Below, in pieces: positions 1 to 64,000 of a stretch of DNA of 64,000 nucleotides. The stretch's first letter is position 1. The number at the start of each line of letters is the position of its first letter. A model generated the notes under the pieces. The model ran no database searches, was not told the DNA's origin, and worked only from the letters and a program-made list of their open reading frames with translations. The translations under genes and the position numbers were made by a program. The stretch comes from Reyranella humidisoli (lineage in GTDB: Bacteria; Pseudomonadota; Alphaproteobacteria; Reyranellales; Reyranellaceae). The stretch lies in the NCBI RefSeq assembly GCF_019039055.1, contig NZ_JAHOPB010000001.1, positions 1 through 64,000 of the forward strand, given 5' to 3'.

Positions 1-114
1 AAGCGCACCCCCGAAGGCCTCTCGCGGTACATCGGAGACCTTCTCAAGACCATCCGACAATCCGAATGCTGCAACTACATTCACAGCGCCGGATATGCTC
101 TCGTCAAAACGTGA
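1..114 (+). mobile_element. IS630-type transposase, C-terminal end (partial)
   Basis: An open frame enters from the left edge and ends at a TGA at 112-114, giving 37 residues that begin KRTPEGLSRYIG and end HSAGYALVKT. The pattern (an R-T-x-E-G-L-x-R-x-I-G block, then a D/S-E-C-x-N-Y box and a final A-G-Y) is the usual C-terminus of IS630-family DDE transposases. The catalytic DDE domain lies outside the window, so it cannot be said whether the element is intact. It abuts the end of the frameshifted LysE gene. No terminal inverted repeat was identified. Confidence 0.6.
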
Positions 115-120
115 AACGCT

Positions 121-752
121 CTAACCGCGGCGGAACACGCTCGACACAACGACCGCCCCGAAGCCCAGCACGGCGATACCGGACCCGGCCTGCACGGCCT
201 GCCTGAAGCGGCGATTGCCGAACCGGGACTGGACCAGCCCGGCCGAGAGCCCATAGGCGAAGTGCACGCTGCCGACGACCAGGATCAGAACCGAAAACAG
301 TACGACGAACTGAGGCGCCAGCGGCTGGTCGCGATGGACAAAGTTAGGAAAGAGCGCGGCGAGGAAGAACACCGATTGCAGGTTGGTGGCGCTGACGAAG
401 AGGGCCTGCAGGTAACGACGCAGCGGTCCCGCCTCGGGTGCAGGTGCTCCGGCGGACACGCCTTCGCGCGAGCGCCGGGCCCTGAGCAGCGCCTTCACCC
501 CGAGGAACCCCAGGTAGGCCGCGCCGGCCAGGCGCAGTCCGTCGTAGAGCGCGGGCATGGCGAGGAGGATCGCGCTGACGCCCATCGCCGCGGCGAGGGC
601 CACGAGGAACAGCAGCGAGATGTTGCCGAGGATGGTGGGGGCGATGCGCCACAGCCCGAAGCTCAGACTGTGGTCGATCACCAGGATGACGTTGGGACCG
701 GGCGACACCGACGCCACGCGATGACGCCGGCGAAGACCACGAGTTCGTTCAC
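121..752 (-). pseudogene. LysE/RhtB-family amino-acid exporter, frameshifted near its start
   Basis: The main open frame (from a GTG at 717) gives a 198-residue membrane protein with the LysE signature SPGPNVILV at its start and several hydrophobic segments, fitting the LysE/RhtB exporters of amino acids and homoserine lactones. The usual first dozen residues are missing from this frame. They are found upstream in another frame: a GTG at 752-750 reads VNELVVFAGVIA. A one-base loss near 718-720 separates the two; restoring it rebuilds a normal first membrane helix running into SPGP. The upstream GTG overlaps the stop of the preceding dioxygenase gene by four bases (GTGA), as expected of the original start. 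Either a real disabling mutation or a sequence error; translation from 717 would give a shortened protein. Confidence 0.75.
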
Positions 753-1558
753 GCGGGCCACACCTTCGGGAAGGTCTCGCATTCCAGCCGATCCCCGGGC
801 TTCAGACCGTGCCCCTCGATGGGCGGCGAGATCTGGCCGGCGCGCGCGCCGTAGCGGGCATCGTCGCCGCACCAGCGGGTCGCCCAGGCGCGGCGGCGGC
901 GCGCGGTCGAGCGGTTGCCCGACGCGCCGTGCAGGGTGAGCGCATGGAAGGCGATGACGTCGCCGGGCTCCATGTCCCAGGCGAGGAACTCGTGCTGGCC
1001 GCGTTCGGCATCGAGATCGGGCAGCGGCTCGAAGCGGCTGTCCTGCACCTGCAGGTCGACGCCGCCCTGCTTGAAGAACTTGGGCTGGAACCAGCGGCCC
1101 CAGCGGTGCGAGCCCTTCACGTATTCGACGCAGGTCGCGCGATCGACGGGATCGAGCGGCGTCCACAGCGACACGACCTGCTCACCGTCGATCGGATAGT
1201 AGGGCTGGTCGTGGTGCCAGGGCGTGCGCTCCTGCGTGCCCGGCTCCTTCACCAAGAGATGATCGTGATAGTAGATCACCTCTTTCGAGCCCATCAGCCG
1301 GGCGACGATCTCGCGCGCGGGCGATTCGTAGACGAAGGCACGCGCGGCCGGATGGCGCTGCCACAGCTGGAAGTCGACGAAGAACAGGCCGGGCGCGCCC
1401 TGGGGCGTGTTGATACGAACCATCGGGCCCGGGCTCGCCATGTCGTCGTCCACGGCGGCCCGCATGCGCTCGATCCACTCCAGGGGAATGGCGTTGCGCA
1501 GGCAGACCGCGCCATCGTCGCGGAAGCGGGCAATCTCGGCGTCGGTCGGCATCGGCAT
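749..1558 (-). CDS. Phytanoyl-CoA dioxygenase (PhyH) family protein
   Basis: A 269-residue cytosolic protein of the PhyH family of Fe(II)/2-oxoglutarate oxygenases, which hydroxylate acyl-CoAs or small molecules. The iron ligands are visible: H115-x-D117 within TPWHHDQPYY, and a distal H210 in the FHALTLHGASGN stretch, with a following arginine suited to 2-oxoglutarate binding. The length is normal for the family. It lies three bases after the crotonase gene and overlaps the LysE start, so it is the fourth gene of an acyl-CoA operon. The substrate is unknown; the context suggests an acyl-CoA or a compound derived from one. Confidence 0.85.
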   Translation of the reverse strand: MPMPTDAEIARFRDDGAVCLRNAIPLEWIERMRAAVDDDMASPGPMVRINTPQGAPGLFFVDFQLWQRHPAARAFVYESPAREIVARLMGSKEVIYYHDHLLVKEPGTQERTPWHHDQPYYPIDGEQVVSLWTPLDPVDRATCVEYVKGSHRWGRWFQPKFFKQGGVDLQVQDSRFEPLPDLDAERGQHEFLAWDMEPGDVIAFHALTLHGASGNRSTARRRRAWATRWCGDDARYGARAGQISPPIEGHGLKPGDRLECETFPKVWPA

Positions 1559-1561
1559 GGG

Positions 1562-2338
1562 TCAGATCTCTCCAAAATCGCCGCTGCGGCCCTTGCCGGC
1601 GGCGAAGCGGGCCGCGCCCTTGCGCGACTCGGCCTGCAGCGCCGGCATACCGTGGCGCGCTTCGTTGACGAGGGCGGCCGGCAGGTCGAGCGACCATTGG
1701 TCGTAGGACGACAGCCGGTCGGAGCGCAGGCAGGTCTGCGGGAATTTCGTCAGCACCTCGGCCAGCGCGAGCGCCTCGGACAGCGCCGTTCCTTCCGGAA
1801 CGAGCCGATTGGCCAATCCCCAGTCGAAGGCTTCGCGCGCGCCGATCTCACGCCCGGTGAGGATCATGTCGAGAGCGCGACTATGGCCGATCAGGCGCGG
1901 GAGACGCACCGTGCCGCCGTCGATCAGCGGCACGCCCCAGCGCCGGCAGAACACGCCGAACTTCGCGCTTTCCGACGCCACACGCAGGTCGCACCACAGA
2001 GCGAGTTCGAGACCGCCCGCCACCGCGTAGCCCTCGACCGCGGCAATCACCGGCTTCGAGAGAAGATGGCGCGTCGGGCCCATCGGGCCCGGCCCGGCCG
2101 GATCGTGCTTGGCGACGCCTTCGCGGCTGGCCGCCACCTTGAGATCGTAGCCCGCGCAGAAGGTGCCGCCACGTCCGGTCAGGATGGCGACGGACTGGGC
2201 ATCGTCGGCGTTGAAGGCGAAGAAGGCCTCGCGCAGCAGGATCGCGGTCTCGGGATCGACGGCGTTGCGCGCCTCGGCGAAGCGGTCGATCGAGACGACC
2301 GTCGTCGTACCGACTTTCTCGACCGCGACTTTCGCCAT
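1562..2338 (-). CDS. Crotonase/enoyl-CoA hydratase family protein
   Basis: A 258-residue protein with the crotonase fold: the oxyanion-hole segment GGTFCAGYDLK and the CoA-binding GYAVAGGLELAL region are clear. The first catalytic glutamate of classical enoyl-CoA hydratase is present in GGLELA. The place of the second, normally in a PEI motif after FG, reads FGVFCRRWG, so that glutamate is missing. This subgroup is common and usually annotated only as crotonase family, so straightforward hydration should not be assumed; isomerase or hydrolase chemistry is possible. It starts directly at the end of the MaoC gene (no gap), implying translational coupling. Confidence 0.85.
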   Translation of the reverse strand: MAKVAVEKVGTTTVVSIDRFAEARNAVDPETAILLREAFFAFNADDAQSVAILTGRGGTFCAGYDLKVAASREGVAKHDPAGPGPMGPTRHLLSKPVIAAVEGYAVAGGLELALWCDLRVASESAKFGVFCRRWGVPLIDGGTVRLPRLIGHSRALDMILTGREIGAREAFDWGLANRLVPEGTALSEALALAEVLTKFPQTCLRSDRLSSYDQWSLDLPAALVNEARHGMPALQAESRKGAARFAAGKGRSGDFGEI

Positions 2339-2797
2339 TTACCGGCCCTGCATCATGCGCAACGGCGTGTAGACCAGCACCGTCTCGCCCCTCTGGTTCT
2401 TGATCAGATTGGTGGTCCGCACCAGGGCGCGCGAGGGATCCTTGGACGTGGGCTTGATCTCGGTGATCTCGATCTCGACGTGGATGGTGTCGTTCACGTA
2501 GGTCGGGCCCTTGATGTCGAAGCCCATCGACAGGAAGGCGAGACCCGTTCCCTGCAGCGTGGTGGGGATCACAAGCCCCTCGGCCATGGAATAGACCAGC
2601 GCGCCGGGGACGGGATGACCGCCGCGCATGGGCGCATGTTCCTGGATGTATTCCCGGTTGGTGAACAGTTCCTCCGAGAAGCCGCAGAGCGTCACGAAGT
2701 TCAGGAGGTCGGACTCGAAGATCGTGCGGCCGTAGGTGACGAATTTGTCGCCGACCTTGAGGTCCCGCCAGTTCCAGCCTTCACCGAGCTGTTTCAC
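2339..2797 (-). CDS. MaoC-like hotdog-fold dehydratase
   Basis: A 152-residue single-hotdog protein of the MaoC family. The fold is recognisable from the early YGRTIFESDLLNFVTLCG segment, where the catalytic Asp of (R)-enoyl-CoA hydratases falls, the PVPGALVYSMAEGL helix that packs in the hotdog, and a C-terminal RGETVLVYTPLRMM strand. Likely role is hydration or dehydration of an acyl-CoA. It sits 12 bases after the zinc-protein gene and adjoins the crotonase, so both probably act on the same CoA-linked pathway. Confidence 0.85.
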   Translation of the reverse strand: MKQLGEGWNWRDLKVGDKFVTYGRTIFESDLLNFVTLCGFSEELFTNREYIQEHAPMRGGHPVPGALVYSMAEGLVIPTTLQGTGLAFLSMGFDIKGPTYVNDTIHVEIEITEIKPTSKDPSRALVRTTNLIKNQRGETVLVYTPLRMMQGR

Positions 2798-2809
2798 GAT
2801 GCCGCTCCT

Positions 2810-2992
2810 TCAGTGGGCGTGCGCGGGGTGTGCCCCTTCGCGCAACTTGTAGAGCCGGCTGCAATAGGGGCATTCGACATGCCCTTCGGCGCCCAGGTTG
2901 AGATAGACCTTGGGATGGCCCAGCGCGCCGCCGCCGCCATCGCAGGCGACCCGGTCGGTTTCGACGATGATGACTTCGAACGGCTCCGTCAC
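2810..2992 (-). CDS. NDUFS6-like zinc-finger protein (zf-CHCC)
   Basis: A 60-residue protein with the CHCC zinc-binding arrangement also found in the mitochondrial complex I subunit NDUFS6: a cysteine in RVAC, a histidine in GHPKVYL, and C-P-Y-C. In alphaproteobacteria this short protein usually stands alone. The start is set at a GTG (2992-2990, [11 protein letters not shown]) because AGGAG lies about eight bases upstream; an in-frame upstream start at 3046 has no such signal and would add 18 non-conserved residues. It heads the acyl-CoA operon, though its link to those enzymes is unclear. Confidence 0.8.
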
Positions 2993-3091
2993 GATCCCAC
3001 TCCTGTTACGCGCGCGGATGATAGCGGCCTCGACCGCCGTGGTCATGCTCCCCGTCTGTGCTCCAACAGCGCGGGCACGTCCGGCCGGGGG

Positions 3092-3409
3092 CTAGGCGGC
3101 GCAGCGAATGACGACCGAAGCGGGGCCACGCACCACGCTCATGTCGCCGCGGGTCGGCATGTTTTCCATCTTGAGAGTCGTGTAGTTGCCGGCGCTGCTG
3201 TTGCACATGGCGACCGCGCGGGTCTGGCAGGCGCCGGGTTCCTTGCAGCTGATGGCGATGGCGGGTTTGCCGTCGGTCCAGGTCACCTGCGTCGCATTGG
3301 TTTCCGTCCGGGGATCCTCGCCCGGCGTCCCCTTGGCCATGCCACAGGCCGCGAGCAGACCCGCGATGCCGACCACGAACGTCCACTGAATCATCGATCG
3401 CGCCGTCAT
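3092..3409 (-). CDS. Predicted small lipoprotein, unknown function
   Basis: A 105-residue protein with a lipoprotein signal: a short charged start, a hydrophobic stretch and a lipobox L-A-A-C with the modified cysteine at residue 22. The mature part has further cysteines (SCKEPGACQ and AMCNSS) and a final VIRC, which may form disulfides. The start at 3409 is preferred over longer in-frame options because the purine-rich GGGAGAGG lies just upstream and the signal peptide begins there. No family was recognised. It is divergent from the secreted protein at 3535. Confidence 0.6.
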   Translation of the reverse strand: MTARSMIQWTFVVGIAGLLAACGMAKGTPGEDPRTETNATQVTWTDGKPAIAISCKEPGACQTRAVAMCNSSAGNYTTLKMENMPTRGDMSVVRGPASVVIRCAA

Positions 3410-3534
3410 CGCCTCTCCCTTTTGGCCCCGCTGAAAGGGGCAAAGAACAGTACATCGCGCCTGCGGACAGGTGCAAGGTCGCGCGGTCGCGGCGACGTGA
3501 TCCAATACCGGCCCGAAAGCCTCTAGAATGAGGC

Positions 3535-3822
3535 ATGAGAACACGCTCCAGCGCCTTGCTTTCATGTGCTCTTGCGGTTGCTTTGCTGGCTCCCACCGCG
3601 GCAAGCGCCCAGCAGACCAACGAGCAGCTCGCCGCACGCTGCGCCGAACTCGGCGCGCTCTACGACCGTTACAATGCGCGCCGCGGCGAAGGGTCGGGCG
3701 GCCCCGACATGACTCGCCTCGGGGCCGGGATCGATTGCCAGAAGGGGCGCTACCAGCAGGGCATCAAGGCGCTGGAGGATCTCCTGCAGCGCAAACGCAT
3801 GCCCATCCCTCCGGCAAGCTGA
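3535..3822 (+). CDS. Small secreted protein, unknown function
   Basis: A 95-residue protein with a clear Sec signal peptide (MRTRSSALLSCALAVALLAP, cleavage probably after ASA before QQTNEQ). The mature domain of about 70 residues contains two cysteines (ARCAELG and IDCQKG), suggesting one disulfide, and looks helical. GAGG lies a few bases before the ATG. It ends three bases before the convergent gene at 3826. Small periplasmic proteins of this type are common in Bradyrhizobium-like genomes, but no function is known to me. Confidence 0.55.
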   Translation: MRTRSSALLSCALAVALLAPTAASAQQTNEQLAARCAELGALYDRYNARRGEGSGGPDMTRLGAGIDCQKGRYQQGIKALEDLLQRKRMPIPPAS

Positions 3823-3825
3823 GGC

Positions 3826-4365
3826 CTACTTTCCCTTCAGCTTGAAGTCGCGCCACAGCACGATGCCGCTGGCGTTGTCCAACGTCGTGCCGTCGAGCTG
3901 CTTCTTCAGCTCGTGTGCCGTCGGCCGCCAGATGAGCGTGCTCTCGCCGCTTGCCCCGGCGAAGCGGGCGGTGCCGCCGGTCAGCTTGAAGGTGCCGCGG
4001 CAGCCCACGAGCTCGTAGCCGGCGCAATCCCATTCACCCCACGCCGTGGCGCCATCGCCCGCCGTGAAGGTGCAGCCGCCCGACGCGCTGGTCTTGCGGC
4101 TGGCCTGGTCGATCTTCGACGACAGCGCGCAACTGACGCGCCCGGCCTGCTGCGGCCCATCGTCGGTTTCGATGAAGAGCGGGCCGGCCAGGCTGGCGGC
4201 CACGACGAGCTGCTTCTCGCCGGCACGGACGATCGTGCCGTTGGCGCCGACGACCGCGAAGGCGTTGAAGGTCTGGACGTCGTCCTGGGCGAGGACAGGA
4301 CTGGCGGCGGCCACGCAGAGAGCACCCAGAAGGGCGCGAGCGAACATCGTCATGGACCGCCTCAC
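3826..4365 (-). CDS. Secreted protein, unknown function
   Basis: A 179-residue protein with a Sec signal peptide ending near PVLAQDD. The mature part is beta-rich and has regularly placed cysteines (SCALS, GCTFTAG, DCAGYELVGC), suggesting disulfides in the periplasm. A GTFKLTGGTARFAGASGES stretch resembles beta-barrel or allene-oxide-cyclase-like repeats seen in secreted proteins, but this is only suggestive. Its start overlaps the stop of the upstream gene by four bases (ATGA), so the two are co-translated. Confidence 0.55.
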   Translation of the reverse strand: MRRSMTMFARALLGALCVAAASPVLAQDDVQTFNAFAVVGANGTIVRAGEKQLVVAASLAGPLFIETDDGPQQAGRVSCALSSKIDQASRKTSASGGCTFTAGDGATAWGEWDCAGYELVGCRGTFKLTGGTARFAGASGESTLIWRPTAHELKKQLDGTTLDNASGIVLWRDFKLKGK

Positions 4366-4829
4366 TTGAAATCGATGATGACGGCGTCGGCGCCGAGCGA
4401 CACCGCGAGGCCCTGGCGGCGCGTCTTGAGGTCGATCATCACGCCGTTGGTGTTCTCAAGCCACATCTCGCCCTTGCCCTGGTCGCCGTAGGCCGCGCCG
4501 TAGCGCGCCTGGCCGTAGGCGCCGGGGAACTGGCGCAGCTCCTTCAGATTGTAGACGTCGCCATAGGCTTCCATCTTGGAAACGCCGAAGCCGCCGACCC
4601 CGAGCCCGCCGACCGAGAACCGGTAGTTGCGGCCCTCGTAGTGCAGCGTGCCGCTGCCGACATTGCCGCTGCCGAAGAAGGCCACCTGGACCTGCTCGAT
4701 GCTGACCGTGCCGGACTTGACCCGATGCGGCTGGGCGATGGCCGGCGCCGCCAGCGCCGTTCCCACCAGCCCCACCGAGCCGACCAGCGCCTGCCGGCGC
4801 CCGAGCAATCCCACTCTCTTCACGCTCAT
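4362..4829 (-). CDS. Exported protein with Tat-like signal, unknown function
   Basis: A 155-residue protein whose start carries a twin-arginine-like segment (GRRQALVGS) followed by a hydrophobic stretch and an APAIAQ cleavage region. The mature part is glycine-rich: FFGSGNVGSGTLHYEGRNY, then GGLGVGGFGVSKMEAYGDVY, which suggests a small beta-structured domain possibly associated with a membrane. It is the first gene of a two-gene unit with the secreted protein downstream. No family is recognised with confidence. Confidence 0.55.
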   Translation of the reverse strand: MSVKRVGLLGRRQALVGSVGLVGTALAAPAIAQPHRVKSGTVSIEQVQVAFFGSGNVGSGTLHYEGRNYRFSVGGLGVGGFGVSKMEAYGDVYNLKELRQFPGAYGQARYGAAYGDQGKGEMWLENTNGVMIDLKTRRQGLAVSLGADAVIIDFK

Positions 4830-4852
4830 TACGCTCTCCCCGATCGGCCGCG

Positions 4853-5233
4853 TCAGACGTCGACGACGGCCGTAGCCTCAATTTCGACCAGCAGCCCCGG
4901 CACGGCAAGGGCGCTCACGGCCACCAGCGTCGATGTGACCACCGAGCCCTTGAGTGCCTTGCCCAGCGCCGCGCTGACGGCGCCCATGTCACGGATGTCG
5001 GTCACGTAGATCGTCGTGCGCACGAGGTCGCCAAGGCGGGCGCCAGCCGATTTCAGACCGGCCTCGATCTTGCGCATGGTGATGGTCGTTTGCTGGGCCG
5101 CGTCCTTGCCCTGGACCTGCCCCTTGGCATTGAGGGAAGTCGTGCCGGACACGAACACGAACGGTCCGCTCTTGATGGTGCGGACATAAAAACCCGCCAC
5201 CTCGGTGCCGTCCGGAAAGACTTTCTTGGCCAT
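4853..5233 (-). CDS. RidA-family (YjgF/Rid) protein
   Basis: A 126-residue protein with the Rid chorismate-mutase-like fold: GPFVFVSGTTSLN, an LGDLVRTTIYVTDI block, and a C-terminal VEIEATAVV strand. Archetypal RidA proteins hydrolyse reactive enamine/imine intermediates using an arginine in an ARSAV-like strand. Here that strand reads VTSTLVAVSAL, so the arginine is absent; this fits one of the Rid subfamilies without proven deaminase activity. The gene is monocistronic and divergent from the SDR at 5306. Confidence 0.85.
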   Translation of the reverse strand: MAKKVFPDGTEVAGFYVRTIKSGPFVFVSGTTSLNAKGQVQGKDAAQQTTITMRKIEAGLKSAGARLGDLVRTTIYVTDIRDMGAVSAALGKALKGSVVTSTLVAVSALAVPGLLVEIEATAVVDV

Positions 5234-5305
5234 GCCTCGCTCCAGTTCTTCGATGCGCTATGCTGGCACTCTAGGCGGCCGTTCGCGCCGGGCAAGGAGG
5301 AAGCC

Positions 5306-6049
5306 GTGTCACTCGATCGCTATCGCACCGCCATCGTCACCGGTGCCAGCCGCGGGATCGGTGCGGCGATCGTCCGCGAGCTGCGGATCGGCGGCCTCGA
5401 CGTCTATGCCGTCGCCCGCTCGGCCGACGACCTCACCGAACTGGCCCAGGAGACCGGTTGCCGCCCGCTGGCACTCGACATCTCCCATCGCGATGCCGTG
5501 CTGCATGCGCTGGGCTCGCTCGATGCCGACGTGCTGGTCAACAATGCATCGGCTCCGGTGCGCGGCGGCGTGTCGTGGGAGACCCCGCCCGACGACATCG
5601 ACGTGCTGATGGACGTGAACCTGCGCGGGACGCTCAACTGCCTGGCCGCCGTGGTGCCGGGCATGACGGCGCGCGGGCTCGGCCACATCGTCAATCTCGG
5701 CTCGACCTCGGGCACCGCGCCCCTGCCCGGCATGCCCGTCTATGCCATGACCAAGGCCGCCATCCACAATCTCAGCCAGACGCTGCGCCTCGACCTGCAC
5801 GGGACGGGCGTGCGGGTGACCGAGATATCGCCGGGCAGGGTCGAGACCGGTGCCCATCTCGGCCTGATGGAGGATCGCGAGGAAGGGCGGCGCCGCTTCT
5901 ACGAGGGCTTCGAGACGCTGCAGCCGGGCGACATTGCCGAGGCAGTCATGTTCGTGCTGGGCGCGCCGCAGCGCATGGATGTGAGCTTCATGGAGATCGT
6001 CCCGACCGACCAATCGTACGGCGGTTCGCAATTCCACCGCCGGCGCTGA
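5306..6049 (+). CDS. Short-chain dehydrogenase/reductase (SDR)
   Basis: A 247-residue classical SDR. The cofactor motif TGASRGIG is at residues 12-19, NNA at 79-81, a catalytic serine at about 133 and the Y146-x3-K150 pair (YAMTK). The family oxidises alcohols or reduces ketones with NAD(P). The start is a GTG at 5306 preceded by AAGGAGG at 5294-5300; longer upstream reading in the same frame is antisense to the RidA gene. It lies about 50 bases before the acyl-CoA ligase and may share its transcript. The substrate is unknown. Confidence 0.87.
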   Translation: MSLDRYRTAIVTGASRGIGAAIVRELRIGGLDVYAVARSADDLTELAQETGCRPLALDISHRDAVLHALGSLDADVLVNNASAPVRGGVSWETPPDDIDVLMDVNLRGTLNCLAAVVPGMTARGLGHIVNLGSTSGTAPLPGMPVYAMTKAAIHNLSQTLRLDLHGTGVRVTEISPGRVETGAHLGLMEDREEGRRRFYEGFETLQPGDIAEAVMFVLGAPQRMDVSFMEIVPTDQSYGGSQFHRRR

Positions 6050-6100
6050 TCTGCGGCACGTCGCTTGCAGGAAGAACGTCCGTTGGGCAATCAGGGAACC

Positions 6101-7612
6101 ATGAGCCTCAAGAACCTCGCTGCCATCCTCGACCCGCAGGCGCCGGCCGACCGGCCCTTCATCATCCAGGTCTCGCCCGAGGGCGACGAACAGCTCCGAC
6201 TGAGCTACGGCGAGGCGCGCGCGCGCATCGCAGGCCTTGCACGCGGCCTGCTGAAGCGCGGCCTCAAGCGTGGAGAGGCCGTGGCGATCGTCGCGGCCAA
6301 CAGCGCCGACTATCTCGTGCTCTACATGGCCACCATGGCGGCCGGCCTCGTCTCGGTCTGCGTCAACCACAAGCTGCCGCGCGAGACCGTGGCGCACATC
6401 ATGAAGGACTCGGTCGTCAAGCTGGCGATCGCCGATGCCGAGCGCGCGCCGCCGGTCAGCGCGCTGGTGCCGACCGTGGCGATCGAACAGCTCGACAGCC
6501 TGCTCGATCCGGGTGCGTTCGATGCCGTCGACATGGCGCCGGAAGAAGTCGCCATGGTGCTCTACACGTCGGGCTCGACCGGGCTGCCGAAGGGCGTGCC
6601 GCTGACGCATGGCGGCTACATCTGGGCGACCGGCGCCACGCCCGAGCAGCGGCCGGGCATCGAGGACCAGAAGATCATCATCGCCGCGCCGCTGTTCCAC
6701 ATGAACGGCCTGTTCAGCGCCAAGCTGGTGATGATCAACGGCGGCACCATCGTGCTGATGACCAACTTCACCGCCCGCGGCTTCATCCGCGCCATCGACC
6801 GCAATCGCGTCTCCATGATCACGTCGGTGCCGACCATGCTGGCGCTGGTGATGCGCGAGACCGAGGAGCTGGCCAAGGCCGATCTCGGCTGCGTCACCAC
6901 GGCGGTCACGGGTTCCGCGCCTTCGACGGCGGAGTTCTTCGAGCAGATGCACCGGATGTTCCCCAACGCCGAGACGGCGAACAGCTGGGGCACCACCGAG
7001 TCGGGTCCGCTGGGCTTCGGCCCGCATCCCGACGGCATACCGAAGCCGATGGGCGCGCTGGGCTATCCGCGCAAGAACATCGAGGTGAAGTTCGTCGGCG
7101 GCGCCGAGACCGGCGCGACGCAGGGCGTGCTGCACATCCGCACGCCGGCGCTGATGAGCGGCTATCTCAACCGCGAGACCGACACGAAGAAGCGGCTGAT
7201 CGACGGCTGGTACGATACCGGCGACGTGATGCGCCGCGACGAGAACGGCTTCGTCTTCTTCGTCGGCCGTGCCGACGACATGTTCCAGTGCGGCGGCGAG
7301 AACGTCTATCCCGGCGAGGTCGAGAAGCTGCTGGGCCAGCATCCCGATGTGGCGCAGGCCTGCGTCGTGCCGGTGCCGGACGAGATCAAGTACCAGCTCC
7401 CGGTCGCCTTCGTGGTCGCCAAGCCCGGCACCTCCCCGACCGAGGAGGCCCTGCGCCGCTTCGCGCTCGACAACGGCCCGGCCTACGCCCATCCGCGTGC
7501 GGTCTGGTTCGTCGACGAGATGCCGCTCGCGGGAACCAACAAGATCGACCGCAAGACCCTGGTCGATCGCGCCGTCGCGACCTACGCGCGCGACGACGCG
7601 AAGCGGGTTTAA
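6101..7612 (+). CDS. AMP-dependent acyl-CoA synthetase/ligase
   Basis: A 503-residue class I adenylate-forming enzyme, which activates a carboxylic acid to acyl-AMP and then to acyl-CoA. The P-loop YTSGSTGLPKGV is at about residues 155-166; the YDTGDVMRRDENG motif, the GRADDMFQCGGENVYP hinge and the C-terminal catalytic lysine (NKIDRKTL, about K481) are all present. The start is placed at the ATG at 6101; a TTG at 6065 in frame would add 12 residues. It probably feeds acyl-CoA metabolism with the upstream SDR. The acid substrate cannot be read from the sequence. Confidence 0.9.
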   Translation: MSLKNLAAILDPQAPADRPFIIQVSPEGDEQLRLSYGEARARIAGLARGLLKRGLKRGEAVAIVAANSADYLVLYMATMAAGLVSVCVNHKLPRETVAHIMKDSVVKLAIADAERAPPVSALVPTVAIEQLDSLLDPGAFDAVDMAPEEVAMVLYTSGSTGLPKGVPLTHGGYIWATGATPEQRPGIEDQKIIIAAPLFHMNGLFSAKLVMINGGTIVLMTNFTARGFIRAIDRNRVSMITSVPTMLALVMRETEELAKADLGCVTTAVTGSAPSTAEFFEQMHRMFPNAETANSWGTTESGPLGFGPHPDGIPKPMGALGYPRKNIEVKFVGGAETGATQGVLHIRTPALMSGYLNRETDTKKRLIDGWYDTGDVMRRDENGFVFFVGRADDMFQCGGENVYPGEVEKLLGQHPDVAQACVVPVPDEIKYQLPVAFVVAKPGTSPTEEALRRFALDNGPAYAHPRAVWFVDEMPLAGTNKIDRKTLVDRAVATYARDDAKRV

Positions 7613-7617
7613 TCAGT

Positions 7618-7648
7618 CATCCTGAGCGAGGTACGCCCGCTCGGGATG
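7618..7648. terminator. Inverted repeat between convergent genes
   Basis: Arms CATCCTGAGCG (7618-7628) and CGCTCGGGATG (7638-7648) match at 10 of 11 positions around a nine-base loop. It lies between the stop of the acyl-CoA ligase and the stop of the Bug receptor, so it may end transcription from both sides. There is no clear T-run. The arms share the GTCATCC-GAGCG core with the longer inverted repeat at 52427-52508, so both probably belong to one repeat family. Confidence 0.55.
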
Positions 7649-7657
7649 CCCCCGATT

Positions 7658-8665
7658 TCAGGAGTCCGCCGTGAAGCCGATCTTCTTCACGATCGGACCC
7701 CAGCGGTCGTAGCTCTGCTTCAGGAGCGTTGCGAGTTCCTGCGGCGTCGAGGATTTAACCTCGAGGCCCATGACGGCGAGGCCGTCGACCACGTCCTTCT
7801 GGGCGAGCGCTGCGCGCAGCGCTTCGTTGGCGCGCATGACGACCGGGGCGGGCGTGCCGCCCGGAGCGAAGAAACCGAACCATTCGGAAAAGACGAGATC
7901 CTTGTAGCCCTGCTCGGCGAAGGTCGGGACGTTCGGCGCGAAGCGGCTGCGGGTGGCGCCCGAAACGCCGAGAAGGCGCGCCTTGCCGGCGGCGACCTGC
8001 TGGGTGAACTCGCCGACCGGACCCGACACCGCCTGGATCTGGCCACCGACCATGTCCTGCACGGCGGGCTGCGTGCCGCGATAGGCGACATGTTTCAGCT
8101 CGATGCCGCCCGCCTGGCCCAGCAGCACGCCGATGAAATGCGGAACCGAGCCGGCCGCCGGCGAGCCGTAATTGGCCTTGTCCGGGTTGGCTTTGCACCA
8201 GGCCAGGAACTCGGGGATGTTCTTCACGCTGTCGGGCACGGCGGGGCCAACGCAGAAGCCGAAGTCGAAGACGCAGGCCAGTGTCACCGGCGTCACGTCG
8301 GTGAAGGCGTCGTAGGCCAGCTTCTTGTAGATGTGCGGATAGATCATCAGCATCGACGCGGGCGTCTGCAGGATGACGCTGCCGTCGGTCGCCGCGCCCT
8401 TCATCGACTGGATGGCGATCTGGCCACCGGCGCCGGCCTTGTTCTCGACGATCGCCGCCTTGGTGTAGGCGGTGCCCTTGAGGCCCTCGGCGACGCGACG
8501 GCAAAGCGTGTCGGACGTGCCGCCCGGCGGGAAGCCGGTGATGATGCGCACGTTCTCGAGCGGCTGGGTGCCCTGCGCGCCCGCACGGCCGGCGAGCCCC
8601 AGGGTGGCGAGCGCGGCAGCGGCACCCGTGGCGCGGACGAAGCCGCGGCGGTTCTGGTTGGTCAT
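7658..8665 (-). CDS. Bug-family tripartite tricarboxylate transporter receptor (TctC-like)
   Basis: A 335-residue periplasmic solute-binding protein of the Bug family, whose members bind carboxylates and other small organic acids. After a Tat-type signal (NRRGFVRATG, then a hydrophobic stretch to AGAQG) come the hallmarks: ITGFPPGGTSD, a VENKAGAGGQIA segment that lines the ligand site, and HVAYRGTQPAVQDMVGGQIQ. Start at the ATG at 8665, with GGGAGG just upstream. No TctA or TctB membrane genes are nearby, which is common for this family. Confidence 0.9.
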   Translation of the reverse strand: MTNQNRRGFVRATGAAAALATLGLAGRAGAQGTQPLENVRIITGFPPGGTSDTLCRRVAEGLKGTAYTKAAIVENKAGAGGQIAIQSMKGAATDGSVILQTPASMLMIYPHIYKKLAYDAFTDVTPVTLACVFDFGFCVGPAVPDSVKNIPEFLAWCKANPDKANYGSPAAGSVPHFIGVLLGQAGGIELKHVAYRGTQPAVQDMVGGQIQAVSGPVGEFTQQVAAGKARLLGVSGATRSRFAPNVPTFAEQGYKDLVFSEWFGFFAPGGTPAPVVMRANEALRAALAQKDVVDGLAVMGLEVKSSTPQELATLLKQSYDRWGPIVKKIGFTADS

Positions 8666-8735
8666 TGGTTTCCTCCCGTTTGTGCGCGGACTGTCGCCCA
8701 AATCTGCGGGCGCGCCAAGTGCGGCCGTCGGAAGA

Positions 8736-9371
8736 TCACCTGCCACTCCGACGCCGGACAACGGCGGCCTTCTTCACGCCGGAAGGGCCGGTCCATCGCG
8801 GAAACGTCCTGGTGTCGAGGCCGAACAGGTCGAGCACGCGCGCGACCGAATGGGTCACGATGTCGTCGACGGTCTTCGGGCGCGTATAGAAAGCCGGCGA
8901 CGGCACCGCGACGATGGCACCCATCTCGGTGACAGCCAGCATGCTCTTGATGTGGCCGGCATGCAGCGGCGTTTCGCGGAACATCAGCACGACCCGCCGG
9001 CGTTCCTTGAGGCAGACGTCGGCTGCACGCGAGACGAGGCCAGACGTCACCCCGGTCGCGATCTCGCTCAGGGTCCGCACCGAGCACGGCGCCACGATCA
9101 TGCCCATGGTCTGGAACGACCCGCTCGATATCGCCGCGGCGATGTCGCCCGGCGCATGGACGTGATCGGCCAGCGCCCGCAGGTCGGCGGCAGACATGTC
9201 GGTCTCGAGCGACCGCGTCTGATCGCCCGCCTTGGAGATCACGAGATGGGTCTCGATCTTCAGGGCGCGCAACGCTTCCAGCACACGAATCCCGTAGACC
9301 GTTCCCGAGGCGCCGGTGATGCCGACGACCATGCGCCGGCCCGATGCGCCTGCTGCCTTGCTCGTTGCCAT
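8736..9371 (-). CDS. ubiX: UbiX/Pad1-family flavin prenyltransferase
   Basis: A 211-residue flavoprotein of the UbiX/Pad1 family, which attaches a dimethylallyl group to FMN to make the prenyl-FMN cofactor of UbiD-type decarboxylases. Diagnostic segments are the GITGASGTVYGIRVLEAL nucleotide fold, GSFQTMGMIVAPCS, and the RAADVCLKERR to RETPL region. No UbiD-type decarboxylase is seen in this window, so its partner lies elsewhere. Start at the ATG at 9371; a longer in-frame start at 9440 adds a non-conserved tail. It is the gene upstream of the Bug receptor at a distance of 70 bases. Confidence 0.88.
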   Translation of the reverse strand: MATSKAAGASGRRMVVGITGASGTVYGIRVLEALRALKIETHLVISKAGDQTRSLETDMSAADLRALADHVHAPGDIAAAISSGSFQTMGMIVAPCSVRTLSEIATGVTSGLVSRAADVCLKERRRVVLMFRETPLHAGHIKSMLAVTEMGAIVAVPSPAFYTRPKTVDDIVTHSVARVLDLFGLDTRTFPRWTGPSGVKKAAVVRRRSGR

Positions 9372-9554
9372 GCGCAGTCCCTCAGCCGCCGTTCTTGATG
9401 TTTGCGACGTGCCGAACTGCAGCGTCTCGCAAGACTTCACCTTTATGTGAACAAGTTACAGTGGAAACGCAATATGATGTAAGGTGGCCTTAAGCTGGCA
9501 ACGATATCAGTGCCCCAAGATCGATCAAGGACGGTCCGCGGGCCAGTTTTCGCA

Positions 9555-10577
9555 ATGAAAGATGCAGTGTCTCCCTCCGCCCTGAACCTCTTCCATGAAG
9601 AAGACGCCGCCGATCGCTGGCTGCCTCTGGTTCGCCGCGCCTTGCGCAGGACGAAGCCGTCCAGCGGAAGTTTCCAGAGCTTCCAGAACCTGTGCGCCGG
9701 CCTCGATCACCTCGGCATACCCTATCGGGTGAACAACTACGCGCATCTGCGTCGCCATCCCGGCGAGATCGCCTGCGTCATCGGCAAGCCGCCGGTGCTG
9801 GACAAGATCCCCTGCGGCACGCCGATCGTGTTCGGGTCGGCGGGCTACGACCATCCGGTCGACGATCCCACACTTCTCTCCGATCACAACATCCGGGGCG
9901 TGCTGGTGCCGTGCGAATGGGTCCGGAAAATGTGCGAACCCTACTGGGGCATGAAGGTGCATGCGTGGGCCGAGGGTTTCGACACCGAAGGCTGGAAGCC
10001 CCTGCCCGGCGCCGTCCAGGACATCGACGTCCTGGTCTGCGACAGGATCCGTTGCCATCCCGAGCGCGATCGCCCGGCGGTCCGCGATCCCATCGTCCGC
10101 GACCTCGAGGCCCGCGGCCTGCGCGTTGCCACCTTCCGCCACGACGGCGGACGCGAGGAACAGTTCCGCGCCCTGCTCGCCCGTGCGCGCTCGATGGTGC
10201 TGCTGAGCGAGCATGAGACCCGGGGCGTTGCCCTGCGGCAGGCCCTGTCGTCCGATGTTCCCGTCCTCGCCTGGGACGCCGGCGGCCTATGGCAGGATAC
10301 CCGCTACCATCCCCATCGCGTTCAGTTCGGCCCCGTGACCTCGACTCCCGACTGGGATGACCGCTGCGGGATGAAGTTCCGCGATACCGACGACTTCGGC
10401 GCCGTCTTCCCGCGCTTCTGGACGGGCGTTCTCCAGCAACGATTCGCGCCCCGTGCGCATGTGCTGGAAAATCTGACCCTGGAAGCCGGCGCACGCCGTT
10501 ACGCCGACCTCGTGCATCGCCTGAACTTCGGTGCCCTCGACCGGGAAGAGCCGGCAGACTGGCTAAAAGCTGCCTGA
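9555..10577 (+). CDS. Glycosyltransferase-like protein (GT-B type)
   Basis: A 340-residue protein (355 if the GTG at 9510 is used; neither start has a strong ribosome site). The C-terminal half has the usual GT-B donor-site arrangement: LLSEHETRGVALRQALSSDV followed by PVLAWDAGGLW, like the E-x-x-G-L-x-L-x-E-A-L motif of family-1 glycosyltransferases. The N-terminal half has IPYRVNNY and a VPCEWVRKMCEPYWG stretch typical of glycosyl transfer proteins. No signal peptide. Donor and acceptor are unknown. It lies alone upstream of tRNA-Arg. Confidence 0.6.
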   Translation: MKDAVSPSALNLFHEEDAADRWLPLVRRALRRTKPSSGSFQSFQNLCAGLDHLGIPYRVNNYAHLRRHPGEIACVIGKPPVLDKIPCGTPIVFGSAGYDHPVDDPTLLSDHNIRGVLVPCEWVRKMCEPYWGMKVHAWAEGFDTEGWKPLPGAVQDIDVLVCDRIRCHPERDRPAVRDPIVRDLEARGLRVATFRHDGGREEQFRALLARARSMVLLSEHETRGVALRQALSSDVPVLAWDAGGLWQDTRYHPHRVQFGPVTSTPDWDDRCGMKFRDTDDFGAVFPRFWTGVLQQRFAPRAHVLENLTLEAGARRYADLVHRLNFGALDREEPADWLKAA

Positions 10578-10604
10578 CCGCGCGAACGCTGCCGCCCGGG
10601 CGCG

Positions 10605-10633
10605 TTGCACCGCGAGGGTGCCTCCGGTATGGT
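10605..10633 (+). promoter_or_regulatory. Promoter of tRNA-Arg
   Basis: A -35 box TTGCAC at 10605-10610 and a -10 box TATGGT at 10628-10633 are separated by exactly 17 bases. The predicted start of transcription falls around 10640, just before the mature tRNA 5' end at 10644. The spacing and position fit a sigma-70-type stable-RNA promoter. Confidence 0.6.
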
Positions 10634-10643
10634 CCGCCGCGCT

Positions 10644-10720
<77 letters not shown>

Positions 10721-10771
10721 CTTCACCTTGAATTCGATGACCGTGCGAAAGGCCGACCGCGACCCGCCGGC

Positions 10772-10945
10772 CTACGTGCTGGTCTTGCTCCGGGCGCCTC
10801 GCCCCCGGCCGTCGTTCGCGCCGCGACCGCCGACCGACAGAGTGATGTCCGTCAGTGTTCCCAGACGCTGGAGCACAGGCGCCACGTAGGCTCGCTTGGC
10901 CGCCGGGGCCGTGGGTCGGGCATCGGTCTCGAATACGTCATTCAT
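10772..10945 (-). CDS. Lasso-peptide-like RiPP precursor (orphan)
   Basis: A 57-residue peptide. Residues 20-35 fit the lasso leader motif Y-x2-P-x-L-x3-G-x5-T (Y20, P23, L25, G29, T35), the element recognised by the RiPP recognition protein in lasso pathways. If T35 is the penultimate leader residue, the core begins at S37 and an aspartate falls at core position 9 (D45), the usual place of the ring-closing acid; the tail is rich in Gly and Arg. The start is the ATG at 10945 with GAGGT six bases upstream; a longer frame to 11110 lacks support. No asparagine-synthetase-like cyclase, leader peptidase or exporter is nearby, so maturation is unproven. Many proteobacterial peptides with this leader are likewise orphans. 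Confidence 0.6.
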   Translation of the reverse strand: MNDVFETDARPTAPAAKRAYVAPVLQRLGTLTDITLSVGGRGANDGRGRGARSKTST

Positions 10946-11163
10946 GGCGTACCTCACAAACACTTGCCGCAGCGTCATCGAGCCCCGGCCACCACATTCT
11001 AGAAAAGATCGCCCCCGCTGTCCCGTTCTTCGAACGGCCGAAGCCGGACCGCATTGACACATTCGCATCCGGCGACTGATGTAGCGCCTCTGCAAACCGG
11101 GGACGCCCAAGAGCTTCGCCGGACCGGCACCGTCCGTCAGTGCAACAGTCAGGGATTCCCCGC

Positions 11164-11793
11164 GTGACTCCGACTTTCCTGAACGACTTCTTCTACGAGT
11201 TCGTCACGCTCTTCGTCATCCTCGATCCCATCGCCACGGTGCCGATCTTTCTCATGGTCACGGCCGGCCTGGACCGCAAGAGAGCGCTCCTGGTGGCGGC
11301 CTATGCGGTGGGCGTCGCCTTCCTGATCCTTCTGTTCTTCATCGTCGTGGGACGGCCGCTGCTGTCGGCGCTTCACATCCCGATGTCCTCGTTCCAGTTG
11401 GCGGGATCGATCGTGCTGCTGCTGTTCGGCGTGAAGATGGTGTTGGGCAAGGTGACGGAGGACGCGCTCAGCATGCCCGATGATGCGACGCCGCTTCAGC
11501 GCGCGGTCTTCCCGCTGGCGGTTCCCGGCATCGCCGGCGCGGGCGCGATCCTGACCGTCGTGCTGCTGACCGACAACAACGTCCGCTCGTTCGGCGAGCA
11601 GGTCACGACGACGGCCATCCTCGCGCTCTGCCTCTTCCTGCTCTTCGTGGCCTACGCGCTGGCCGGAACCCTGTTCCGCCTGCTCGGCAAGCCCGGCATC
11701 GAGATCGTGAGCCGCGTGTTCGGCCTCATCCTGTCGAGCATCGCCGTCACGGGACTGATCGTCGCCATCAAGCTGAGCTTCGGCCTCGGCTGA
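11164..11793 (+). CDS. MarC-family integral membrane protein
   Basis: A 209-residue, six-helix inner-membrane protein of the MarC family. Typical features are the N-terminal FVTLFVILDPIATVPIFL helix, the AGSIVLLLFGVKM helix and the PLAVPGIAGAGAILTVVLL loop and helix. The family has no settled function despite its name from the multiple antibiotic resistance locus. The GTG at 11164 is favoured, with CAGGGA upstream; a GTG at 11140 would add eight residues. It converges on the adenylate cyclase gene, with only three bases between stops. Confidence 0.85.
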   Translation: MTPTFLNDFFYEFVTLFVILDPIATVPIFLMVTAGLDRKRALLVAAYAVGVAFLILLFFIVVGRPLLSALHIPMSSFQLAGSIVLLLFGVKMVLGKVTEDALSMPDDATPLQRAVFPLAVPGIAGAGAILTVVLLTDNNVRSFGEQVTTTAILALCLFLLFVAYALAGTLFRLLGKPGIEIVSRVFGLILSSIAVTGLIVAIKLSFGLG

Positions 11794-11796
11794 GGC

Positions 11797-13923
11797 TCAC
11801 AATCTCAGGAGCCAGGCCTCGACGTTGCCCTTGCCCTTCACCTCGATCTCGCCGCGCGCCTCGAAGACGAACTGGTCCTTGAGCTTCTCGTAGACCGGTC
11901 GCGTGACCTGGATCGAATCGGGGATGCCGCCGGATTCCATGCGGCTCGCGAGGTTTACCGTGTCGCCCCACAGATCGTAGATGTACTTGCTCTTGCCGAT
12001 GACGCCGGCCACGACCGGGCCGCTGTTGATGCCGACGCGCAATTTCATCGACACGCCATGCTCCATCGCATGCTCGCGGGTGATGTGGACCATGCGGATC
12101 GCCATGCGCACCATGCGCTCGGCGTGATTCGGCACCGGCACCGGCAGCCCGCAGACCGCCATGTAGGCGTCGCCGACGGTCTTGATCTTTTCGATGCCGA
12201 GCTCGCTGGCGGCGACGTCGAAGCGGGTGAACAGGCCGTTCAGAAGCGTGACGACCTCGGCTGGCGGCATCTCCGACGAAAGCTGGGTGAAGCCGACGAG
12301 GTCGGCGAAGGCGACCGTGACCTCAGCAAAGCCGTCGGCAATGCCCTTCTCGCCGCCGCGCAGCCGGTTGGCAATCGGCGCCGGCAGCACGTTCAGGAGA
12401 AGCTCCTCGTTCTCGCGGTTCTTCGATTCGATGACGAGGTTCTTCCGGTTCAGCTCGTCGATCATGCCGTTGAAGGCGAGGCAGAGCTGGCCGATCTCGT
12501 CGCGCGAACGGACCGGCACGTGCGCATCGAGATCGCCGGCCGCGAAGCGCCGCACGCCGGCCGTGAGGTCGCGCAACGGACCGAGCAGCGAGCGCGAGAG
12601 CCAGGCCCCGGTGAAGACCACGATCAAGAAGGCGATCGCTCCGACGATCATGAGGTCACGCTCCAGCCGATAGACCGGCGCGAAGGCTTCCGCGCTGTCG
12701 ATCTTGGCGACCAGCCCCCATTTGACGCCGGCGATCCGGACCGGTCCCCAGGACGCCAGCGTGGGTACGCCGCGATAGCCGACGATCTCGCCGAACCCCT
12801 CTACGCCACCGACCGCGGCGCGCGTCGCCGACGTGTCGGCGCGCTGGTGCAGGATCGGAGAGCCGAATCGCTTGATGGCGGCAATGTCCTCGTCGGCCGC
12901 GCCGCCGGCCTTCAATTCGGTGAAATAGACGTCGCGGTTCTCGAAGAAATAGCGGCCGCTGGAGCGCACCAGGAAATCCGGGCCGATCAGATAGGCCTCG
13001 CCGGTCGAGCGAAAGCCCTCGTTGCGCCAGCGTCGGCCGCCGGTGACGATATTGTCGATCTCGTCGATGGACAGTTCCGCGATCAGCACGCCGGTCACGG
13101 CGCCCTGGTCGATGATCGGGGCCGCCATGAATGCGGACGGCAACCCTTCGGATGGCAGATAGGCCGAGAAATCCTCGAGGCACGTCGCGGAGGGATCGGG
13201 GGTGGTGGCACAGCGCGCCGCGGCCGCGGCGAGATTGGACTGGCGATAGGGGCCGGCCCGGAGCGAAGTCGCGAAGTCGGCATCTTTGTCGACCGTGTAG
13301 ATCACCCGCCCCGTCCTCGGATCGACGATCATGAAGTCGTGAAAGCCGAGTGTCGCGGCCGCCGTCCGCATCAGCGGGTGATAGACCGCATGGACCTTGC
13401 TGTAGGCGCTGCCGTCGCCGGCATCGTCGAGGAGGTCCCGCCGCCCGTCGGGATGCGGATTGCGGACGATGTAGAGGTCCTGCAGGAAGTACGCGGCCGA
13501 ACTGGTCGGCATGAACTCGGCGGCGGGAACATCCGCGCCCAGCAGCTTGCGCACCATCGGCAGGTAGTGGCCCCCGTACCAGCCCTGGACGGCCTGCTTC
13601 ACCTCGGCCGGGAGTTCCTTGCTGTCCAACTCGTCGACGGCCTCGCGGAAGCCGCGCGTGGCGTCCACGACCATCTTGGCGGCTGCGAGCAGGCGCATCT
13701 CGCTGCGCACGGTGCGGAAATACCCCTCGACCTGGTGCGCCTTGGTCTCGCGGGCCGCGGTGAGCTGGTCGAAGATCGCCCGCTCGAGCGCCTCGCGGGC
13801 CTGGATGTAGCCCAGCACACCGGTGATCACGACCGCGACCGCGCCCAGCAGCAGCAGGATCGCGAACAGCTTGGCCGCCAGTCCCCAGCGAGTTGGCCGT
13901 GGCTCGGCGGCGGTCACGGTCAT
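11797..13923 (-). CDS. Membrane-bound class III adenylate cyclase (extracellular sensor, HAMP, cyclase)
   Basis: A 708-residue sensor enzyme. Helix 1 spans about 16-38, a large periplasmic dCache-like sensor domain about 40-420, helix 2 about 425-444, a HAMP linker about 445-492, and the catalytic domain from about 535 to the end. Metal-binding aspartates are D540 (FADLVGFT) and D585 (GDAYM). The purine-specifying pair is K581 and D650 (YDLWGD), which fits ATP rather than GTP, and N657 and R661 are present. It should therefore make cAMP in response to a periplasmic ligand. The start is at 13923, eight bases after the RraA-like gene; longer reading upstream is antisense-like shadow within that gene. 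Confidence 0.88.
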   Translation of the reverse strand: MTVTAAEPRPTRWGLAAKLFAILLLLGAVAVVITGVLGYIQAREALERAIFDQLTAARETKAHQVEGYFRTVRSEMRLLAAAKMVVDATRGFREAVDELDSKELPAEVKQAVQGWYGGHYLPMVRKLLGADVPAAEFMPTSSAAYFLQDLYIVRNPHPDGRRDLLDDAGDGSAYSKVHAVYHPLMRTAAATLGFHDFMIVDPRTGRVIYTVDKDADFATSLRAGPYRQSNLAAAAARCATTPDPSATCLEDFSAYLPSEGLPSAFMAAPIIDQGAVTGVLIAELSIDEIDNIVTGGRRWRNEGFRSTGEAYLIGPDFLVRSSGRYFFENRDVYFTELKAGGAADEDIAAIKRFGSPILHQRADTSATRAAVGGVEGFGEIVGYRGVPTLASWGPVRIAGVKWGLVAKIDSAEAFAPVYRLERDLMIVGAIAFLIVVFTGAWLSRSLLGPLRDLTAGVRRFAAGDLDAHVPVRSRDEIGQLCLAFNGMIDELNRKNLVIESKNRENEELLLNVLPAPIANRLRGGEKGIADGFAEVTVAFADLVGFTQLSSEMPPAEVVTLLNGLFTRFDVAASELGIEKIKTVGDAYMAVCGLPVPVPNHAERMVRMAIRMVHITREHAMEHGVSMKLRVGINSGPVVAGVIGKSKYIYDLWGDTVNLASRMESGGIPDSIQVTRPVYEKLKDQFVFEARGEIEVKGKGNVEAWLLRL

Positions 13924-13931
13924 GACACGAC

Positions 13932-14666
13932 TTATCCCTTCTTCGCGCCGTAGGTGCCGCCGGAGTTGATCGCGCGGATCTCGGCGGCGGTCTTGGCCTT
14001 GCGCATCATCTCGAGCTTCTCGGCCTCGTCGGCCAGCATCGCCTGGGCGTTCTTCAGTACGGCGCGGGCATGCTGTGCGGGAAACTTCACGGCGCCGTTC
14101 TCGTCCATGTGGATCAGCTCGCCCGGCGCCACGTCCATGCCGCCGACCGACACCGGGGCGTTGACCGACTGGACCGCCATGTCGCCGTGCCCGGCCGTGA
14201 CGCCGCCCAGCAGCATCTGGAACTTCATGCGGCGGATCGCATCGACGTCGCGCGACGGGCCGTTCGACAGCAGGCCGACGCAGCCGACGGCCTGCATCGA
14301 GGTCGTCATCATCTCGCCGGCGAGGCCCGCCTTGTTCATCAGCTCCGGGGGCCACTTCTGCTGGATGACCAGGATGGTCGGCTTCTTCATGGCGTCGAGC
14401 GCATCGACCACGTCCATGAAGGTGAGACGGCCGGCGAAGTTCGGGTCTGGCAGGCCGTACACGCAGGTAACGGCATAGCCGATGAGCGCGCCCATCTCCG
14501 GATACATGCAGCGGATCGAGGTGTCGGTGTACCAGTTCTCGGTCCACGGGTTGTAGAGGCCGAGGCAGAGGGGATTCTTCGGATAGGTCGCGACCACGTT
14601 GGTAATGGTCGGCGTGTCGATCTTGCGCAGCTCGGCGAACAGCTGGTCTTCGGAAAGCTCGGACAT
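13932..14666 (-). CDS. RraA-family protein (HMG/CHA aldolase-like)
   Basis: A 244-residue protein of the RraA/aldolase superfamily. The conserved core is visible: LLSNGPSRDVDAIRRM, then APVSVGGMDVAPGELIHMDENGAVKFP, which corresponds to the family's G-x-V-x-P-G-D-x-x-x-x-D-x-x-G-V-V segment. Members include regulators of RNase E and class II pyruvate aldolases such as HMG/CHA aldolase; in soil bacteria with catabolic neighbours the aldolase or decarboxylase role is more likely. The start at 14666 is chosen over a longer frame to 14747 because of the GGGGGAAA upstream. Confidence 0.75.
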   Translation of the reverse strand: MSELSEDQLFAELRKIDTPTITNVVATYPKNPLCLGLYNPWTENWYTDTSIRCMYPEMGALIGYAVTCVYGLPDPNFAGRLTFMDVVDALDAMKKPTILVIQQKWPPELMNKAGLAGEMMTTSMQAVGCVGLLSNGPSRDVDAIRRMKFQMLLGGVTAGHGDMAVQSVNAPVSVGGMDVAPGELIHMDENGAVKFPAQHARAVLKNAQAMLADEAEKLEMMRKAKTAAEIRAINSGGTYGAKKG

Positions 14667-14757
14667 GTCGGTCGTTTCCCCCTGGGTACGGCTTCGTTCT
14701 TCGCGCGAAAGGCGGCGGCGGGCAAGAGCCCTGCCCGCCCCCGTCACCCGCGCCGCC

Positions 14758-15858
14758 TCACGGCACGAAAATCAGGAAGACGAAGGTCGCGAACAGGACC
14801 AGGTGAACGAAGCCCGGCAGGATGTTCGTCCGCCCTCCACCGAAGGTCACGAGGCTGACGCCGAACGTCAGGACCAGCAGCACGATGTCGTGCGTGTCGA
14901 TGCCGAGCGCGAGCGGCTGGTTCAGGACCATCGCCAGCAGACTGACCGCCGGGATGGTAAGTCCGATCGTGGCCAGGGAAGAGCCGAGCGCGAGGTTCAG
15001 GCTCTTCTGCAGCTCGTTGCGCCGGGCCGCGCGCAGCGCGGCCAGGGTTTCGGGCAGCAGCACCAGCAGCGCGACCAGCAGGCCGATGGCATCGCGCGGC
15101 GCGCCGACGGCGGTGACGACCTTCTCAACCGAGCCGGAGAAGCCCTTGGCCAGGAGCACCACCGCGACCAGAGAGACCACGAGCTGGCCGACGCTTTCCC
15201 AGAACTCGGTCGGCGTTGGGCCGCCGCCGGCCTCGCCATGGCCCTCGCCGGAATCCGAGAGAAAGTAGTCGCGATGACGGATCGTCTGGACGTAGAGGAA
15301 GACGCCATAGAGGACGAGGGTGACGAAGCTTACGAAGACGAGCTGGGTCGGCGAATAGAACGGGCCGGGTGCGCTGGTCGTATAGGTCGGCAGGATCAGC
15401 GTCAGCGTGGCGAGCGGCATCAGCACCACGAGATAGGCGTTGGCGCCCGGCAGGCGGAAACCCTGCTCGCCGTAGCGAAGCCCGCCCACGATCAGGCACA
15501 GGCCCACCATGCCGTTGCAGACGACCATGATCACGGAGAAGACCGTCTCGCGCGCGAGCCCCTCGTTACCCTCGCCCGCGAACATGATCGAGAGGATCAG
15601 CGCCACCTCGATCACCGTCACGGCCACGGTCAGCACGAGCGTGCCGTAGGGTTCGCCCAGGCGATGGGCGATGACGTCGGCGTGATGGACCGAGGAGAAG
15701 ACCGTGGCCATAAGCACCGCCAGCTCGATGACGGGCAACACGGCGGCCATGGTCGGCGAGAGCGAGCCGCGGCCGATGGCCAGGGAAATCGCGAGGGCAA
15801 TGAGGAGGCCGAGCGCGGGAACCAGCCGCCACGAGAGGGGCTTGCGCGCGCTGGCCAT
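14758..15858 (-). CDS. Calcium/cation:proton antiporter (ChaA-like, CaCA superfamily)
   Basis: A 366-residue membrane protein with about 11 helices and two inverted halves, as in the CaCA exchangers. The acidic alpha-repeat segments are TVAVTVIEVALILSIMFAG in the first half and the LLVLLPETLAALRAARRNELQKSLNLALGS region in the second. It resembles E. coli ChaA, which exports Ca2+ or Na+/K+ in exchange for protons. Its start lies three bases after the livM stop, so it appears to be read as part of the liv transcript. Confidence 0.82.
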   Translation of the reverse strand: MASARKPLSWRLVPALGLLIALAISLAIGRGSLSPTMAAVLPVIELAVLMATVFSSVHHADVIAHRLGEPYGTLVLTVAVTVIEVALILSIMFAGEGNEGLARETVFSVIMVVCNGMVGLCLIVGGLRYGEQGFRLPGANAYLVVLMPLATLTLILPTYTTSAPGPFYSPTQLVFVSFVTLVLYGVFLYVQTIRHRDYFLSDSGEGHGEAGGGPTPTEFWESVGQLVVSLVAVVLLAKGFSGSVEKVVTAVGAPRDAIGLLVALLVLLPETLAALRAARRNELQKSLNLALGSSLATIGLTIPAVSLLAMVLNQPLALGIDTHDIVLLVLTFGVSLVTFGGGRTNILPGFVHLVLFATFVFLIFVP

Positions 15859-15861
15859 CCG

Positions 15862-16791
15862 CTAGCGCGCCTGGCGCCGTTTCCACCAATCCGCGAGTTC
15901 GCCGACGACGCCCTTGCGGAATGCGAGCACGATCACCACGAAGATGGCCCCCTGGATCACCAGCACGAACTCGCCGGTGAAGGCCAGGTAGTTCTGCATG
16001 GTGACGATGATGAAGGCACCGACCACCGGGCCGACGATGGTGCCGAGGCCGCCGACCAGCGCCATCAAAACGACCTCGCCGGAGGTCGAGGCCGCTACGT
16101 CCGTGAGGGTCGCGAACTGCTGCACCATCGCCTTGGTGGCGCCGGCAAGGCCGGCCAGCGCCGCCGACAGGACGAAGGCCAGCAGCTTGTAGCGATCGGC
16201 CTCATAGCCCAGCGACTTGGCGCGCTGTTCGTTGTCTCGAATGGCCTTCAGCACCTGCCCGAAGGGCGAATGGATGACGCGATAGATGGCGGCGTAGCCG
16301 AACAGGAAGATCGCCAGCACGACGTAGTACAGGACCTTGTCGTCCTTGATCGGGATCAGGCCGCCGAGCAGCGCCTTGCGGGGGATGCCCTGCAAGCCAT
16401 CCTCACCGCCGGTGAACGGCGCCTGGATGCAGAAGAAATAGACCATCTGCGCGAAGGCGAGCGTGATCATGGCGAAGTAGATGCCCTGACGGCGGATCGC
16501 GAGCGCACCGGTCACGAGGCCCAGCAGCGCCGCACCGGCCACGCCGAGCAGCAGGCCGAGTTCGGGCGCCATGTCCCACGCCTTCACGACATGACCATAG
16601 AAATAGCCCGCCATGCCGAAGAACATGGCATGGCCGAAGCTCATGAGGCCGGCATAGCCCAGGAGCAGGTTGAACGCGCAGGCGAACAGCGCGAAGCACA
16701 GCGCCTTCATCAGGAAGACGGGATAGGCGAAGGCCGGCGCAACCAGCGCCAGCACGATCAGGAGGGCGTAGCCTATGCGTGTCGCGTTCAT
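15862..16791 (-). CDS. livM: Branched-chain amino acid ABC transporter permease LivM
   Basis: A 309-residue inner-membrane permease of the LivM type with eight or more helices. Recognisable family segments are LLLGYAGLMSFGHAMFFGMAGY, the RVIHSPFGQVLKAIRDNEQRAKSLGY loop that contacts the ATPases, and the VVLMALVGGLGTIVGPVVGA stretch. The start at 16791 overlaps the livH stop by four bases (ATGA), confirming co-translation. It works with LivH, LivG, LivF and the divergent LivK. Confidence 0.92.
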   Translation of the reverse strand: MNATRIGYALLIVLALVAPAFAYPVFLMKALCFALFACAFNLLLGYAGLMSFGHAMFFGMAGYFYGHVVKAWDMAPELGLLLGVAGAALLGLVTGALAIRRQGIYFAMITLAFAQMVYFFCIQAPFTGGEDGLQGIPRKALLGGLIPIKDDKVLYYVVLAIFLFGYAAIYRVIHSPFGQVLKAIRDNEQRAKSLGYEADRYKLLAFVLSAALAGLAGATKAMVQQFATLTDVAASTSGEVVLMALVGGLGTIVGPVVGAFIIVTMQNYLAFTGEFVLVIQGAIFVVIVLAFRKGVVGELADWWKRRQAR

Positions 16792-17669
16792 TTGGTCTGC
16801 CCGAACAGGCCGGCCGGCTTGATCAGCAGGACGAGCGCCATGACGACGAAGATCACCGTGTTGGAGGCCGGGGGGTAGAAGACCTTCGTCAGGCCCTCGA
16901 CCAGGCCCAGGCCGAAGCCGGTGACGATCGACCCCATGATCGAGCCCATGCCGCCGATCACCACGACCGCGAAGACGATCAACACGAGGTTGACGCCCAT
17001 CAGTGCCGATACCTGCTGGATCGGTGCGGCGAGCACTCCCGCCAGCGCGGCCAGCGCCACGCCCAGCCCGTAGGTGAGAGTGATCAGGCGCGGCACGTTG
17101 ATGCCGAAGGCGCGGACCAGTGTCGGGTTCTCGGTGGCTGCGCGCAGATAGGCGCCGAGCTTGGTGCGCTCGATGCCGTACCAGGTGGCGAGGCAGATCA
17201 CGAGCGCCGCCACCACGACGAAGCCTCGATAGGTCGGCAGGAACATGAAGCCGAGATTGAAGCCGCCGGGGATCGGGTTGGGATAGGGAGCGCCCGAGGA
17301 TCCCCACTTCCACTGGAAGAGACCTTCGATCACCAGCGCCAGGCCGAAGGTCAGCAGGAAGCCGTAGAGATGGTCGAGATGATAGATGCGCTTCAATATC
17401 AGCTTCTCGAGAACAATACCGAACAGGCCGACGATGATCGGGGCGATGACGAGCGAGGCCCAGAACGGCACGTCGAAGATGCCGAGCAGCAGCCAGGCCG
17501 CGAAGGCGCCCATCATGTACTGGGCGCCGTGCGTGAAGTTGATGACGTTCAGCATGCCGAAGATCACGGCCAGGCCGAGGCTCAGCATGGCGTAGAAGGC
17601 GCCGTTGATCAGGCCGAGCAGAAGCTGGCCGAACAGCGCCTGGGGAGGAATGCCTAGAAGTTCGAACAT
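16788..17669 (-). CDS. livH: Branched-chain amino acid ABC transporter permease LivH
   Basis: A 293-residue LivH-type permease. It shows the family segments LINGAFYAMLSLGLAVIFGMLNVINFTHG, TKLGAYLRAATENPTLVRAFGIN (ATPase contact loop) and GGMGSIMGSIVTGFGLGL. It forms the membrane channel with LivM. It follows livF by seven bases and overlaps livM by four, placing it inside the livGFHM operon. Substrates of such systems extend from Leu/Ile/Val to other amino acids, amides and aromatic compounds, so specificity is set by the binding protein. Confidence 0.92.
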   Translation of the reverse strand: MFELLGIPPQALFGQLLLGLINGAFYAMLSLGLAVIFGMLNVINFTHGAQYMMGAFAAWLLLGIFDVPFWASLVIAPIIVGLFGIVLEKLILKRIYHLDHLYGFLLTFGLALVIEGLFQWKWGSSGAPYPNPIPGGFNLGFMFLPTYRGFVVVAALVICLATWYGIERTKLGAYLRAATENPTLVRAFGINVPRLITLTYGLGVALAALAGVLAAPIQQVSALMGVNLVLIVFAVVVIGGMGSIMGSIVTGFGLGLVEGLTKVFYPPASNTVIFVVMALVLLIKPAGLFGQTK

Positions 17670-17676
17670 GGCGGCC

Positions 17677-18373
<697 letters not shown>

Positions 18374-18381
<8 letters not shown>

Positions 18382-19132
18382 GACCGGTTCCGACATAAGC
18401 CTCGACGACGGCGGGGTGTTTGGAGACCGTGGCGTAAGGCCCCTCGGCCAGCACTTCGCCGCGCGCCAGCACGGTGATCGTGTCCGAGAGGTCGGCGACG
18501 ACGGACATGTTGTGCTCGACCATCAGGACGGTGCGGTCCTTGGCGACGGTGCGGATCAGGGAGGCGATTCGCTTGATGTCTTCCTGCCCGAGGCCGGCCA
18601 TCGGCTCGTCGAGCAGCATCATCTCGGGCTCCAGAGCCAGGGTGGTGGCGATCTCCAGGGCGCGCTTGCGGCCATAGGGAAGGTCGACGGCCTGGGCTTC
18701 CGCGAATTCGGCGAGACCGACGGCGGCCACCAGTTCCAGCGCCCGGGCATCGAGCCGGGTGAGCACGTTCTCGGAACGCCAGAACTGGAAGGAAATACCC
18801 AGCTTGCGTTGCAGGGCGACGCGGACGTTCTCGCGCACGCTGAGATGGGGAAACACGGCCGAGATCTGGAAGGACCGGGCCAGCCCCATGCGGGCGATCG
18901 CGGCCGGCGAGCTGCCGGTGATGTTGCGCCCGTTGAAATGGATCTGGCCGGCCGTCGGCGACAGGAAGTGCGTCAGCAGGTTGAAGCACGTCGTCTTGCC
19001 CGCGCCATTTGGCCCGATCAACGCGTGAATTGTGTGCCGCTTCACCCGCAGATTGACGTTCTTGACCGCGATGAAGCCCTTGAACTCCTTCGTCAGTCCT
19101 GTCGCCTCGAGAATTATTTCTTCTTTGGCCAT
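18374..19132 (-). CDS. livG: Branched-chain amino acid ABC transporter ATPase LivG
   Basis: A 252-residue ATPase with Walker A GPNGAGKTTCF, a degenerate LivG signature LPYGRKRALEIATTL, and Walker B MMLLDEPMAGL. The LivG-type longer insertion between Walker A and the signature is present. It is the first gene of the operon and is divergent from livK across about 120 bases that must hold both promoters. Confidence 0.92.
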
Positions 19133-19255
19133 CGGCTCTCCCTGTGCGGCGAATTAATCGAAGCTTTGTGCGTCTGTCCAGCACTGGCGTCCGCTTCGCC
19201 TCGCGGCTAGATTTCGGCCACCAGAAACGGGGAACACATTGGGAGGATCGAGTTC

Positions 19256-20482
19256 ATGAAGTTCAAGACCAGCATCAGGCGCGCCGGAGCCGCCGCCGCC
19301 GTGGCCGGCCTCGCCGTCGTCGGCCTGGCGGCCTACGCCCAGGCCCAGGCGCCTCAGCCACTCAAGATCGGCGTCATGGAAGGCTTCTCGGGCGTCTATG
19401 GCGACCTGACCCAGGGTGAGGTCGAGGCCATCCAGATGGCGATCGACGATTTCGGCGGCAAGGTCCTCGGCCGTCCGATCGAAATCCTGCAGGCCGACCA
19501 CCAGACCAAGCCCGATGTCGGCGCGGCCATCGCCCGCAAGTGGTACGACGTCGACGGCGTGAAGATGATCACCGGCATCGGCACATCGTCGGTGGCGCTG
19601 GCGGTGCGCAAGATTGCCCAGGAAAAGGGCATGATCGACATCAACACTGGCGCGGCCTCGGCCGACCTCACCGGTCCGGCCTGCTCGCCGACGGGCGCGC
19701 ACTGGGTCTACGACACCTACTCGCTGGCCAAGGTGACCGGCGGCGCGGTCGTCAAGGACGGCGGCGACTCCTGGTACTTCCTCACCGCCGACTATGCGTT
19801 CGGCCATGCGCTGGAGCGCGACGTCACGGCGGTCGTTACGGCGGCCGGCGGCAAGGTGCTGGGCGGCGTCAGGCATCCGCTCAGCACGCAGGACTTCTCG
19901 TCGTTCCTGCTGCAGGCGCAGGCCTCGAAGGCCAAGGTCATCGGCCTTGCCAACGCGGGCCAGGACACGATCAACTCGATCAAGCAGGCCGGCGAGTTCG
20001 GCATCACCAAGAGTGGCCAGCGCCTCGCCGGCCTCCTGGTCTTCTCGACCGACGTGGCCGCTCTCACCCTGCCGGTGGCGCAGGGCCTCGTCCTCACCGA
20101 GGCGTTCTACTGGGATCTCAACGACGAGACCCGCGCCTGGACCAAGCGTTTCCGCGCCAAGAAGGACAAGATCCCCAGCATGCTGACGGTCGGCGTCTAC
20201 AGCTCGACGCTGCACTATCTCAAGGCGGTGCAGGCCGCGGGGACCGACGACCCGAAAGCGGTGATGGCGAAGATGCGGGAAATCCCCGTCAACGACGTCA
20301 TGACGAAGAACGGCAAGCTGCGCGAGGACGGCCGCCTGGAACGCGACATGTACCTGTTCCAGGTCAAGTCGCCGGCGGAGTCCAAGAGCAAGGACGACAT
20401 CTACAAGCTGATCGCCACGGTGCCGGGCAACGAGGCCTTTCGCCCGATGAAGGACGGCAAGTGCCCGTTCGTGAAGAACTGA
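19256..20482 (+). CDS. Branched-chain amino acid-type ABC transporter substrate-binding protein (LivK-like)
   Basis: A 408-residue periplasmic binding protein with a signal peptide ending near AYAQAQA. The Leu/Ile/Val-binding (type I periplasmic) fold is seen in LKIGVMEGFSGVYGDLTQGEVEAIQMA, the ADHQTKPDVGAAIARKW segment and the DSWYFLTADYAFGHALERD strand of the second lobe. The start has GGGAGG upstream. It is divergent from the livGFHM operon and is the natural partner of that transporter. The ligand might be an amino acid or another small acid. A rho-independent terminator follows. Confidence 0.88.
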   Translation: MKFKTSIRRAGAAAAVAGLAVVGLAAYAQAQAPQPLKIGVMEGFSGVYGDLTQGEVEAIQMAIDDFGGKVLGRPIEILQADHQTKPDVGAAIARKWYDVDGVKMITGIGTSSVALAVRKIAQEKGMIDINTGAASADLTGPACSPTGAHWVYDTYSLAKVTGGAVVKDGGDSWYFLTADYAFGHALERDVTAVVTAAGGKVLGGVRHPLSTQDFSSFLLQAQASKAKVIGLANAGQDTINSIKQAGEFGITKSGQRLAGLLVFSTDVAALTLPVAQGLVLTEAFYWDLNDETRAWTKRFRAKKDKIPSMLTVGVYSSTLHYLKAVQAAGTDDPKAVMAKMREIPVNDVMTKNGKLREDGRLERDMYLFQVKSPAESKSKDDIYKLIATVPGNEAFRPMKDGKCPFVKN

Positions 20483-20509
20483 TCCCTCGCGGATCGTGAC
20501 CTACAAGGA

Positions 20510-20537
20510 GGGGCGCCGCGAGGCGCCCCTTTTTCTT
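20510..20537 (+). terminator. Rho-independent terminator of the LivK-like gene
   Basis: A perfect eight-base stem, GGGGCGCC (20510-20517) with GGCGCCCC (20522-20529), closes on the tetraloop GCGA and is followed directly by TTTTTCTTT. It lies 28 bases after the stop codon of the binding-protein gene. Confidence 0.88.
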
Positions 20538-20638
20538 TCCCGATCCAAGGGAGCGCTCCCGTTCCTTGACGGGCCATCGGTGCTCACGTCTGATGTGCGA
20601 AAGCTCGACGACAACGGGCGAGTGGGGAGTGACGCCGC

Positions 20639-21934
20639 GTGACCGTTCAGGATCGGCCCCTCAAAGGGGCCTGGGGCATGACCGCCCTGCTCTTTCTCTT
20701 CATGCTGATCAATTTCGCCGACAAGGTCGTCGTGGGGCTCGCGGCCGTTCCTCTCACGCGTGACCTCGGACTGACGCCGGAACAGTTCGGCGACATCGGC
20801 TCGGCGTTCTTCCTGCTGTTCGCGGTCTCGGCGATCGTCGTCGGCTTCATCTCCAACCGCGTGAAGACCAAGCACACGCTGCTGGTCATGGCGATCCTCT
20901 GGTCGATCGTCCAGTTTCCGATGCTGGGCATGGTGAGCCTGGAGACGCTCATCATCTGCCGCGTCATCCTGGGTGCGGGCGAAGGGCCGGCCGGTCCGGT
21001 CGCGACCCACGCCATCTACAAGTGGTTTCCCGACTCGCTGCGCGGATTGCCGACGGCGGTGATCGCACAGGGATCGGCCTTCGGCGTCATCATCGCCGTG
21101 CCGCTGCTCAACTGGATCATCGAAAAATACTCGTGGCACTGGGCGTTCGGCGCGCTCGGCATCGCGGGCCTGGCCTGGGCCGTGCTGTGGCTGATCTTCG
21201 GCCGCGAGGGCACACTCGTCGATGCTCCGGTGAGCAACACCGGCGGCAGCAACGAGCGCGTGCCCTATCGCTACCTGCTCACCTGCCCGACAATCCTCGC
21301 CGCCTGCGCCGCGGGCTTCGCCAGCTACTGGGGCCTGGCGCTGGGCCTCACCTGGTTCACGTCCTACCTCGTCGCGGGCCTCGGCTTCAGCCAGAAGCTG
21401 GGAGGCAACCTGACCGTCCTGCCCTGGGTCTTCGGCGCCCTCGTGGTCCTGGCCGGAGGTTACGTTTCCCAGAGACTGAAGAGGAAAGGTGTGTCCAGCC
21501 GCCTCTGCCGCGGCGTCCTGCCGTGTCTCACCATCGTCGCCGGCGGCTGCGTGCTTCCCTTCGTCGGCGCGATGCCGACGGACGGTCTCAAGATCGCCGC
21601 CCTGGTCTTCGGTTCCGCCATCGGCAGCACGATCTACGTCGTCCTTCCCATGATCATCAGCGAACTGACCCCGCATCCGCAGCGCGCGGCGATGCTGGCC
21701 ATCACCACGTCGGTCGTGACGTTCGCCGGCGTCCTCGCACCCCGGATCATGGGCTCGATGATCCAGAACGCGGCAACGCCGATCGCCGGCTACGAGCAGG
21801 GCTACGTCATCCTCGGCGTGCTGCTCCTCGCCGGCGGCATCATCGGCCTGCTCTTCATCCGTCCCGAGAGGGATCGCAAGCGACTGGCCGCGCACGCCAT
21901 CGCCGACCTGCCGCTCCAGCCCGCCCGCGCCTGA
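20639..21934 (+). CDS. MFS transporter (anion:cation symporter-like)
   Basis: A 431-residue, twelve-helix major facilitator transporter. The first-loop motif region (GFISNRVKTKHTLLVMAILWS) and RVILGAGEGPAGPVATHAIYKWFPDSLRG are typical of the sugar-phosphate/organic-anion (ACS-type) branch, which imports carboxylates and related anions. The start is a GTG at 20639 preceded by GGGGAG; an internal ATG at 20678 is possible. It precedes the MetX-like hydrolase gene by 14 bases, so the two probably handle one substrate. Confidence 0.85.
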   Translation: MTVQDRPLKGAWGMTALLFLFMLINFADKVVVGLAAVPLTRDLGLTPEQFGDIGSAFFLLFAVSAIVVGFISNRVKTKHTLLVMAILWSIVQFPMLGMVSLETLIICRVILGAGEGPAGPVATHAIYKWFPDSLRGLPTAVIAQGSAFGVIIAVPLLNWIIEKYSWHWAFGALGIAGLAWAVLWLIFGREGTLVDAPVSNTGGSNERVPYRYLLTCPTILAACAAGFASYWGLALGLTWFTSYLVAGLGFSQKLGGNLTVLPWVFGALVVLAGGYVSQRLKRKGVSSRLCRGVLPCLTIVAGGCVLPFVGAMPTDGLKIAALVFGSAIGSTIYVVLPMIISELTPHPQRAAMLAITTSVVTFAGVLAPRIMGSMIQNAATPIAGYEQGYVILGVLLLAGGIIGLLFIRPERDRKRLAAHAIADLPLQPARA

Positions 21935-21948
21935 CCGAGGAGGAACCG

Positions 21949-23079
21949 ATGACGTCGTCGCTGCCCCGCCGCCCACTGCTAGCCGCTCTTTCCGCCGCGC
22001 CGTTCCTGATCGGCAGGGGCGCTTCCGCCCAGGGAGAACTCGTGAACGTCCAGAAGCAGCTCTTCACCATGAAGGAGTTCCGCCTCGAGAGCGGCACCGT
22101 CATGCCCGACGTCAGGATTGCCTACGAGACCTACGGCACGCTGGCACCCGATGGCCGCAACGGCGTGCTGCTGACTCACGGCTACACGTCGAGCCAGCAC
22201 ATGGCAGGTCGCGCGGGCGCCAACGGCGCGGAAGGCTCGTGGGACGGGCTGGTCGGCCCCGGCAAGGCGATCGACACGAACAGGTTGTTCGTCGTGTCGT
22301 CCAACATGCTGGGCTCGTCCTACGGCTCGACCAATCCGGCGCAGGTGAACCCGAAGACCGGGAAGCCCTACGGCCCCGATTTCCCGACCATCACGCTGGT
22401 CGACATCGTCAACGCGCAGAAGGCCCTGCTCGACGGTCTCGGCGTGAAGCATCTCGTGGCGGTCGCCGGCCCTTCCTTCGGCGGCTACCAGACCTTCCAG
22501 TGGGGCGTCACCTATCCCGATTTCATGGACGGGCTGGTGCCGGTGGTGAGCGCGCCCAAGGGCTCGGGTGGCGAAGCCTCGGTCAAGGCACTGATCGACG
22601 TGCTGGCCAAGGACCCGAACTGGAACGGCGGGCGCTATTACGAGAATGGCGGGATCACCAGGGTCCTGACCGACATGCGCGTGGCGACCCTGAAGCGCTA
22701 CGGCATCGAGGAGCAGCTCGCCGCGCAGTTCCCCGACAAGGCCGCGCGCGAGGCCGAGATCGTGAAGCGCGCCGAAAGCTGGTCCAAGGTATTCGACGGC
22801 AATTCGCTGGTCGTGCTGCGTCGCGCCAGCGTGAACTTCGACGCCGAGAAGGACATGTCGAAGATCAGAGCCAAGGTACTCTACGTGATCTCGCGCACCG
22901 ACAAGCTCTTCCCGCCCTCGATCGCGCCGGCGGTGATGGAGAAACTGAAGGCCGCCGGCGTGACCGCCGATTATTTCGAGATCGACAGCGAACTCGGCCA
23001 CTCCGCCTCGGGCCTCGACGCCGCCAAATGGGCACCGCGGCTCAAGGCCTTCATGGCGACGCTGCCGAAGGGAGCCTGA
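21949..23079 (+). CDS. Exported alpha/beta hydrolase, homoserine acetyltransferase-like fold
   Basis: A 376-residue protein with a signal peptide (PRRPLLAALSAAPFLIG, cleavage near ASAQG) and the MetX-like alpha/beta hydrolase fold. The nucleophile is S176 in AGPSFGGYQ; an acid in ISRTDKLFPP and the histidine in ELGHSASGLD complete the triad. Because it is exported and lacks a sulfur-pathway context, it is more likely a hydrolase than a cytosolic homoserine acetyltransferase. Start at the ATG at 21949 with GAGGAGGA upstream. Probably co-transcribed with the MFS gene. Confidence 0.8.
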   Translation: MTSSLPRRPLLAALSAAPFLIGRGASAQGELVNVQKQLFTMKEFRLESGTVMPDVRIAYETYGTLAPDGRNGVLLTHGYTSSQHMAGRAGANGAEGSWDGLVGPGKAIDTNRLFVVSSNMLGSSYGSTNPAQVNPKTGKPYGPDFPTITLVDIVNAQKALLDGLGVKHLVAVAGPSFGGYQTFQWGVTYPDFMDGLVPVVSAPKGSGGEASVKALIDVLAKDPNWNGGRYYENGGITRVLTDMRVATLKRYGIEEQLAAQFPDKAAREAEIVKRAESWSKVFDGNSLVVLRRASVNFDAEKDMSKIRAKVLYVISRTDKLFPPSIAPAVMEKLKAAGVTADYFEIDSELGHSASGLDAAKWAPRLKAFMATLPKGA

Positions 23080-23081
23080 TC

Positions 23082-23966
23082 CTAGAAGGGGCGGTCGCCC
23101 TTCACCGTGACGCGGTGGCCACTGCGGGTGTGGGGCCAGTAATCCCACATGGCGCGGTGCTGGGCGCAGCGATTGTCCCAGAAGGCGATCGAGTTCTCGC
23201 GCCAGCGGAAGCGGCACTGGAACAGCGGGTTCTCCATGTGCTGGTAGAGATAGCGTAGGATCGCGTCGCCCTCGTCGCGCGGCACGCCGAGCAGGCGGCT
23301 GGTGAAGCCGGCATTGACGTAGAGGCACTTCCGGCCGGTGACCGGATGGGTGCGCACCACCGGATGCTCGGCGCGGGGATACTCGGCCTTGTCGGCCACG
23401 CCGATCGGCTTGAACAGGCCGCGATAGACCGGCTCGCCGTCATGCAGCGCGATCATGCCGTCGAGATAGGCCTTCATGCGGTCTGACAGCGCGTCGTAGG
23501 CCGCGTACATGTTGGCGAACAGCGTGTCGCCGCCGCGCGGCGGGCAGGTCTTGATGTGGAGGATGGAGCCCATCGGCGGCTCGACCTCGCAGCTTACGTC
23601 GGTATGCCACCCCTCGCCGTTGGCGCGCGGGCTGTTCCTGTCGGAGTGGATACGCATCATTTCCGGCACGCCCGGCTCATGCGGCGCGGCGGGATGGACA
23701 TGCAGCTCGCCGAACAGGCGGCCGAACGACATGTGCTGCTCGGGCGTGAGCACCTGATCGCGGAAGAAGATCACCAGATTCTCGGCCAGGGCCCGGTGGA
23801 TTTCGTCCTGCTGGCGGTTCGACAGCGGCTTGCTGAGATCGATGCCGCCCAGCTCCGCGCCGATGATCGGCGTCAGCTTGTCGACGGTGATCGTCTCGTA
23901 GGGCGCACCCTCCTCGGCCTTGTAGCGGATACGCGGGCCGGCATTGGCGTTCAGGGAACCTGTCAT
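23082..23966 (-). CDS. TauD/TfdA-family 2-oxoglutarate dioxygenase
   Basis: A 294-residue Fe(II)/2-oxoglutarate dioxygenase. The iron triad is H121-x-D123 (GWHTDVSCE) and H270 (CAQHRAMWDYW), with a downstream arginine near 281 for 2-oxoglutarate. The family cleaves taurine, sulfonates, aryloxyacids or similar compounds by hydroxylation. The gene follows the Bug receptor at 24011 by about 45 bases on the same strand, so the receptor may bring in its substrate. The exact substrate is not evident. Confidence 0.88.
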   Translation of the reverse strand: MTGSLNANAGPRIRYKAEEGAPYETITVDKLTPIIGAELGGIDLSKPLSNRQQDEIHRALAENLVIFFRDQVLTPEQHMSFGRLFGELHVHPAAPHEPGVPEMMRIHSDRNSPRANGEGWHTDVSCEVEPPMGSILHIKTCPPRGGDTLFANMYAAYDALSDRMKAYLDGMIALHDGEPVYRGLFKPIGVADKAEYPRAEHPVVRTHPVTGRKCLYVNAGFTSRLLGVPRDEGDAILRYLYQHMENPLFQCRFRWRENSIAFWDNRCAQHRAMWDYWPHTRSGHRVTVKGDRPF

Positions 23967-24010
23967 GATTGTCTCCAGGGGGGATGGAAAGAGCCGGATT
24001 CCTCTCGTCT

Positions 24011-24991
24011 CTATTCGTCGAGGGTGATCTTGTTTTCCCGGATCAGCTTCGACCAGACCTCGCCTTCCGCGGCGACGAACCGATCGAACTGCTCCGGGGT
24101 CCAGTCCTTGAGGACGGTCCCGAGCTGGGTCGAGCGTTCGACCACGACATCGAGCCTGGCGATCTTCCTCATCGCCGCATTCAACTTGTCTATGATCGGC
24201 TTGGGTGTGCCCGCCGGTGCGAACATCCCGTACCAGGCATCGAACACGAAACTCGGCAGGCCCGCTTCGGCCGTCGTGGGAATCTCCGGGAACGCGGGAT
24301 GACGCGCCTCGTTCGCAATGGCCAGCGCCTTCACGTTGCCGTTGCGGATATGGGCCGCGAGCGAGGGCGGACTCATGACCGCCAGCTCCACCTGCCCCGC
24401 CACGAGGTCGGCGCTCACCGGCCCCGCCCCCTTGTACGGGATATGGACGAGATCGATGCCGGCCGCCTTGTTCAGCAGCACACCGCCGATATGGGCGACC
24501 GAGCCCGGCCCGAACGACGCATAGTTCAGCTTGCCCGGATTGGCCTTGGCGTAGGCGATGAAGTCCTTGAGATTGTCGGCCGGCACCTTCTTGGCAATGA
24601 CGATGAGCTGCGGGGCGATCGCGCCCATGGCGACACCGGTCAGGTCCTTGGGCGACCAGTTCAGGTTCTTGATCATCGCCGGGTTCGCCGAATGGAACGA
24701 CGAATACTGCATCAGCAGCGTGTACCCATCCGGCTTCGCCTTCGCGACGAGAGCCGTGGCGATGTTGCCGTTGCCACCGCCCTTGTTGTCGACGATGACC
24801 TGCTGGCCGAACTCCCGGGACAGGTGATCGGCGAACATGCGGCCCACGATGTCGGTGCCGCCGCCCGGAGGCGCGGCGACGACGAGGGTGATCGGCCGAT
24901 CGGGATAGGCGCCCTGCGCCTGCGAGATCCGGCTCGCGACGATCGATCCGGCGGCGGCGGTTCCGAGCGTAAGGAGGTGTCGGCGCTGCAT
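24011..24991 (-). CDS. Bug-family tripartite tricarboxylate transporter receptor
   Basis: A 326-residue periplasmic receptor: signal peptide from RRHLLTLG to ISQAQG, then ITLVVAAPPGGGTDIVGR, VDNKGGGNGNIATALVAKA, and VHIPYKGAGPVSADLVAGQVELA, all standard Bug segments. The start is the ATG at 24991, with AAGGAGG-like purines absent but a good signal peptide; a longer frame to 25048 reads through the regulatory region. It is divergent from the LysR gene at 25109 and upstream of the TauD dioxygenase, which suggests LysR-controlled uptake and oxidation of one compound. Confidence 0.88.
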   Translation of the reverse strand: MQRRHLLTLGTAAAGSIVASRISQAQGAYPDRPITLVVAAPPGGGTDIVGRMFADHLSREFGQQVIVDNKGGGNGNIATALVAKAKPDGYTLLMQYSSFHSANPAMIKNLNWSPKDLTGVAMGAIAPQLIVIAKKVPADNLKDFIAYAKANPGKLNYASFGPGSVAHIGGVLLNKAAGIDLVHIPYKGAGPVSADLVAGQVELAVMSPPSLAAHIRNGNVKALAIANEARHPAFPEIPTTAEAGLPSFVFDAWYGMFAPAGTPKPIIDKLNAAMRKIARLDVVVERSTQLGTVLKDWTPEQFDRFVAAEGEVWSKLIRENKITLDE

Positions 24992-25059
24992 CCCTGTGTT
25001 CCTTCTCGATCCGCCCCACCACGGGCGCGGTTGACGCAGCGCTAGCACCGATCCACCTT

Positions 25060-25074
25060 ATGCATGAAGTGCAT
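25060..25074. promoter_or_regulatory. Candidate LysR-type operator
   Basis: The 15-base palindrome ATGCA-TGAAG-TGCAT contains the T-N11-A pattern of LysR-family binding sites. It lies 34 bases before the LysR gene start and about 70 bases before the divergent Bug receptor, the classical place for an autoregulated LysR site. Identification is by pattern and position only. Confidence 0.55.
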
Positions 25075-25108
25075 TGTCTGCAGACTTATTGCTGAGGCTT
25101 TCGCAGGA

Positions 25109-26008
25109 ATGGACAAGCGTCTCCTCGAGTCCTTCGTGGCCGTCTATCGCTCGGGATCGCTGGTGGAAGCCGCGGAGCGCCTCAACATTTCGCAATCGGC
25201 CCTGTCCCGCCGCATCACGGAATTCCAGCATCGGCTCGGCCTGTCCCTGTTCGAGCCGTCGGGCCGCGGCATGGCGGCCACCAGCGATGCGCACGACCTG
25301 CTGCCGCTGGCCTCGGCGGCGCTGGAAGGCATCGCCAGGCTCGAAGCGGCGGCCCGGGTCAACAGCGTGCAGCCCGCGGTGCACATCACGGTCGCCGCGA
25401 CCGCCCATACGATCGAGACGGTGGTGGCGCCGCGGATCGCCGACTTCATCCAGACCAAGCCGAACATCCGCATCGGCGTCATCGAGGCCAACGGCGTCGA
25501 GATCGAGAACCTGGTGCTGAGCGGCGAGGCGTCGATGGGCATCACCGGGCGCCCGCGCTACGACACCGGCCTCGTCGAGCACCAGATCGTGCGCCTGGAC
25601 ATCCTCGCTGCATCACCGAAGCCCTTCAGCGCCAGCGAACGCCGGAGCGGAATCGACCTCCGGGCGCTGTGCGAGCGCGACCTGCTGGTGCTGGATCGCG
25701 GATATCAGTCGCGTCTGACTCTCGATGCAGCCCTGCGGCTGCTGTCGCTGTCGCCCAGCATCCGCCACGAGGGCGGTTCGGGAACGGTGATCCTTGCGCT
25801 GGCCCGGGCCGGCCTCGGCACGGCCGTCATCCCGGCGACCACACGCACCGACCTTCACACGGCCAAGATCATCGCCAACGGCATCGTGCTCGGCATGGAC
25901 CTCGCCGCCATCTGGGATCCCACGCTGCGCTGGCGCGCCGAAGTCGAGCAGGTCGCCGAATCGATGCGGGCGTCCTTCGCCACCCGCAAGCGCATGCGGC
26001 GCGGGTGA
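25109..26008 (+). CDS. LysR-family transcriptional regulator
   Basis: A 299-residue regulator. The N-terminal winged helix-turn-helix spans about residues 1-60, with the recognition region EAAERLNISQSALSRRI; the remainder is a periplasmic-binding-like effector domain. The start is the ATG at 25109 (MDKRLLESF), where the LysR domain normally begins; an in-frame ATG at 25064 would overlap the palindromic candidate operator. It is divergent from the Bug receptor/TauD pair, which it most likely controls. Confidence 0.88.
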   Translation: MDKRLLESFVAVYRSGSLVEAAERLNISQSALSRRITEFQHRLGLSLFEPSGRGMAATSDAHDLLPLASAALEGIARLEAAARVNSVQPAVHITVAATAHTIETVVAPRIADFIQTKPNIRIGVIEANGVEIENLVLSGEASMGITGRPRYDTGLVEHQIVRLDILAASPKPFSASERRSGIDLRALCERDLLVLDRGYQSRLTLDAALRLLSLSPSIRHEGGSGTVILALARAGLGTAVIPATTRTDLHTAKIIANGIVLGMDLAAIWDPTLRWRAEVEQVAESMRASFATRKRMRRG

Positions 26009-26011
26009 ACC

Positions 26012-26866
26012 CTAGCCCTTCACCGCGCCCGCGGTGAGGCCCGACGACATGTAGCGGCGGAATGCATAGTAGATGGCCGCCGGCGGCAGCGCGTAGAGGA
26101 AGCCTGCCGTCATCAGCAGTTCCCAAGGCGAATCGTCGGCCGAGAGGAAGTTGCCCAGCGCCACCGGCAGGGTGATCGCCGTGTTCTTCGACAGCAGCAG
26201 GAACGCGTAGAGATACTCGTTCCACGCCAGCAGCAGCGCATAGGTGCCGACGGCGATCAGCGACGGCACCATCAGCGGCAGGTAGATCAGGCGGAAGAGC
26301 TGGAACGGCGAGGCGCCGTCGATCATGGCGGCCTCGTCGAGTTCGACCGGCAGCTTGTCGGACGCCTGGCGCAGGATCCAGATCGCATAGGGCGAGGCGA
26401 TCGTCGCCATCGCGAGCACCAGCGCCCAGTCGTTGTTCAGCAGCCCGTACATGCCCATGGTCTTGTACATGGGCACCGCCAGGAACGCGGCCGGGATGAA
26501 GTAGGTCAGCAGCGCCAGGTTCATCACCATGCGGCCGCCCTTCATGCGCAGGCGACTGATCGCAAAGGCCGCGGCGGTCGCCACGAACAGCGTGATCGCC
26601 GCCGTGCCGACCGAGATGACCAGCGAGTTGAACATCTGCAGCCAGAAGTGATTGAGGAAATGGTGCTTCTGGCTGAGCACCGTTCCGAAGTTGCGCAGGG
26701 TCGGATTCGTCGGCCAGAGCTGGCCCGAGAAGGCCGCATCCTTGGGCGAAATCGCGAACAGGAGCATGTGGTAGATCGGGATCAGCGTCCACAGCAGCAC
26801 CGGAATCCCGATCAGCAGCAGCCCGCTCTCGAAGCCGACCGTGCGCAGGATTTTGCGCGGGCTCAT
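26012..26866 (-). CDS. Carbohydrate ABC transporter permease (MalG type)
   Basis: A 284-residue inner-membrane permease with six helices. The EAA loop reads ELDEAAMIDGASPFQLFRLIYLPLM, as in MalG-type sugar permeases. It starts at an ATG that overlaps the stop of the MalF-type gene by four bases (ATGA). It is the last gene of the transporter set; no ATPase gene follows, since the next gene downstream is the convergent LysR regulator. Confidence 0.9.
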   Translation of the reverse strand: MSPRKILRTVGFESGLLLIGIPVLLWTLIPIYHMLLFAISPKDAAFSGQLWPTNPTLRNFGTVLSQKHHFLNHFWLQMFNSLVISVGTAAITLFVATAAAFAISRLRMKGGRMVMNLALLTYFIPAAFLAVPMYKTMGMYGLLNNDWALVLAMATIASPYAIWILRQASDKLPVELDEAAMIDGASPFQLFRLIYLPLMVPSLIAVGTYALLLAWNEYLYAFLLLSKNTAITLPVALGNFLSADDSPWELLMTAGFLYALPPAAIYYAFRRYMSSGLTAGAVKG

Positions 26867-27741
26867 CGCGAGAGCCGCCGCATCATGAAGTAGACGAGCG
26901 GCAGAATCAGCGGCAGCGCGCACACGATCGACGCCATGGCGAGACCGACCTGGTCGAGACGCAGGTAGCGGATGCCGAGCGTCGCCAGCACATGCGTGAG
27001 ATCGGCCGGGCCGCCGCCGGTCAGCAGATAGACGCTGTTGAAGTCGCCGACCGTGAAGATCATCGAGAGCAGCGTGCAGGTGACGTAGAGCGTGCTCATC
27101 GACGGCCAGGTGATGTAGCGGAAACGGTGCCAGGCCCCGGCGCCGTCGACCGAGGCGGCTTCGTAGAGTTCGCCCGGGATGGCCAGCCGGCCGGCCAGCA
27201 GGATCAGCGTCCAGAAGGGCAGCGACTTCCAGATGTGCACCAGCATCGAGAGCGTCAGCGCCAGCGCGGGGTCGTTCAGCCAGTTCGGCCCGTCCTCGGC
27301 GGTCAGTCTGAAAATCAGCTGATTGATGACGCCCCACTCCGGATTGAGCATGAAGCGCACCGACAGGATGGTCGGGATCGACGGCACCGCCCAGGGCAGG
27401 ACGAACAGCACCGCGAGCACCTTCACCCACCAGCGCTTGTGCATGAAGAAACCGGACAGGAACAACGCGAGCGCCATCTTCACGTTGATGGCCACGACCA
27501 GGAAGATGAAGGTGTTGATCACTGTCCGCAGGAAGATCGGATCGGCCGCCAGCTCGACATAGAGCTGCGGGCTGCGCGCCAGCCAGAAACTGTAGCCCAC
27601 CGGGAACACGACAAAGCCGATGAAGATCGCGACATAGGGCGCGACGAACAGCAGGCTCCAGGCCTGCCGCTCCGACAGGCCGAAGCCGGCCCACCGGGAT
27701 TTCTCCCGGGGGGCCATCGTGTCGATCGTGGACGCCGCCAT
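26863..27741 (-). CDS. Carbohydrate ABC transporter permease (MalF type)
   Basis: A 292-residue permease with six helices and the EAA-type loop ELYEAASVDGAGAWHRFRYITWP characteristic of MalF-type partners. It lies 22 bases after the binding-protein gene and overlaps the MalG-type gene. Together they make the channel of a sugar, polyol or glycerol-phosphate importer. The substrate cannot be assigned from the permeases. Confidence 0.9.
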   Translation of the reverse strand: MAASTIDTMAPREKSRWAGFGLSERQAWSLLFVAPYVAIFIGFVVFPVGYSFWLARSPQLYVELAADPIFLRTVINTFIFLVVAINVKMALALFLSGFFMHKRWWVKVLAVLFVLPWAVPSIPTILSVRFMLNPEWGVINQLIFRLTAEDGPNWLNDPALALTLSMLVHIWKSLPFWTLILLAGRLAIPGELYEAASVDGAGAWHRFRYITWPSMSTLYVTCTLLSMIFTVGDFNSVYLLTGGGPADLTHVLATLGIRYLRLDQVGLAMASIVCALPLILPLVYFMMRRLSR

Positions 27742-27763
27742 ACGCGTACTCGCGAAAGCGGTC

Positions 27764-29131
27764 TTACTTGGCCACTTCCTTGATGCGGGCGATCATCTCG
27801 TCCACGGCCTTCTCGACCGAGACTTTCTCGCTCACCACGCGATTCATCGCCTTGGCCCACACATTCTCGTTGTTGAGAATGGTGAACTTGTAGTTCTTGG
27901 TGAACTCGAAGGGCAGCGTACCGGCCTTGAACTGGTCGTACACCGCCTTGCGATGCTTGTCGGCCTGCCAGAACGGGCTCTCCTGGCTGGCCTTCGTCAC
28001 CGGGAACCAGCGGCCGAGCGCGCCCTCGACATAGGGGCGGAGGTTCTCTTCCTCGAGCAGGAACTTCAGGAACTCGCGCGCGCGCGGCTTGTTCTTGGAG
28101 TCCTGGAAGATAACGCCGACCTTGACGGCCGTGCGGTAGACCATCTGCGAGCCGTCGGGCTTCTTGGGGAAGCCGGCCGTCGCGATCAGCTCGTCATAGG
28201 CCTTACGGCCGGTGGCGCGCTGCTCGGGCGTGAGCTGCTCGTTGTTGGCGTCGTCCAGCCACTTGGCGGCGATCGAGATCGTGTAGTTGTGCGTCATGAT
28301 CGTCGTGCGATTGTGGAAGGCGACGTTGTTGTCGGGATCCTTCCAGGTCGTCGACGAGGGCGGCGAGCAGCCCTTGGCATAGATGTCGGTGTAGTCGCGC
28401 AGCGCAGCAATCAGCCCTGCGCGCACCTTCGGATCGTCGACCAGCAGCTTGCCCGAATCGTCAACCAGCTTGACGTTGTAGGCGTCGACCCAGCTCAGGA
28501 ACGACTGGAACGAGTCGGTCGATTCCACGCCCATCGGGTTGCCGATGCCGTAGACGCGGCTGCTGGTGGCCTTGCGATAGGCCGGCTGGACCTTGTCGCA
28601 CCAGAAAGACCAGTACTCCTTCCAGGTACCGGGAATGTCGTTTTCCTTGAAGCCCGCCGTCGCCAGCATGTCCTTCCAGTACTGGATGTGCAGCGTCTGC
28701 TGCTTCAGGACAAAGCCGTAGAAGGCCTTCTTCTTGGCCTTGTCGTTATAGAGATAGGCCGTCTCGATCGTGACCGGCGCGAACCGGTCCTTCATCGGCT
28801 CGATGACGTCGGAAATGTCCTCGAGTTTGCCGTCGTAAGCCCACTTGCCCGCGACCTGCACGTCATAGGTGTCCGAGTAGGCAATGTCGGGCGGCGAGCC
28901 CGAATCGAGGGCGGCAACGGTCTTGGGGATCATGTCCTGCACGGCGTACTGGGACAGGTCGACCTTCACGCCGGTCTTCGCCTCGAATTTCTTGATGGCG
29001 GCGAACAGCGCATCGTCCTCGGACTTGTAGAAGCCCTTCACCCACCAGACGTTGAGCTTCTCCTGGGCAAATCCGGGAGCCGCCGAAAACGCGATCGCCA
29101 GCGCGGCCGCACCGGCCAAAATCCGTCTCAT
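27764..29131 (-). CDS. Extracellular solute-binding protein, family 1 (sugar type)
   Basis: A 455-residue periplasmic binding protein with a signal peptide ending at PGFAQ. The first strand KLNVWWVKGFYKSEDDALFAAIKKFEAKTGVKVD is the standard opening of family-1 sugar-binding proteins. It is the first gene of the transporter operon, with GAGGG before the ATG. A palindrome at 29150-29164 lies just upstream and could be its operator. Expected partners are the two permeases and an ATPase encoded elsewhere. Confidence 0.88.
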   Translation of the reverse strand: MRRILAGAAALAIAFSAAPGFAQEKLNVWWVKGFYKSEDDALFAAIKKFEAKTGVKVDLSQYAVQDMIPKTVAALDSGSPPDIAYSDTYDVQVAGKWAYDGKLEDISDVIEPMKDRFAPVTIETAYLYNDKAKKKAFYGFVLKQQTLHIQYWKDMLATAGFKENDIPGTWKEYWSFWCDKVQPAYRKATSSRVYGIGNPMGVESTDSFQSFLSWVDAYNVKLVDDSGKLLVDDPKVRAGLIAALRDYTDIYAKGCSPPSSTTWKDPDNNVAFHNRTTIMTHNYTISIAAKWLDDANNEQLTPEQRATGRKAYDELIATAGFPKKPDGSQMVYRTAVKVGVIFQDSKNKPRAREFLKFLLEEENLRPYVEGALGRWFPVTKASQESPFWQADKHRKAVYDQFKAGTLPFEFTKNYKFTILNNENVWAKAMNRVVSEKVSVEKAVDEMIARIKEVAK

Positions 29132-29149
29132 TGTTCCCTCGTGGTTCTT

Positions 29150-29164
29150 AGTTGTCTGACAACT
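29150..29164. promoter_or_regulatory. Candidate GntR-type operator before the sugar ABC operon
   Basis: The perfect palindrome AGTTGTC-T-GACAACT lies in the 39-base gap between the upstream hydrolase gene and the binding-protein gene, 19 bases before the latter's start. Its TTGTC-GACAA core is like sites of FadR-type GntR regulators. No GntR gene is in this window, so the regulator would be elsewhere. Confidence 0.5.
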
Positions 29165-29170
29165 CGACTA

Positions 29171-29980
29171 TCAGTCCACTCTGCGGGAGTCGAGGAAAGA
29201 CCGTAGTGCCTGCGCGCATTGCACAGCGTGCGAGAAAGGCAGGCCATGACGGGACCGGCCGAAGACATTCAACTCGGCATCGGGCAGGCCCTTGAACAGG
29301 TCGGCCATGACGGACACCGGAATGAACGGACTGCCGTCCGGATGCAGCAGCAGAGTGGGACATTTGATTTCGGGCAGGCGGGAGGTGAGGTCGGTGCCGA
29401 TCAGGACGCCGAGCGCGTTCAGGATGGAGACACGCGACCATTTCTCCTGTTCGACAGCGAACCATGCCAGCCGCTCCGGCGACACGGCGCCGTCATGGAA
29501 GCGATCGCGCAGGAAGGCGTCGGACCAGCCCTTCGAGCCGCCTTCGTCGAGTTGGCGGCGCCAGGCTTCGACTCGTTGGATGGACGCACCGAGATGGGCG
29601 CCGTTGCTGACGGTGAGCGTGGCGATCCGGCCGGGCCGCGCGAGCGCCGCCGCCAGCGCCACGGTGCCGCCGATCGATTCGCCCACGAGATGGAACCGCT
29701 CCGCACCGGCGGCGTCGGCGACCGCGAACAGGTCCTCGACCAGCAGATCGAGCGACCACTTGAAGTCCTCTGCCGGGATCGTGGAACGGCCGTAGCCGCG
29801 CATGTCGAAGGTCATGAGGCGGAAGGCGTCCGCCAGTGCCGGCTGCCAGCCCGCCCAGATTCCCGGGCTGGCGCCGATCCCGTGATGGAACAGGATCGGC
29901 AGGCGTTTCTGTCGCCAGGGCGCAACCTGATCGACCACGTCGTAGTGGAGGGTGCCCTGCGCAGTGTCCGCGAGCGGCAT
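29171..29980 (-). CDS. Alpha/beta hydrolase (3-oxoadipate enol-lactonase-like)
   Basis: A 269-residue alpha/beta hydrolase. The oxyanion segment FHHGIGASPGIW, the nucleophile S102 in the elbow VGESIGG, an acid in LLHPDGSPFIP and a C-terminal histidine in SRHGLPFSH form the expected catalytic set. The pattern is like 3-oxoadipate enol-lactonases and related carboxyl ester hydrolases. It starts three bases after the Bug receptor gene, so receptor and hydrolase are likely co-expressed and may act on the same ester or lactone. Confidence 0.85.
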   Translation of the reverse strand: MPLADTAQGTLHYDVVDQVAPWRQKRLPILFHHGIGASPGIWAGWQPALADAFRLMTFDMRGYGRSTIPAEDFKWSLDLLVEDLFAVADAAGAERFHLVGESIGGTVALAAALARPGRIATLTVSNGAHLGASIQRVEAWRRQLDEGGSKGWSDAFLRDRFHDGAVSPERLAWFAVEQEKWSRVSILNALGVLIGTDLTSRLPEIKCPTLLLHPDGSPFIPVSVMADLFKGLPDAELNVFGRSRHGLPFSHAVQCAQALRSFLDSRRVD

Positions 29981-29983
29981 CGG

Positions 29984-30958
29984 TCAGTCGGCTCGCATGC
30001 CGGCTTCCTTGATGACCCCTTCCCACTTCTTGCGATCGGCCATGATGGTCGCCTTGAACTCGGCAGGCGAGCCGATGATCGTATCCATGCCGCTTTCGGC
30101 GAAGCGCTTCTGGACTTCGGGCTTGGCGACCGCCGCGCGCAGCGCCTTGTTCCAGTAGTCGGTCAGGTTGGCCGGCAGGGCCCTCGGCCCGAACACGCCG
30201 AACCAGTTCACCACCTCGAAGCCCGGCAGGTATTTCGAGATCAGCGGCAAATTGGGAAACATGGGAGACGGCTTGGGCGATCCGAACGCCACGGGAATGA
30301 GCCCGCCGCCGTTAATCTGTCCCAGGAACTCCGGCATGTTGCCGAACATCATGTCGCAATTGCCTGAAATCATGTCCTGGATCGCGGGCGCACCGCCGCG
30401 ATAAGGCACGTGCAGGATATTGATGCCGGCCATCTTCTTGAACAGTTCGGCGGCGAGATGCTGCGACGTGCCGTTGCCGGCCGAAGCGTAAGTGAGCTTG
30501 CCGGGGTTCTTCTTGGCGAAGTCGATGATCTCCGGAATCGTCCGGTACTGCATGTGCTTGCCGACGACCAGCATGTTGGTGACGCCCACGATGTTGGCGA
30601 TCGGCGTCAGGTCGGTGTCGACGTTGATCGGCAGCTTCTGTCCCGGCATCACCGGCGACACGCACATCGCAGCCATGGCGGCGAGGCCGATCGTGCGGCC
30701 ATCCGGTGCCGCATTGGCCACGATCTCGTTGGCGATGAAGCCGCTGGCGCCGGTCTTGGTATCGACGATCACTTTCTGGCCGACCTCGGACGTCGCCGCT
30801 TCCGCGAGGATGCGGCACAGCAGATCGGCCGTCCCGCCCGGGGCGAAGCCGCAGAGAAAGCGGACGTCGCCGCCAAGCGACTGCGCGCGTGCGGGCACTC
30901 CCGCCAACGAGCCGAGCAAGGCTGCCGCACCCGCGGCCGTGAAAGTCCTGCGTTGCAT
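29984..30958 (-). CDS. Bug-family tripartite tricarboxylate transporter receptor
   Basis: A 324-residue periplasmic receptor with a signal peptide (QRRTFTAAGAAALLGSLAG to ARAQS). Bug landmarks are FLCGFAPGGTADLLCR, VDTKTGASGFIANEIV and ILHVPYRGGAPAIQDMISG. It is divergent from another Bug receptor at 31004 across only 45 bases, so their promoters must overlap. It is followed immediately by the alpha/beta hydrolase. No membrane partners are present. Confidence 0.9.
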   Translation of the reverse strand: MQRRTFTAAGAAALLGSLAGVPARAQSLGGDVRFLCGFAPGGTADLLCRILAEAATSEVGQKVIVDTKTGASGFIANEIVANAAPDGRTIGLAAMAAMCVSPVMPGQKLPINVDTDLTPIANIVGVTNMLVVGKHMQYRTIPEIIDFAKKNPGKLTYASAGNGTSQHLAAELFKKMAGINILHVPYRGGAPAIQDMISGNCDMMFGNMPEFLGQINGGGLIPVAFGSPKPSPMFPNLPLISKYLPGFEVVNWFGVFGPRALPANLTDYWNKALRAAVAKPEVQKRFAESGMDTIIGSPAEFKATIMADRKKWEGVIKEAGMRAD

Positions 30959-31003
30959 TTTTGTTTCCTCCCTGTGTTGGCAAAAGCCTAGCATACTTCC
31001 TGA

Positions 31004-31981
31004 ATGAGCAAGCCCCTTCGCCGCCATCTGCTCGCCGGCCTCGCGGCACTCCCCCTGGCCCCGGTCCGCGCCCAGGTATCGGACTTTCCCGACAGGCCGC
31101 TGCGGTTCATCGTGGGTTTCCCGCCCGGCGGTCCCAACGATCTCCTCACCAGGGTGATCGCGCCGGGCATCGGCGAACGGCTGGGTCGCACCGTCGTGGT
31201 CGAGAACAAGGCGGGCGCCAACGGCGAGATCGCCGCAAATTTCACGGCCAAGAGCCCACCCGATGGCAGCGTGTTCATGCTGGCCTCCAACGGCTCGACC
31301 ACGGTCGCACCGGCCTTGAACCGCAACATGCCCTACGATGTGCGGACGGACTTCGTCGCCGTGGCGCCGGTCGGCATCAACCCGATGCTGCTGGTCGTGC
31401 GCCCCGATCTGCCGGCGAAGGACATCGCCGGCCTGCTGTCGCTGGCGCGGGCGCGGCCGGGAAAACTGAACGGCGCCTCCGCCGGCGCGGGCGGCGCGAC
31501 CCACCTGGCGCTCGAACTCTTCAAGGCGATGGGACGGCTCGACATCGTGCACGTGCCCTACAAGGGCGGCGGCCCCGCGATGGCCGATCTCATGGCGGGC
31601 CAGGTCGATCTCTATTTCGGCGGCCTCTCGACGGCGCTGCCTCATGCGAAGGCCGGAAAGATGCGCGCGCTCGGACAGACCGCGCTCGAGCGCTCGGCGG
31701 CGGCGCCCGACATTCCCACCATCTCGGAGTCCGGACTGCCAGGGTACGAAGCAGCGATCTCCTACGGCGTGTTCCTTCCCGCCGGCACGCCGAAAGCCCT
31801 GGTGGATCGCCTGCATGCGGCCATCGACGCGACGGTCCGCTCGCCCGATGTCGCGAAGAGGTTCGTCGAACTCGGTGCCGACCCGCAGTTCGGTACGCCT
31901 GCCGAGTTCGCGGCCTATGTGGCCGATGACCTCGCCAAATGGGCCCGCCTCGCAAAGGAGGCGGGCCTCAAGGCGGAGTAA
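31004..31981 (+). CDS. Bug-family tripartite tricarboxylate transporter receptor
   Basis: A 325-residue periplasmic receptor. It has a twin-arginine-like signal (RRHLLAGLAALPLAP), then FIVGFPPGGPNDLLTR, VENKAGANGEIAANF and DIVHVPYKGGGPAMADLMAGQ. It faces away from the Bug gene at 29984 and stands alone on its strand, ending five bases before the convergent NIPSNAP-type gene. The ligand is unknown. Confidence 0.9.
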   Translation: MSKPLRRHLLAGLAALPLAPVRAQVSDFPDRPLRFIVGFPPGGPNDLLTRVIAPGIGERLGRTVVVENKAGANGEIAANFTAKSPPDGSVFMLASNGSTTVAPALNRNMPYDVRTDFVAVAPVGINPMLLVVRPDLPAKDIAGLLSLARARPGKLNGASAGAGGATHLALELFKAMGRLDIVHVPYKGGGPAMADLMAGQVDLYFGGLSTALPHAKAGKMRALGQTALERSAAAPDIPTISESGLPGYEAAISYGVFLPAGTPKALVDRLHAAIDATVRSPDVAKRFVELGADPQFGTPAEFAAYVADDLAKWARLAKEAGLKAE

Positions 31982-31985
31982 CGTC

Positions 31986-32312
31986 CTACTGGACGGACGA
32001 GAAGGCCGTCGGCGTCAGCATCTGCACCGAGACGTTCTCGACGATCGCGCCGTCCTTCTCCGTTTCGGCGCGCTTGGCCAGCCACTCCGGATCGGCGGCG
32101 AAGGCGTTCCACTTCTTCTCGCGGTCGGCCAGCGATTCCCACGCGAGGAAATAGGTCAGCTCCTGGTTCGACTCGCCGATCAGCGTCGTGAAGAAGCCGG
32201 CCTGCTTGATGCCGTGCCGCTCCCAGATCTTCAGCGTGATGGTGTTGAAGCGATTGAGCAGCGCCGGGAGACGTCCCGGCACGCACCTGTAGACCCGCAT
32301 TTCGTAGATCAT
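31986..32312 (-). CDS. NIPSNAP-family protein
   Basis: A 108-residue ferredoxin-like-fold protein that begins MIYEMRVYRCVPGRLPALLNRF and contains FFTTLIGESNQELTYFLAWES, both typical of bacterial NIPSNAP proteins. The family is common beside catabolic genes, but its biochemical role is not established. It follows the metallo-beta-lactamase-fold gene by 12 bases and is probably co-transcribed with it. Confidence 0.85.
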   Translation of the reverse strand: MIYEMRVYRCVPGRLPALLNRFNTITLKIWERHGIKQAGFFTTLIGESNQELTYFLAWESLADREKKWNAFAADPEWLAKRAETEKDGAIVENVSVQMLTPTAFSSVQ

Positions 32313-32324
32313 CTTCTCTCTCCC

Positions 32325-33212
32325 CTAGAATTGCCCGCCGAAGCGCGGCACGAACCCATCGTCCCTGTGGTCGATGTGGCAACTGAATGGCGCCCCGAAG
32401 TGGCACGGCATCAGCCGCGCGCCGCTGCCGGCGCAATGCTCCAGCGCCGCGCGCCGGCTCTTGCGCGCACCGACGCCGTCGGCGCAGGCGAAGCTGTTCC
32501 ACTCGGGATGATAGACCTGCAGTGCGTGGTGAAGGATGTCGCCACAGAACAGCGCCTTCTCGCCGCGCGATTCGAACTTGATGGCGATCGTACCCGGCGT
32601 ATGCCCCGGCGCCGGCTCGACCGCTAGATTCTCGTCGAGTTGCGCGGCCCCATCGATCATCTGCGTGAGCCCGGCCTCGACCACGGGCAACACGGAATCG
32701 CGGAACGAGCCCGCATTGACGGGACCGGTCGCGGGATCGCTGTCGAGCTTGAGGTAGTGATCGTAGTCGGCGCGGCTGAAGACGTATTTGGCATTCTTGA
32801 AGGTCGGCACCCACTTGCCGTTCTCGAGCCGCGTGTTCCAACCGACATGATCGACGTGGAGATGAGTGCACATCACCATGTCGATCTGGTCGGGCTCGAC
32901 GCCGGCCGCCTTCAGCCGTTCGAGATACTTCGTCTCCATCAGGTGCCACTTGGGCCGATGGGGACGCGGCTTGTGATTGCCGACACAGGTGTCGATCAGG
33001 ATCGTCTTGCCGCCGATCTTCAGCAGCCAGCTATGGACGCTCAGCTTCAGGCAGGCAGAAGCCTCATCATAGTGAGCCGGCATGAGCCAGCCGCGATGAC
33101 GCTCGACGACGGCGGGATCCCAGTCGGGAAAGAAAGCCCTGGCGTCGAAGTTGGGCTCGTAACTTTCCTCGATGCGCACGGCCGTGCCGGCGCCGAGCTT
33201 GACCTCAACCAT
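32325..33212 (-). CDS. MBL-fold metallohydrolase
   Basis: A 295-residue metallo-beta-lactamase-fold hydrolase. The metal-binding motif H117-x-H119-x-D121-H122 (THLHVDHVGW) is intact, followed by a further histidine in PAPGHTPGT and one in GDILHHALQVYHPEW. The family includes lactonases and ester or thioester hydrolases. The overall layout (no signal peptide, about 290 residues) is like quorum-quenching-lactonase relatives, but the substrate cannot be assigned. A short hairpin lies directly before the start. Confidence 0.87.
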   Translation of the reverse strand: MVEVKLGAGTAVRIEESYEPNFDARAFFPDWDPAVVERHRGWLMPAHYDEASACLKLSVHSWLLKIGGKTILIDTCVGNHKPRPHRPKWHLMETKYLERLKAAGVEPDQIDMVMCTHLHVDHVGWNTRLENGKWVPTFKNAKYVFSRADYDHYLKLDSDPATGPVNAGSFRDSVLPVVEAGLTQMIDGAAQLDENLAVEPAPGHTPGTIAIKFESRGEKALFCGDILHHALQVYHPEWNSFACADGVGARKSRRAALEHCAGSGARLMPCHFGAPFSCHIDHRDDGFVPRFGGQF

Positions 33213-33220
33213 CCCTGCCT

Positions 33221-33236
33221 CCCCTGTTTGCAGGGG
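33221..33236 (-). promoter_or_regulatory. Hairpin next to the MBL gene ribosome site
   Basis: On the minus strand CCCCTG-CAAA-CAGGGG forms a perfect six-base stem with a four-base loop and is followed by AGGCAGGG and the ATG at 33212. The stem touches the purine-rich ribosome site, so folding could reduce translation of the MBL gene. No T-run follows, so it is not a typical terminator. Confidence 0.35.
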
Positions 33237-33293
33237 AGCTTAGCGGTGCGAGGCCGGTGCGGGAAAGACGTCCGTTTCGCCTCCCGCTTGCCG

Positions 33294-33602
33294 TCAGAAC
33301 GGCAGGCGCGAGGCGTCGACGCGCTCGACGTGGCGGTGCGTGAGCGCCGCAATGGCGGCTCCCCCGAGCGGCACCACGATGGCAAGGGCGATGAAATGAA
33401 TGCCGAGCAGCCAGGGCTCGAACAGGCCGGGCATCAGGTGTCCGACCGTCACGGTCGAGACGAAGAACAGGACGGCAAAGCTCGCCCCCGCAAGCAACCC
33501 ACCCAGCATCACGAGAAGAAGCGAAGTCGTCAGCGATCGTCCGATGAGATAGCTCGCCGCGAAGGCGGCACCGGTGGCAACAAGCGCTGTAACAGTTTCC
33601 AT
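33294..33602 (-). CDS. Small membrane protein, unknown function
   Basis: A 102-residue protein with three or four hydrophobic helices (ALVATGAAFAASYLIG, LLLVMLGGLLAGASFAVLFFVS, LLGIHFIALAIVVPLGGAAIAAL) and short polar tails. The ATG at 33602 is preferred because GGAGGAG lies just before it; a TTG at 33617 would place that signal inside the gene. No family is recognised. It is upstream of the MBL gene by about 80 bases and divergent from the amidase. Confidence 0.6.
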   Translation of the reverse strand: METVTALVATGAAFAASYLIGRSLTTSLLLVMLGGLLAGASFAVLFFVSTVTVGHLMPGLFEPWLLGIHFIALAIVVPLGGAAIAALTHRHVERVDASRLPF

Positions 33603-33710
33603 CACCCACTCCTCCAATACGCTCTCGACTTACGAGAAATCAGAGTCGACACTGCGTCGTCACCCTCACTTTGGAACATCCAATGTTCGTCGAGAACCGA
33701 CCAATTGCGC

Positions 33711-35132
33711 ATGTCTGACTCTGCATTCGACTGGCTTTCCGCAGCGGAACTCTCAAAACTCTTCGCGCGCCGTCAGGCGTCTCCCGTCGAGATCGTCGAC
33801 GCGATGTTGAAGCGTGCATCAGCGCTGCAACCTCATCTGAACGCGTTCGTGCTGGTCGATGCGGAAGGCGCGCAAAGTGCCGCAAAGGCTGCGGAATCGC
33901 GCTGGCAGAAAGGCGAGCCGCTCTCTCCGTTCGACGGGATTCCGACGACGATCAAGGACACGACGAACGTAAAGGGATGGCCGACACGTCTCGGATCGCA
34001 TTCCACGGACGAGACTCCAGCTATCGAGAACGCCGCCGTCGTCGACAGGTTCCTTACCGGGGGCATGATCATTCTTGGCAAGACCACGACGCCCGAGTTC
34101 GGCTGGAAGGCTCTGACCGACTCGCCTCTCCAGGGCACGACGCGCAATCCGTGGAACGTCGCCCACTCGCCCGGCGGCTCGTCCGGCGGCGCCTCGGCGC
34201 TCACGGCGGCGGGCGTCAATCCATTCAACCATGGCAACGATGGCGGCGGTTCGATCCGCATTCCCGCAGCCCATACCGGGCTCGTCGGCCTGAAGCCGTC
34301 ATATGGACGCATCCCGCAGTCGCCGGCCGATGCGCCCTTCGCCGACGTCATCAGCCAGGGCGTCCTGGCGCGCTCGGTGCTCGACACCGCGATGGCGCTG
34401 AACCTCACGGCTGGTCCCGATCCGCGTGACTGGCGATCGCTGCCGGCCGAGGCGCGCGACTACACAGTCGGCCTCGACGCCGGCGTGCGCGGCTGGAAGA
34501 TCGGTCTCAGCCTCGACCTCGGCCACGTCCAGGCCGATCCGGAGGTGCGCGATCTCATCGTGGCCGCGGCGAAGCGCTTCGAGGATCTCGGCGCGCATGT
34601 CGAGGAGGTCGGCCCGATGTTCGAGCCGCTTCAGCAGCATTTCGAACCGCTGTGGATCGGCAGCTTCGCCACGCGTTTCCGCCAGATCCCGACGCAGCTC
34701 CACGACAAGCTCGACCCCGGCCTGCGCGCGCTTGCGGAAAAGGGTCTGTCGATCACCCTCGCCGACTATGCCCGCGCCTACGAAGCCAAGAGCAAGCTCG
34801 CGCGCGACCTGGCTCTCTGGCACCGCAACTACGATCTGCTGCTCGCGCCCGTCACCCCGACCGCGGCGCCGCCGGTGGAGACGCTCTACAATTCCGAGGC
34901 GTTCCCGCGCTGGACGAAGGGTGCGCCCTACACTCTTCCCTGCAATCTCACCGGACAACCTGCCGCGTCGATGCCGGCGGGTCTCACCAGGGCTGGCCTG
35001 CCGGTCGGCCTGCAGATCATCGGCCCGCCGCGCGCGGACGACGTCGTGCTACGCGCGATGCGCGCCTATGAAGGCGCCAGCGGCTGGACGTGGCCGCAGC
35101 CGCGCGTGCTGGAGACACTTCGGGGATTGTGA
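33711..35132 (+). CDS. Amidase (amidase-signature family)
   Basis: A 473-residue amidase-signature enzyme hydrolysing a carboxamide. The Ser-cisSer-Lys triad is visible: K82 (TTIKDTTNV), S157 in SPGGSSGGASA and the nucleophile S181 in GNDGGGSIRIPA. The length is normal for bacterial amidases such as 6-aminohexanoate cyclic dimer hydrolase or aryl acylamidase relatives. The start is the ATG at 33711; the much longer upstream reading frame overlaps the opposite-strand genes and is not supported. Confidence 0.9.
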   Translation: MSDSAFDWLSAAELSKLFARRQASPVEIVDAMLKRASALQPHLNAFVLVDAEGAQSAAKAAESRWQKGEPLSPFDGIPTTIKDTTNVKGWPTRLGSHSTDETPAIENAAVVDRFLTGGMIILGKTTTPEFGWKALTDSPLQGTTRNPWNVAHSPGGSSGGASALTAAGVNPFNHGNDGGGSIRIPAAHTGLVGLKPSYGRIPQSPADAPFADVISQGVLARSVLDTAMALNLTAGPDPRDWRSLPAEARDYTVGLDAGVRGWKIGLSLDLGHVQADPEVRDLIVAAAKRFEDLGAHVEEVGPMFEPLQQHFEPLWIGSFATRFRQIPTQLHDKLDPGLRALAEKGLSITLADYARAYEAKSKLARDLALWHRNYDLLLAPVTPTAAPPVETLYNSEAFPRWTKGAPYTLPCNLTGQPAASMPAGLTRAGLPVGLQIIGPPRADDVVLRAMRAYEGASGWTWPQPRVLETLRGL

Positions 35133-35145
35133 GGCCGCGCGCCCG

Positions 35146-35649
35146 TCAGGCCGCGCGCGAGACCTTGTCGGTCTTCGGGCGAACGACGCGCAAGGCGATG
35201 ACCAGGACGCGATAGCCGAGGAAGCCGGCGCAGAGCGCACTGCCCGCCGCAATGTATCCCGGCTCGATCAGCGCTTCGCCCATCATCGCCGACGAGAAGT
35301 CGATGATGGACAGTGCGACGAGAATGAGAGCGGCGATGAGTCCGTCGACCGTCGCCGGCAGCGACACCAGCCCCGACTCCCGGTTCGACTGCACGCTCAG
35401 CATCCATCCGCGAATACGGCCGATCACCGAGCCCACCGCGAAGGCCACCACCCAGAGAATGTCGAACAGGAAGCTCGCCTCGAACACGCCGGCGAGCAGC
35501 ATCAGGGTCGCCAGCACCGCGAAGCCGCCTGGCAGCGCGACCCGTCCCAATGTCGTTACGCCGCCGCGCGACTGCATCGCCATCGTCCAGAGGCAAAGGG
35601 CTGCGAACAGAAGCGTGAGGCCGTTCGCCAGGCTGAGGGCCGAAACCAT
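35146..35649 (-). CDS. Membrane protein, unknown function
   Basis: A 167-residue protein with four or five hydrophobic helices (LANGLTLLFAALCLWTMAM, GGFAVLATLMLLAGVFEAS, LFDILWVVAFAVGSVIG, LIAALILVALSIIDFSSA, IAAGSALCAGFLGYRVLVIAL). The C-terminus is short and basic. The start is placed at the ATG at 35649 because the longer frame is antisense to the secreted-protein gene. No family is recognised. It converges on the amidase gene. Confidence 0.5.
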   Translation of the reverse strand: MVSALSLANGLTLLFAALCLWTMAMQSRGGVTTLGRVALPGGFAVLATLMLLAGVFEASFLFDILWVVAFAVGSVIGRIRGWMLSVQSNRESGLVSLPATVDGLIAALILVALSIIDFSSAMMGEALIEPGYIAAGSALCAGFLGYRVLVIALRVVRPKTDKVSRAA

Positions 35650-35817
35650 GAGCGAAGAAAACGACACGGCGCGCGGCGAGTAAAGCGCTGAGGCTGCACA
35701 AGCACTGTCGGGGAGAGGTTTTTCCGCTTCAGCCCACGAGAAATTGAGTGGGCCAGACAGGTTCCAAACGTCAGGATGTAGAGCGTCGGAATACATAAGA
35801 ATCGGGGAGAAAACGAC

Positions 35818-36498
35818 ATGACGGCCAGATCGAAGTTCGCGGCGCTCGGCGTTTCCACGCTTTTGCTGGTTGGTTCTGCCACGTCGTCGCAGGCCCAGCA
35901 GACGCCGCCGCAATTTCCCAATATGACCTTCTTCATCACCAGTGTAGGCGGCCCGCAGGGTGCCAATTTTGGCGGGCTCGAGGGCGCGGACCGGCATTGC
36001 CAGACGCTGGCCGCCAAGGCGGGCGCCGGCGGCAAGACCTGGCGAGCCTATCTCAGCACCCAGGCGGTCGGCGGCGCGACCGCGGTCAACGCCCGGGATC
36101 GCATCGGCAAGGGACCGTGGGTGAATGCCACCGGCGTTCAGATAGCGGCGAGTGTCGAGGACCTGCACTCGGACAACAACAAGCTGACGGCCGCAACCAG
36201 CGTCGCGGAAACCGGCAGGCTGATCCCCAGCCGGCTCTACACGGTGAACCAGCACGACATCCTCACCGGCACGCAGGCCGACGGCACCGCCTTCCCGCCG
36301 GACAAGGACATGACCTGCGGCAACTGGACGAAGAACGGCGAGGGCAGCGCCATGGTCGGTCACACTGATCGCATGGGCCTGCGCGACGATGCGCCGTCGA
36401 AGTCGTGGAACACCTCGCACCCGTCACGGGGCTGCGACTTGCCCGCGCTGGTGGCGACCGGCGGCGCGGGCCTGCTTTACTGCTTCGCGGCGAACTGA
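35818..36498 (+). CDS. Secreted C-type-lectin-like domain protein
   Basis: A 226-residue protein with a signal peptide (cleavage near SSQAQQ). The mature domain starts MTFFITSVGGPQGANFGGLEGADRHCQ, continues with GKTWRAYLST and NARDRIGKGPWVNATG, and ends with paired cysteines. C61, C167, C206 and C222 probably form two disulfides. This arrangement is shared by a family of small bacterial lectin-like/endostatin-like exported proteins common in alphaproteobacteria; binding partners are unknown. GGGGAG lies before the ATG. Confidence 0.65.
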   Translation: MTARSKFAALGVSTLLLVGSATSSQAQQTPPQFPNMTFFITSVGGPQGANFGGLEGADRHCQTLAAKAGAGGKTWRAYLSTQAVGGATAVNARDRIGKGPWVNATGVQIAASVEDLHSDNNKLTAATSVAETGRLIPSRLYTVNQHDILTGTQADGTAFPPDKDMTCGNWTKNGEGSAMVGHTDRMGLRDDAPSKSWNTSHPSRGCDLPALVATGGAGLLYCFAAN

Positions 36499-36550
36499 TC
36501 TGACGCAAGCGGCGCCGGTCATTGCCGGCGCCGCTGCCTGGATACGGGAA

Positions 36551-37525
36551 TCAGGCGTCAGGCTTGACGCCGGCGGTCGTGATGACCTTCTCCCACTTGT
36601 CGATCTCGGTCTGCAGGAACTTGCCCGTATCGGCCGGCGTGGCGCCGACCGGGATGACGGCCTGCTCGGCGAGGCGCTTGCGCAGGGCCTCGTCTTTGAG
36701 GGCGCGTCCCACTTCCGTCGACATTTTGTCGACGATGTCCTTCGGCGTGCCGGCCGGCGCGAGGAACATCACCCAGGTCGACGATTCGATCAGCGGTCCG
36801 CCCGACTCCACGATGGTCGGCACTTCCTCGACGCCCGGAACGCGGTTCTTCGACAGCATGGCAAGCGCGCGGATCTTGCCGGCCCGGACCTGAGCCATCA
36901 CGCCGATCGGCGCGTCGATCAGCATCTGGATGTTGCCCGCCGCGAGATCGGCCAGCGCGGGCGCCGTTCCCTTGTACGGAACGTGCACCATGTCGGTGCC
37001 CGTCACCTGCTTCATCAGTTCGCTGGTGAGGTGCGCGGCGGCGCCGACGCCGGAAGAACCGAACGAGATCTTGCCCGGGTTCTTCTTGGCGTAGGCGATC
37101 AACTCCCCGACGTTCTTCACCGGCAGGTCGTTGGTGACCGTGATGATGAGCGGCGCGACGCCGACCAGCGATACCGGCTCGAAGCCCTTCACCGGATCGA
37201 ACTTCAGCTTGCCGGCATAGAGCGTCTTGTTGGCCGCGTGGGCCGCAATCACCGTCAGGAAGGTGTAACCGTCGGGTGCTGCGTTGGCGACGATCTCCGC
37301 GCCGATCAGCGAGTTCGCGCCGGGCTTGTTGTCGACGACGAAGGTCTGGCCGATGTTCATCTTCTCGAGCGTCAGTCGCGTCGTCACGTCGGTCAGGCCG
37401 CCGGCCGTATAGGGCACGACCCAGCGGATCGGCTTGTTGGGCCAGGCCTGGGCGCGCGCGGCGCCCGGAATCAACGCAGCCGCCGCCGTGGCCGCGAGCG
37501 CCGTGCGGCGATTGATCGTCTTCAT
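36551..37525 (-). CDS. Bug-family tripartite tricarboxylate transporter receptor
   Basis: A 324-residue periplasmic receptor with a signal peptide (NRRTALAATAAAALIPG to ARAQA), then IRWVVPYTAGGLTDVTTR, VDNKPGANSLIGAEIVANA and DMVHVPYKGTAPALADLAAGN. The conserved strands lie at normal spacing. It follows the SDR gene at 37553 by 27 bases on the same strand, suggesting joint expression. It is the fifth Bug receptor in the window and again lacks membrane partners. Confidence 0.9.
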   Translation of the reverse strand: MKTINRRTALAATAAAALIPGAARAQAWPNKPIRWVVPYTAGGLTDVTTRLTLEKMNIGQTFVVDNKPGANSLIGAEIVANAAPDGYTFLTVIAAHAANKTLYAGKLKFDPVKGFEPVSLVGVAPLIITVTNDLPVKNVGELIAYAKKNPGKISFGSSGVGAAAHLTSELMKQVTGTDMVHVPYKGTAPALADLAAGNIQMLIDAPIGVMAQVRAGKIRALAMLSKNRVPGVEEVPTIVESGGPLIESSTWVMFLAPAGTPKDIVDKMSTEVGRALKDEALRKRLAEQAVIPVGATPADTGKFLQTEIDKWEKVITTAGVKPDA

Positions 37526-37552
37526 GTGTTTTCCTTTTTCCCTGTTCGTCCG

Positions 37553-38452
37553 TCAGTCGAGGTCGAGGCCGTTCATCCCGGCGTTCTTGCGGGCCTTCTT
37601 CGCGATTTCGCTCAGCACCTTGCCGGCCTGCACCGGATCCATGATCTGCTCGACCGTGGGGCCCTTATGCCAGCCCTCCGCGACGGCGAAAATGCCGTTT
37701 CCGGCCTGGAAGACACGGCCCGTGACCTCGCGGCTGTCCTCGCTCACCAGCCAGGTGGCGACGGGCGCAATCCACTTGGGATCGCGGCGCTTCTTGTCCT
37801 CCTCGGTGTATTCCCGCAGGTCCTCGGTCATCCGCGTGAAAGCCGACGGCGAGATCGAGTTCACCGTGACCCCGTAGCGGGCGAGTTCGCGCGCGGCGAT
37901 GATGGTGAAGGAGGCGATGCCGGCCTTGGCCGCACCGTAGTTGGTCTGGCCGATATTGCCGTAGATGCCCGACACCGACGTCGTCGTGATGATGCGCGCA
38001 TCCACCGGGCCGCCCTTCAGCTTGGCCTGGTCGCGCCAGTAGGCGGCCGCATGGCGGGCCGGTGCGAAGGTGCCCTTGAGGTGCACCTTGATGACGGCGT
38101 CCCACTCGTCCTCGCTCATGTTGACCAGCATGCGGTCGCGCAGGATGCCGGCGTTGAGCACGATGGCGTCGAGTTTGCCGAACGCCTCGACCGCCTGGTC
38201 GATCATGTGCTTGGCGCCGTTCCAGTCCGAGACGTCGTCGCCGTTGGCCACGGCCTCGCCGCCCATCGCCTTGATCTCGTTCACGACCTGCTGGGCGGGG
38301 CCGACATCGTTGCCCTTGCCGGTCCGGTCGCCGCCCAGGTCGTTCACGACCACCTTGGCGCCGTGCTCGGCCAGCATCAGGCAGTGTTCCCGGCCGACGC
38401 CGCGGGCGCCGCCCGTCACGATCGCAACCCGTCCCTCGCACAATCTCGCCAT
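37553..38452 (-). CDS. Short-chain dehydrogenase (multifunctional 17beta-HSD4/hydroxyacyl-CoA dehydrogenase-like)
   Basis: A 299-residue SDR with TGGARGVG at 13-20, NAG at 100-102, S159 and the Y172-x3-K176 pair (YGAAK). The extra VVNDLGGDRTGKGNDVGPAQQVVNEI segment is typical of the (3R)-hydroxyacyl-CoA dehydrogenase domain of the peroxisomal type-2 multifunctional enzyme and its bacterial relatives. It therefore probably oxidises a 3-hydroxyacyl-CoA. The start is the ATG at 38452; a longer frame reading into the opposite strand's gene is not supported. Confidence 0.88.
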   Translation of the reverse strand: MARLCEGRVAIVTGGARGVGREHCLMLAEHGAKVVVNDLGGDRTGKGNDVGPAQQVVNEIKAMGGEAVANGDDVSDWNGAKHMIDQAVEAFGKLDAIVLNAGILRDRMLVNMSEDEWDAVIKVHLKGTFAPARHAAAYWRDQAKLKGGPVDARIITTTSVSGIYGNIGQTNYGAAKAGIASFTIIAARELARYGVTVNSISPSAFTRMTEDLREYTEEDKKRRDPKWIAPVATWLVSEDSREVTGRVFQAGNGIFAVAEGWHKGPTVEQIMDPVQAGKVLSEIAKKARKNAGMNGLDLD

Positions 38453-38527
38453 TGGTGCCTCCCGTCTTTTGCGTGTCTGAACCCTGTCGTCCTGGGCTAG
38501 TCTAGCGGGGCTTACAGGAGGATCGCC

Positions 38528-39757
38528 ATGGACACGCTGCCGCTCGTTACCCCCGAACAGGTCGGACTTTCCGCAGCGCGGCTCGACCGCGTGCGCACCT
38601 GGATGAATGGATGGGTCGACAGCGGGAAGCTGGCCGGCATGGTCACCTGCGTCATGCGCAAGGGCGAACTGGCCTTTGCCGAGGTCGCCGGCAAGTCCGA
38701 CTTGGCCCGCAACAAGCCGATGCGCGCCGACACGATCTTCCGCATCTATTCGATGACCAAGCCGCTCACCTCGGTGGCCATCATGATGCTCTACGAGGAG
38801 GGCCGTTTTCAGCTCGACGACCCGATCTCGAAGTTCATCCCCGCCTTCGCCAACCCGCGCGTGATGACCGGTGGCAGCCGCGGCAAGATCGAGACCGCGC
38901 CGGCCGAGCGCGAGATCAACTTCCGCGACCTGCTCACCCACACGTCGGGCCTGACCTATGGCTTCATGGAGAGCAATCCGGTCGATGCCGCCTATCGCGC
39001 AAAACAGGACGGCGTCGATTTCCAAACGGCCGACACCAGTTTGAAGCAGGTCGTCGAGCGGCTGGCGCAGCTCCCGCTGATCGCCCAGCCCGGCAAGGCG
39101 TGGAACTACTCGGTCTCCACCGACGTGCTGGGCTACCTGGTCGAGGTGATCTCCGGCCAGCCCTTCGAGAAGTACCTGAAGGAAAAGGTCATCGACCCGC
39201 TCGGCATGGTCGACACCGACTTCCACGTCCCGGCCGCCAAGCACGATCGCTTCGCCGCGAACTACGCTGCCGGCGCCGGCGGCAAGCTCGACCTGATCGA
39301 CGATCCGGGCAAGAGCCGCTACCTCGCGCCGCGCAAGGTGAACTCGGGCGGCGGCGGCCTCGTCTCGACCGCCTCCGACTATCTGCGCTTCTGCAAGTTC
39401 ATGCTGAACAAGGGCGAACTCGACGGCGTGCGCCTGCTCGGCCGCAAGACGGTCGAACTGATGACCATGAACCACCTGAAGGGCGACATGGCCGACATGG
39501 GCACGCCGCGCTTCTCGGAATCGACCTACACCGGCATCGGCTTCGGTCTCGGCTTCTCCGTGATGATCGATCCGGCCAAGGCGTACATCGCCGGCACGCC
39601 GGGCGAATATGCCTGGGGCGGCGCGGCCTCCACCGCCTTCTGGATCGATCCGGTCGAGGACATGGCCGTGGTGCTGCTGACGCAGCTCATGCCCTCCTCG
39701 ACCTACCCGATCCGTCGCGAACTGCGCGTGCTCACCTACCAGGCGATCATCGACTGA
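38528..39757 (+). CDS. Beta-lactamase-family serine hydrolase (EstB/class C type)
   Basis: A 409-residue serine hydrolase of the class C beta-lactamase/EstB esterase fold. The catalytic S75-x-x-K78 (YSMTK) is clear, with a tyrosine at Y194 in WNYSVSTDV where the second motif lies; the N of the classical Y-x-N is replaced. No signal peptide is seen, so an intracellular esterase role is more likely than antibiotic hydrolysis. GGAGG lies before the ATG. It is first of a three-gene unit with the TauD dioxygenase and DHA2 exporter. Confidence 0.85.
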   Translation: MDTLPLVTPEQVGLSAARLDRVRTWMNGWVDSGKLAGMVTCVMRKGELAFAEVAGKSDLARNKPMRADTIFRIYSMTKPLTSVAIMMLYEEGRFQLDDPISKFIPAFANPRVMTGGSRGKIETAPAEREINFRDLLTHTSGLTYGFMESNPVDAAYRAKQDGVDFQTADTSLKQVVERLAQLPLIAQPGKAWNYSVSTDVLGYLVEVISGQPFEKYLKEKVIDPLGMVDTDFHVPAAKHDRFAANYAAGAGGKLDLIDDPGKSRYLAPRKVNSGGGGLVSTASDYLRFCKFMLNKGELDGVRLLGRKTVELMTMNHLKGDMADMGTPRFSESTYTGIGFGLGFSVMIDPAKAYIAGTPGEYAWGGAASTAFWIDPVEDMAVVLLTQLMPSSTYPIRRELRVLTYQAIID

Positions 39758-39768
39758 GGGACGAAATC

Positions 39769-40644
39769 ATGCGCAACACCGGCAGCATCGAAGTCCGCAA
39801 GCTCCATCCGCTGTTCGGCGCGGAAATCACCGGCATCGACATCACGCGCCCGCTCTCGGCGCGTGAGTTCGGGCCGATCCGCGCCGCGTTCGAGGAGCAT
39901 TCCGTGCTCCTGTTCCGCGACCAGGCGATGGACGACGACACGCAGATCGCCTTCAGCGAGAATTTCGGACCGCTCGAAACGACGCTCAGCGCCAATCCCG
40001 CCGCCGGCACCAAGTTCGCGCGCCAGTCCAATCTCGACATCATGACCGGCGAGCCGATACCGCCGGACGACATGCGCATGATCTACCAGAAGGCCAACTA
40101 CTTCTGGCACTCCGACTCCTCGTTCAAGCGCATCCCCTCGCTCTGCTCAATCCTGACGGCGCGGATCTGCCCGCCCGAGGGCGGCAACACCGAGTTCCTG
40201 AACATGCGCGCGGCCTGGGACGCGTTGCCGCCGGCCCTGCAGGCGACGATCCATCCGCTGGTCGCCGAGCATGCGCTGGCCCATTCGCGCGACCGCGTGC
40301 AGAAGGGCATCCTGAGCGCCAAGTCGCTGGCGGAACTGCCGCCGGTGAAGCAGCGCATGTTCCGCGACAACCCGATCAACGGCCGCCGCGCCCTCTATAT
40401 CGGCGCCCATGCCGGCCGCATCCTCGACTGGCCCGAGCCGATCTCGAAGGCGATCCTGTGGGAGCTGGCGCAGCGCGCCGAGCAGCCCGAGTTCATGATG
40501 TCCCACGCCTGGCGCGAGGGCGACGTGATCGTCTGGGACAACCGGGCCGTCCTGCATCGCGCCACCTACTACGACGCGACCAGGCACAAGCGCCTGATGC
40601 AGCGCACGACCATCGGCGGCGACGAACTGACGGTCCCCCAGTAA
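39769..40644 (+). CDS. TauD/TfdA-family 2-oxoglutarate dioxygenase
   Basis: A 291-residue Fe(II)/2-oxoglutarate dioxygenase. H114-x-D116 (FWHSDSSF) and H263 (AVLHRATYYD) bind iron, and an arginine near R275-R279 would hold 2-oxoglutarate. The RKLHPLFGAEITGID opening is as in TfdA, the 2,4-D dioxygenase, and its many soil relatives. It follows the serine hydrolase gene by 11 bases and precedes the exporter by two, so the three form an operon. The substrate is not known. Confidence 0.88.
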   Translation: MRNTGSIEVRKLHPLFGAEITGIDITRPLSAREFGPIRAAFEEHSVLLFRDQAMDDDTQIAFSENFGPLETTLSANPAAGTKFARQSNLDIMTGEPIPPDDMRMIYQKANYFWHSDSSFKRIPSLCSILTARICPPEGGNTEFLNMRAAWDALPPALQATIHPLVAEHALAHSRDRVQKGILSAKSLAELPPVKQRMFRDNPINGRRALYIGAHAGRILDWPEPISKAILWELAQRAEQPEFMMSHAWREGDVIVWDNRAVLHRATYYDATRHKRLMQRTTIGGDELTVPQ

Positions 40645-40646
40645 GC

Positions 40647-42035
40647 ATGGCCGAACCCGCTTCAGCCGGCCCGCTCCCCGACGGCATGCCGCCGGGGCCA
40701 CGGCGACTCGCCGCCGTGGCAACCATCACCATCGGCCTGTCGATGGCGGTGCTCAGCAATTCGATGACCAATCTGGCCCTGCCCTACATCGCGAAGGATC
40801 TCGCGATCACGGCGGAGAGCTCGATCTGGATCGTCAACGCCTACCAGATCGCCCTGATGATCATGCTGCTGCCGGTCGCGGCGCTGGGCGACATCGTGGG
40901 CTATCGCGCCGTCTATCGCTGGGGCCTCGTGATCTTCTCGCTGGCCTCGATCGGGTGCGTGCTTGCGCCCACCCTCTCGTGGCTGATCACGGCGCGCACG
41001 CTGCAGGGGCTGGGCGGTGCGGCCATCATGGCGATACAGCCCGCCCTGGTGCGTTCGATCTATCCACGCGCCGCGCTCGGCCGCGGGCTGGGCTTCAATA
41101 CCACCGTCGTGGCGACCTCGCTGGCGGCCGGCCCCAGCCTCGGTGCCGCTTTGCTCGCCATCACGAGCTGGCCGATCCTGTTCGCCGTCTACATCCCGCT
41201 CGGCATCCTCTCCTTCTTCCTCGCCGGCCGCTTCCTGCCGGTGACGACCCACGCCAAGCGGCCCTTCGACGTGCCCTCGGCAATACTGTCGGGCGGTACC
41301 TTCGGCCTGCTGATCTTCGGCATCGACGGCGTCGGCCATGGCCATCCCGTCCCGGTGATCGTGGCCGAACTGGTCGGCGCCGCCCTGTTCGGCACGCTCT
41401 TCGTCTGGCGCCAGCGCAGGCTTGCCGACCCGATGATGCCGATCGACATGTTCGCGCGGCCGATCTTCTCGCTCTCGATCTCGGCTTCGACCTGTACCTT
41501 CACCGCGCAGGGCCTGGCCTTCGTCAGCCTTCCCTTCTTCTTCCACACCGTGCTGGGCCGCGACGCCACCGCGACCGGCCTGCTGCTGACCGCGTGGCCG
41601 CTCGCCCTGGCTGGCGTGGCGCCGATCGCCGGCCGGCTGGCCGACCGCCACCATGCCGGCGCGCTGGGCACGATCGGTCTCACCTGCATGGCGTCGGGCA
41701 TGATCCTGATGGCGTTGCTGCCGCCGGATCCCTCGGCCTTCAACATCGTGTGGCGGCTGGTTCTGTGCGGCATGGGCTTCGGCATCTTCGCCTCGCCCAA
41801 CAACCGGCTGATGATGAACGCCGTGCCGCGCGACCGCAGCGGCAGCGCCGGCGGCATCATCGCCACGGCGCGGACGCTCGGCCAGACGATGGGCGCCGCG
41901 CTGGTCGCCTTGGTGTTCGGCCTCTTCGACTTCTCCGGCGGCGGCGCGGCCGATGCCGCGCGGGCGGCGCTCTGGCTGGGCGCCGGCTTCGCGATCACCG
42001 CCCTGATCCTGAGCAGCCTGCGACTACGGCACTGA
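40647..42035 (+). CDS. MFS transporter, DHA2 (EmrB/QacA) type
   Basis: A 462-residue drug:H+ antiporter-type transporter with about 14 helices. The first block SSIWIVNAYQIALMIMLLPVAALGD is the family hallmark, with the GLGGAAIMAIQPALVRSIYP segment as motif C. The ATG at 40647 lies two bases after the dioxygenase stop. It probably exports a product or toxic intermediate of the pathway encoded by the two upstream genes. Its 3' end overlaps the convergent regulator gene by 12 bases. Confidence 0.88.
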   Translation: MAEPASAGPLPDGMPPGPRRLAAVATITIGLSMAVLSNSMTNLALPYIAKDLAITAESSIWIVNAYQIALMIMLLPVAALGDIVGYRAVYRWGLVIFSLASIGCVLAPTLSWLITARTLQGLGGAAIMAIQPALVRSIYPRAALGRGLGFNTTVVATSLAAGPSLGAALLAITSWPILFAVYIPLGILSFFLAGRFLPVTTHAKRPFDVPSAILSGGTFGLLIFGIDGVGHGHPVPVIVAELVGAALFGTLFVWRQRRLADPMMPIDMFARPIFSLSISASTCTFTAQGLAFVSLPFFFHTVLGRDATATGLLLTAWPLALAGVAPIAGRLADRHHAGALGTIGLTCMASGMILMALLPPDPSAFNIVWRLVLCGMGFGIFASPNNRLMMNAVPRDRSGSAGGIIATARTLGQTMGAALVALVFGLFDFSGGGAADAARAALWLGAGFAITALILSSLRLRH

Positions 42036-42983
42036 CGTCGCGTGCATCTCGCGGAACAATGACGGCGCCATGCCGAAGCGGCGTTCGAACGCCTGGCCGA
42101 GCCGCGCCGAGGAGCGCAGGCCGACCCGGCCGGCGATGGCCTTGAGCGGCAGGCCCTTGGCCAGCAGGGTGCGCGCCGCATCGAGCCGCAGCCCCTCGAC
42201 GAAATGCGCAGGCGTCTTGCCGGTCGCCTCGACGAACTTGCGATAGAAGCTGCGCTCCGACAGGCCCGCACGCGCCGCCAGCGCCGGCACGTCGAGCGGC
42301 TCGTCGAGATGCGTCTGCATCCATTCGACCAGCCGCGCGAACGGCGCATCGACCTCGGTCTGCGCCTGCAGCAGCGGGCTGAACTGCGACTGGTAACCGG
42401 GCCGCCGCGCATAGAGCACGAAGTGCCGCGCGATCAGGTTGGCTGTCGCGGCGCCAAGATCGGCCTCGACCAGCGCCAGCGCCATGTCGATGCCGGTCGT
42501 CACGCCGGCTGATGTCCACACCTGGCCGTCGACGACGTAGAGCGCATCGGCATCGACCGTGAGCGCCGGGTACTTGTCGGCGAGCCGCTGACAGCTTGCC
42601 CAGTGCGTCGCCACCCGCTTGCCGTCCAGCAGTCCCGCCTCCGCCAGCACGAACGCGCCCGTGCAGACCGAACCGAAGCGCCGTGTCTTCGGTGCTACGC
42701 GACGCAGCCAGCCGCGCACATCCTCGCGCTTCATCACCGCCCGAAGCCCGCGCGATCCGCCTGCGACCAGTAGCGTGTCGTAGCGCCCGCCGATACGCTC
42801 GCTCATCAGGGTGACGCCGCAGTTCGAGGCGACCGCATCGCCATCGGGCGAAACGATGTGCAGATCGTAGACCGGCCGCTCGCGGCCTTCGTTGGCCGCG
42901 CCGAACACGGCGGCCGGCCCGGTGACGTCGAGGAGCTGGCAGCCTTCGTAGGCGAGGATGGCGATCCGGTGTGCTTTGGGCAT
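42024..42983 (-). CDS. GlxA-family transcriptional regulator (DJ-1/PfpI plus AraC domains)
   Basis: A 319-residue regulator: an N-terminal DJ-1/PfpI-like domain (about 1-180, with C107 in VCTGAFVLAEAGLL) and a C-terminal AraC helix-turn-helix (DVPALAARAGLSERSFYRKF, then a second helix pair with IAGRVGLRSSARLGQAF). The start is placed at the ATG at 42983 because the palindromic operator candidate begins directly upstream; an ATG at 43010 would put most of it inside the gene. It is divergent from a single-domain DJ-1 gene that it likely controls. Confidence 0.88.
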   Translation of the reverse strand: MPKAHRIAILAYEGCQLLDVTGPAAVFGAANEGRERPVYDLHIVSPDGDAVASNCGVTLMSERIGGRYDTLLVAGGSRGLRAVMKREDVRGWLRRVAPKTRRFGSVCTGAFVLAEAGLLDGKRVATHWASCQRLADKYPALTVDADALYVVDGQVWTSAGVTTGIDMALALVEADLGAATANLIARHFVLYARRPGYQSQFSPLLQAQTEVDAPFARLVEWMQTHLDEPLDVPALAARAGLSERSFYRKFVEATGKTPAHFVEGLRLDAARTLLAKGLPLKAIAGRVGLRSSARLGQAFERRFGMAPSLFREMHATSVP

Positions 42984-43018
42984 TGGCAGAAAATACCCTC
43001 TATTTGTCATTTCTGCCA
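42984..43018. promoter_or_regulatory. Inverted-repeat operator candidate between GlxA-type regulator and DJ-1 gene
   Basis: The perfect nine-base arms TGGCAGAAA (42984-42992) and TTTCTGCCA (43010-43018) are spaced by 17 bases in the 78-base divergent region. The pattern and position suit a bipartite site of the AraC-type regulator governing its own gene and the divergent DJ-1 gene. Confidence 0.6.
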
Positions 43019-43061
43019 GAGGCTGGATCGCCTAACGTGCCGTCAACAGAGGAGACACTCC

Positions 43062-43748
43062 ATGGCTGACACCGTCCATATCGGCATCCTGCTCTTTCCC
43101 GACCTCACGCAGCTGGACGCGACGGGCCCCGCGCAGGTCCTGTGCCGCGTGCCCAACGCCAAGCTGCACATGATCTGGAAGACGCTCGATCCGGTTCCGA
43201 CCGATGCGGGTTTCTCGATCGTGCCGACCACGACGTTCGCCGACTGCCCGCAGCTCGACGTGATCTGCGTGCCGGGCGGCGGCGGCCAGGTCGCGCTGAT
43301 GACCGACGAGGAGACGCTCGCCTTCCTGCGCAAGCAGGCCGTTGGCGCGCGCTACGTCACCTCGGTCTGCACTGGCTCGCTGGTGCTCGGCGCCGCGGGA
43401 CTGCTGAAGGGCTACAAGTCGGCCTGCCACTGGTCCTCGCGCGAGTTCCTGCCGGCCTTCGGCGCGATCCCGGTCGCCGATCGCGTGGTGCGCGACCGCA
43501 ATCGCGTGTCGGGCGGTGGCGTCACGGCCGGCATCGATTTCGGTCTCACCCTGGCGGCCGAGCTGGCCGGCGAGGAAGTCGCCAAGTCGATCCAGCTCAC
43601 GCTCGAATACGATCCGCAGCCGCCCTTCGATTCCGGCAGCCCGGAGAAGGCGGGACCCGAGCGGGTGAAGCGCCTGAAGGAGCGTATCCACGGCATGCTG
43701 CAGAAGCGTCAGAAGGCAAACGACGATGCAGCGGCCAAGCTCGCTTGA
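43062..43748 (+). CDS. DJ-1/PfpI-family protein (isonitrile hydratase-like)
   Basis: A 228-residue protein of the DJ-1/PfpI family. The nucleophilic cysteine is C103 in the elbow SVCTGSLVLGAAGLL, followed by the ACHWSS segment; this layout and length are those of isonitrile hydratase (InhA) and its homologues, which convert isonitriles to N-formamides. Function in this organism is unproven. The start at 43062 has GAGGAGA upstream. It is divergent from the GlxA-type regulator across a palindromic site. Confidence 0.82.
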   Translation: MADTVHIGILLFPDLTQLDATGPAQVLCRVPNAKLHMIWKTLDPVPTDAGFSIVPTTTFADCPQLDVICVPGGGGQVALMTDEETLAFLRKQAVGARYVTSVCTGSLVLGAAGLLKGYKSACHWSSREFLPAFGAIPVADRVVRDRNRVSGGGVTAGIDFGLTLAAELAGEEVAKSIQLTLEYDPQPPFDSGSPEKAGPERVKRLKERIHGMLQKRQKANDDAAAKLA

Positions 43749-43815
43749 GCGAGCCGCGGATCGAGAAAGGGGTCGAGCCCTTGCCCGGCCCATTAGCCGA
43801 ACCTAGGGTTTGACG

Positions 43816-44277
43816 GTGAACAAGCTTGAATTGAAGGTTCCGCCGCCCGCCGCCGCCTTGCTCGTCGCCGTGGCCATGTGGCTAGTGGCCTCCAGGACGG
43901 ACGCACTCTCATTCGCGTTGCCGGAGCGGCGGGCGCTCTCGATGGTGTTGGCCGCTTTGGGGGTCGCGGTCTCCGCGGCCGGCACATGGTCGTTCCTGCG
44001 CGCCCGAACGACCGTCAATCCGACCAGGCCCGAAGCCGCCTCGTCGCTCGTCGCGACCGGGATCTTTCGCTTCACGCGCAACCCGATGTATCTCGGCCTC
44101 CTCCTCGTGCTGGCAGGATGGGCCGCTCATCTGGCGAACGCCGCTTCCGTGGCAGGTCCGCTGCTGTTCGCCCTCTACATCACACGCTTCCAGATCCTGC
44201 CCGAAGAGCGTGTGCTCGCCGCCAAGTTCGGCCCGGACTTCGAGGCCTACACACTTCGGACCCGGCGCTGGATCTGA
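43816..44277 (+). CDS. Isoprenylcysteine carboxyl methyltransferase (ICMT)-family membrane protein
   Basis: A 153-residue protein with three to four helices and the ICMT/PEMT-like C-terminus: GIFRFTRNPMYLGLLLVLAGW binds S-adenosylmethionine, and PEERVLAAKFGPDFEAYTLRTRRW is the final box. Bacterial members methylate unknown small molecules or lipids. The GTG at 43816 is preferred, with TAGGG seven bases upstream; a TTG at 43810 is possible. It stands alone between the DJ-1 gene and the NmrA-type gene. Confidence 0.82.
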   Translation: MNKLELKVPPPAAALLVAVAMWLVASRTDALSFALPERRALSMVLAALGVAVSAAGTWSFLRARTTVNPTRPEAASSLVATGIFRFTRNPMYLGLLLVLAGWAAHLANAASVAGPLLFALYITRFQILPEERVLAAKFGPDFEAYTLRTRRWI

Positions 44278-44322
44278 CGCGGACCAACGCCGGACCGCCG
44301 ACGCTTCGCCTCCGGCCGATCG

Positions 44323-45186
44323 TCAAGATGCGCCCAGAAGGCGTCGCAGCACGGCATCGAGCGTGATCGTACCGCGCCGCATCTCGCCGGACCCGGCGGG
44401 AAAGACCAGCCGCCCGGCATTGATCGCCTCATAGAGGTCCGCCAGCTTCCCGGCGTAAGATGCACCCAGGCCCGCGGCAACGAAACCGGCCAGCATCTCT
44501 TCACGCGATGACGGCACCGCCGTCACGGCTTTCCCCAGCAGCCGCGACAGAATTTCCGCCGCGTCGAGTGCCGAATACTCAGCCGGGCCCGCGAGATTGA
44601 CGACGCGCGTGCCTGGTCGTGGATCGAACAGGAGTTCGGCCGCCGTGCGCCCGACATCCAGGGCCGACACCGCATCGCTGCGCACGTCGAGCGGGACCTT
44701 GACCGACGGGAGCACCGCGGCCTGCTGCGCGACCGGCAGCATGACGGCCCAGTTCTCAAGGAAGTCGCCCGGTCGCAGGAACACGATCGAAGGCGCAGCA
44801 CCGGCCAGCGCCGCCTCGAAATCGTAAAGCGCGCGCACGACGCCGTTGCCCTCGGCGAGATGGGCGCCGACCGAGGACAGAGCCACGACATGCGGCACTC
44901 CGGCCGCGCGAACGGCGGCCGCGATCGAGTTTGCCAGCACCCTTGCCTCCGCCAGCACATCGGTCGCCTGCGGTGGCGGAACCAGCATGATGAAGGCAGC
45001 CTCCGCGCCCCGCAGCGCCGTCGCGAGGGTCGTCGCGTCGCCGGCATCGGCACGCACGGCTTCGACGCCGAGCCCCGCCAGCCGAGCCGGATCCCGCGAC
45101 ACGGCACGTACCGTTTTCCCGCGCTGCTTCAGGGCTTCGACCGCAGCTCCACCGACCTGCCCGCTGGCTCCCATGACGACGAACAT
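44323..45186 (-). CDS. NmrA-like NAD(P)-binding protein (quinone/azoreductase type)
   Basis: A 287-residue atypical SDR of the NmrA/QorB type. The NADP-binding GASGQVGGAAV motif is at residues 5-15, followed by AVSRDPARL. The catalytic tyrosine-lysine pair of classical SDRs is not seen, as expected for NmrA-like proteins. QorB relatives reduce quinones. The start at 45186 has GGAGGT upstream. It is divergent from an HxlR-type regulator, the arrangement known for redox-responsive HxlR/quinone reductase pairs. Confidence 0.85.
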   Translation of the reverse strand: MFVVMGASGQVGGAAVEALKQRGKTVRAVSRDPARLAGLGVEAVRADAGDATTLATALRGAEAAFIMLVPPPQATDVLAEARVLANSIAAAVRAAGVPHVVALSSVGAHLAEGNGVVRALYDFEAALAGAAPSIVFLRPGDFLENWAVMLPVAQQAAVLPSVKVPLDVRSDAVSALDVGRTAAELLFDPRPGTRVVNLAGPAEYSALDAAEILSRLLGKAVTAVPSSREEMLAGFVAAGLGASYAGKLADLYEAINAGRLVFPAGSGEMRRGTITLDAVLRRLLGAS

Positions 45187-45257
45187 TGCGACCTCCAACT
45201 GTGTGTGGGGTCGCACCTATCATCACGGTACGCTTTGCATAAGTACGCACATTTTTT

Positions 45258-45268
45258 ATACTTAGTAT
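45258..45268. promoter_or_regulatory. Candidate HxlR operator
   Basis: The perfect palindrome ATACT-T-AGTAT lies 29 bases before the HxlR gene and in the 110-base region shared with the divergent NmrA-type gene. An AT-rich stretch precedes it, and two direct GTACGC copies lie about 15 bases apart further left. HxlR-family sites are typically GTA/TAC-rich palindromes. Confidence 0.5.
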
Positions 45269-45296
45269 CAGTCATGGATTTGGAGAGGCGCGCAAG

Positions 45297-45629
45297 ATGG
45301 CCGAGAGCAAGGCTCCCTGGTGCCCGGTGACGGCGACGGTCGAGGTGATCGGCGGGCGCTGGAAGCCCACGATCCTGTATCACCTCAAGGACCGGCCGCG
45401 CCGCTTCAACGAGTTGCGCCGCCTCGTCCCCGGCATCACGCAGCGCATGCTGACGCTGCAGCTGCGCGCGCTCGAGGAGGACGGAATCGTGTCGCGCGCG
45501 GTGCACAACACGGTCCCGCCTCACGTCGAATATTCGTTCACCAAGAAGGGCTGCACGCTCGGCCCCATCCTCGACGCCATGGAGGAATGGGGCGATGCCC
45601 ATCGCCCGCGCAAGCGCGGGCGGACCTGA
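45297..45629 (+). CDS. HxlR-family transcriptional regulator
   Basis: A 110-residue winged-helix regulator of the HxlR type. It starts with the family's N-terminal C9 in APWCPVTATVEVIGGRWKPTIL, the cysteine that senses electrophiles or oxidants in YodB and QorR. The recognition region is FNELRRLVPGITQRMLTLQL and the wing follows in VEYSFTKKGC. It likely represses the divergent NmrA-type reductase gene. It ends six bases before the convergent cupin gene. Confidence 0.9.
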   Translation: MAESKAPWCPVTATVEVIGGRWKPTILYHLKDRPRRFNELRRLVPGITQRMLTLQLRALEEDGIVSRAVHNTVPPHVEYSFTKKGCTLGPILDAMEEWGDAHRPRKRGRT

Positions 45630-45635
45630 GGCAAC

Positions 45636-46184
45636 CTAGTCGGCGCCGGCCGTCGCGCTTTCGATGGTGATGGCCTTGCCGGCCGCCATGTCGAACTTGA
45701 GACGGCGCACATAGTCGAGGTCGCGACCGGTGACGCGCACGAAGCGGCTGCCGTCGGGATAGTCGATCGCGTGGATCGCGCCGACGTCGTAGACGCCCGC
45801 ATGACCGGGTTCGAGGCGATAGGTCTTGACCTTCTCGAGCTTCGCATCGCCCGCGTCCGTGCCGCCGTCGAGACGCTTGTACTCGCTCATGTCGGTGTAC
45901 TTCACCGCCTGGCCGTAAACCGCCCACGAGGCGCCGTGATCGTGCGGCGGGCTCTTGTGCGGCTTGGGATTGCAGTGTGCCAGCACGACGAAGCCGAGAT
46001 CCTTGTCCTCGTAGAGCTTGCGCGTGCCGATCGGCGCGGCCGGGCCGACCGCCTCGTCGACGAAGGACGGGTTGGCCAGCAGCTTCTCCAGCAGCACGCG
46101 GACCTGCTCGCGGCCGGCGGGTCCTTCGTGCGTCTTGAGCGCGGACTGGGCTTCATTGACGAAGCTGTCGAGCGTGTAGGTCAT
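45636..46184 (-). CDS. Cysteine dioxygenase-like cupin protein
   Basis: A 182-residue cupin. The iron ligands are H81 and H83 (PPHDHGASWAVYGQ) and H138 (GAIHAIDYPDGSRFVR), the three-histidine arrangement of cysteine dioxygenase-type thiol oxygenases. The cross-linked tyrosine region is not certain. Bacterial relatives oxidise cysteine or 3-mercaptopropionate, or act on other small acids. GGGGAG lies before the ATG. It lies 70 bases downstream of the acyl-CoA dehydrogenase gene's end and is not tightly linked to it. Confidence 0.75.
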   Translation of the reverse strand: MTYTLDSFVNEAQSALKTHEGPAGREQVRVLLEKLLANPSFVDEAVGPAAPIGTRKLYEDKDLGFVVLAHCNPKPHKSPPHDHGASWAVYGQAVKYTDMSEYKRLDGGTDAGDAKLEKVKTYRLEPGHAGVYDVGAIHAIDYPDGSRFVRVTGRDLDYVRRLKFDMAAGKAITIESATAGAD

Positions 46185-46254
46185 GCGGCGGCTCCCCGGA
46201 ATAATCTTGCGCCGAACGGCGGACGGAAATGATCCGCCCGCCTCCCGCCCCGTG

Positions 46255-47415
46255 TCAACGGCCGCCGAAGATGCGGCGGGCGATGACCATGCGATGCACT
46301 TCCGACGGGCCCTCGTAGACCCGCATGGTGCGCACCTTCTGCGCCATGATCGACAGCGGCAGCTCCTGCGTCACGCCCATCGCGCCGAACGCCTGCTGGG
46401 CATGGTCGATCACCTCGCTCGCCATCTCGGTCGCATAGACCTTGATCATCGAGGCCTCCATGCGCACGTCGCGGCCCTCGTCCTGCTTCACCGCGGCATC
46501 CATCACCATCAGGCGGCAGGCATGGAGCTTCATCGCGGCGTCGGCCACCCACCACTGGATGGCCTGGCGGTCGGCCAGCTTCTCACCGAAGGTGACGCGC
46601 TGGTTGGCATGTTCGACCAGCATGTCGAGCGCGCGCTGCGCCATGCCGACACACCAGGAGCCCATCTGCAGGCGGCGAATCGTGAGGCGCATCTGCATGG
46701 GCGCGAAGCCCGCGCCGATGCGGCCCAGCACCTGGGTCTCGGGCACCCGGCAATCCTCGAACACGACTTCATAGGTGCGCTGGCCGGCCAGCATCGGGAT
46801 CGCACGCGCCACGACGAGGCCGGGCGTGCCCTTGTCGATCAGGAAGGCGGTGATGCCGCCGCGTGCGCCGAGGTTGGGGTCGGTCACCGCCATGGCGATG
46901 GTGAAGTCGGCCTTGGCGATGCGGCTGATCCAGATCTTGCGGCCGTTGATGACCCAGTCGTTGCCGTCCTTCACCGCCCGGGTCTTCATGCCGGCCGGAT
47001 CGCCGCCGGCGCCGGGCTCGGAGATGGCGATGGCGGAGCTGGTCTCGCCCGCGGCGTAGGGCTCGAGGTACTTCTTGCGCTGCTCCGGGCTCGCGGTGGC
47101 GAGCAGCATGTGCAGGTTGGGCGAATCCGGCGGGAAGGTGAAGGGCACGCAGGTGTAACCCAGCTCCTCGTTGACGCCGACCAGCGCCACGGCCGGCAGG
47201 TTGGCGCCGCCCACCTCTTCCGGCACATCCAGCGCCCACAGGCCGAGATCCTTGCACTGCTTGAACAGCTTGGCGTTCTCGTCGTCCGACAGCGAAGCCT
47301 GCTGGCCGGACGCGAACCGTTCCAGCACGTTCTTCTCGAGGGGCATCAGCTCGTTGCGCACGAACTTCTTCACGAGATCGCGCAACATCTGATGTTCTTC
47401 GTTGACCTGGTACAT
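46255..47415 (-). CDS. Acyl-CoA dehydrogenase
   Basis: A 386-residue FAD-dependent acyl-CoA dehydrogenase, oxidising acyl-CoA to the 2-enoyl form with electrons to ETF. The FAD/substrate segment AISEPGAGGDPAGMKTRAV, the KIWISRIAKADF strand and the C-terminal FGAMGVTQELPLS and RVYEGPSEVHRM boxes are typical; the last holds the glutamate region of many family members. The start is the ATG at 47415. It follows the NMT1-type binding protein by 20 bases. Confidence 0.9.
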   Translation of the reverse strand: MYQVNEEHQMLRDLVKKFVRNELMPLEKNVLERFASGQQASLSDDENAKLFKQCKDLGLWALDVPEEVGGANLPAVALVGVNEELGYTCVPFTFPPDSPNLHMLLATASPEQRKKYLEPYAAGETSSAIAISEPGAGGDPAGMKTRAVKDGNDWVINGRKIWISRIAKADFTIAMAVTDPNLGARGGITAFLIDKGTPGLVVARAIPMLAGQRTYEVVFEDCRVPETQVLGRIGAGFAPMQMRLTIRRLQMGSWCVGMAQRALDMLVEHANQRVTFGEKLADRQAIQWWVADAAMKLHACRLMVMDAAVKQDEGRDVRMEASMIKVYATEMASEVIDHAQQAFGAMGVTQELPLSIMAQKVRTMRVYEGPSEVHRMVIARRIFGGR

Positions 47416-47435
47416 GCCTGTTCCTCCTGAATCCG

Positions 47436-48455
47436 CTACGCCGGTTTCCCGACACCCTTGTTGACGAAGTCGAGCGTGTAGGCCCGGCCCACGTCGAGCC
47501 CCCGGGGCAACACGTCTACATCGACCATCGACTGGTAGAAGCCCCGCCAGCGCGCATCGGCCATGGCCCCGACGCCGGCCTGCAGCGCGTCGCCCGACAG
47601 CACGATGCCACGCTCGTTCATCACCTTGATGGCGTACTGGATACGGTCGTCGGTCTGTTCCGGATTGACCTTCTTGATGAGGGCGTTGGCGGCCTCGATG
47701 GCCGGTCCACCCTTGAGATACTGCGCCCAGCCCTCGAGCGTCGCATTGACGAAGCGCTGGATGAGGTCGCGCTTTTCGGCCGCGAGCCTGCGTGAGATCG
47801 CGATGGTCGTCTGATAGGCGCTGAAGCCCGCATCGGCGATCAGCAGGTAGGGCGGCATGCGACCGATCGCCTGCGAAATCGAATAGGGCTCCGACGAGAT
47901 GAAACCCTGCTGCACGACGTTCCTGTCGGCGAGATACGGCGCCATGTTGAACGTGTAGGGCCGCAGTTGGTCGTCGCTCAGCCCGTACTTCTTGCGAAGG
48001 TACGGCCAATAGGTGACGCGGCCGCCGCTGCCGATCAGCAGTGTACGACCCTTCAGGTCCGCGAATCCGTTGAAGCCGGTGTCAGGGTGGCCGATCAGGA
48101 CCTGCGGGTCCTTCTGGAAGATCGCGGCGATCGTGAAGAAGGGCGCGTCCTCGCGCACGTAGGTGAAGGCCTCGAAGCTGTTCGACATGGTCATGTCGAC
48201 GCGGCCCATCAGCAGGAGCTGGCTGATGTTCAGGCTGGGCCCGCCCTGGCGGATCTCGCAGTCGATCCCGGCCTTGCGGTAGAGGCCCGCGGCGAGTGCC
48301 TGATAGTAGCCGCCATGCTCGGCCTGGGCGCGCCAGTCGGTCTGGAAGACGAGCTTTTCGAGCGTCTGCGCCCGCGCTGAGCGTGCCAGCGGCCACAGAA
48401 GCGGTGCGGCGGCAAGGCCGAGTGCGGCACGCCGGTCGAGGCGCCAGGCGGTCAT
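47436..48455 (-). CDS. ABC transporter substrate-binding protein, NMT1/SsuA type
   Basis: A 339-residue periplasmic binding protein of the NMT1/THI5-like class, used for nitrate, sulfonates, pyrimidines and similar compounds. A Tat-like signal (RLDRRAALG to ARAQT) is followed by VFQTDWRAQAEHGGYYQALAAGLYR, then QGGPSLNISQLL, the usual ligand loop. Its start overlaps the YdcF gene stop by four bases. No permease or ATPase is adjacent, so it is an orphan receptor in this window. Confidence 0.85.
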   Translation of the reverse strand: MTAWRLDRRAALGLAAAPLLWPLARSARAQTLEKLVFQTDWRAQAEHGGYYQALAAGLYRKAGIDCEIRQGGPSLNISQLLLMGRVDMTMSNSFEAFTYVREDAPFFTIAAIFQKDPQVLIGHPDTGFNGFADLKGRTLLIGSGGRVTYWPYLRKKYGLSDDQLRPYTFNMAPYLADRNVVQQGFISSEPYSISQAIGRMPPYLLIADAGFSAYQTTIAISRRLAAEKRDLIQRFVNATLEGWAQYLKGGPAIEAANALIKKVNPEQTDDRIQYAIKVMNERGIVLSGDALQAGVGAMADARWRGFYQSMVDVDVLPRGLDVGRAYTLDFVNKGVGKPA

Positions 48456-49240
48456 GGGGCGAGAGCCTCCCCGCGGCGGTCGAAACGCAGCGCAACCAGT
48501 TCCTTGACCGCCATGGCCGATTCGCCCATCGCGCCGATCGAGGGCATCCAGTAGTCCCACCAGGCGCTGCCGTCGTCGGGAACGGTCCAGTCGACGCCGA
48601 AGATCGCGAAGTCGAGGCCGGCGCGCCGGGCAAGCTTGGCGACGCGCGGGATGTGAAAGGCCGAGGTGATGATCGCCACCCGGCTGCCCTTCACCATTTC
48701 CCGCACGTTGCGGATATTCTCGATCGTGTTGAGTGCCTTGCCCTCGGAAACGATGACGCCGTCCGGAACACCCAGCGCGACCAGGAACCGGCGCATGGCC
48801 TCCGCCTCGGTGGTCGCCGGGCCGCCCCGCTGCTCGCTCAGGGAACCTCCGCTCACGATGATCTTCGGCGCCGCGCCGGCATGGAACATCCGTGCCGCCA
48901 GCCAGATCCGGTCCGATGCGTCGGTCAGTTCCGGTTCCATCGTGTAGGGCGGCCGCGCCGGCGTGATGCCGCCGCCCAGGACGACGATCGCCTCATAGCA
49001 GCACGGCTTGTTCTCGGCGACGAGCCTGCGGGCTTCGGTCTCGAGGATTCCCGTCAAAAACGTCGACAGCGGCGTAAACGACAGGACGAGAGTCTGGAGG
49101 ATTGCCAGCCCGAGAACCACGGATGCGAGACGACGCCATCCGAACAGGCGCATCGACAGCCACAGCACGACGCCCAGCGCCAGCGAAGCCGGCGGCAGCA
49201 TCAGGTTGGCGAGGATTTTCAGGAGGATGAAGGTGTTCAT
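48452..49240 (-). CDS. YdcF-family (DUF218/ElyC-like) membrane protein
   Basis: A 262-residue protein with two N-terminal helices (LLKILANLMLPPASLALGVVLWL and LASVVLGLAILQTLVLSFT) followed by a periplasmic DUF218 domain. The domain shows AIVVLGGGITPA, KIIVSGGSLSEQ, the TEAEAMRRFLVALGV helix and the SEGKALNTIENI motif of the family. Relatives ElyC and SanA affect peptidoglycan or envelope integrity. Its stop overlaps the binding-protein gene start by four bases. Confidence 0.85.
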   Translation of the reverse strand: MNTFILLKILANLMLPPASLALGVVLWLSMRLFGWRRLASVVLGLAILQTLVLSFTPLSTFLTGILETEARRLVAENKPCCYEAIVVLGGGITPARPPYTMEPELTDASDRIWLAARMFHAGAAPKIIVSGGSLSEQRGGPATTEAEAMRRFLVALGVPDGVIVSEGKALNTIENIRNVREMVKGSRVAIITSAFHIPRVAKLARRAGLDFAIFGVDWTVPDDGSAWWDYWMPSIGAMGESAMAVKELVALRFDRRGEALAP

Positions 49241-49351
49241 GCCGGGTCGCGTGCTCCGGCTATACTAGAACAACGGCGGGCAATCTTCTGCAAAGCAGCA
49301 CAGACATGTCGCTCTGCGATGACAGCAGGCGCGCCGAAGCGCAGGGTCCAA

Positions 49352-49388
49352 AAAGAAGGGCGGGCCCGGCCTGCGCCGGAACCCGCCC
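49352..49388 (-). terminator. Rho-independent terminator of the HU gene
   Basis: On the minus strand GGGCGGG-TT-CCGGC pairs with GCCGG-G-CCCGCCC around a GCAG loop (a 12-13 base-pair stem with one bulge), followed by TTCTTTTT. It lies 24 bases after the HU stop codon. Confidence 0.8.
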
Positions 49389-49411
49389 GATCTTGACCCG
49401 TCGAAAACGAG

Positions 49412-49711
49412 TTAGATCGCTTCCTTGAGATCCTTGGCGACGCGGAAGGCGACCTTCTTCGAAGCCTTGATCTTGATCGCTTCGCCGGTCGCCGGGTTGC
49501 GACCCATGCGCGCCGGACGGGCACGGACCTGGAGAATGCCGAGGCCGGTGATGCGGACCTTGTTGCCCTTCTTGAGGTGACGAACGACCAGGCCGACGAA
49601 CTCGTCGAGCGCGCCCGTCGCGTCCTTCTTGGTCATGCCCGTCTTTTCGGCCAGCTCGGCTGCGACCTTGGACAGCGGAACGGTCGGAACAGTGGTGGGT
49701 TTGGTAGCCAT
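49412..49711 (-). CDS. HU/IHF-family DNA-binding protein
   Basis: A 99-residue histone-like protein. After a ten-residue Thr/Pro-rich tail, it follows the HU fold: LSKVAAELAEKTGMTKKDATGALDEFVGLV, then VRITGLGILQVRARPARMGRNPATGE, the DNA-inserting beta arm with its proline in the RNPATGE tip. It bends DNA as a dimer. The start is the ATG at 49711 as the longer frame adds only non-conserved sequence. A strong terminator follows; two DnaA-box-like sites lie in the upstream spacer. Confidence 0.92.
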   Translation of the reverse strand: MATKPTTVPTVPLSKVAAELAEKTGMTKKDATGALDEFVGLVVRHLKKGNKVRITGLGILQVRARPARMGRNPATGEAIKIKASKKVAFRVAKDLKEAI

Positions 49712-49787
49712 GGTTGAGGGGTTCCTTACATTTCTTTGGTTCGCCAACGTCTCCTGACGCCCCAGGGCACCGTTGACGGCGCCAAGG

Positions 49788-49877
49788 TTATCCACGAATC
49801 GATCCCCCGCAAGTCCGGAATGCACGGAAAATGTCGATTTTTGGGGCTTTTTAGGCCATCAGAGGCAGTCATCCACA
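49788..49877 (+). promoter_or_regulatory. Two DnaA-box-like nonamers upstream of HU
   Basis: TTATCCACG at 49788-49796 and TCATCCACA at 49869-49877 each differ by one base from the DnaA box TTATCCACA, in the same orientation and 81 bases apart, with an AT-rich stretch around 49829-49855 between them. They lie in the divergent spacer between the HU and thioesterase genes. Two imperfect nonamers can occur by chance. Confidence 0.25.
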
Positions 49878-49897
49878 GATTGCAGAGAGCATTTAGC

Positions 49898-50794
49898 GTG
49901 TCGAGTCCCGCCTTGATCCCGACTTTCAGCACCGCCGTGAACACGTGGCAGTGCGACGAAAACAACCATCTGAACGTCCAGTTCTACACCGAGTTCGCCC
50001 ACGAGGCGTCGGCCAGCCTGCTGGCGCATCTGGGCTTCGGGCCGCGCGCCCAGCGGGCAGCGGAGGCCGCCTCGCGGGTGGTCGACGACCATGTCCGCTA
50101 CCTGCGCGAGTTCCGCGTGGTCGAGCCGGTCGAGGTCCACTCGGCTCCCGTCGAAGTCGGCGAGCGCGATCTCGTCGCCTATCACGAGGTGCGCAATCCC
50201 GCGAAAGGCGAGGTCGCCGCCACCATCCGCCGGCGCATCGAATGCGACCGTCCCTGGCCAGCGGCGTTCCGCGCCAAGGCCGAGGCGACCTGCGTGGCCC
50301 TGCCGGACTCCGCCCGGCCGCGCAGCGTCGGCAAGCTCACGCTGCCCGACCTGTCGCTCGCCGACGCCCCCTCGATCGGCCTTGTCGAGGTCGGCCGCAC
50401 GCAGATCACGCCCGACGAATGCGATGAACGCGGCGACTTCCTGCCCCGCCACTATTTCGGCCGCTACTCCGACGGCGCGCCGGTCCTGTGGAACCACATG
50501 GGCTTCGACCGCGCGGCGATGCAGGAACGCCAGGAAGGGTCGGTCGTGGTCGAGATGCTGAACCGCTATCGCCGCCCGCTGCGCGCGGGCGACCTCGCCG
50601 TGGTGATGAGCGGTCTCGCCACCTTCACCGACAAGACGATCACCTTCACGCACTTCCTGTTCGAGGCCGAGACCGGCACGCTTGCTGCTTGCGCCGAGGC
50701 GGTCGGCATGAAGTTCGATCAGAAGATCCGCAAGATCATGACCTTCCCGACCGAGGACCGTGCCCGCATGGAGGCGCGGCGGCTCAAGCTCTGA
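49898..50794 (+). CDS. Double-hotdog acyl-CoA thioesterase-like protein
   Basis: A 298-residue protein with two hotdog domains. The first begins NTWQCDENNHLNVQFYTEFAH, the 4-hydroxybenzoyl-CoA-thioesterase type signature; the second has VGRTQITPDECDERGDFLPRHYF and ends with an FTHFLFEAETGTLAACAEA strand. It probably hydrolyses an acyl-CoA. The start is set at a GTG (49898) preceded by GAGAG; the frame before it has no conserved sequence. It is followed within ten bases by the AtzG-like gene, suggesting one operon with the amidase. Confidence 0.75.
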   Translation: MSSPALIPTFSTAVNTWQCDENNHLNVQFYTEFAHEASASLLAHLGFGPRAQRAAEAASRVVDDHVRYLREFRVVEPVEVHSAPVEVGERDLVAYHEVRNPAKGEVAATIRRRIECDRPWPAAFRAKAEATCVALPDSARPRSVGKLTLPDLSLADAPSIGLVEVGRTQITPDECDERGDFLPRHYFGRYSDGAPVLWNHMGFDRAAMQERQEGSVVVEMLNRYRRPLRAGDLAVVMSGLATFTDKTITFTHFLFEAETGTLAACAEAVGMKFDQKIRKIMTFPTEDRARMEARRLKL

Positions 50795-50804
50795 GGAGAA
50801 GTCG

Positions 50805-51005
50805 ATGGACGAGAAGACGAAGACGGCCGCGGGCATCGCGGCCGGCCTGCAGGGCGTGAAGTACGACGACAAGCGGCTCGCCGAGCTGGCGGCGGAGGTC
50901 GAGATCCTGAACGACGCCGTGCGCAAGGCCGCTGCAGCGCGTCTCACCTTCGACGACGACCCCGCAGCGTTCGCCAGCGTCATGGCGAAGGAAGCGCGCT
51001 CGTGA
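50805..51005 (+). CDS. AtzG-like small subunit (DUF4089 type)
   Basis: A 66-residue helical protein with the pattern of AtzG/DUF4089 proteins: a GLQGVKYDDKRLAELAAEVEI helix and a C-terminal FDDDPAAFASVM segment. AtzG is the GatC-like partner that stabilises the AtzE amidase. The ATG at 50805 is preceded by GAGGAGAAG; a start at 50760 would lie inside the thioesterase gene. It overlaps the amidase gene by four bases (GTGA), as in known atzG-atzE pairs. Confidence 0.75.
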   Translation: MDEKTKTAAGIAAGLQGVKYDDKRLAELAAEVEILNDAVRKAAAARLTFDDDPAAFASVMAKEARS

Positions 51006-52423
51006 AGAACGAAGATCTCGCGCTCGACGACCTCACCGCCATTGCCGATGCGATCGCCGAGGGACGCACCACGTCGGTCGCCGCGACCGAAGCCTGCCTT
51101 GCCCGCATCGATGCGTGGCAGCCGAGGGTCAACGCCTTCCTGCGCGTCTATCGCGAGAAGGCGCTGGAGCAGGCAAGGGCGATGGACGCCGAACTGGCTG
51201 CCGGCAAGCGGCGAGGGCCGCTGCACGGCGTGCCGATGGCGCACAAGGACATGTACTACCGCAAGGGCGAGGTCTCGACCGGCGGCAGCCGGATCCGTGG
51301 CGACTGGGTGGCGCCGGTGACGGCGACGGTTCTGGACAAGCTCGACGCGGCGGGCGTGGTCGAACTCGGCTTCCTCAACATGGCGGAATTCGCCGCCGGT
51401 CCCACGGGCCACAACGTCCATCATGGCCATTGCCGCAATCCGTGGGACCAGACGCGAGTCACCGGCGGCAGTTCGAGCGGCTCGGGCGCCTCGGTGGGCG
51501 CGCGCATGGTCTACGGCGCGCTGGGCTCCGATACCGGCGGTTCGATCCGCCTGCCCGCCGCGGCGTGCGGCGTGGTCGGCATGAAGGCAACCTACGGACG
51601 CGTCAGCCGGGCCGGCGCAGTTGCCCGTTCGTGGAGCCTCGACCATGTCGGCCCGCTGACCCGCACCGTGCGCGACAATGCCCGCATGCTGTCCGTCATC
51701 GCCGGCCACGATCCCGACGATTCGACCACCAGCGAGAAGCCGGTGCCCGACTACGAGGCGCTGCTCGACGGCGGCGTCGCGGGCCTGCGCATCGGGCTGG
51801 CTCTTCCGAACGACGGGCCGGCGCCGCTCGATCCCCAGATCGGCGCAGCCATCCAGGCCGCGGCCGACACGCTCGGCCGGCTCGGCGCAAAGGTCTCCGC
51901 CGTCACCCTGCCCGACTTCACCGCGCTCTATCGCGCCGCCGAAGTGATGGTGAAGTGCGAAGCGGCCGCCATGCACCGGCCCTGGATGGAGAAGACGCCC
52001 GAGCTCTATGCCAACCAGGTGCGCACGCGCATGGAGGCGGGCTTCTTCATCCCGGCGACGCAGTACATCGACGCGCTGCGCCTGCGGGCCCATTTCGTGA
52101 AGGAGTTCCTGTCGACGGCGATGGACGGCGTCGATGCCGTGCTGCTACCGGCGATTCCCTTCCCGCTTCCGACCATCGAGGAGACCGATACCGAGACCAA
52201 GGGCGGACCGGCGGTGCTGAAGATGGTGGCGGGCTTCACCGGCCTCACGCGCCCGTTCAACACGCTCGGCGTGCCGGCGCTCTCGGTGCCCTGCGGCTTC
52301 GACACGAACGGCGCACCGATCGGCCTGCAACTCGTCGGCCGGCCGTTTGACGAAGCGATGCTCTACCGCATCGGTCACGCCTACCAAGGTGCGACCGAGC
52401 ATCATCTGAGGGTGCCGGTCTAA
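51002..52423 (+). CDS. Amidase (AtzE-like)
   Basis: A 473-residue amidase-signature enzyme. The triad is K82 (MAHKDMYYR), S157 in TGGSSSGSGAS and S181 in SDTGGSIRLPA. The GTG at 51002 overlaps the AtzG-like stop. AtzE hydrolyses 1-carboxybiuret in cyanuric acid breakdown, with AtzG required for activity. The gene pair here has the same order, but no cyanuric acid hydrolase or allophanate hydrolase is in the window, so the substrate may differ. Confidence 0.85.
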   Translation: MKNEDLALDDLTAIADAIAEGRTTSVAATEACLARIDAWQPRVNAFLRVYREKALEQARAMDAELAAGKRRGPLHGVPMAHKDMYYRKGEVSTGGSRIRGDWVAPVTATVLDKLDAAGVVELGFLNMAEFAAGPTGHNVHHGHCRNPWDQTRVTGGSSSGSGASVGARMVYGALGSDTGGSIRLPAAACGVVGMKATYGRVSRAGAVARSWSLDHVGPLTRTVRDNARMLSVIAGHDPDDSTTSEKPVPDYEALLDGGVAGLRIGLALPNDGPAPLDPQIGAAIQAAADTLGRLGAKVSAVTLPDFTALYRAAEVMVKCEAAAMHRPWMEKTPELYANQVRTRMEAGFFIPATQYIDALRLRAHFVKEFLSTAMDGVDAVLLPAIPFPLPTIEETDTETKGGPAVLKMVAGFTGLTRPFNTLGVPALSVPCGFDTNGAPIGLQLVGRPFDEAMLYRIGHAYQGATEHHLRVPV

Positions 52424-52426
52424 GAG

Positions 52427-52508
52427 AAGGATCCCTCGCTGACGCTCGGGATGACACGATCCACTTGTCCAAAAAGCGGTGTCATCCCGAGCGCAGCGAG
52501 GGATCCTT
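52427..52508. repeat. Long inverted repeat between convergent genes
   Basis: The left arm at 52427-52457 and right arm at 52479-52508 are reverse complements over about 30 bases except for one extra A in the left arm. They enclose a 21-base loop. The core is AAGGATCCCTCGCTG-CGCTCGGGATGACAC, split here for length. It lies between the amidase and aldehyde dehydrogenase stops and can fold on either strand, so it may end transcription both ways. A shorter relative is at 7618-7648. Confidence 0.8.
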
Positions 52509-52519
52509 ACTCATGACCA

Positions 52520-54022
52520 CTAGACCGCGAGGTTGACCGTCACGCTCTTGCGCTGCGTGAAGCTGTCCAGCATGCCCTCGAGCGAGAATTCGCGGCCGAG
52601 GCCGCTCTGCTTGTAGCCGCCGTAGGACATGCCAGGCGTCTGTCCTCCGCCCTGGTTGACCTGCACCCAGCCCGATTCGATGGCGTGCGCGGCGCGCAGG
52701 CCCTTGCCGATATCGTGCGTCCAGACATAGGCGGCGAGGCCGTAATGGCTGTCGTTGGCCATGCGGATCGCCTCGGCCTCGTCGCTCCAGCGGATCGCCA
52801 CCAGCACCGGCCCGAAGATTTCCTCGCGGGCGAGACGCCAGTCGTTCGAGCGGTCGGCGAACACGGTCGGCATGGTGAAGTAGCCTTCCGACAGCGGGCC
52901 GGTCTTGGGCGGCAGGCCGCCGAACACCAGCTTGGCATCGGAACGAGCGAGGCCGTCTTCGACGTACTTGCAGACCTTGGAGTACTGCTTGTTGTTGATG
53001 ATGGAGCCGATGTCGCTCGCCTCGTCGAGCGGATCGCCGATCTTGAGCGCCGTGGTCTTCTTTTCGAGCTTCTTGAGGAAGCTGTCGAAGATGTCCTCGT
53101 GCAGGAACATGCGCGAGCCGGCCGTGCAGCTCTGGCTCTGACGCGTGAAACGCATCGCATTGATGATGCCGTCGACCGCCCAATCCTCGTCGGCGTCGGG
53201 ATAGACGATCGAGGGGCTCTTGCCGCCCAGTTCGAGCGACACCGGCACGATGCGCTCGGCCGCGGCGCGCATGATCACCTTGCCGACCTCGGTCGAGCCG
53301 GTGAAGGAAAGCTTGGCGATCTTCGGATGGTTGGCGAGCGGGCCCCCGCATTCCGCGCCGTAGCCCGTCAGCACGTTCAGCACGCCCGGCGGCAGGAACT
53401 CCTGGCAGATGTCCGCCATAAGCAGGACCGCCATCGGCGCATCCTCGGCCGCCTTCATCACCAGCACGTTGCCGGCGCAGAGCGCGGGCGCGATCTTGAG
53501 CGCGCCCAGCATGACCGGCGCGTTCCACGGGATGATGGCGCCGACGATGCCGAGCGGCTCACGCCGCGTATAGGAGAGCACATGCTCGCCGAGCGGCACG
53601 GTCTCGCCCTTGAGCTCCGAGCCCAGTCCGCCGAAGTAGCGGAAGATGTCGGCCGCCAGCTTGGCCTCCCCGCGCGCCTGGGTGCGCAGCGCATTGCCGG
53701 TTTCCAGCGCAATGGTGCGCGCCATCTCCTCGCTGCGGGCCTCGAGCACTTCGGCGATCTTGAGCAGGATCTTTCCGCGCTCGCGCGGCACGACGTTCTT
53801 CCACGCCGGGAAGGCCCTCTCGGCGGCCGCGACGGCGGCATTGACGTCAGCTTCTCCGGCACGCGGCACTTCCGCGACGGCCGTGCGCTTGCCCGGATTC
53901 TCGATGGTGATGCGTGCACCGGAGGCGCTCTCGACCCACTTGCCGCCGATCAGCATGCCCTTGGGCTTGTAGGTATTGGCCGGCAGGGCCTGGGTCTTCG
54001 TTTCGGCAGTGGCGGTCGACAT
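52520..54022 (-). CDS. Aldehyde dehydrogenase
   Basis: A 500-residue NAD(P)-dependent aldehyde dehydrogenase. N167 (PWNAP), E264 (LELGGKSP) and the nucleophile C299 (RQSQSCTAGSR) are all present with normal spacing. Length and layout fit the broad aldehyde/betaine aldehyde group. The start is the ATG at 54022, with GGAGGA a few bases upstream; a longer frame to 54094 lacks conservation. It is divergent from the family-3 binding protein across about 180 bases in which I see no clear promoter or motif. Confidence 0.92.
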   Translation of the reverse strand: MSTATAETKTQALPANTYKPKGMLIGGKWVESASGARITIENPGKRTAVAEVPRAGEADVNAAVAAAERAFPAWKNVVPRERGKILLKIAEVLEARSEEMARTIALETGNALRTQARGEAKLAADIFRYFGGLGSELKGETVPLGEHVLSYTRREPLGIVGAIIPWNAPVMLGALKIAPALCAGNVLVMKAAEDAPMAVLLMADICQEFLPPGVLNVLTGYGAECGGPLANHPKIAKLSFTGSTEVGKVIMRAAAERIVPVSLELGGKSPSIVYPDADEDWAVDGIINAMRFTRQSQSCTAGSRMFLHEDIFDSFLKKLEKKTTALKIGDPLDEASDIGSIINNKQYSKVCKYVEDGLARSDAKLVFGGLPPKTGPLSEGYFTMPTVFADRSNDWRLAREEIFGPVLVAIRWSDEAEAIRMANDSHYGLAAYVWTHDIGKGLRAAHAIESGWVQVNQGGGQTPGMSYGGYKQSGLGREFSLEGMLDSFTQRKSVTVNLAV

Positions 54023-54203
54023 GCGGGTCCTCCGGGGTCCAAAAAATCGGCCCGGAGTTTGGCCCGCAGGACGCGGCGCTACAAGCCACCACAATCCTCG
54101 TCGACCGCCGTGCGCAGGCTCTGCGTTTCCGCTCTTCCGGATTTCCAGTGGCCACGCGTGACCGAATATCGGATTGTTCCGCCGTCATTCGAAGAGGGAC
54201 GAG

Positions 54204-55052
54204 ATGAAGCCAATCCTGAGCGGTCTTGCGCTGGCCATGAGCTTCCTGGCCGCCGGCAGCGCCTGGGCCGGCACGCTGGACGACATCGCCAAGAACGGCG
54301 TGCTGCGCGGCGGCTTCCGTGAGAACGCGCATCCCTTCGCCTACAAGGGCGCCAACGGCGTCCCCGGTGGCTTCATGGTCCAGCTCTGCGAAGCCGTCGC
54401 CAAGAACATCGCCCGGCAGCTCAAGCTGCCCGGCCTCAAGGTCGAGTTCGTGCCCGTCACCACCGAGAACCGGCTCGACATGATCAAGCAGGGCAAGATC
54501 GACCTGCTCTGCGATTCGCTCACCGAAACGCTCGACCGCCGCGCCGTGGTCGACTTCTCCCTCACCACCTTCGTCGACGGCACGACCTTCGCCATCCGCA
54601 ACGACGGCCCGCGCGACATGCAGGAGTTCGCCGGCAAAAAGGTCGGCGCCGTCGCCGGCACGCTGACGGAACAGGAACTGCGCAAGGCGCTGACCTCGAT
54701 CCACGTCAACGCGACCGTCGTGCCCTTCACCGATTTTACCGCGGCCATGACGGCGCTCGAGAAGGGCGAGATCTCGGCCTACTTCGCCGGCGGCGCGATG
54801 CTCACGGCGATGATCAAGGATCACAAGGACGCCGCTAGGATCCTGCTGGCCAACACCTATCTCAGCCTGGAGCCCTTTGCGCTCGCCCTGAAACTGGGCG
54901 AAGGCCCGTTCCGCCTGGCCGTCGACCGGGCACTCAGCCACATCTACCGGTCGGGCCAGATCGCCACGATCTTCAGCGACGTGTTCGGCAAGAATGCGCG
55001 GCCGACGCAGCAGCTCCAGACGCTCTACATGATCGCGACCTTGCCGGAATAG
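54204..55052 (+). CDS. Amino-acid-type ABC transporter substrate-binding protein (family 3)
   Basis: A 282-residue periplasmic binding protein. A signal peptide ending at GSAWAG precedes the family-3 opening LDDIAKNGVLRGGFRENAHPFAYKGANG, and the ligand site region TENRLDMIKQGKIDLLCDSLTET is standard. The usual first-lobe arginine may be the one in the TENR motif. No permease or ATPase is adjacent. The start has GAAGAGGG upstream. It precedes the luciferase-like gene by about 20 bases and may be co-transcribed with it. Confidence 0.87.
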   Translation: MKPILSGLALAMSFLAAGSAWAGTLDDIAKNGVLRGGFRENAHPFAYKGANGVPGGFMVQLCEAVAKNIARQLKLPGLKVEFVPVTTENRLDMIKQGKIDLLCDSLTETLDRRAVVDFSLTTFVDGTTFAIRNDGPRDMQEFAGKKVGAVAGTLTEQELRKALTSIHVNATVVPFTDFTAAMTALEKGEISAYFAGGAMLTAMIKDHKDAARILLANTYLSLEPFALALKLGEGPFRLAVDRALSHIYRSGQIATIFSDVFGKNARPTQQLQTLYMIATLPE

Positions 55053-55075
55053 GTCGCAGGGCCCATCTCCATCCC

Positions 55076-56095
55076 ATGTCGCGTCCCTTCCGCCTTTCCG
55101 TCCTGGACCAGTCGATCGCCGTCTCCGGCCGGCCGCAGGACCAGTCGATCCGCAACACCGTGTCGCTCGCCCAGCATTGCGAGGCGCTGGGCTACGAGCG
55201 CTTCTGGGTGTCGGAGCATCACAACCATCCGACCATCGTCGGCACCGCGCCCGAGATCGTGATGGCGGCCATCGCCGCCACGACCGAGCGCATCCGGATC
55301 GGCAGCGCGGGCATCATGCTGCCGCACTATTCGCCGTTCAAAGTGGCGGAGGTCTTCCGCGTCCTCGAAGCGCTGGCGCCGGGACGCATCGACATGGGTC
55401 TCGGCCGCGCGCCGGGCTCGGACGGCCGTACCGCCTACGCCCTCAATCCGGCGGCGAACGAACGGCCGGAGCATTTCCCAGCCGACGTGCGCGACCTCAT
55501 CGCCTGGGTGAGCAACCAACCACTGGTCGAGCGCCACCCCTTCGGCTCGGTGAAGGCGTTCCCGCAGTCGCCGACGTCGCCGGAAGTCTGGATCCTTGGC
55601 AGTTCCGACTATGGCGCGCAGGTCGCGGCCCTGTTCGGCTTGCCCTATTGCTATGCCTGGTTCTTCAGCGACGGCGCCGGCGGCGAACGCGCCATCGATC
55701 TCTACAAGCGCAGCTATCGCCCCAGCGCGCGCCATCCCGAGCCGCACTCGGCCCTCTGCGTGTGGGCACTGGCCGCGGATACGACGGAAAAGGCGCAGTA
55801 CCATTTTACGTCGCGGGCCTTGAGCCGTATCAATCGCGACAAGAACATCCTGGGGCCGCTGCTGCCGCCCGACGAGGCCGCGCAGGCCCCGCTCGCCGAT
55901 TTCGAGCGGGCGAAAATGGAACAGTTCCGCAAGGACTCCTTCGTCGGCACCGGACCCGAGGTCGCGGCCCGCATCACCGCGCTGAAGGAGCATGTCGGCG
56001 TCGACGAGATGGCCGTCGTCACCTGGACCCACGACGAGCAGATCCGCCGCGACAGCTACACCGAACTCGCGAAGGCCTACGGCTTCGCGCCGTAG
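55076..56095 (+). CDS. LLM-class flavin-dependent oxidoreductase
   Basis: A 339-residue bacterial luciferase-like monooxygenase. It has LSVLDQSIAVSGRPQDQSIRNTV at the start, the YERFWVSEHHNHPTIVGTAP strand with its conserved histidine pair, and IRIGSAGIMLPHYSPFKVAEVF, all typical of the MsnO8/LLM group. It would use FMNH2 and oxygen on an unknown substrate. The ATG lies 23 bases after the preceding binding-protein gene. Confidence 0.9.
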   Translation: MSRPFRLSVLDQSIAVSGRPQDQSIRNTVSLAQHCEALGYERFWVSEHHNHPTIVGTAPEIVMAAIAATTERIRIGSAGIMLPHYSPFKVAEVFRVLEALAPGRIDMGLGRAPGSDGRTAYALNPAANERPEHFPADVRDLIAWVSNQPLVERHPFGSVKAFPQSPTSPEVWILGSSDYGAQVAALFGLPYCYAWFFSDGAGGERAIDLYKRSYRPSARHPEPHSALCVWALAADTTEKAQYHFTSRALSRINRDKNILGPLLPPDEAAQAPLADFERAKMEQFRKDSFVGTGPEVAARITALKEHVGVDEMAVVTWTHDEQIRRDSYTELAKAYGFAP

Positions 56096-56104
56096 AATCG
56101 TATT

Positions 56105-56211
56105 CCTCTCCATTCAAATGGGGAGGTGGCCCGCAGGGCCGGACGGGTCATGACCCCATCGCCCTCGTGAGACGAGGGCACTTCCCCTTTGCGGAGTCCG
56201 CAAAGGGGAAG
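56105..56211. repeat. Cluster of five hairpins in a convergent spacer
   Basis: The spacer between the LLM gene and the convergent hypothetical gene is almost entirely palindromic: CCTCTCCAT/ATGGGGAGG (56105-56126, one mismatch), GGCCC/GGGCC (56128-56140), GGGTCATGACCC (56145-56156), GCCCTCG/CGAGGGC (56161-56179), and a 15-base perfect arm pair around one base (56181-56211). Repeats like this are common in intergenic alphaproteobacterial DNA. It may end transcription or protect mRNA ends. Confidence 0.75.
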
Positions 56212-56221
56212 CGGGAAGATT

Positions 56222-56803
56222 TCAGCGCTGTTCCGTCCAGCTTTCGGAAAAGGCCAGGGCCGAGGTGCTGAAGGGGCGGCCTTCGCGTTCGCGCGGCCAC
56301 GGCTTGCCGCGGGCCTGCTGGCCGTTCAGCGTCAACCGGCCGGAGAGCGCAGGCACCAGGACGGTGCAGACGCCATAGGGCCGCGGGTTGGGGGCCTGGT
56401 TGGGCTCGGTGTGGATCAGCAGCGGGTCGCCGATATCGTGCCAGGTCAGCGCGATCTCGGCGTCGGGGGCCGAGACGTACTCGGTCCAGAAGTAGCGCGG
56501 GTCGCCGGACTTGCTGAAATCGGCGTCGATTACGGGGATCGACAGGTCCTTCAGCTCGGGATTGAGCATTCCCTGCACGGTCTGCTGCAGCCAGCGCGCC
56601 ATGGCGATGTTGTCGGAATAGATCCGCCAGTGGCCATGCGTCAGCTCGCTCTTGAGATAGAGCACATGGCCGGGACCGGCCGGGCAGAACAGGATTCGCC
56701 AGTAGCTGGCATCGGTCGAATTGGGATCGCCGTCCTTCTCGCTGAGACGAAGGAACGGGTTTTCGCCCGTCAGGACGACGCGGTGCGGATCGGCGACACT
56801 CAT
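56222..56803 (-). CDS. Hypothetical protein, possibly cytosolic
   Basis: A 193-residue protein with no signal peptide or membrane helix. Notable segments are HVLYLKSELTHGHWRIYSDNIAMARWLQ, the aspartate-rich IDADFSKSGDPRYFWTEYV and a C-terminal GVCTVLVPALSGRLTLNG beta region. The start at 56803 (MSVADPHR) is preferred because GGGGGAGAT lies before it; a longer frame to 56971 enters the divergent gene's region. I recognise no family. Confidence 0.6.
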   Translation of the reverse strand: MSVADPHRVVLTGENPFLRLSEKDGDPNSTDASYWRILFCPAGPGHVLYLKSELTHGHWRIYSDNIAMARWLQQTVQGMLNPELKDLSIPVIDADFSKSGDPRYFWTEYVSAPDAEIALTWHDIGDPLLIHTEPNQAPNPRPYGVCTVLVPALSGRLTLNGQQARGKPWPREREGRPFSTSALAFSESWTEQR

Positions 56804-56891
56804 GTTGATCTCCCCCTGTTCTTCTTCCCGGCGGCGCAACCGCGCCAGCAATCGGGCGTTCACGGGACCTAGCCTAGCAGGAGGTCCCGAA

Positions 56892-59231
56892 ATGGGCGAA
56901 GCTTTTGGTCGGACGACGTTGAAGCTTCTGGCCGGGTTGATCGGCGCTTCACTGGTTACCGTGGCCGCCACGGCTCAGACCCAGGGCGAACCGCCGGGAC
57001 GGGTCGGACGGCTGGCCTTCGTGGACGGTACGGTGTCGTTTCACGACGATGAGCAGAGCGGCTGGACGAAGGCCGTCCTCAACACGCCACTCACGAGCGG
57101 CGACGCGATCTGGACCGAACCCAACGCCCGCAGCGAGGTTTCCGTCGCCGGCACCCGTATCCGCATGGACGGGTCCACCGAACTCGACATGTCGCAAATC
57201 GATGACGAACAGGTCCGCCTGCAACTGGCACAGGGCCGCATCGACGTGAAGACCTTTGCGATGGATACGGCGCAGCCCTATGAGATCGTGACGCCGCGCG
57301 GCACGGTCACCCTGCAGCAGCAGGGCGACTATTACGTCGAGGCGGGCTCCACGCAGGACCCGACGCGCCTTGGCGTCCGGGCCGGTGCGGCACAGATCCA
57401 GGGCCTCGACGGAAAGGTTCTGGCGGTCCGCGCCGGCGAAGTCGGCGAGGTTTTCGGCGACGGAAGCGCGCTGCAGCTCCGGACCATCCAGGCCGCGCCG
57501 CCGGCGCCCGCCGCTTCCTGGGCCGCGCGCGACCGGCAGGTGATCTACGACCAGCAGCCGCAATATGTGCCCGCCGGCATGACCGGCTACGAGGATCTCA
57601 ACGCTTACGGCAACTGGATCAATGGCAGCAGCTACGGCCAGGTCTGGGTGCCGCGCTCGACGCCCGCCGGCTGGGCGCCCTATCGCACCGGTCACTGGTC
57701 CTACGTGAAGCCGTGGGGCTGGACCTGGATCGACGAGCAGCCCTGGGGCTTTGCGCCCTATCACTACGGCCGCTGGGCCAACAGCAACAATCGCTGGGTC
57801 TGGGTGCCGCCGCAGCGCGAGCAGCGGCCGGTCTATGCACCGGCGCTGGTCGCCTTCGTGGGCGGCCTCGAATTGGCGGCGCAGCTCGGCAACCAGGGCC
57901 GCAATGCGGCTCCCGTCGGCTGGTTCCCGCTGGGACCGCGGGAGGCATACGTCCCGCCTTATTCGACCAACCGCGATTACTATCAGCGCATCAACCGGTC
58001 GGCGCAGATCCAGGACCGTGACCTGAACGATCGCTGGGAGCGTGCGCAGCGCCGTGAGGCATTCGTTGCGGGCCGGAACTCGGTGCTGGCCAACCAGCGC
58101 TTCGCGACCGTGGTGCCGTCACAGACCTTCGTGCGCTCGCAGCCGGTGCAGCGCGCGGCGCTGACGGTCACGGCCGACCAAATGGCGAAGGCCGCCGTGG
58201 CGCCCGTCTCGGCACCGCCGGCCCCCACCGCTTCGGTGGCGGCCGCTGCCGATGCCAAGACCGCCGCCAAGCCCGAGGCCCCGGACGCGAAGAAGCCGCC
58301 TATCGACGCCAAGGCCGCGCCCGAGGCCAAGGCGAAGCCGGGTGACGTTGCTGTCCCCAGGACGGCGGTGGCCGACATGCCGACCCTCGCCAGGCCCACG
58401 CCCGCTGAAAAGCAGACCGGGGCCAAGGCGCCGGGCCCGAAGTTCGTCTCGGCCGACACCAAGGCCGGTGTCGACGCCAAGCCCAAAACCGCCGAAAGCC
58501 CCGACGTGAAAACCGCCAAGCCCGCCACGCCGCCGCTGCAGCCGCGTCAGGGAGCCGCCCCGCCGCCGCTGAAGGAGACGAAGAAGGCCGCGCCGGAGCC
58601 GTCGAAACCCGAGGCCGGGAAGCCCGACAGCAAGCAGGATGGCGCCAAGCCGGCCGTCGCCCCGACCAAGGAAGCGCCACCGGCGCCGCCGAAGCCGGCC
58701 TTGGCATCGCCCGACCCGTCGCCGGCCAAGCGCGATGAGCCCAAGCGGGACGAGCCGCAAAAGGCCGCCCCGACGCCGGAAAAGCCGACCGCAACCCCGG
58801 CCCGCCCGGATGATCGCAAGCAGGCGGCCCCGGAACAGGCAAAGCCGACCGCCGCGCCGCAGCCCAAGCCGGAAGACCCCAAGCAGGCCGCACCGGCTCC
58901 GAAGCCGGCAGCAACGCTGCCGTCCCGTCAGGAAGAGCCACGCCAGGTCACCCCGCAACCTGCACCGAAGCCCGAGGCCGCGCCCCGCCCGGAAGCGCCG
59001 CGTCAGGCCGCGCCGCAGCCACGGGCCGAGCCTCCGCAGCCGGCGCAGCCGCCGCGTCCGCAGCAGCAGGCGCCTCAGCCGCCACAACAGCAGGCACCTA
59101 AAGAGAAGGAAAGCCGGGCGCCTGGCGCGCAGCCGCAACAGCTGCAGATTGCCCAGCCGCCGATGGCCGAGCCGCAACAGCAGCCTCAGCGGGGCAACAA
59201 CAACGACAACAAGAAGGACGACAAGAAGTAG
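56892..59231 (+). CDS. FecR-domain/DUF6600-type protein with long Ala/Pro/Lys tail
   Basis: A 779-residue exported protein. A signal peptide (cleavage near ATAQT) is followed by a FecR-like domain at about 38-190 (SGDAIWTEPNARSEVSVAG, then RGTVTLQQQGDYYV), a DUF6600-type aromatic region at about 235-310 with repeats such as GHWSYVKPWGWTWIDEQPWG and GRWANSNNRWVWVPP, and a mixed region to about 425. From about 430 to the end the chain is low-complexity Ala/Pro/Lys/Gln, ending KKDDKK. It may be an envelope or cell-wall-spanning protein; function is unknown. AGGAGG lies before the ATG. Confidence 0.75.
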   Translation: MGEAFGRTTLKLLAGLIGASLVTVAATAQTQGEPPGRVGRLAFVDGTVSFHDDEQSGWTKAVLNTPLTSGDAIWTEPNARSEVSVAGTRIRMDGSTELDMSQIDDEQVRLQLAQGRIDVKTFAMDTAQPYEIVTPRGTVTLQQQGDYYVEAGSTQDPTRLGVRAGAAQIQGLDGKVLAVRAGEVGEVFGDGSALQLRTIQAAPPAPAASWAARDRQVIYDQQPQYVPAGMTGYEDLNAYGNWINGSSYGQVWVPRSTPAGWAPYRTGHWSYVKPWGWTWIDEQPWGFAPYHYGRWANSNNRWVWVPPQREQRPVYAPALVAFVGGLELAAQLGNQGRNAAPVGWFPLGPREAYVPPYSTNRDYYQRINRSAQIQDRDLNDRWERAQRREAFVAGRNSVLANQRFATVVPSQTFVRSQPVQRAALTVTADQMAKAAVAPVSAPPAPTASVAAAADAKTAAKPEAPDAKKPPIDAKAAPEAKAKPGDVAVPRTAVADMPTLARPTPAEKQTGAKAPGPKFVSADTKAGVDAKPKTAESPDVKTAKPATPPLQPRQGAAPPPLKETKKAAPEPSKPEAGKPDSKQDGAKPAVAPTKEAPPAPPKPALASPDPSPAKRDEPKRDEPQKAAPTPEKPTATPARPDDRKQAAPEQAKPTAAPQPKPEDPKQAAPAPKPAATLPSRQEEPRQVTPQPAPKPEAAPRPEAPRQAAPQPRAEPPQPAQPPRPQQQAPQPPQQQAPKEKESRAPGAQPQQLQIAQPPMAEPQQQPQRGNNNDNKKDDKK

Positions 59232-59267
59232 CTCGTCCCTCCCGAGGCCCGGGCCTGGACGCCCGGC

Positions 59268-60236
59268 TTACAGAACCTGGTTGCGGAGTGTCGCCTCGCC
59301 CCGCCACAGGCGGTCGAGGTTCTCGATCAGGATGTCGATTACGTTGTCTTCATAGGCGCGAGTCTCGCCCGCGGTGTGCGGGGTGATGAAGACATTCGGC
59401 AGTGTCCAAAGCGGCGACGCAGCGGGCAACGGTTCCTCGGCGGTGACGTCGAGGGCTGCCGCCCAGATCTTGTTGGCCTCCATCGTCTTGATGAGGGCCG
59501 CCTCGTCGGCAACCTTGCCGCGCGCCACGTTCACGAAAACCGACGAGGGCTTCATCGCGGCGAAGGCTGCTGCGCTCATCAGGCCGGTCGTCTCCGGCGT
59601 CAGCGCGCAGGTCAGCGCCACGATGTCGGCTTGCGAGACCAGGTTCACCACATCTTCCATGCCGTAGATTTCGTCGGCGCCGTTGGGGCCCGCCTTCGGA
59701 TCACGACGCACGCCGATCACCTTCATGTCGAAGGCCTTGGCGAGCTTGGCGAGATGGCTGCCGATGCGTCCCATGCCGACGATCAGCAGCGTCTTGCCGC
59801 CCAACTCGTCCTCTCGCTGGGTAAGATCGCCCAGCATGCCGCGCCAGACCTTCTTGTGCTGGTTGTCGCGCGCCTCGGGGAGGCGCCGGTACACGGCGAG
59901 GATCAGCGCGAGCGCGTGCTCGGCGACGGCACGGGCATTGACGCCCGCTGCACTCGCCAGGCGGATGCCCTTGGCACCCAGCTGCTCCCTGGAATACTGG
60001 TCCATGCCGGAGCTGATCGACTGGATGAACTGCAGCCTGGTGGCGTGGGGGATGATGTCGTTCTTCCACATGCCCGAGACGGAGACGACATCGGCCTCGC
60101 CGACCCGCTGCACGAACTCGTCATAGCTGCGCACCTGAAAGCTGTTGATGCCGGTATTCCGGGCATCGAACCGGGCCTTCATCTGGTATGCCGCATGCGC
60201 GAAGCAGATTGTCAGTTTATCTCTCGTCGGAAACAT
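59268..60236 (-). CDS. D-2-hydroxyacid dehydrogenase
   Basis: A 322-residue NAD-dependent dehydrogenase. The Rossmann motif GMGRIGSHLAKLAKAFDMKVIG and the catalytic residues, arginine in NVARGKVADE, glutamate in VTAEEPLP and histidine in ITPHTAGE, are intact. It interconverts a 2-hydroxy acid and 2-oxo acid. The start is the ATG at 60236, preceded by GGGGGAG; six codons upstream an alternative exists at 60254. It is divergent from the HpcH-type aldolase, whose product is a 2-oxo acid of the same kind. Confidence 0.9.
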   Translation of the reverse strand: MFPTRDKLTICFAHAAYQMKARFDARNTGINSFQVRSYDEFVQRVGEADVVSVSGMWKNDIIPHATRLQFIQSISSGMDQYSREQLGAKGIRLASAAGVNARAVAEHALALILAVYRRLPEARDNQHKKVWRGMLGDLTQREDELGGKTLLIVGMGRIGSHLAKLAKAFDMKVIGVRRDPKAGPNGADEIYGMEDVVNLVSQADIVALTCALTPETTGLMSAAAFAAMKPSSVFVNVARGKVADEAALIKTMEANKIWAAALDVTAEEPLPAASPLWTLPNVFITPHTAGETRAYEDNVIDILIENLDRLWRGEATLRNQVL

Positions 60237-60294
60237 GGAACTCCCCCTGCACAAGGTGCCACACTAGCGCGAACGACCACCCTGGGGGAACAAG

Positions 60295-61143
60295 ATGAGC
60301 CGCAATCCACTTCGTGAAGCGCTGAACGCGGGCAAGCCCACCGTCGGCACGCACATCCTGTCGGCCTGGCCGACACTGGTCGAACTGATCGGTCATTCCA
60401 GGCAATACGACTATGTGGAGTTCACGGCCGAATATGCGCCGTTCACCATGCACGACCTCGACAATCTCGGACGCTCGTTCGAGCTGATGGGCATGTCGGG
60501 CATGATCAAGATCGAGCAGACGCAGTACACGCACCAGGCCATGCGGGCGATCGGCTCGGGCTTCCAGAGCGTGCTGTTCGCCGACATCCGTTCGGTGGAA
60601 GACGCCAAGGCCGCCGTCGATGCGGTGCGCGCCGAGACGACCATGGCCGAGGGCGCCCGCGGCCGCGGACGCCTGGGCGTCGGCATGCGTCGCGACGTCG
60701 GCACGGTTCGCACCGGCGGCTCGCCCGCCTATGTCGACGCGCTGAACGAAGTCGTGATCGCCATCATGGTCGAGAAGAAGTCCTGCGTGGACGATCTTGA
60801 TGCCGTCCTCTCCGTGCCGGGCCTCGACATGGTGCAGTTCGGCGCGTCCGACTATTCAATGAGCATCGGGCTGACCGGGCAGGCCAACCACCCCGACGTG
60901 GTGGCGGCCGAGAAGAAGACGATCGAGATGGCGCTGAAGAAGGGCCTGCACCCGCGCGTCGAGCTGCGCGACCCCAGCCAGGCGGCCAAGTATCTCGACA
61001 TGGGCGTGAAGCACTTCTGCATCGGCTGGGACGTCCGCATCCTCGCCGACTGGTGGGACACCAAGGGCGCCGAGATGCGCGGCATGCTGGGCGACAAGCC
61101 CGCAGCGCCGGCCAAGGCGCCCGCGAAGGCCGGCAACTACTGA
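60295..61143 (+). CDS. HpcH/HpaI-family aldolase
   Basis: A 282-residue class II, metal-dependent aldolase of the HpcH/HpaI family. The TIM-barrel strands include YDYVEFTAEYAPFT, a KIEQTQYTHQAM region and DMVQFGASDYSMSIGLTGQANHPDV, in which the acidic metal ligands normally lie. It cleaves or forms a 4-hydroxy-2-oxo acid, giving pyruvate and an aldehyde. A C-terminal Ala/Pro/Lys tail (PAAPAKAPAKAGNY) is present. It lies 16 bases before the peptidase gene. Confidence 0.85.
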   Translation: MSRNPLREALNAGKPTVGTHILSAWPTLVELIGHSRQYDYVEFTAEYAPFTMHDLDNLGRSFELMGMSGMIKIEQTQYTHQAMRAIGSGFQSVLFADIRSVEDAKAAVDAVRAETTMAEGARGRGRLGVGMRRDVGTVRTGGSPAYVDALNEVVIAIMVEKKSCVDDLDAVLSVPGLDMVQFGASDYSMSIGLTGQANHPDVVAAEKKTIEMALKKGLHPRVELRDPSQAAKYLDMGVKHFCIGWDVRILADWWDTKGAEMRGMLGDKPAAPAKAPAKAGNY

Positions 61144-61159
61144 CGTCTGCGAGCGCCTC

Positions 61160-63244
61160 ATGAAGCCACCGATCGCGCCGCGACGCCCGTCGCGGCGCAC
61201 CCTGCACGGCGTCACGCTCGTCGACGACTATGCGTGGCTGAAGGACGAGAAGTGGCAGGAGGTGCTGCGCGATCCGTCCCTGCTCGATCCCGACATCCGC
61301 GCCTATGTGGAAGCGGAGAACGCCTATGCCGAGCAGAGGCTCGGCCCGACGCAGGTACTGCAGAAGACGCTGGTGGCGGAGATGCGCGGCCGCATCAAGG
61401 AAGACGATTCCGGCGTGCCGACACCGGACGGGCCGTTCGCCTATCTCTGGAAGTTCCGCGAGGGCGGCCAGCACCAGCAGATCGGCCGCACGCCGCGCGA
61501 CGGCGGCGCGATGCAGACGATCCTCGACGGCGATGCGCTGGCCAAGGCATCCGACTATTTCAAGTTCGGCGGCACGCGCCACTCGCCCGATCATCGGCTC
61601 GAGGCCTGGAGCGCCGACCTGCGCGGCTCGGAGTATTTCACCCTGCGCGTCCGTCGCTGGGACACCGGCGAGGACCTGCCCGACCGTCTCGACGAGACCA
61701 GCGGCAGCGTCGTCTGGGGACACGACTCCTCGTTCTTCTTCTACGTCAAAGTCGACGCGAACCACCGTCCGCTGAAAGTCTACCGGCACCGGCTCGGCAC
61801 GACGCAGACCGAGGATGTGCTGGTGTACGAGGAAGAGGACGTGGGCTGGTTCACCCGCATCGGTGAAAGCGCCAGCGGACGCTTCTGCATCATCTCCGGC
61901 GGCGATCACGACACGACCGAGCAGAGGCTGGTCGATCTTTCATTGCCCGACGCGCCGCCACGGCTGATCGCGCCGCGCGAGAAGGGCGTGCGCTACAGCG
62001 TGGCCGACCGCGGTGAAGAGCTCTTCATCCTCACCAACGAAGGCGGCGCCATCGATTTCAAGATCGTCACCGCGCCGCTCGCCGCGCCGGATCGCACCCA
62101 GTGGCGCGAACTGGTGCCGCACCGGCCCGGCACCTACATCCTGGGCATCGATCTCTTCGCCGGCCATCTCGTGCGGCTGGAGCGCGCCAACGCGCTCCCC
62201 TCGATCGTGATCCGCGACCTCGCTACACAGGCCGAGCACACGATCGCCTTCGACGAGACCGCCTACTCACTCGACATGGTCGGCGGCTTCGAGTTCGACA
62301 CCACGGTGATGCGCTTCGCCTATTCGTCGATGACGACGCCGTCGGAAATCTACGACTACGACATGGCGACCCGGCAGAGGACCCTGCGCAAGCGCCAGGA
62401 GATTCCCTCCGGGCACGATCCGGCCGCCTATGTCACGACACGCATCCTTGCCCGCGCGCCGGACGGCGCCGAGGTGCCGGTCTCGATCCTGCATCGCCGC
62501 GACCTGGTGCGCGACGGCCGCGAACCGCTGCTCCTCTACGGCTACGGCTCCTACGGCATGGCGATGCCGGCTTCCTTCTCGGCCAACCGACTGTCGCTGG
62601 TCGATCGCGGTTTCGTCTATGCGATCGCTCATATCCGGGGCGGTGCCGACAAGGGCTGGTCGTGGTATCTCGACGGCAAGCGCGAGAAGAAGACCAACAC
62701 GTTCGACGACTTCGTCGCCGCGGGCCGTGCCCTGATCGACGCCGGCTACACGGCGGCCGGCCGTATCGTCGGCCACGGCGGCAGCGCCGGCGGCATGCTG
62801 ATGGGCGCCGTCGCCAACCGGGCGCCGCATCTGTTCGCCGGCATCATCGCCGAGGTGCCCTTCGTCGACGTGCTGGCAACCATGCTCGACGACAAGCTGC
62901 CGCTCACGCCGCCGGAATGGCCCGAATGGGGCAATCCTATCACCGACGCGGACGCATTCCGCTACATCCGCTCCTACTCGCCCTACGACAATGTGACGGC
63001 GCAGGCCTATCCGGCGATCCTGGCGATGGCGGGCCTGACCGATCCACGCGTCACCTATTGGGAGCCCGCCAAATGGGTCGCCCGCCTGCGTGCGACCATG
63101 ACGGGCGGCGGGCCGGTGATCCTGCGCACCAACATGGGCGCCGGTCATGGCGGCTCGTCGGGCCGCTTCTCCCGCCTCGACGAGGTGGCGATCGGCTACG
63201 CCTTCGCGCTCGATACGGTCGGTCTTGCAGGAGCTACGTCATGA
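61160..63244 (+). CDS. ptrB: Prolyl oligopeptidase family peptidase (oligopeptidase B-like)
   Basis: A 694-residue S9A peptidase. The N-terminal segment KPPIAPRRPSRRTLHGVTLVDDYAWLKDE is typical of oligopeptidase B, followed by a seven-bladed propeller and a C-terminal alpha/beta hydrolase domain. The triad is S542 in GHGGSAGGMLM, D628 in LTDPRV and H663 in GAGHGG. It cleaves short peptides after basic residues in known relatives. The stop overlaps the serine hydrolase start by four bases (ATGA). Confidence 0.9.
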   Translation: MKPPIAPRRPSRRTLHGVTLVDDYAWLKDEKWQEVLRDPSLLDPDIRAYVEAENAYAEQRLGPTQVLQKTLVAEMRGRIKEDDSGVPTPDGPFAYLWKFREGGQHQQIGRTPRDGGAMQTILDGDALAKASDYFKFGGTRHSPDHRLEAWSADLRGSEYFTLRVRRWDTGEDLPDRLDETSGSVVWGHDSSFFFYVKVDANHRPLKVYRHRLGTTQTEDVLVYEEEDVGWFTRIGESASGRFCIISGGDHDTTEQRLVDLSLPDAPPRLIAPREKGVRYSVADRGEELFILTNEGGAIDFKIVTAPLAAPDRTQWRELVPHRPGTYILGIDLFAGHLVRLERANALPSIVIRDLATQAEHTIAFDETAYSLDMVGGFEFDTTVMRFAYSSMTTPSEIYDYDMATRQRTLRKRQEIPSGHDPAAYVTTRILARAPDGAEVPVSILHRRDLVRDGREPLLLYGYGSYGMAMPASFSANRLSLVDRGFVYAIAHIRGGADKGWSWYLDGKREKKTNTFDDFVAAGRALIDAGYTAAGRIVGHGGSAGGMLMGAVANRAPHLFAGIIAEVPFVDVLATMLDDKLPLTPPEWPEWGNPITDADAFRYIRSYSPYDNVTAQAYPAILAMAGLTDPRVTYWEPAKWVARLRATMTGGGPVILRTNMGAGHGGSSGRFSRLDEVAIGYAFALDTVGLAGATS

Positions 63245-64000
63245 AGGCACGCATCGACACGATTCTGAGCGAGGCCGTGCAACGCGGCGACGTGCCCGGC
63301 GTCGCCGCCGTCGCCACGGGCGGGAACGGCACGCTCTACGAGGGCGGCTTCGGCAAGGCGATCCTGGGCCAGGACGCCGACATGACCCCCGATACCGTCG
63401 TGTGGCTCGCCTCCATGACCAAGGCGGTGACCGGCGCGGTGGCGATGCAGCAGGTCGAGCGCGGTGCGCTGAAACTCGATGCGCCCGCAAAAGAAGTGAT
63501 CCCCTATCTCGGCGACGTGCAGGTGCTCGAAAGCTTCGACGCCGCCGGCAAGCCGCGCCTGCGCAAGCCAACACGCGACATCACCCTGCGCCATCTGCTG
63601 ACGCACACCGCCGGCTTCGGCTACGACATCTGGAACCCGGAGATCCTGCAGTATCGCGAAGTCATGGACGTACCCACCATTGGCACCGGCCTCGACAAGT
63701 CGCTGACGACGCCGCTGCTGTTCGATCCCGGCGCGCGCTGGCAGTACGGGATCGGCATCGACTGGGCCGGCAAGATGGTCGAGGCGGTGACAGGCCGGAA
63801 GCTCGGCCAGGTGATGCACGACGAGCTGTTCGCGCCGCTCGGCATGGACAGCACCGCCTTCCGCCTCACGCCCGCGATGCGCGCCCGGATGGCCCGCGTC
63901 CATCATCGAAAGGCTGACGGCAGCCTGGTCGCCGACCTCAAGCGTGAGGTCCCGCAGGATCCCGAATTCGAGGCGGGCGGCGGCGGGCTCTATTCGACGG
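63241..64000 (+). CDS. Beta-lactamase-family serine hydrolase (truncated by window end)
   Basis: The frame opens at an ATG overlapping the peptidase stop and is still open at 64000, giving 253 residues of the N-terminal part. The catalytic S58-x-x-K61 (LASMTK) is present, followed by LRHLLTHTAGFGYDIW and a FDPGARWQYGIGIDW region with the second-motif tyrosine (WQYGIG). The fold is the class C beta-lactamase/EstB type with no signal peptide, so probably an esterase. It resembles, but is not identical to, the hydrolase at 38528. Confidence 0.85.
   Translation, partial: MKARIDTILSEAVQRGDVPGVAAVATGGNGTLYEGGFGKAILGQDADMTPDTVVWLASMTKAVTGAVAMQQVERGALKLDAPAKEVIPYLGDVQVLESFDAAGKPRLRKPTRDITLRHLLTHTAGFGYDIWNPEILQYREVMDVPTIGTGLDKSLTTPLLFDPGARWQYGIGIDWAGKMVEAVTGRKLGQVMHDELFAPLGMDSTAFRLTPAMRARMARVHHRKADGSLVADLKREVPQDPEFEAGGGGLYST

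Follow-up and report, generated by a model that had tools for sequence, protein, structure and literature searches.

Among described systems, the closest to the gene reported here are lasso-peptide precursors (NF033521), including those of the split-B systems of paeninodin, pseudomycoidin, and BsfA. The gene lies in the genome of Reyranella humidisoli, and its peptide shares with these precursors the leader spacing, a short core, and an Asp at ring-closing distance; as in split-B lasso systems, the genome has B1 (PqqD), B2, a cyclase, an HPr-type kinase, and a nucleotidyltransferase. Adjacency of precursor and enzymes is typical of lasso clusters but not chemically required, and lasso genome mining usually seeks precursors beside the cyclase. 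Unlike known lasso precursors, the gene studied here stands alone, megabases from the enzymes. It also differs in that core position 1 in Reyranella is mostly Ser, Thr, or Ala rather than Gly, that the ring class GxxGxxDG(G) hardly varies, that its own tail is rich in Gly and Arg, and that some relatives carry Asp at core position 10 (Asp10). The usual lasso ring comprises 7-9 residues; a 10-residue ring would fall outside this range.

Precursors encoded apart from the modifying enzyme have been described for two other RiPP groups, heterocycloanthracin and prochlorosin (PMC4603692). Reyranella resembles these systems in its scattered precursors and distant enzyme set; however, their chemistry is of the azole or lanthionine type, whereas Reyranella has lasso machinery, including clusters without an adjacent precursor. 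Citrulassins are lasso peptides with an arginine deiminase encoded outside the cluster (PMC12971885), and thus also have one pathway component elsewhere in the genome. In citrulassins the distant component is a tailoring enzyme, whereas in Reyranella it is the precursor, plus the B2 peptidase for one of the two clusters (cluster B, below). The literature search returned no description of lasso precursors dispersed in this way, nor of lasso clusters lacking a precursor, an absence that is not proof, and no paper treating lasso peptides in Reyranella in substance. The peptide family is known; what is unusual is the dispersed organization, the precursor-less clusters, and the single conserved ring class.

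The precursor gene and its locus

The window, i.e., the whole stretch of 64,000 nucleotides that was analysed, opens a contig of 3.8 Mb; the genome totals 5.5 Mb. The features that bear on the precursor gene are as follows.

10772..10945, minus strand: precursor peptide gene, 57 aa, from translation; ATG at 10945, stop codon at 10774-10772
10952..10955, minus strand: Shine-Dalgarno GAGG, 6 nt 5' of the ATG; conserved in genomes G034, G015, and G068
10841..10888, minus strand: leader recognition motif Y20-V-A-P23-V-L25-Q-R-L-G29-T-L-T-D-I-T35, from the sequence
10775..10837, minus strand: predicted 21-residue core SVGGRGANDGRGRGARSKTST, beginning after Thr(-2)-x
10811..10837, minus strand: predicted macrolactam ring Ser1-Asp9, with the linkage inferred from Asp at core 9 or 10 in 83/83 homologues and Ser, Thr, or Ala at core 1 in 56/62
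10781..10783, minus strand: tail Thr at core position 19 (T55), near-invariant (at least 90% of 28 aligned precursors)
10644..10720, plus strand: tRNA-Arg(CCG), found by ARAGORN; flanks the precursor gene
11140..11793, plus strand: marC neighbour (PF01914), from the genus search; anchors the orthology of the locus

Translation of the minus strand at 10772-10945 yields the 57 residues MNDVFETDARPTAPAAKRAYVAPVLQRLGTLTDITLSVGGRGANDGRGRGARSKTST followed by a stop. The original prediction had claimed a Y-x2-P-x-L-x3-G-x5-T leader, a Ser at core position 1, an Asp at core position 9, and a Gly/Arg-rich tail without bulky residues. All were found as described: the leader residues are Y20, P23, L25, G29, and T35, the core residues are Ser37 and Asp45, and the Gly/Arg-rich tail contains no aromatic residue. 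Counted from the core, the leader reads Y(-17), P(-14), L(-12), and T(-2), a spacing that is the rule in experimentally studied lasso leaders (PMC10368454). The NCBIfam model NF033521 (lasso RiPP family leader peptide-containing protein) matched the peptide narrowly, at 19.4 bits against a cut-off of 19; no Pfam model matched it. Cores of 17-22 residues are typical of the short precursor type in Reyranella, and that of the window has 21. Its Ser1 belongs to the known lasso first-residue types (Gly, Ala, Ser, Cys, and others), and an Asp within core positions 7-9 is present in the window peptide (Asp9) and in its three orthologues. A core beginning at Gly3, which would give a 7-residue ring, is less likely; it would shift the Thr to position -4 and is not common to the Asp10-type precursors.

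The gene lies about 50 bp from the tRNA-Arg, on its downstream side, and is divergent from marC. The peptide occupies the same marC-flanking site in four genomes: that of the window, G034, G015 (R. aquatilis), and G068. Start and stop have the same position relative to the core in all four orthologues, and the cores differ at one to four positions. In diverged orthologue pairs, dN/dS was about 0.05-0.2 in the leader motif and core, and higher, about 0.3-0.5, in the N-terminal extension; the leader motif and core are thus under purifying selection. Judging from the conserved ATG, Shine-Dalgarno, and site, together with the low dN/dS, the gene is genuine and not a chance ORF. A chance ORF or a wrong start is ruled out by the conservation of start, Shine-Dalgarno, and core across the four species, and longer TTG-start versions are ruled out by a stop codon three codons 5' of the ATG in R. 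aquatilis. Genome G025, whose marC is 89% identical, has no peptide at the marC site, and neither a B2 nor a cyclase was found in that genome.

In relatives, the tRNA-Arg(CCG) has the appearance of an integration site. The exact 3' 48 nt of the tRNA, and nothing more, lie near the peptide in G034 and G068 (L072:4369-4416; L214:1502-1549). In R. aquatilis, a 4.8-kb segment (L075:4962-9973) separates the tRNA from the peptide and encodes a thiolase, an SDR, and a lasso cyclase with its own precursor. On the upstream side of the tRNA, the window encodes a conserved 355-aa protein (9510-10577, plus strand) with no Pfam match; it is 81% identical to a protein at the same place in R. aquatilis.

These surroundings would suit a decaying remnant of a lasso cluster that was once inserted at tRNA-Arg and is no longer expressed, given the integration-site appearance of the tRNA and the lasso cyclase with its own precursor beside the R. 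aquatilis orthologue. Such a remnant is highly improbable, however, because dN/dS is low in the leader motif and core, and the start and Shine-Dalgarno are intact in four species.

Lasso enzymes elsewhere in the genome

The original prediction had noted that neither a lasso cyclase nor a protease is encoded in the window, and had proposed a genome search for lasso cyclases, PqqD-like proteins, and a transglutaminase-like peptidase. All matches to PF00733 (cyclase family) and PF13471 (B2) indeed lie elsewhere in the genome, and all three kinds of protein were found. A genome empty of lasso genes had been named as evidence that would count against the precursor; instead, two lasso-type loci are present. 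Genome-wide, there are two cyclase loci, one B2, two PqqD proteins, an HPr-type kinase, and NTP_transf_5, so that B1, B2, and cyclase all occur within the genome. Both lasso-type clusters are on the window's contig, 2.04 and 3.70 Mb distant, and the nearest cyclase on the contig is 2.045 Mb from the window gene; the gene has no lasso enzyme adjacent to it.

Cluster A (C1, about 2.054-2.064 Mb) contains two precursors, a PqqD, a cyclase, a B2 peptidase, an HPr-type kinase, and a nucleotidyltransferase (PF14907), and further holds two dioxygenase-like genes and an ABC transporter. Its precursor cores are of the form TI(S/F)F..GNRDGR, with Asp10. The B2 of this cluster (C1:2.058 Mb) is the only one in the genome and matched NF033537 at 78.8 bits against a cut-off of 33. 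Cluster B (C1, about 3.713-3.717 Mb) contains a cyclase (3.714 Mb), a PqqD, a precursor, and a nucleotidyltransferase; no B2 peptidase was found in it. The core of its precursor is TVGSRGNNDGGRLSGRKSTRA, in which TVGSRGNNDGG closely resembles SVGGRGANDGR of the window core; this is the closest resemblance among the cluster cores of the genome. Upstream of cluster B (L017:8711-9400) lies an apparently broken HPr-type kinase, a shortened ORF with two stretches homologous to the kinase of cluster A.

The PP-loop motif SGGLDS is invariant in eight aligned cyclases, which begin MFA.. where the N-terminus is visible and lack the glutaminase Cys; another member of the asparagine-synthetase family in the genome begins MCG. 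The cyclases are read as the lasso type because they start with MFA rather than MC and keep SGGLDS, as expected. Their best family match was NCBIfam NF033535 (lasso cyclase), at 186-197 bits and thus below its cut-off of 525; this is an exception-level model built on cyanobacterial proteins. All 33 of the B2 homologues compared share Cys73 and His107. A PDB sequence search returned only distant relatives of asparagine-synthetase type for the cyclase, and none for B2. Where present, B2 is found once per genome, including genomes with two or three cyclases; B2 must therefore already act in trans for cluster B. Cyclase matches with one internal TGA were also seen (G031:C22, G027:C129, G035:C83, G029:C26, G080:C62, G063:C104, and G005:C76).

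Conserved cores, orphan precursors, and precursor-less clusters

Core conservation was followed across 61 Reyranella genomes with a profile (A3) restricted to the 21 residues of the leader, the downstream residues then being read off. The search gave 83 distinct strong precursors, 74 with Asp at core 9 and nine with Asp at core 10; none of the strong matches lacked both, and one Asp10 peptide also has Glu2. Homologues that keep the leader and lose any core Asp or Glu, which the original prediction had said would speak against it, were thus not seen among the 83, and the conserved core acid it had looked for was. Circularity, whereby Asp is found since the profile contains it, is ruled out, as the leader-only profile gave the same answer. 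At E<=1e-4, sampled genomes of the same class outside the genus gave one match, and the profile is considered specific because this match belongs to a genome with a real lasso cluster. In an earlier search set (n=62), core 1 was Ser, Thr, or Ala in 56, Gly3 was present in 50, Gly6 in 52, and a Gly after the Asp in 57. The ring sequence is unusually uniform across paralogues (GxxGxxDG), and several paralogues end in Trp, Tyr, or Phe. Many relatives have Thr or Lys at core 1, residues with no match among the experimentally observed first residues in the literature searched. In some Acidobacteria, similar cores adjoin cyclases (e.g., L234, KVGTSGRLDGGRG...), indicating that the ring class also occurs outside Reyranella. 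Precursors of the cluster A type at L016:9981-10595 and in its relatives L071, L073, L074, and L079 combine Asp10 with a C-terminal TGRGG extension.

The presence of the peptide tracks that of the machinery across the genus, which favours the original suggestion of a precursor served by distant enzymes. Peptide and cyclase occur together in 37 of the 61 genomes and are both absent from 20; three genomes have only the peptide and one only the cyclase (Fisher p = 5.5e-12; p = 1.6e-10 for peptide and B2; relatedness ignored in both). The three genomes with a peptide and no detected cyclase (G017, G021, and G079) are fragmented assemblies, with the matches on contigs of 3.8-10.4 kb. Genome G068 has the marC-locus orthologue together with a single cyclase, of the cluster A type and on another contig. 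Among 85 precursor places, 39 are within 3 kb of a cyclase, 25 are unjudgeable, and 21, in 13 genomes, are secure orphans, each flanked by 8 kb or more of contig in either direction; the count of orphans is a minimum. In G003, the leader has degenerated in the cluster-adjacent precursor (L096:9936-10166), where Arg replaces Gly and Ala replaces Thr(-2); the orphans of this genome remain intact, which looks as though they had assumed its role.

In R. massiliensis (a single contig), G036, and G062, a kinase-B2-cyclase-PqqD-nucleotidyltransferase cluster has no adjacent detectable precursor. The gap between the PqqD and nucleotidyltransferase matches, the precursor's site in other species, is only about 60 bp in these clusters. 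In R. massiliensis, the distances from cluster to precursor are 8.7 kb, 2.68 Mb, and 2.84 Mb; the precursors of G036 and G062 are on contigs other than the cluster's. Provided that no precursor lacking this leader escaped detection, only distant genes can feed such clusters, and the scattered precursor genes are likely to be their substrates. These clusters are the strongest evidence that orphans like the window peptide are substrates.

The same observations bear on whether the peptide is instead a leader-bearing small protein with a non-lasso role, such as a PqqD-binding regulator or a decoy that titrates B1. An orphan gene in a window without the enzymes, with a uniform core, would be compatible with this role, which is nevertheless very unlikely: a regulator needs only the leader, yet Asp is kept in the core of 83/83 homologues and the core is under purifying selection. 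Moreover, without the orphans, the enzymes of the three clusters lacking an adjacent precursor have no detectable substrate.

A proposed pathway in trans

The window gene very probably encodes a lasso-peptide precursor that is matured by enzymes acting in trans, and the mature product would presumably be a threaded lasso. First, a PqqD-type B1 would bind the YxxPxL leader motif; the B2 transglutaminase-like peptidase of cluster A would then cleave after residue -1. An asparagine-synthetase-like cyclase, of cluster B or A, would join the Ser1 amine to the Asp9 side chain, giving a 9-residue ring, S-V-G-G-R-G-A-N-D, and the tail GRGRGARSKTST. The window core resembles that of cluster B and may point to its cyclase, yet the genome with the G068 orthologue has only a cyclase of the cluster A type. 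As a last step, the conserved tail Thr may be tailored by the clusters' HPr-type kinase and nucleotidyltransferase, which might give the tail its missing bulk. The C-terminal Ser in paeninodin and pseudomycoidin provides the analogy that makes this Thr a plausible candidate site (PMC8498205).

Several findings count against the lasso reading: aromatic residues that could lock a thread are absent from the tail, many relatives have Thr or Lys at core 1, some relatives have Asp10, three genomes have a peptide and no detected cyclase, and the cyclases score below the NF033535 cut-off. The lasso enzymes might process the peptide, with leader removal and an Asp-amine macrolactam, and still release an unthreaded, branched-cyclic product with a signalling or surface role. 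The Gly/Arg-rich tail without aromatics agrees with such a product, as does the uniformity of the GxxGxxDG ring, which is unlike diversifying antimicrobial cores. It is an unlikely outcome, however, since the cluster components all match known lasso pathways, tailoring of the tail Thr could add bulk, and several paralogues have aromatic C-termini.

Beyond the lasso precursor itself, we tentatively consider a wider picture, possible though doubtful, in which Reyranella would have a genome-wide in-trans system: a single leader peptidase, together with between one and three cyclases, would serve dispersed precursors that all have the ring class S/T/A-x-G-x-x-G-x-x-D-G. Some cyclases would then close a ring of 10 residues (Asp10), for which there is no precedent, and what they make would be a conserved peptide family rather than diversified antibiotics.

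In sum, at least 21 secure orphans in 13 genomes and three empty clusters indicate that the genus keeps its substrates scattered. If this is confirmed, "empty" lasso clusters elsewhere may also have distant substrates, and the GxxGxxDG ring class would represent an uncharacterised product family.
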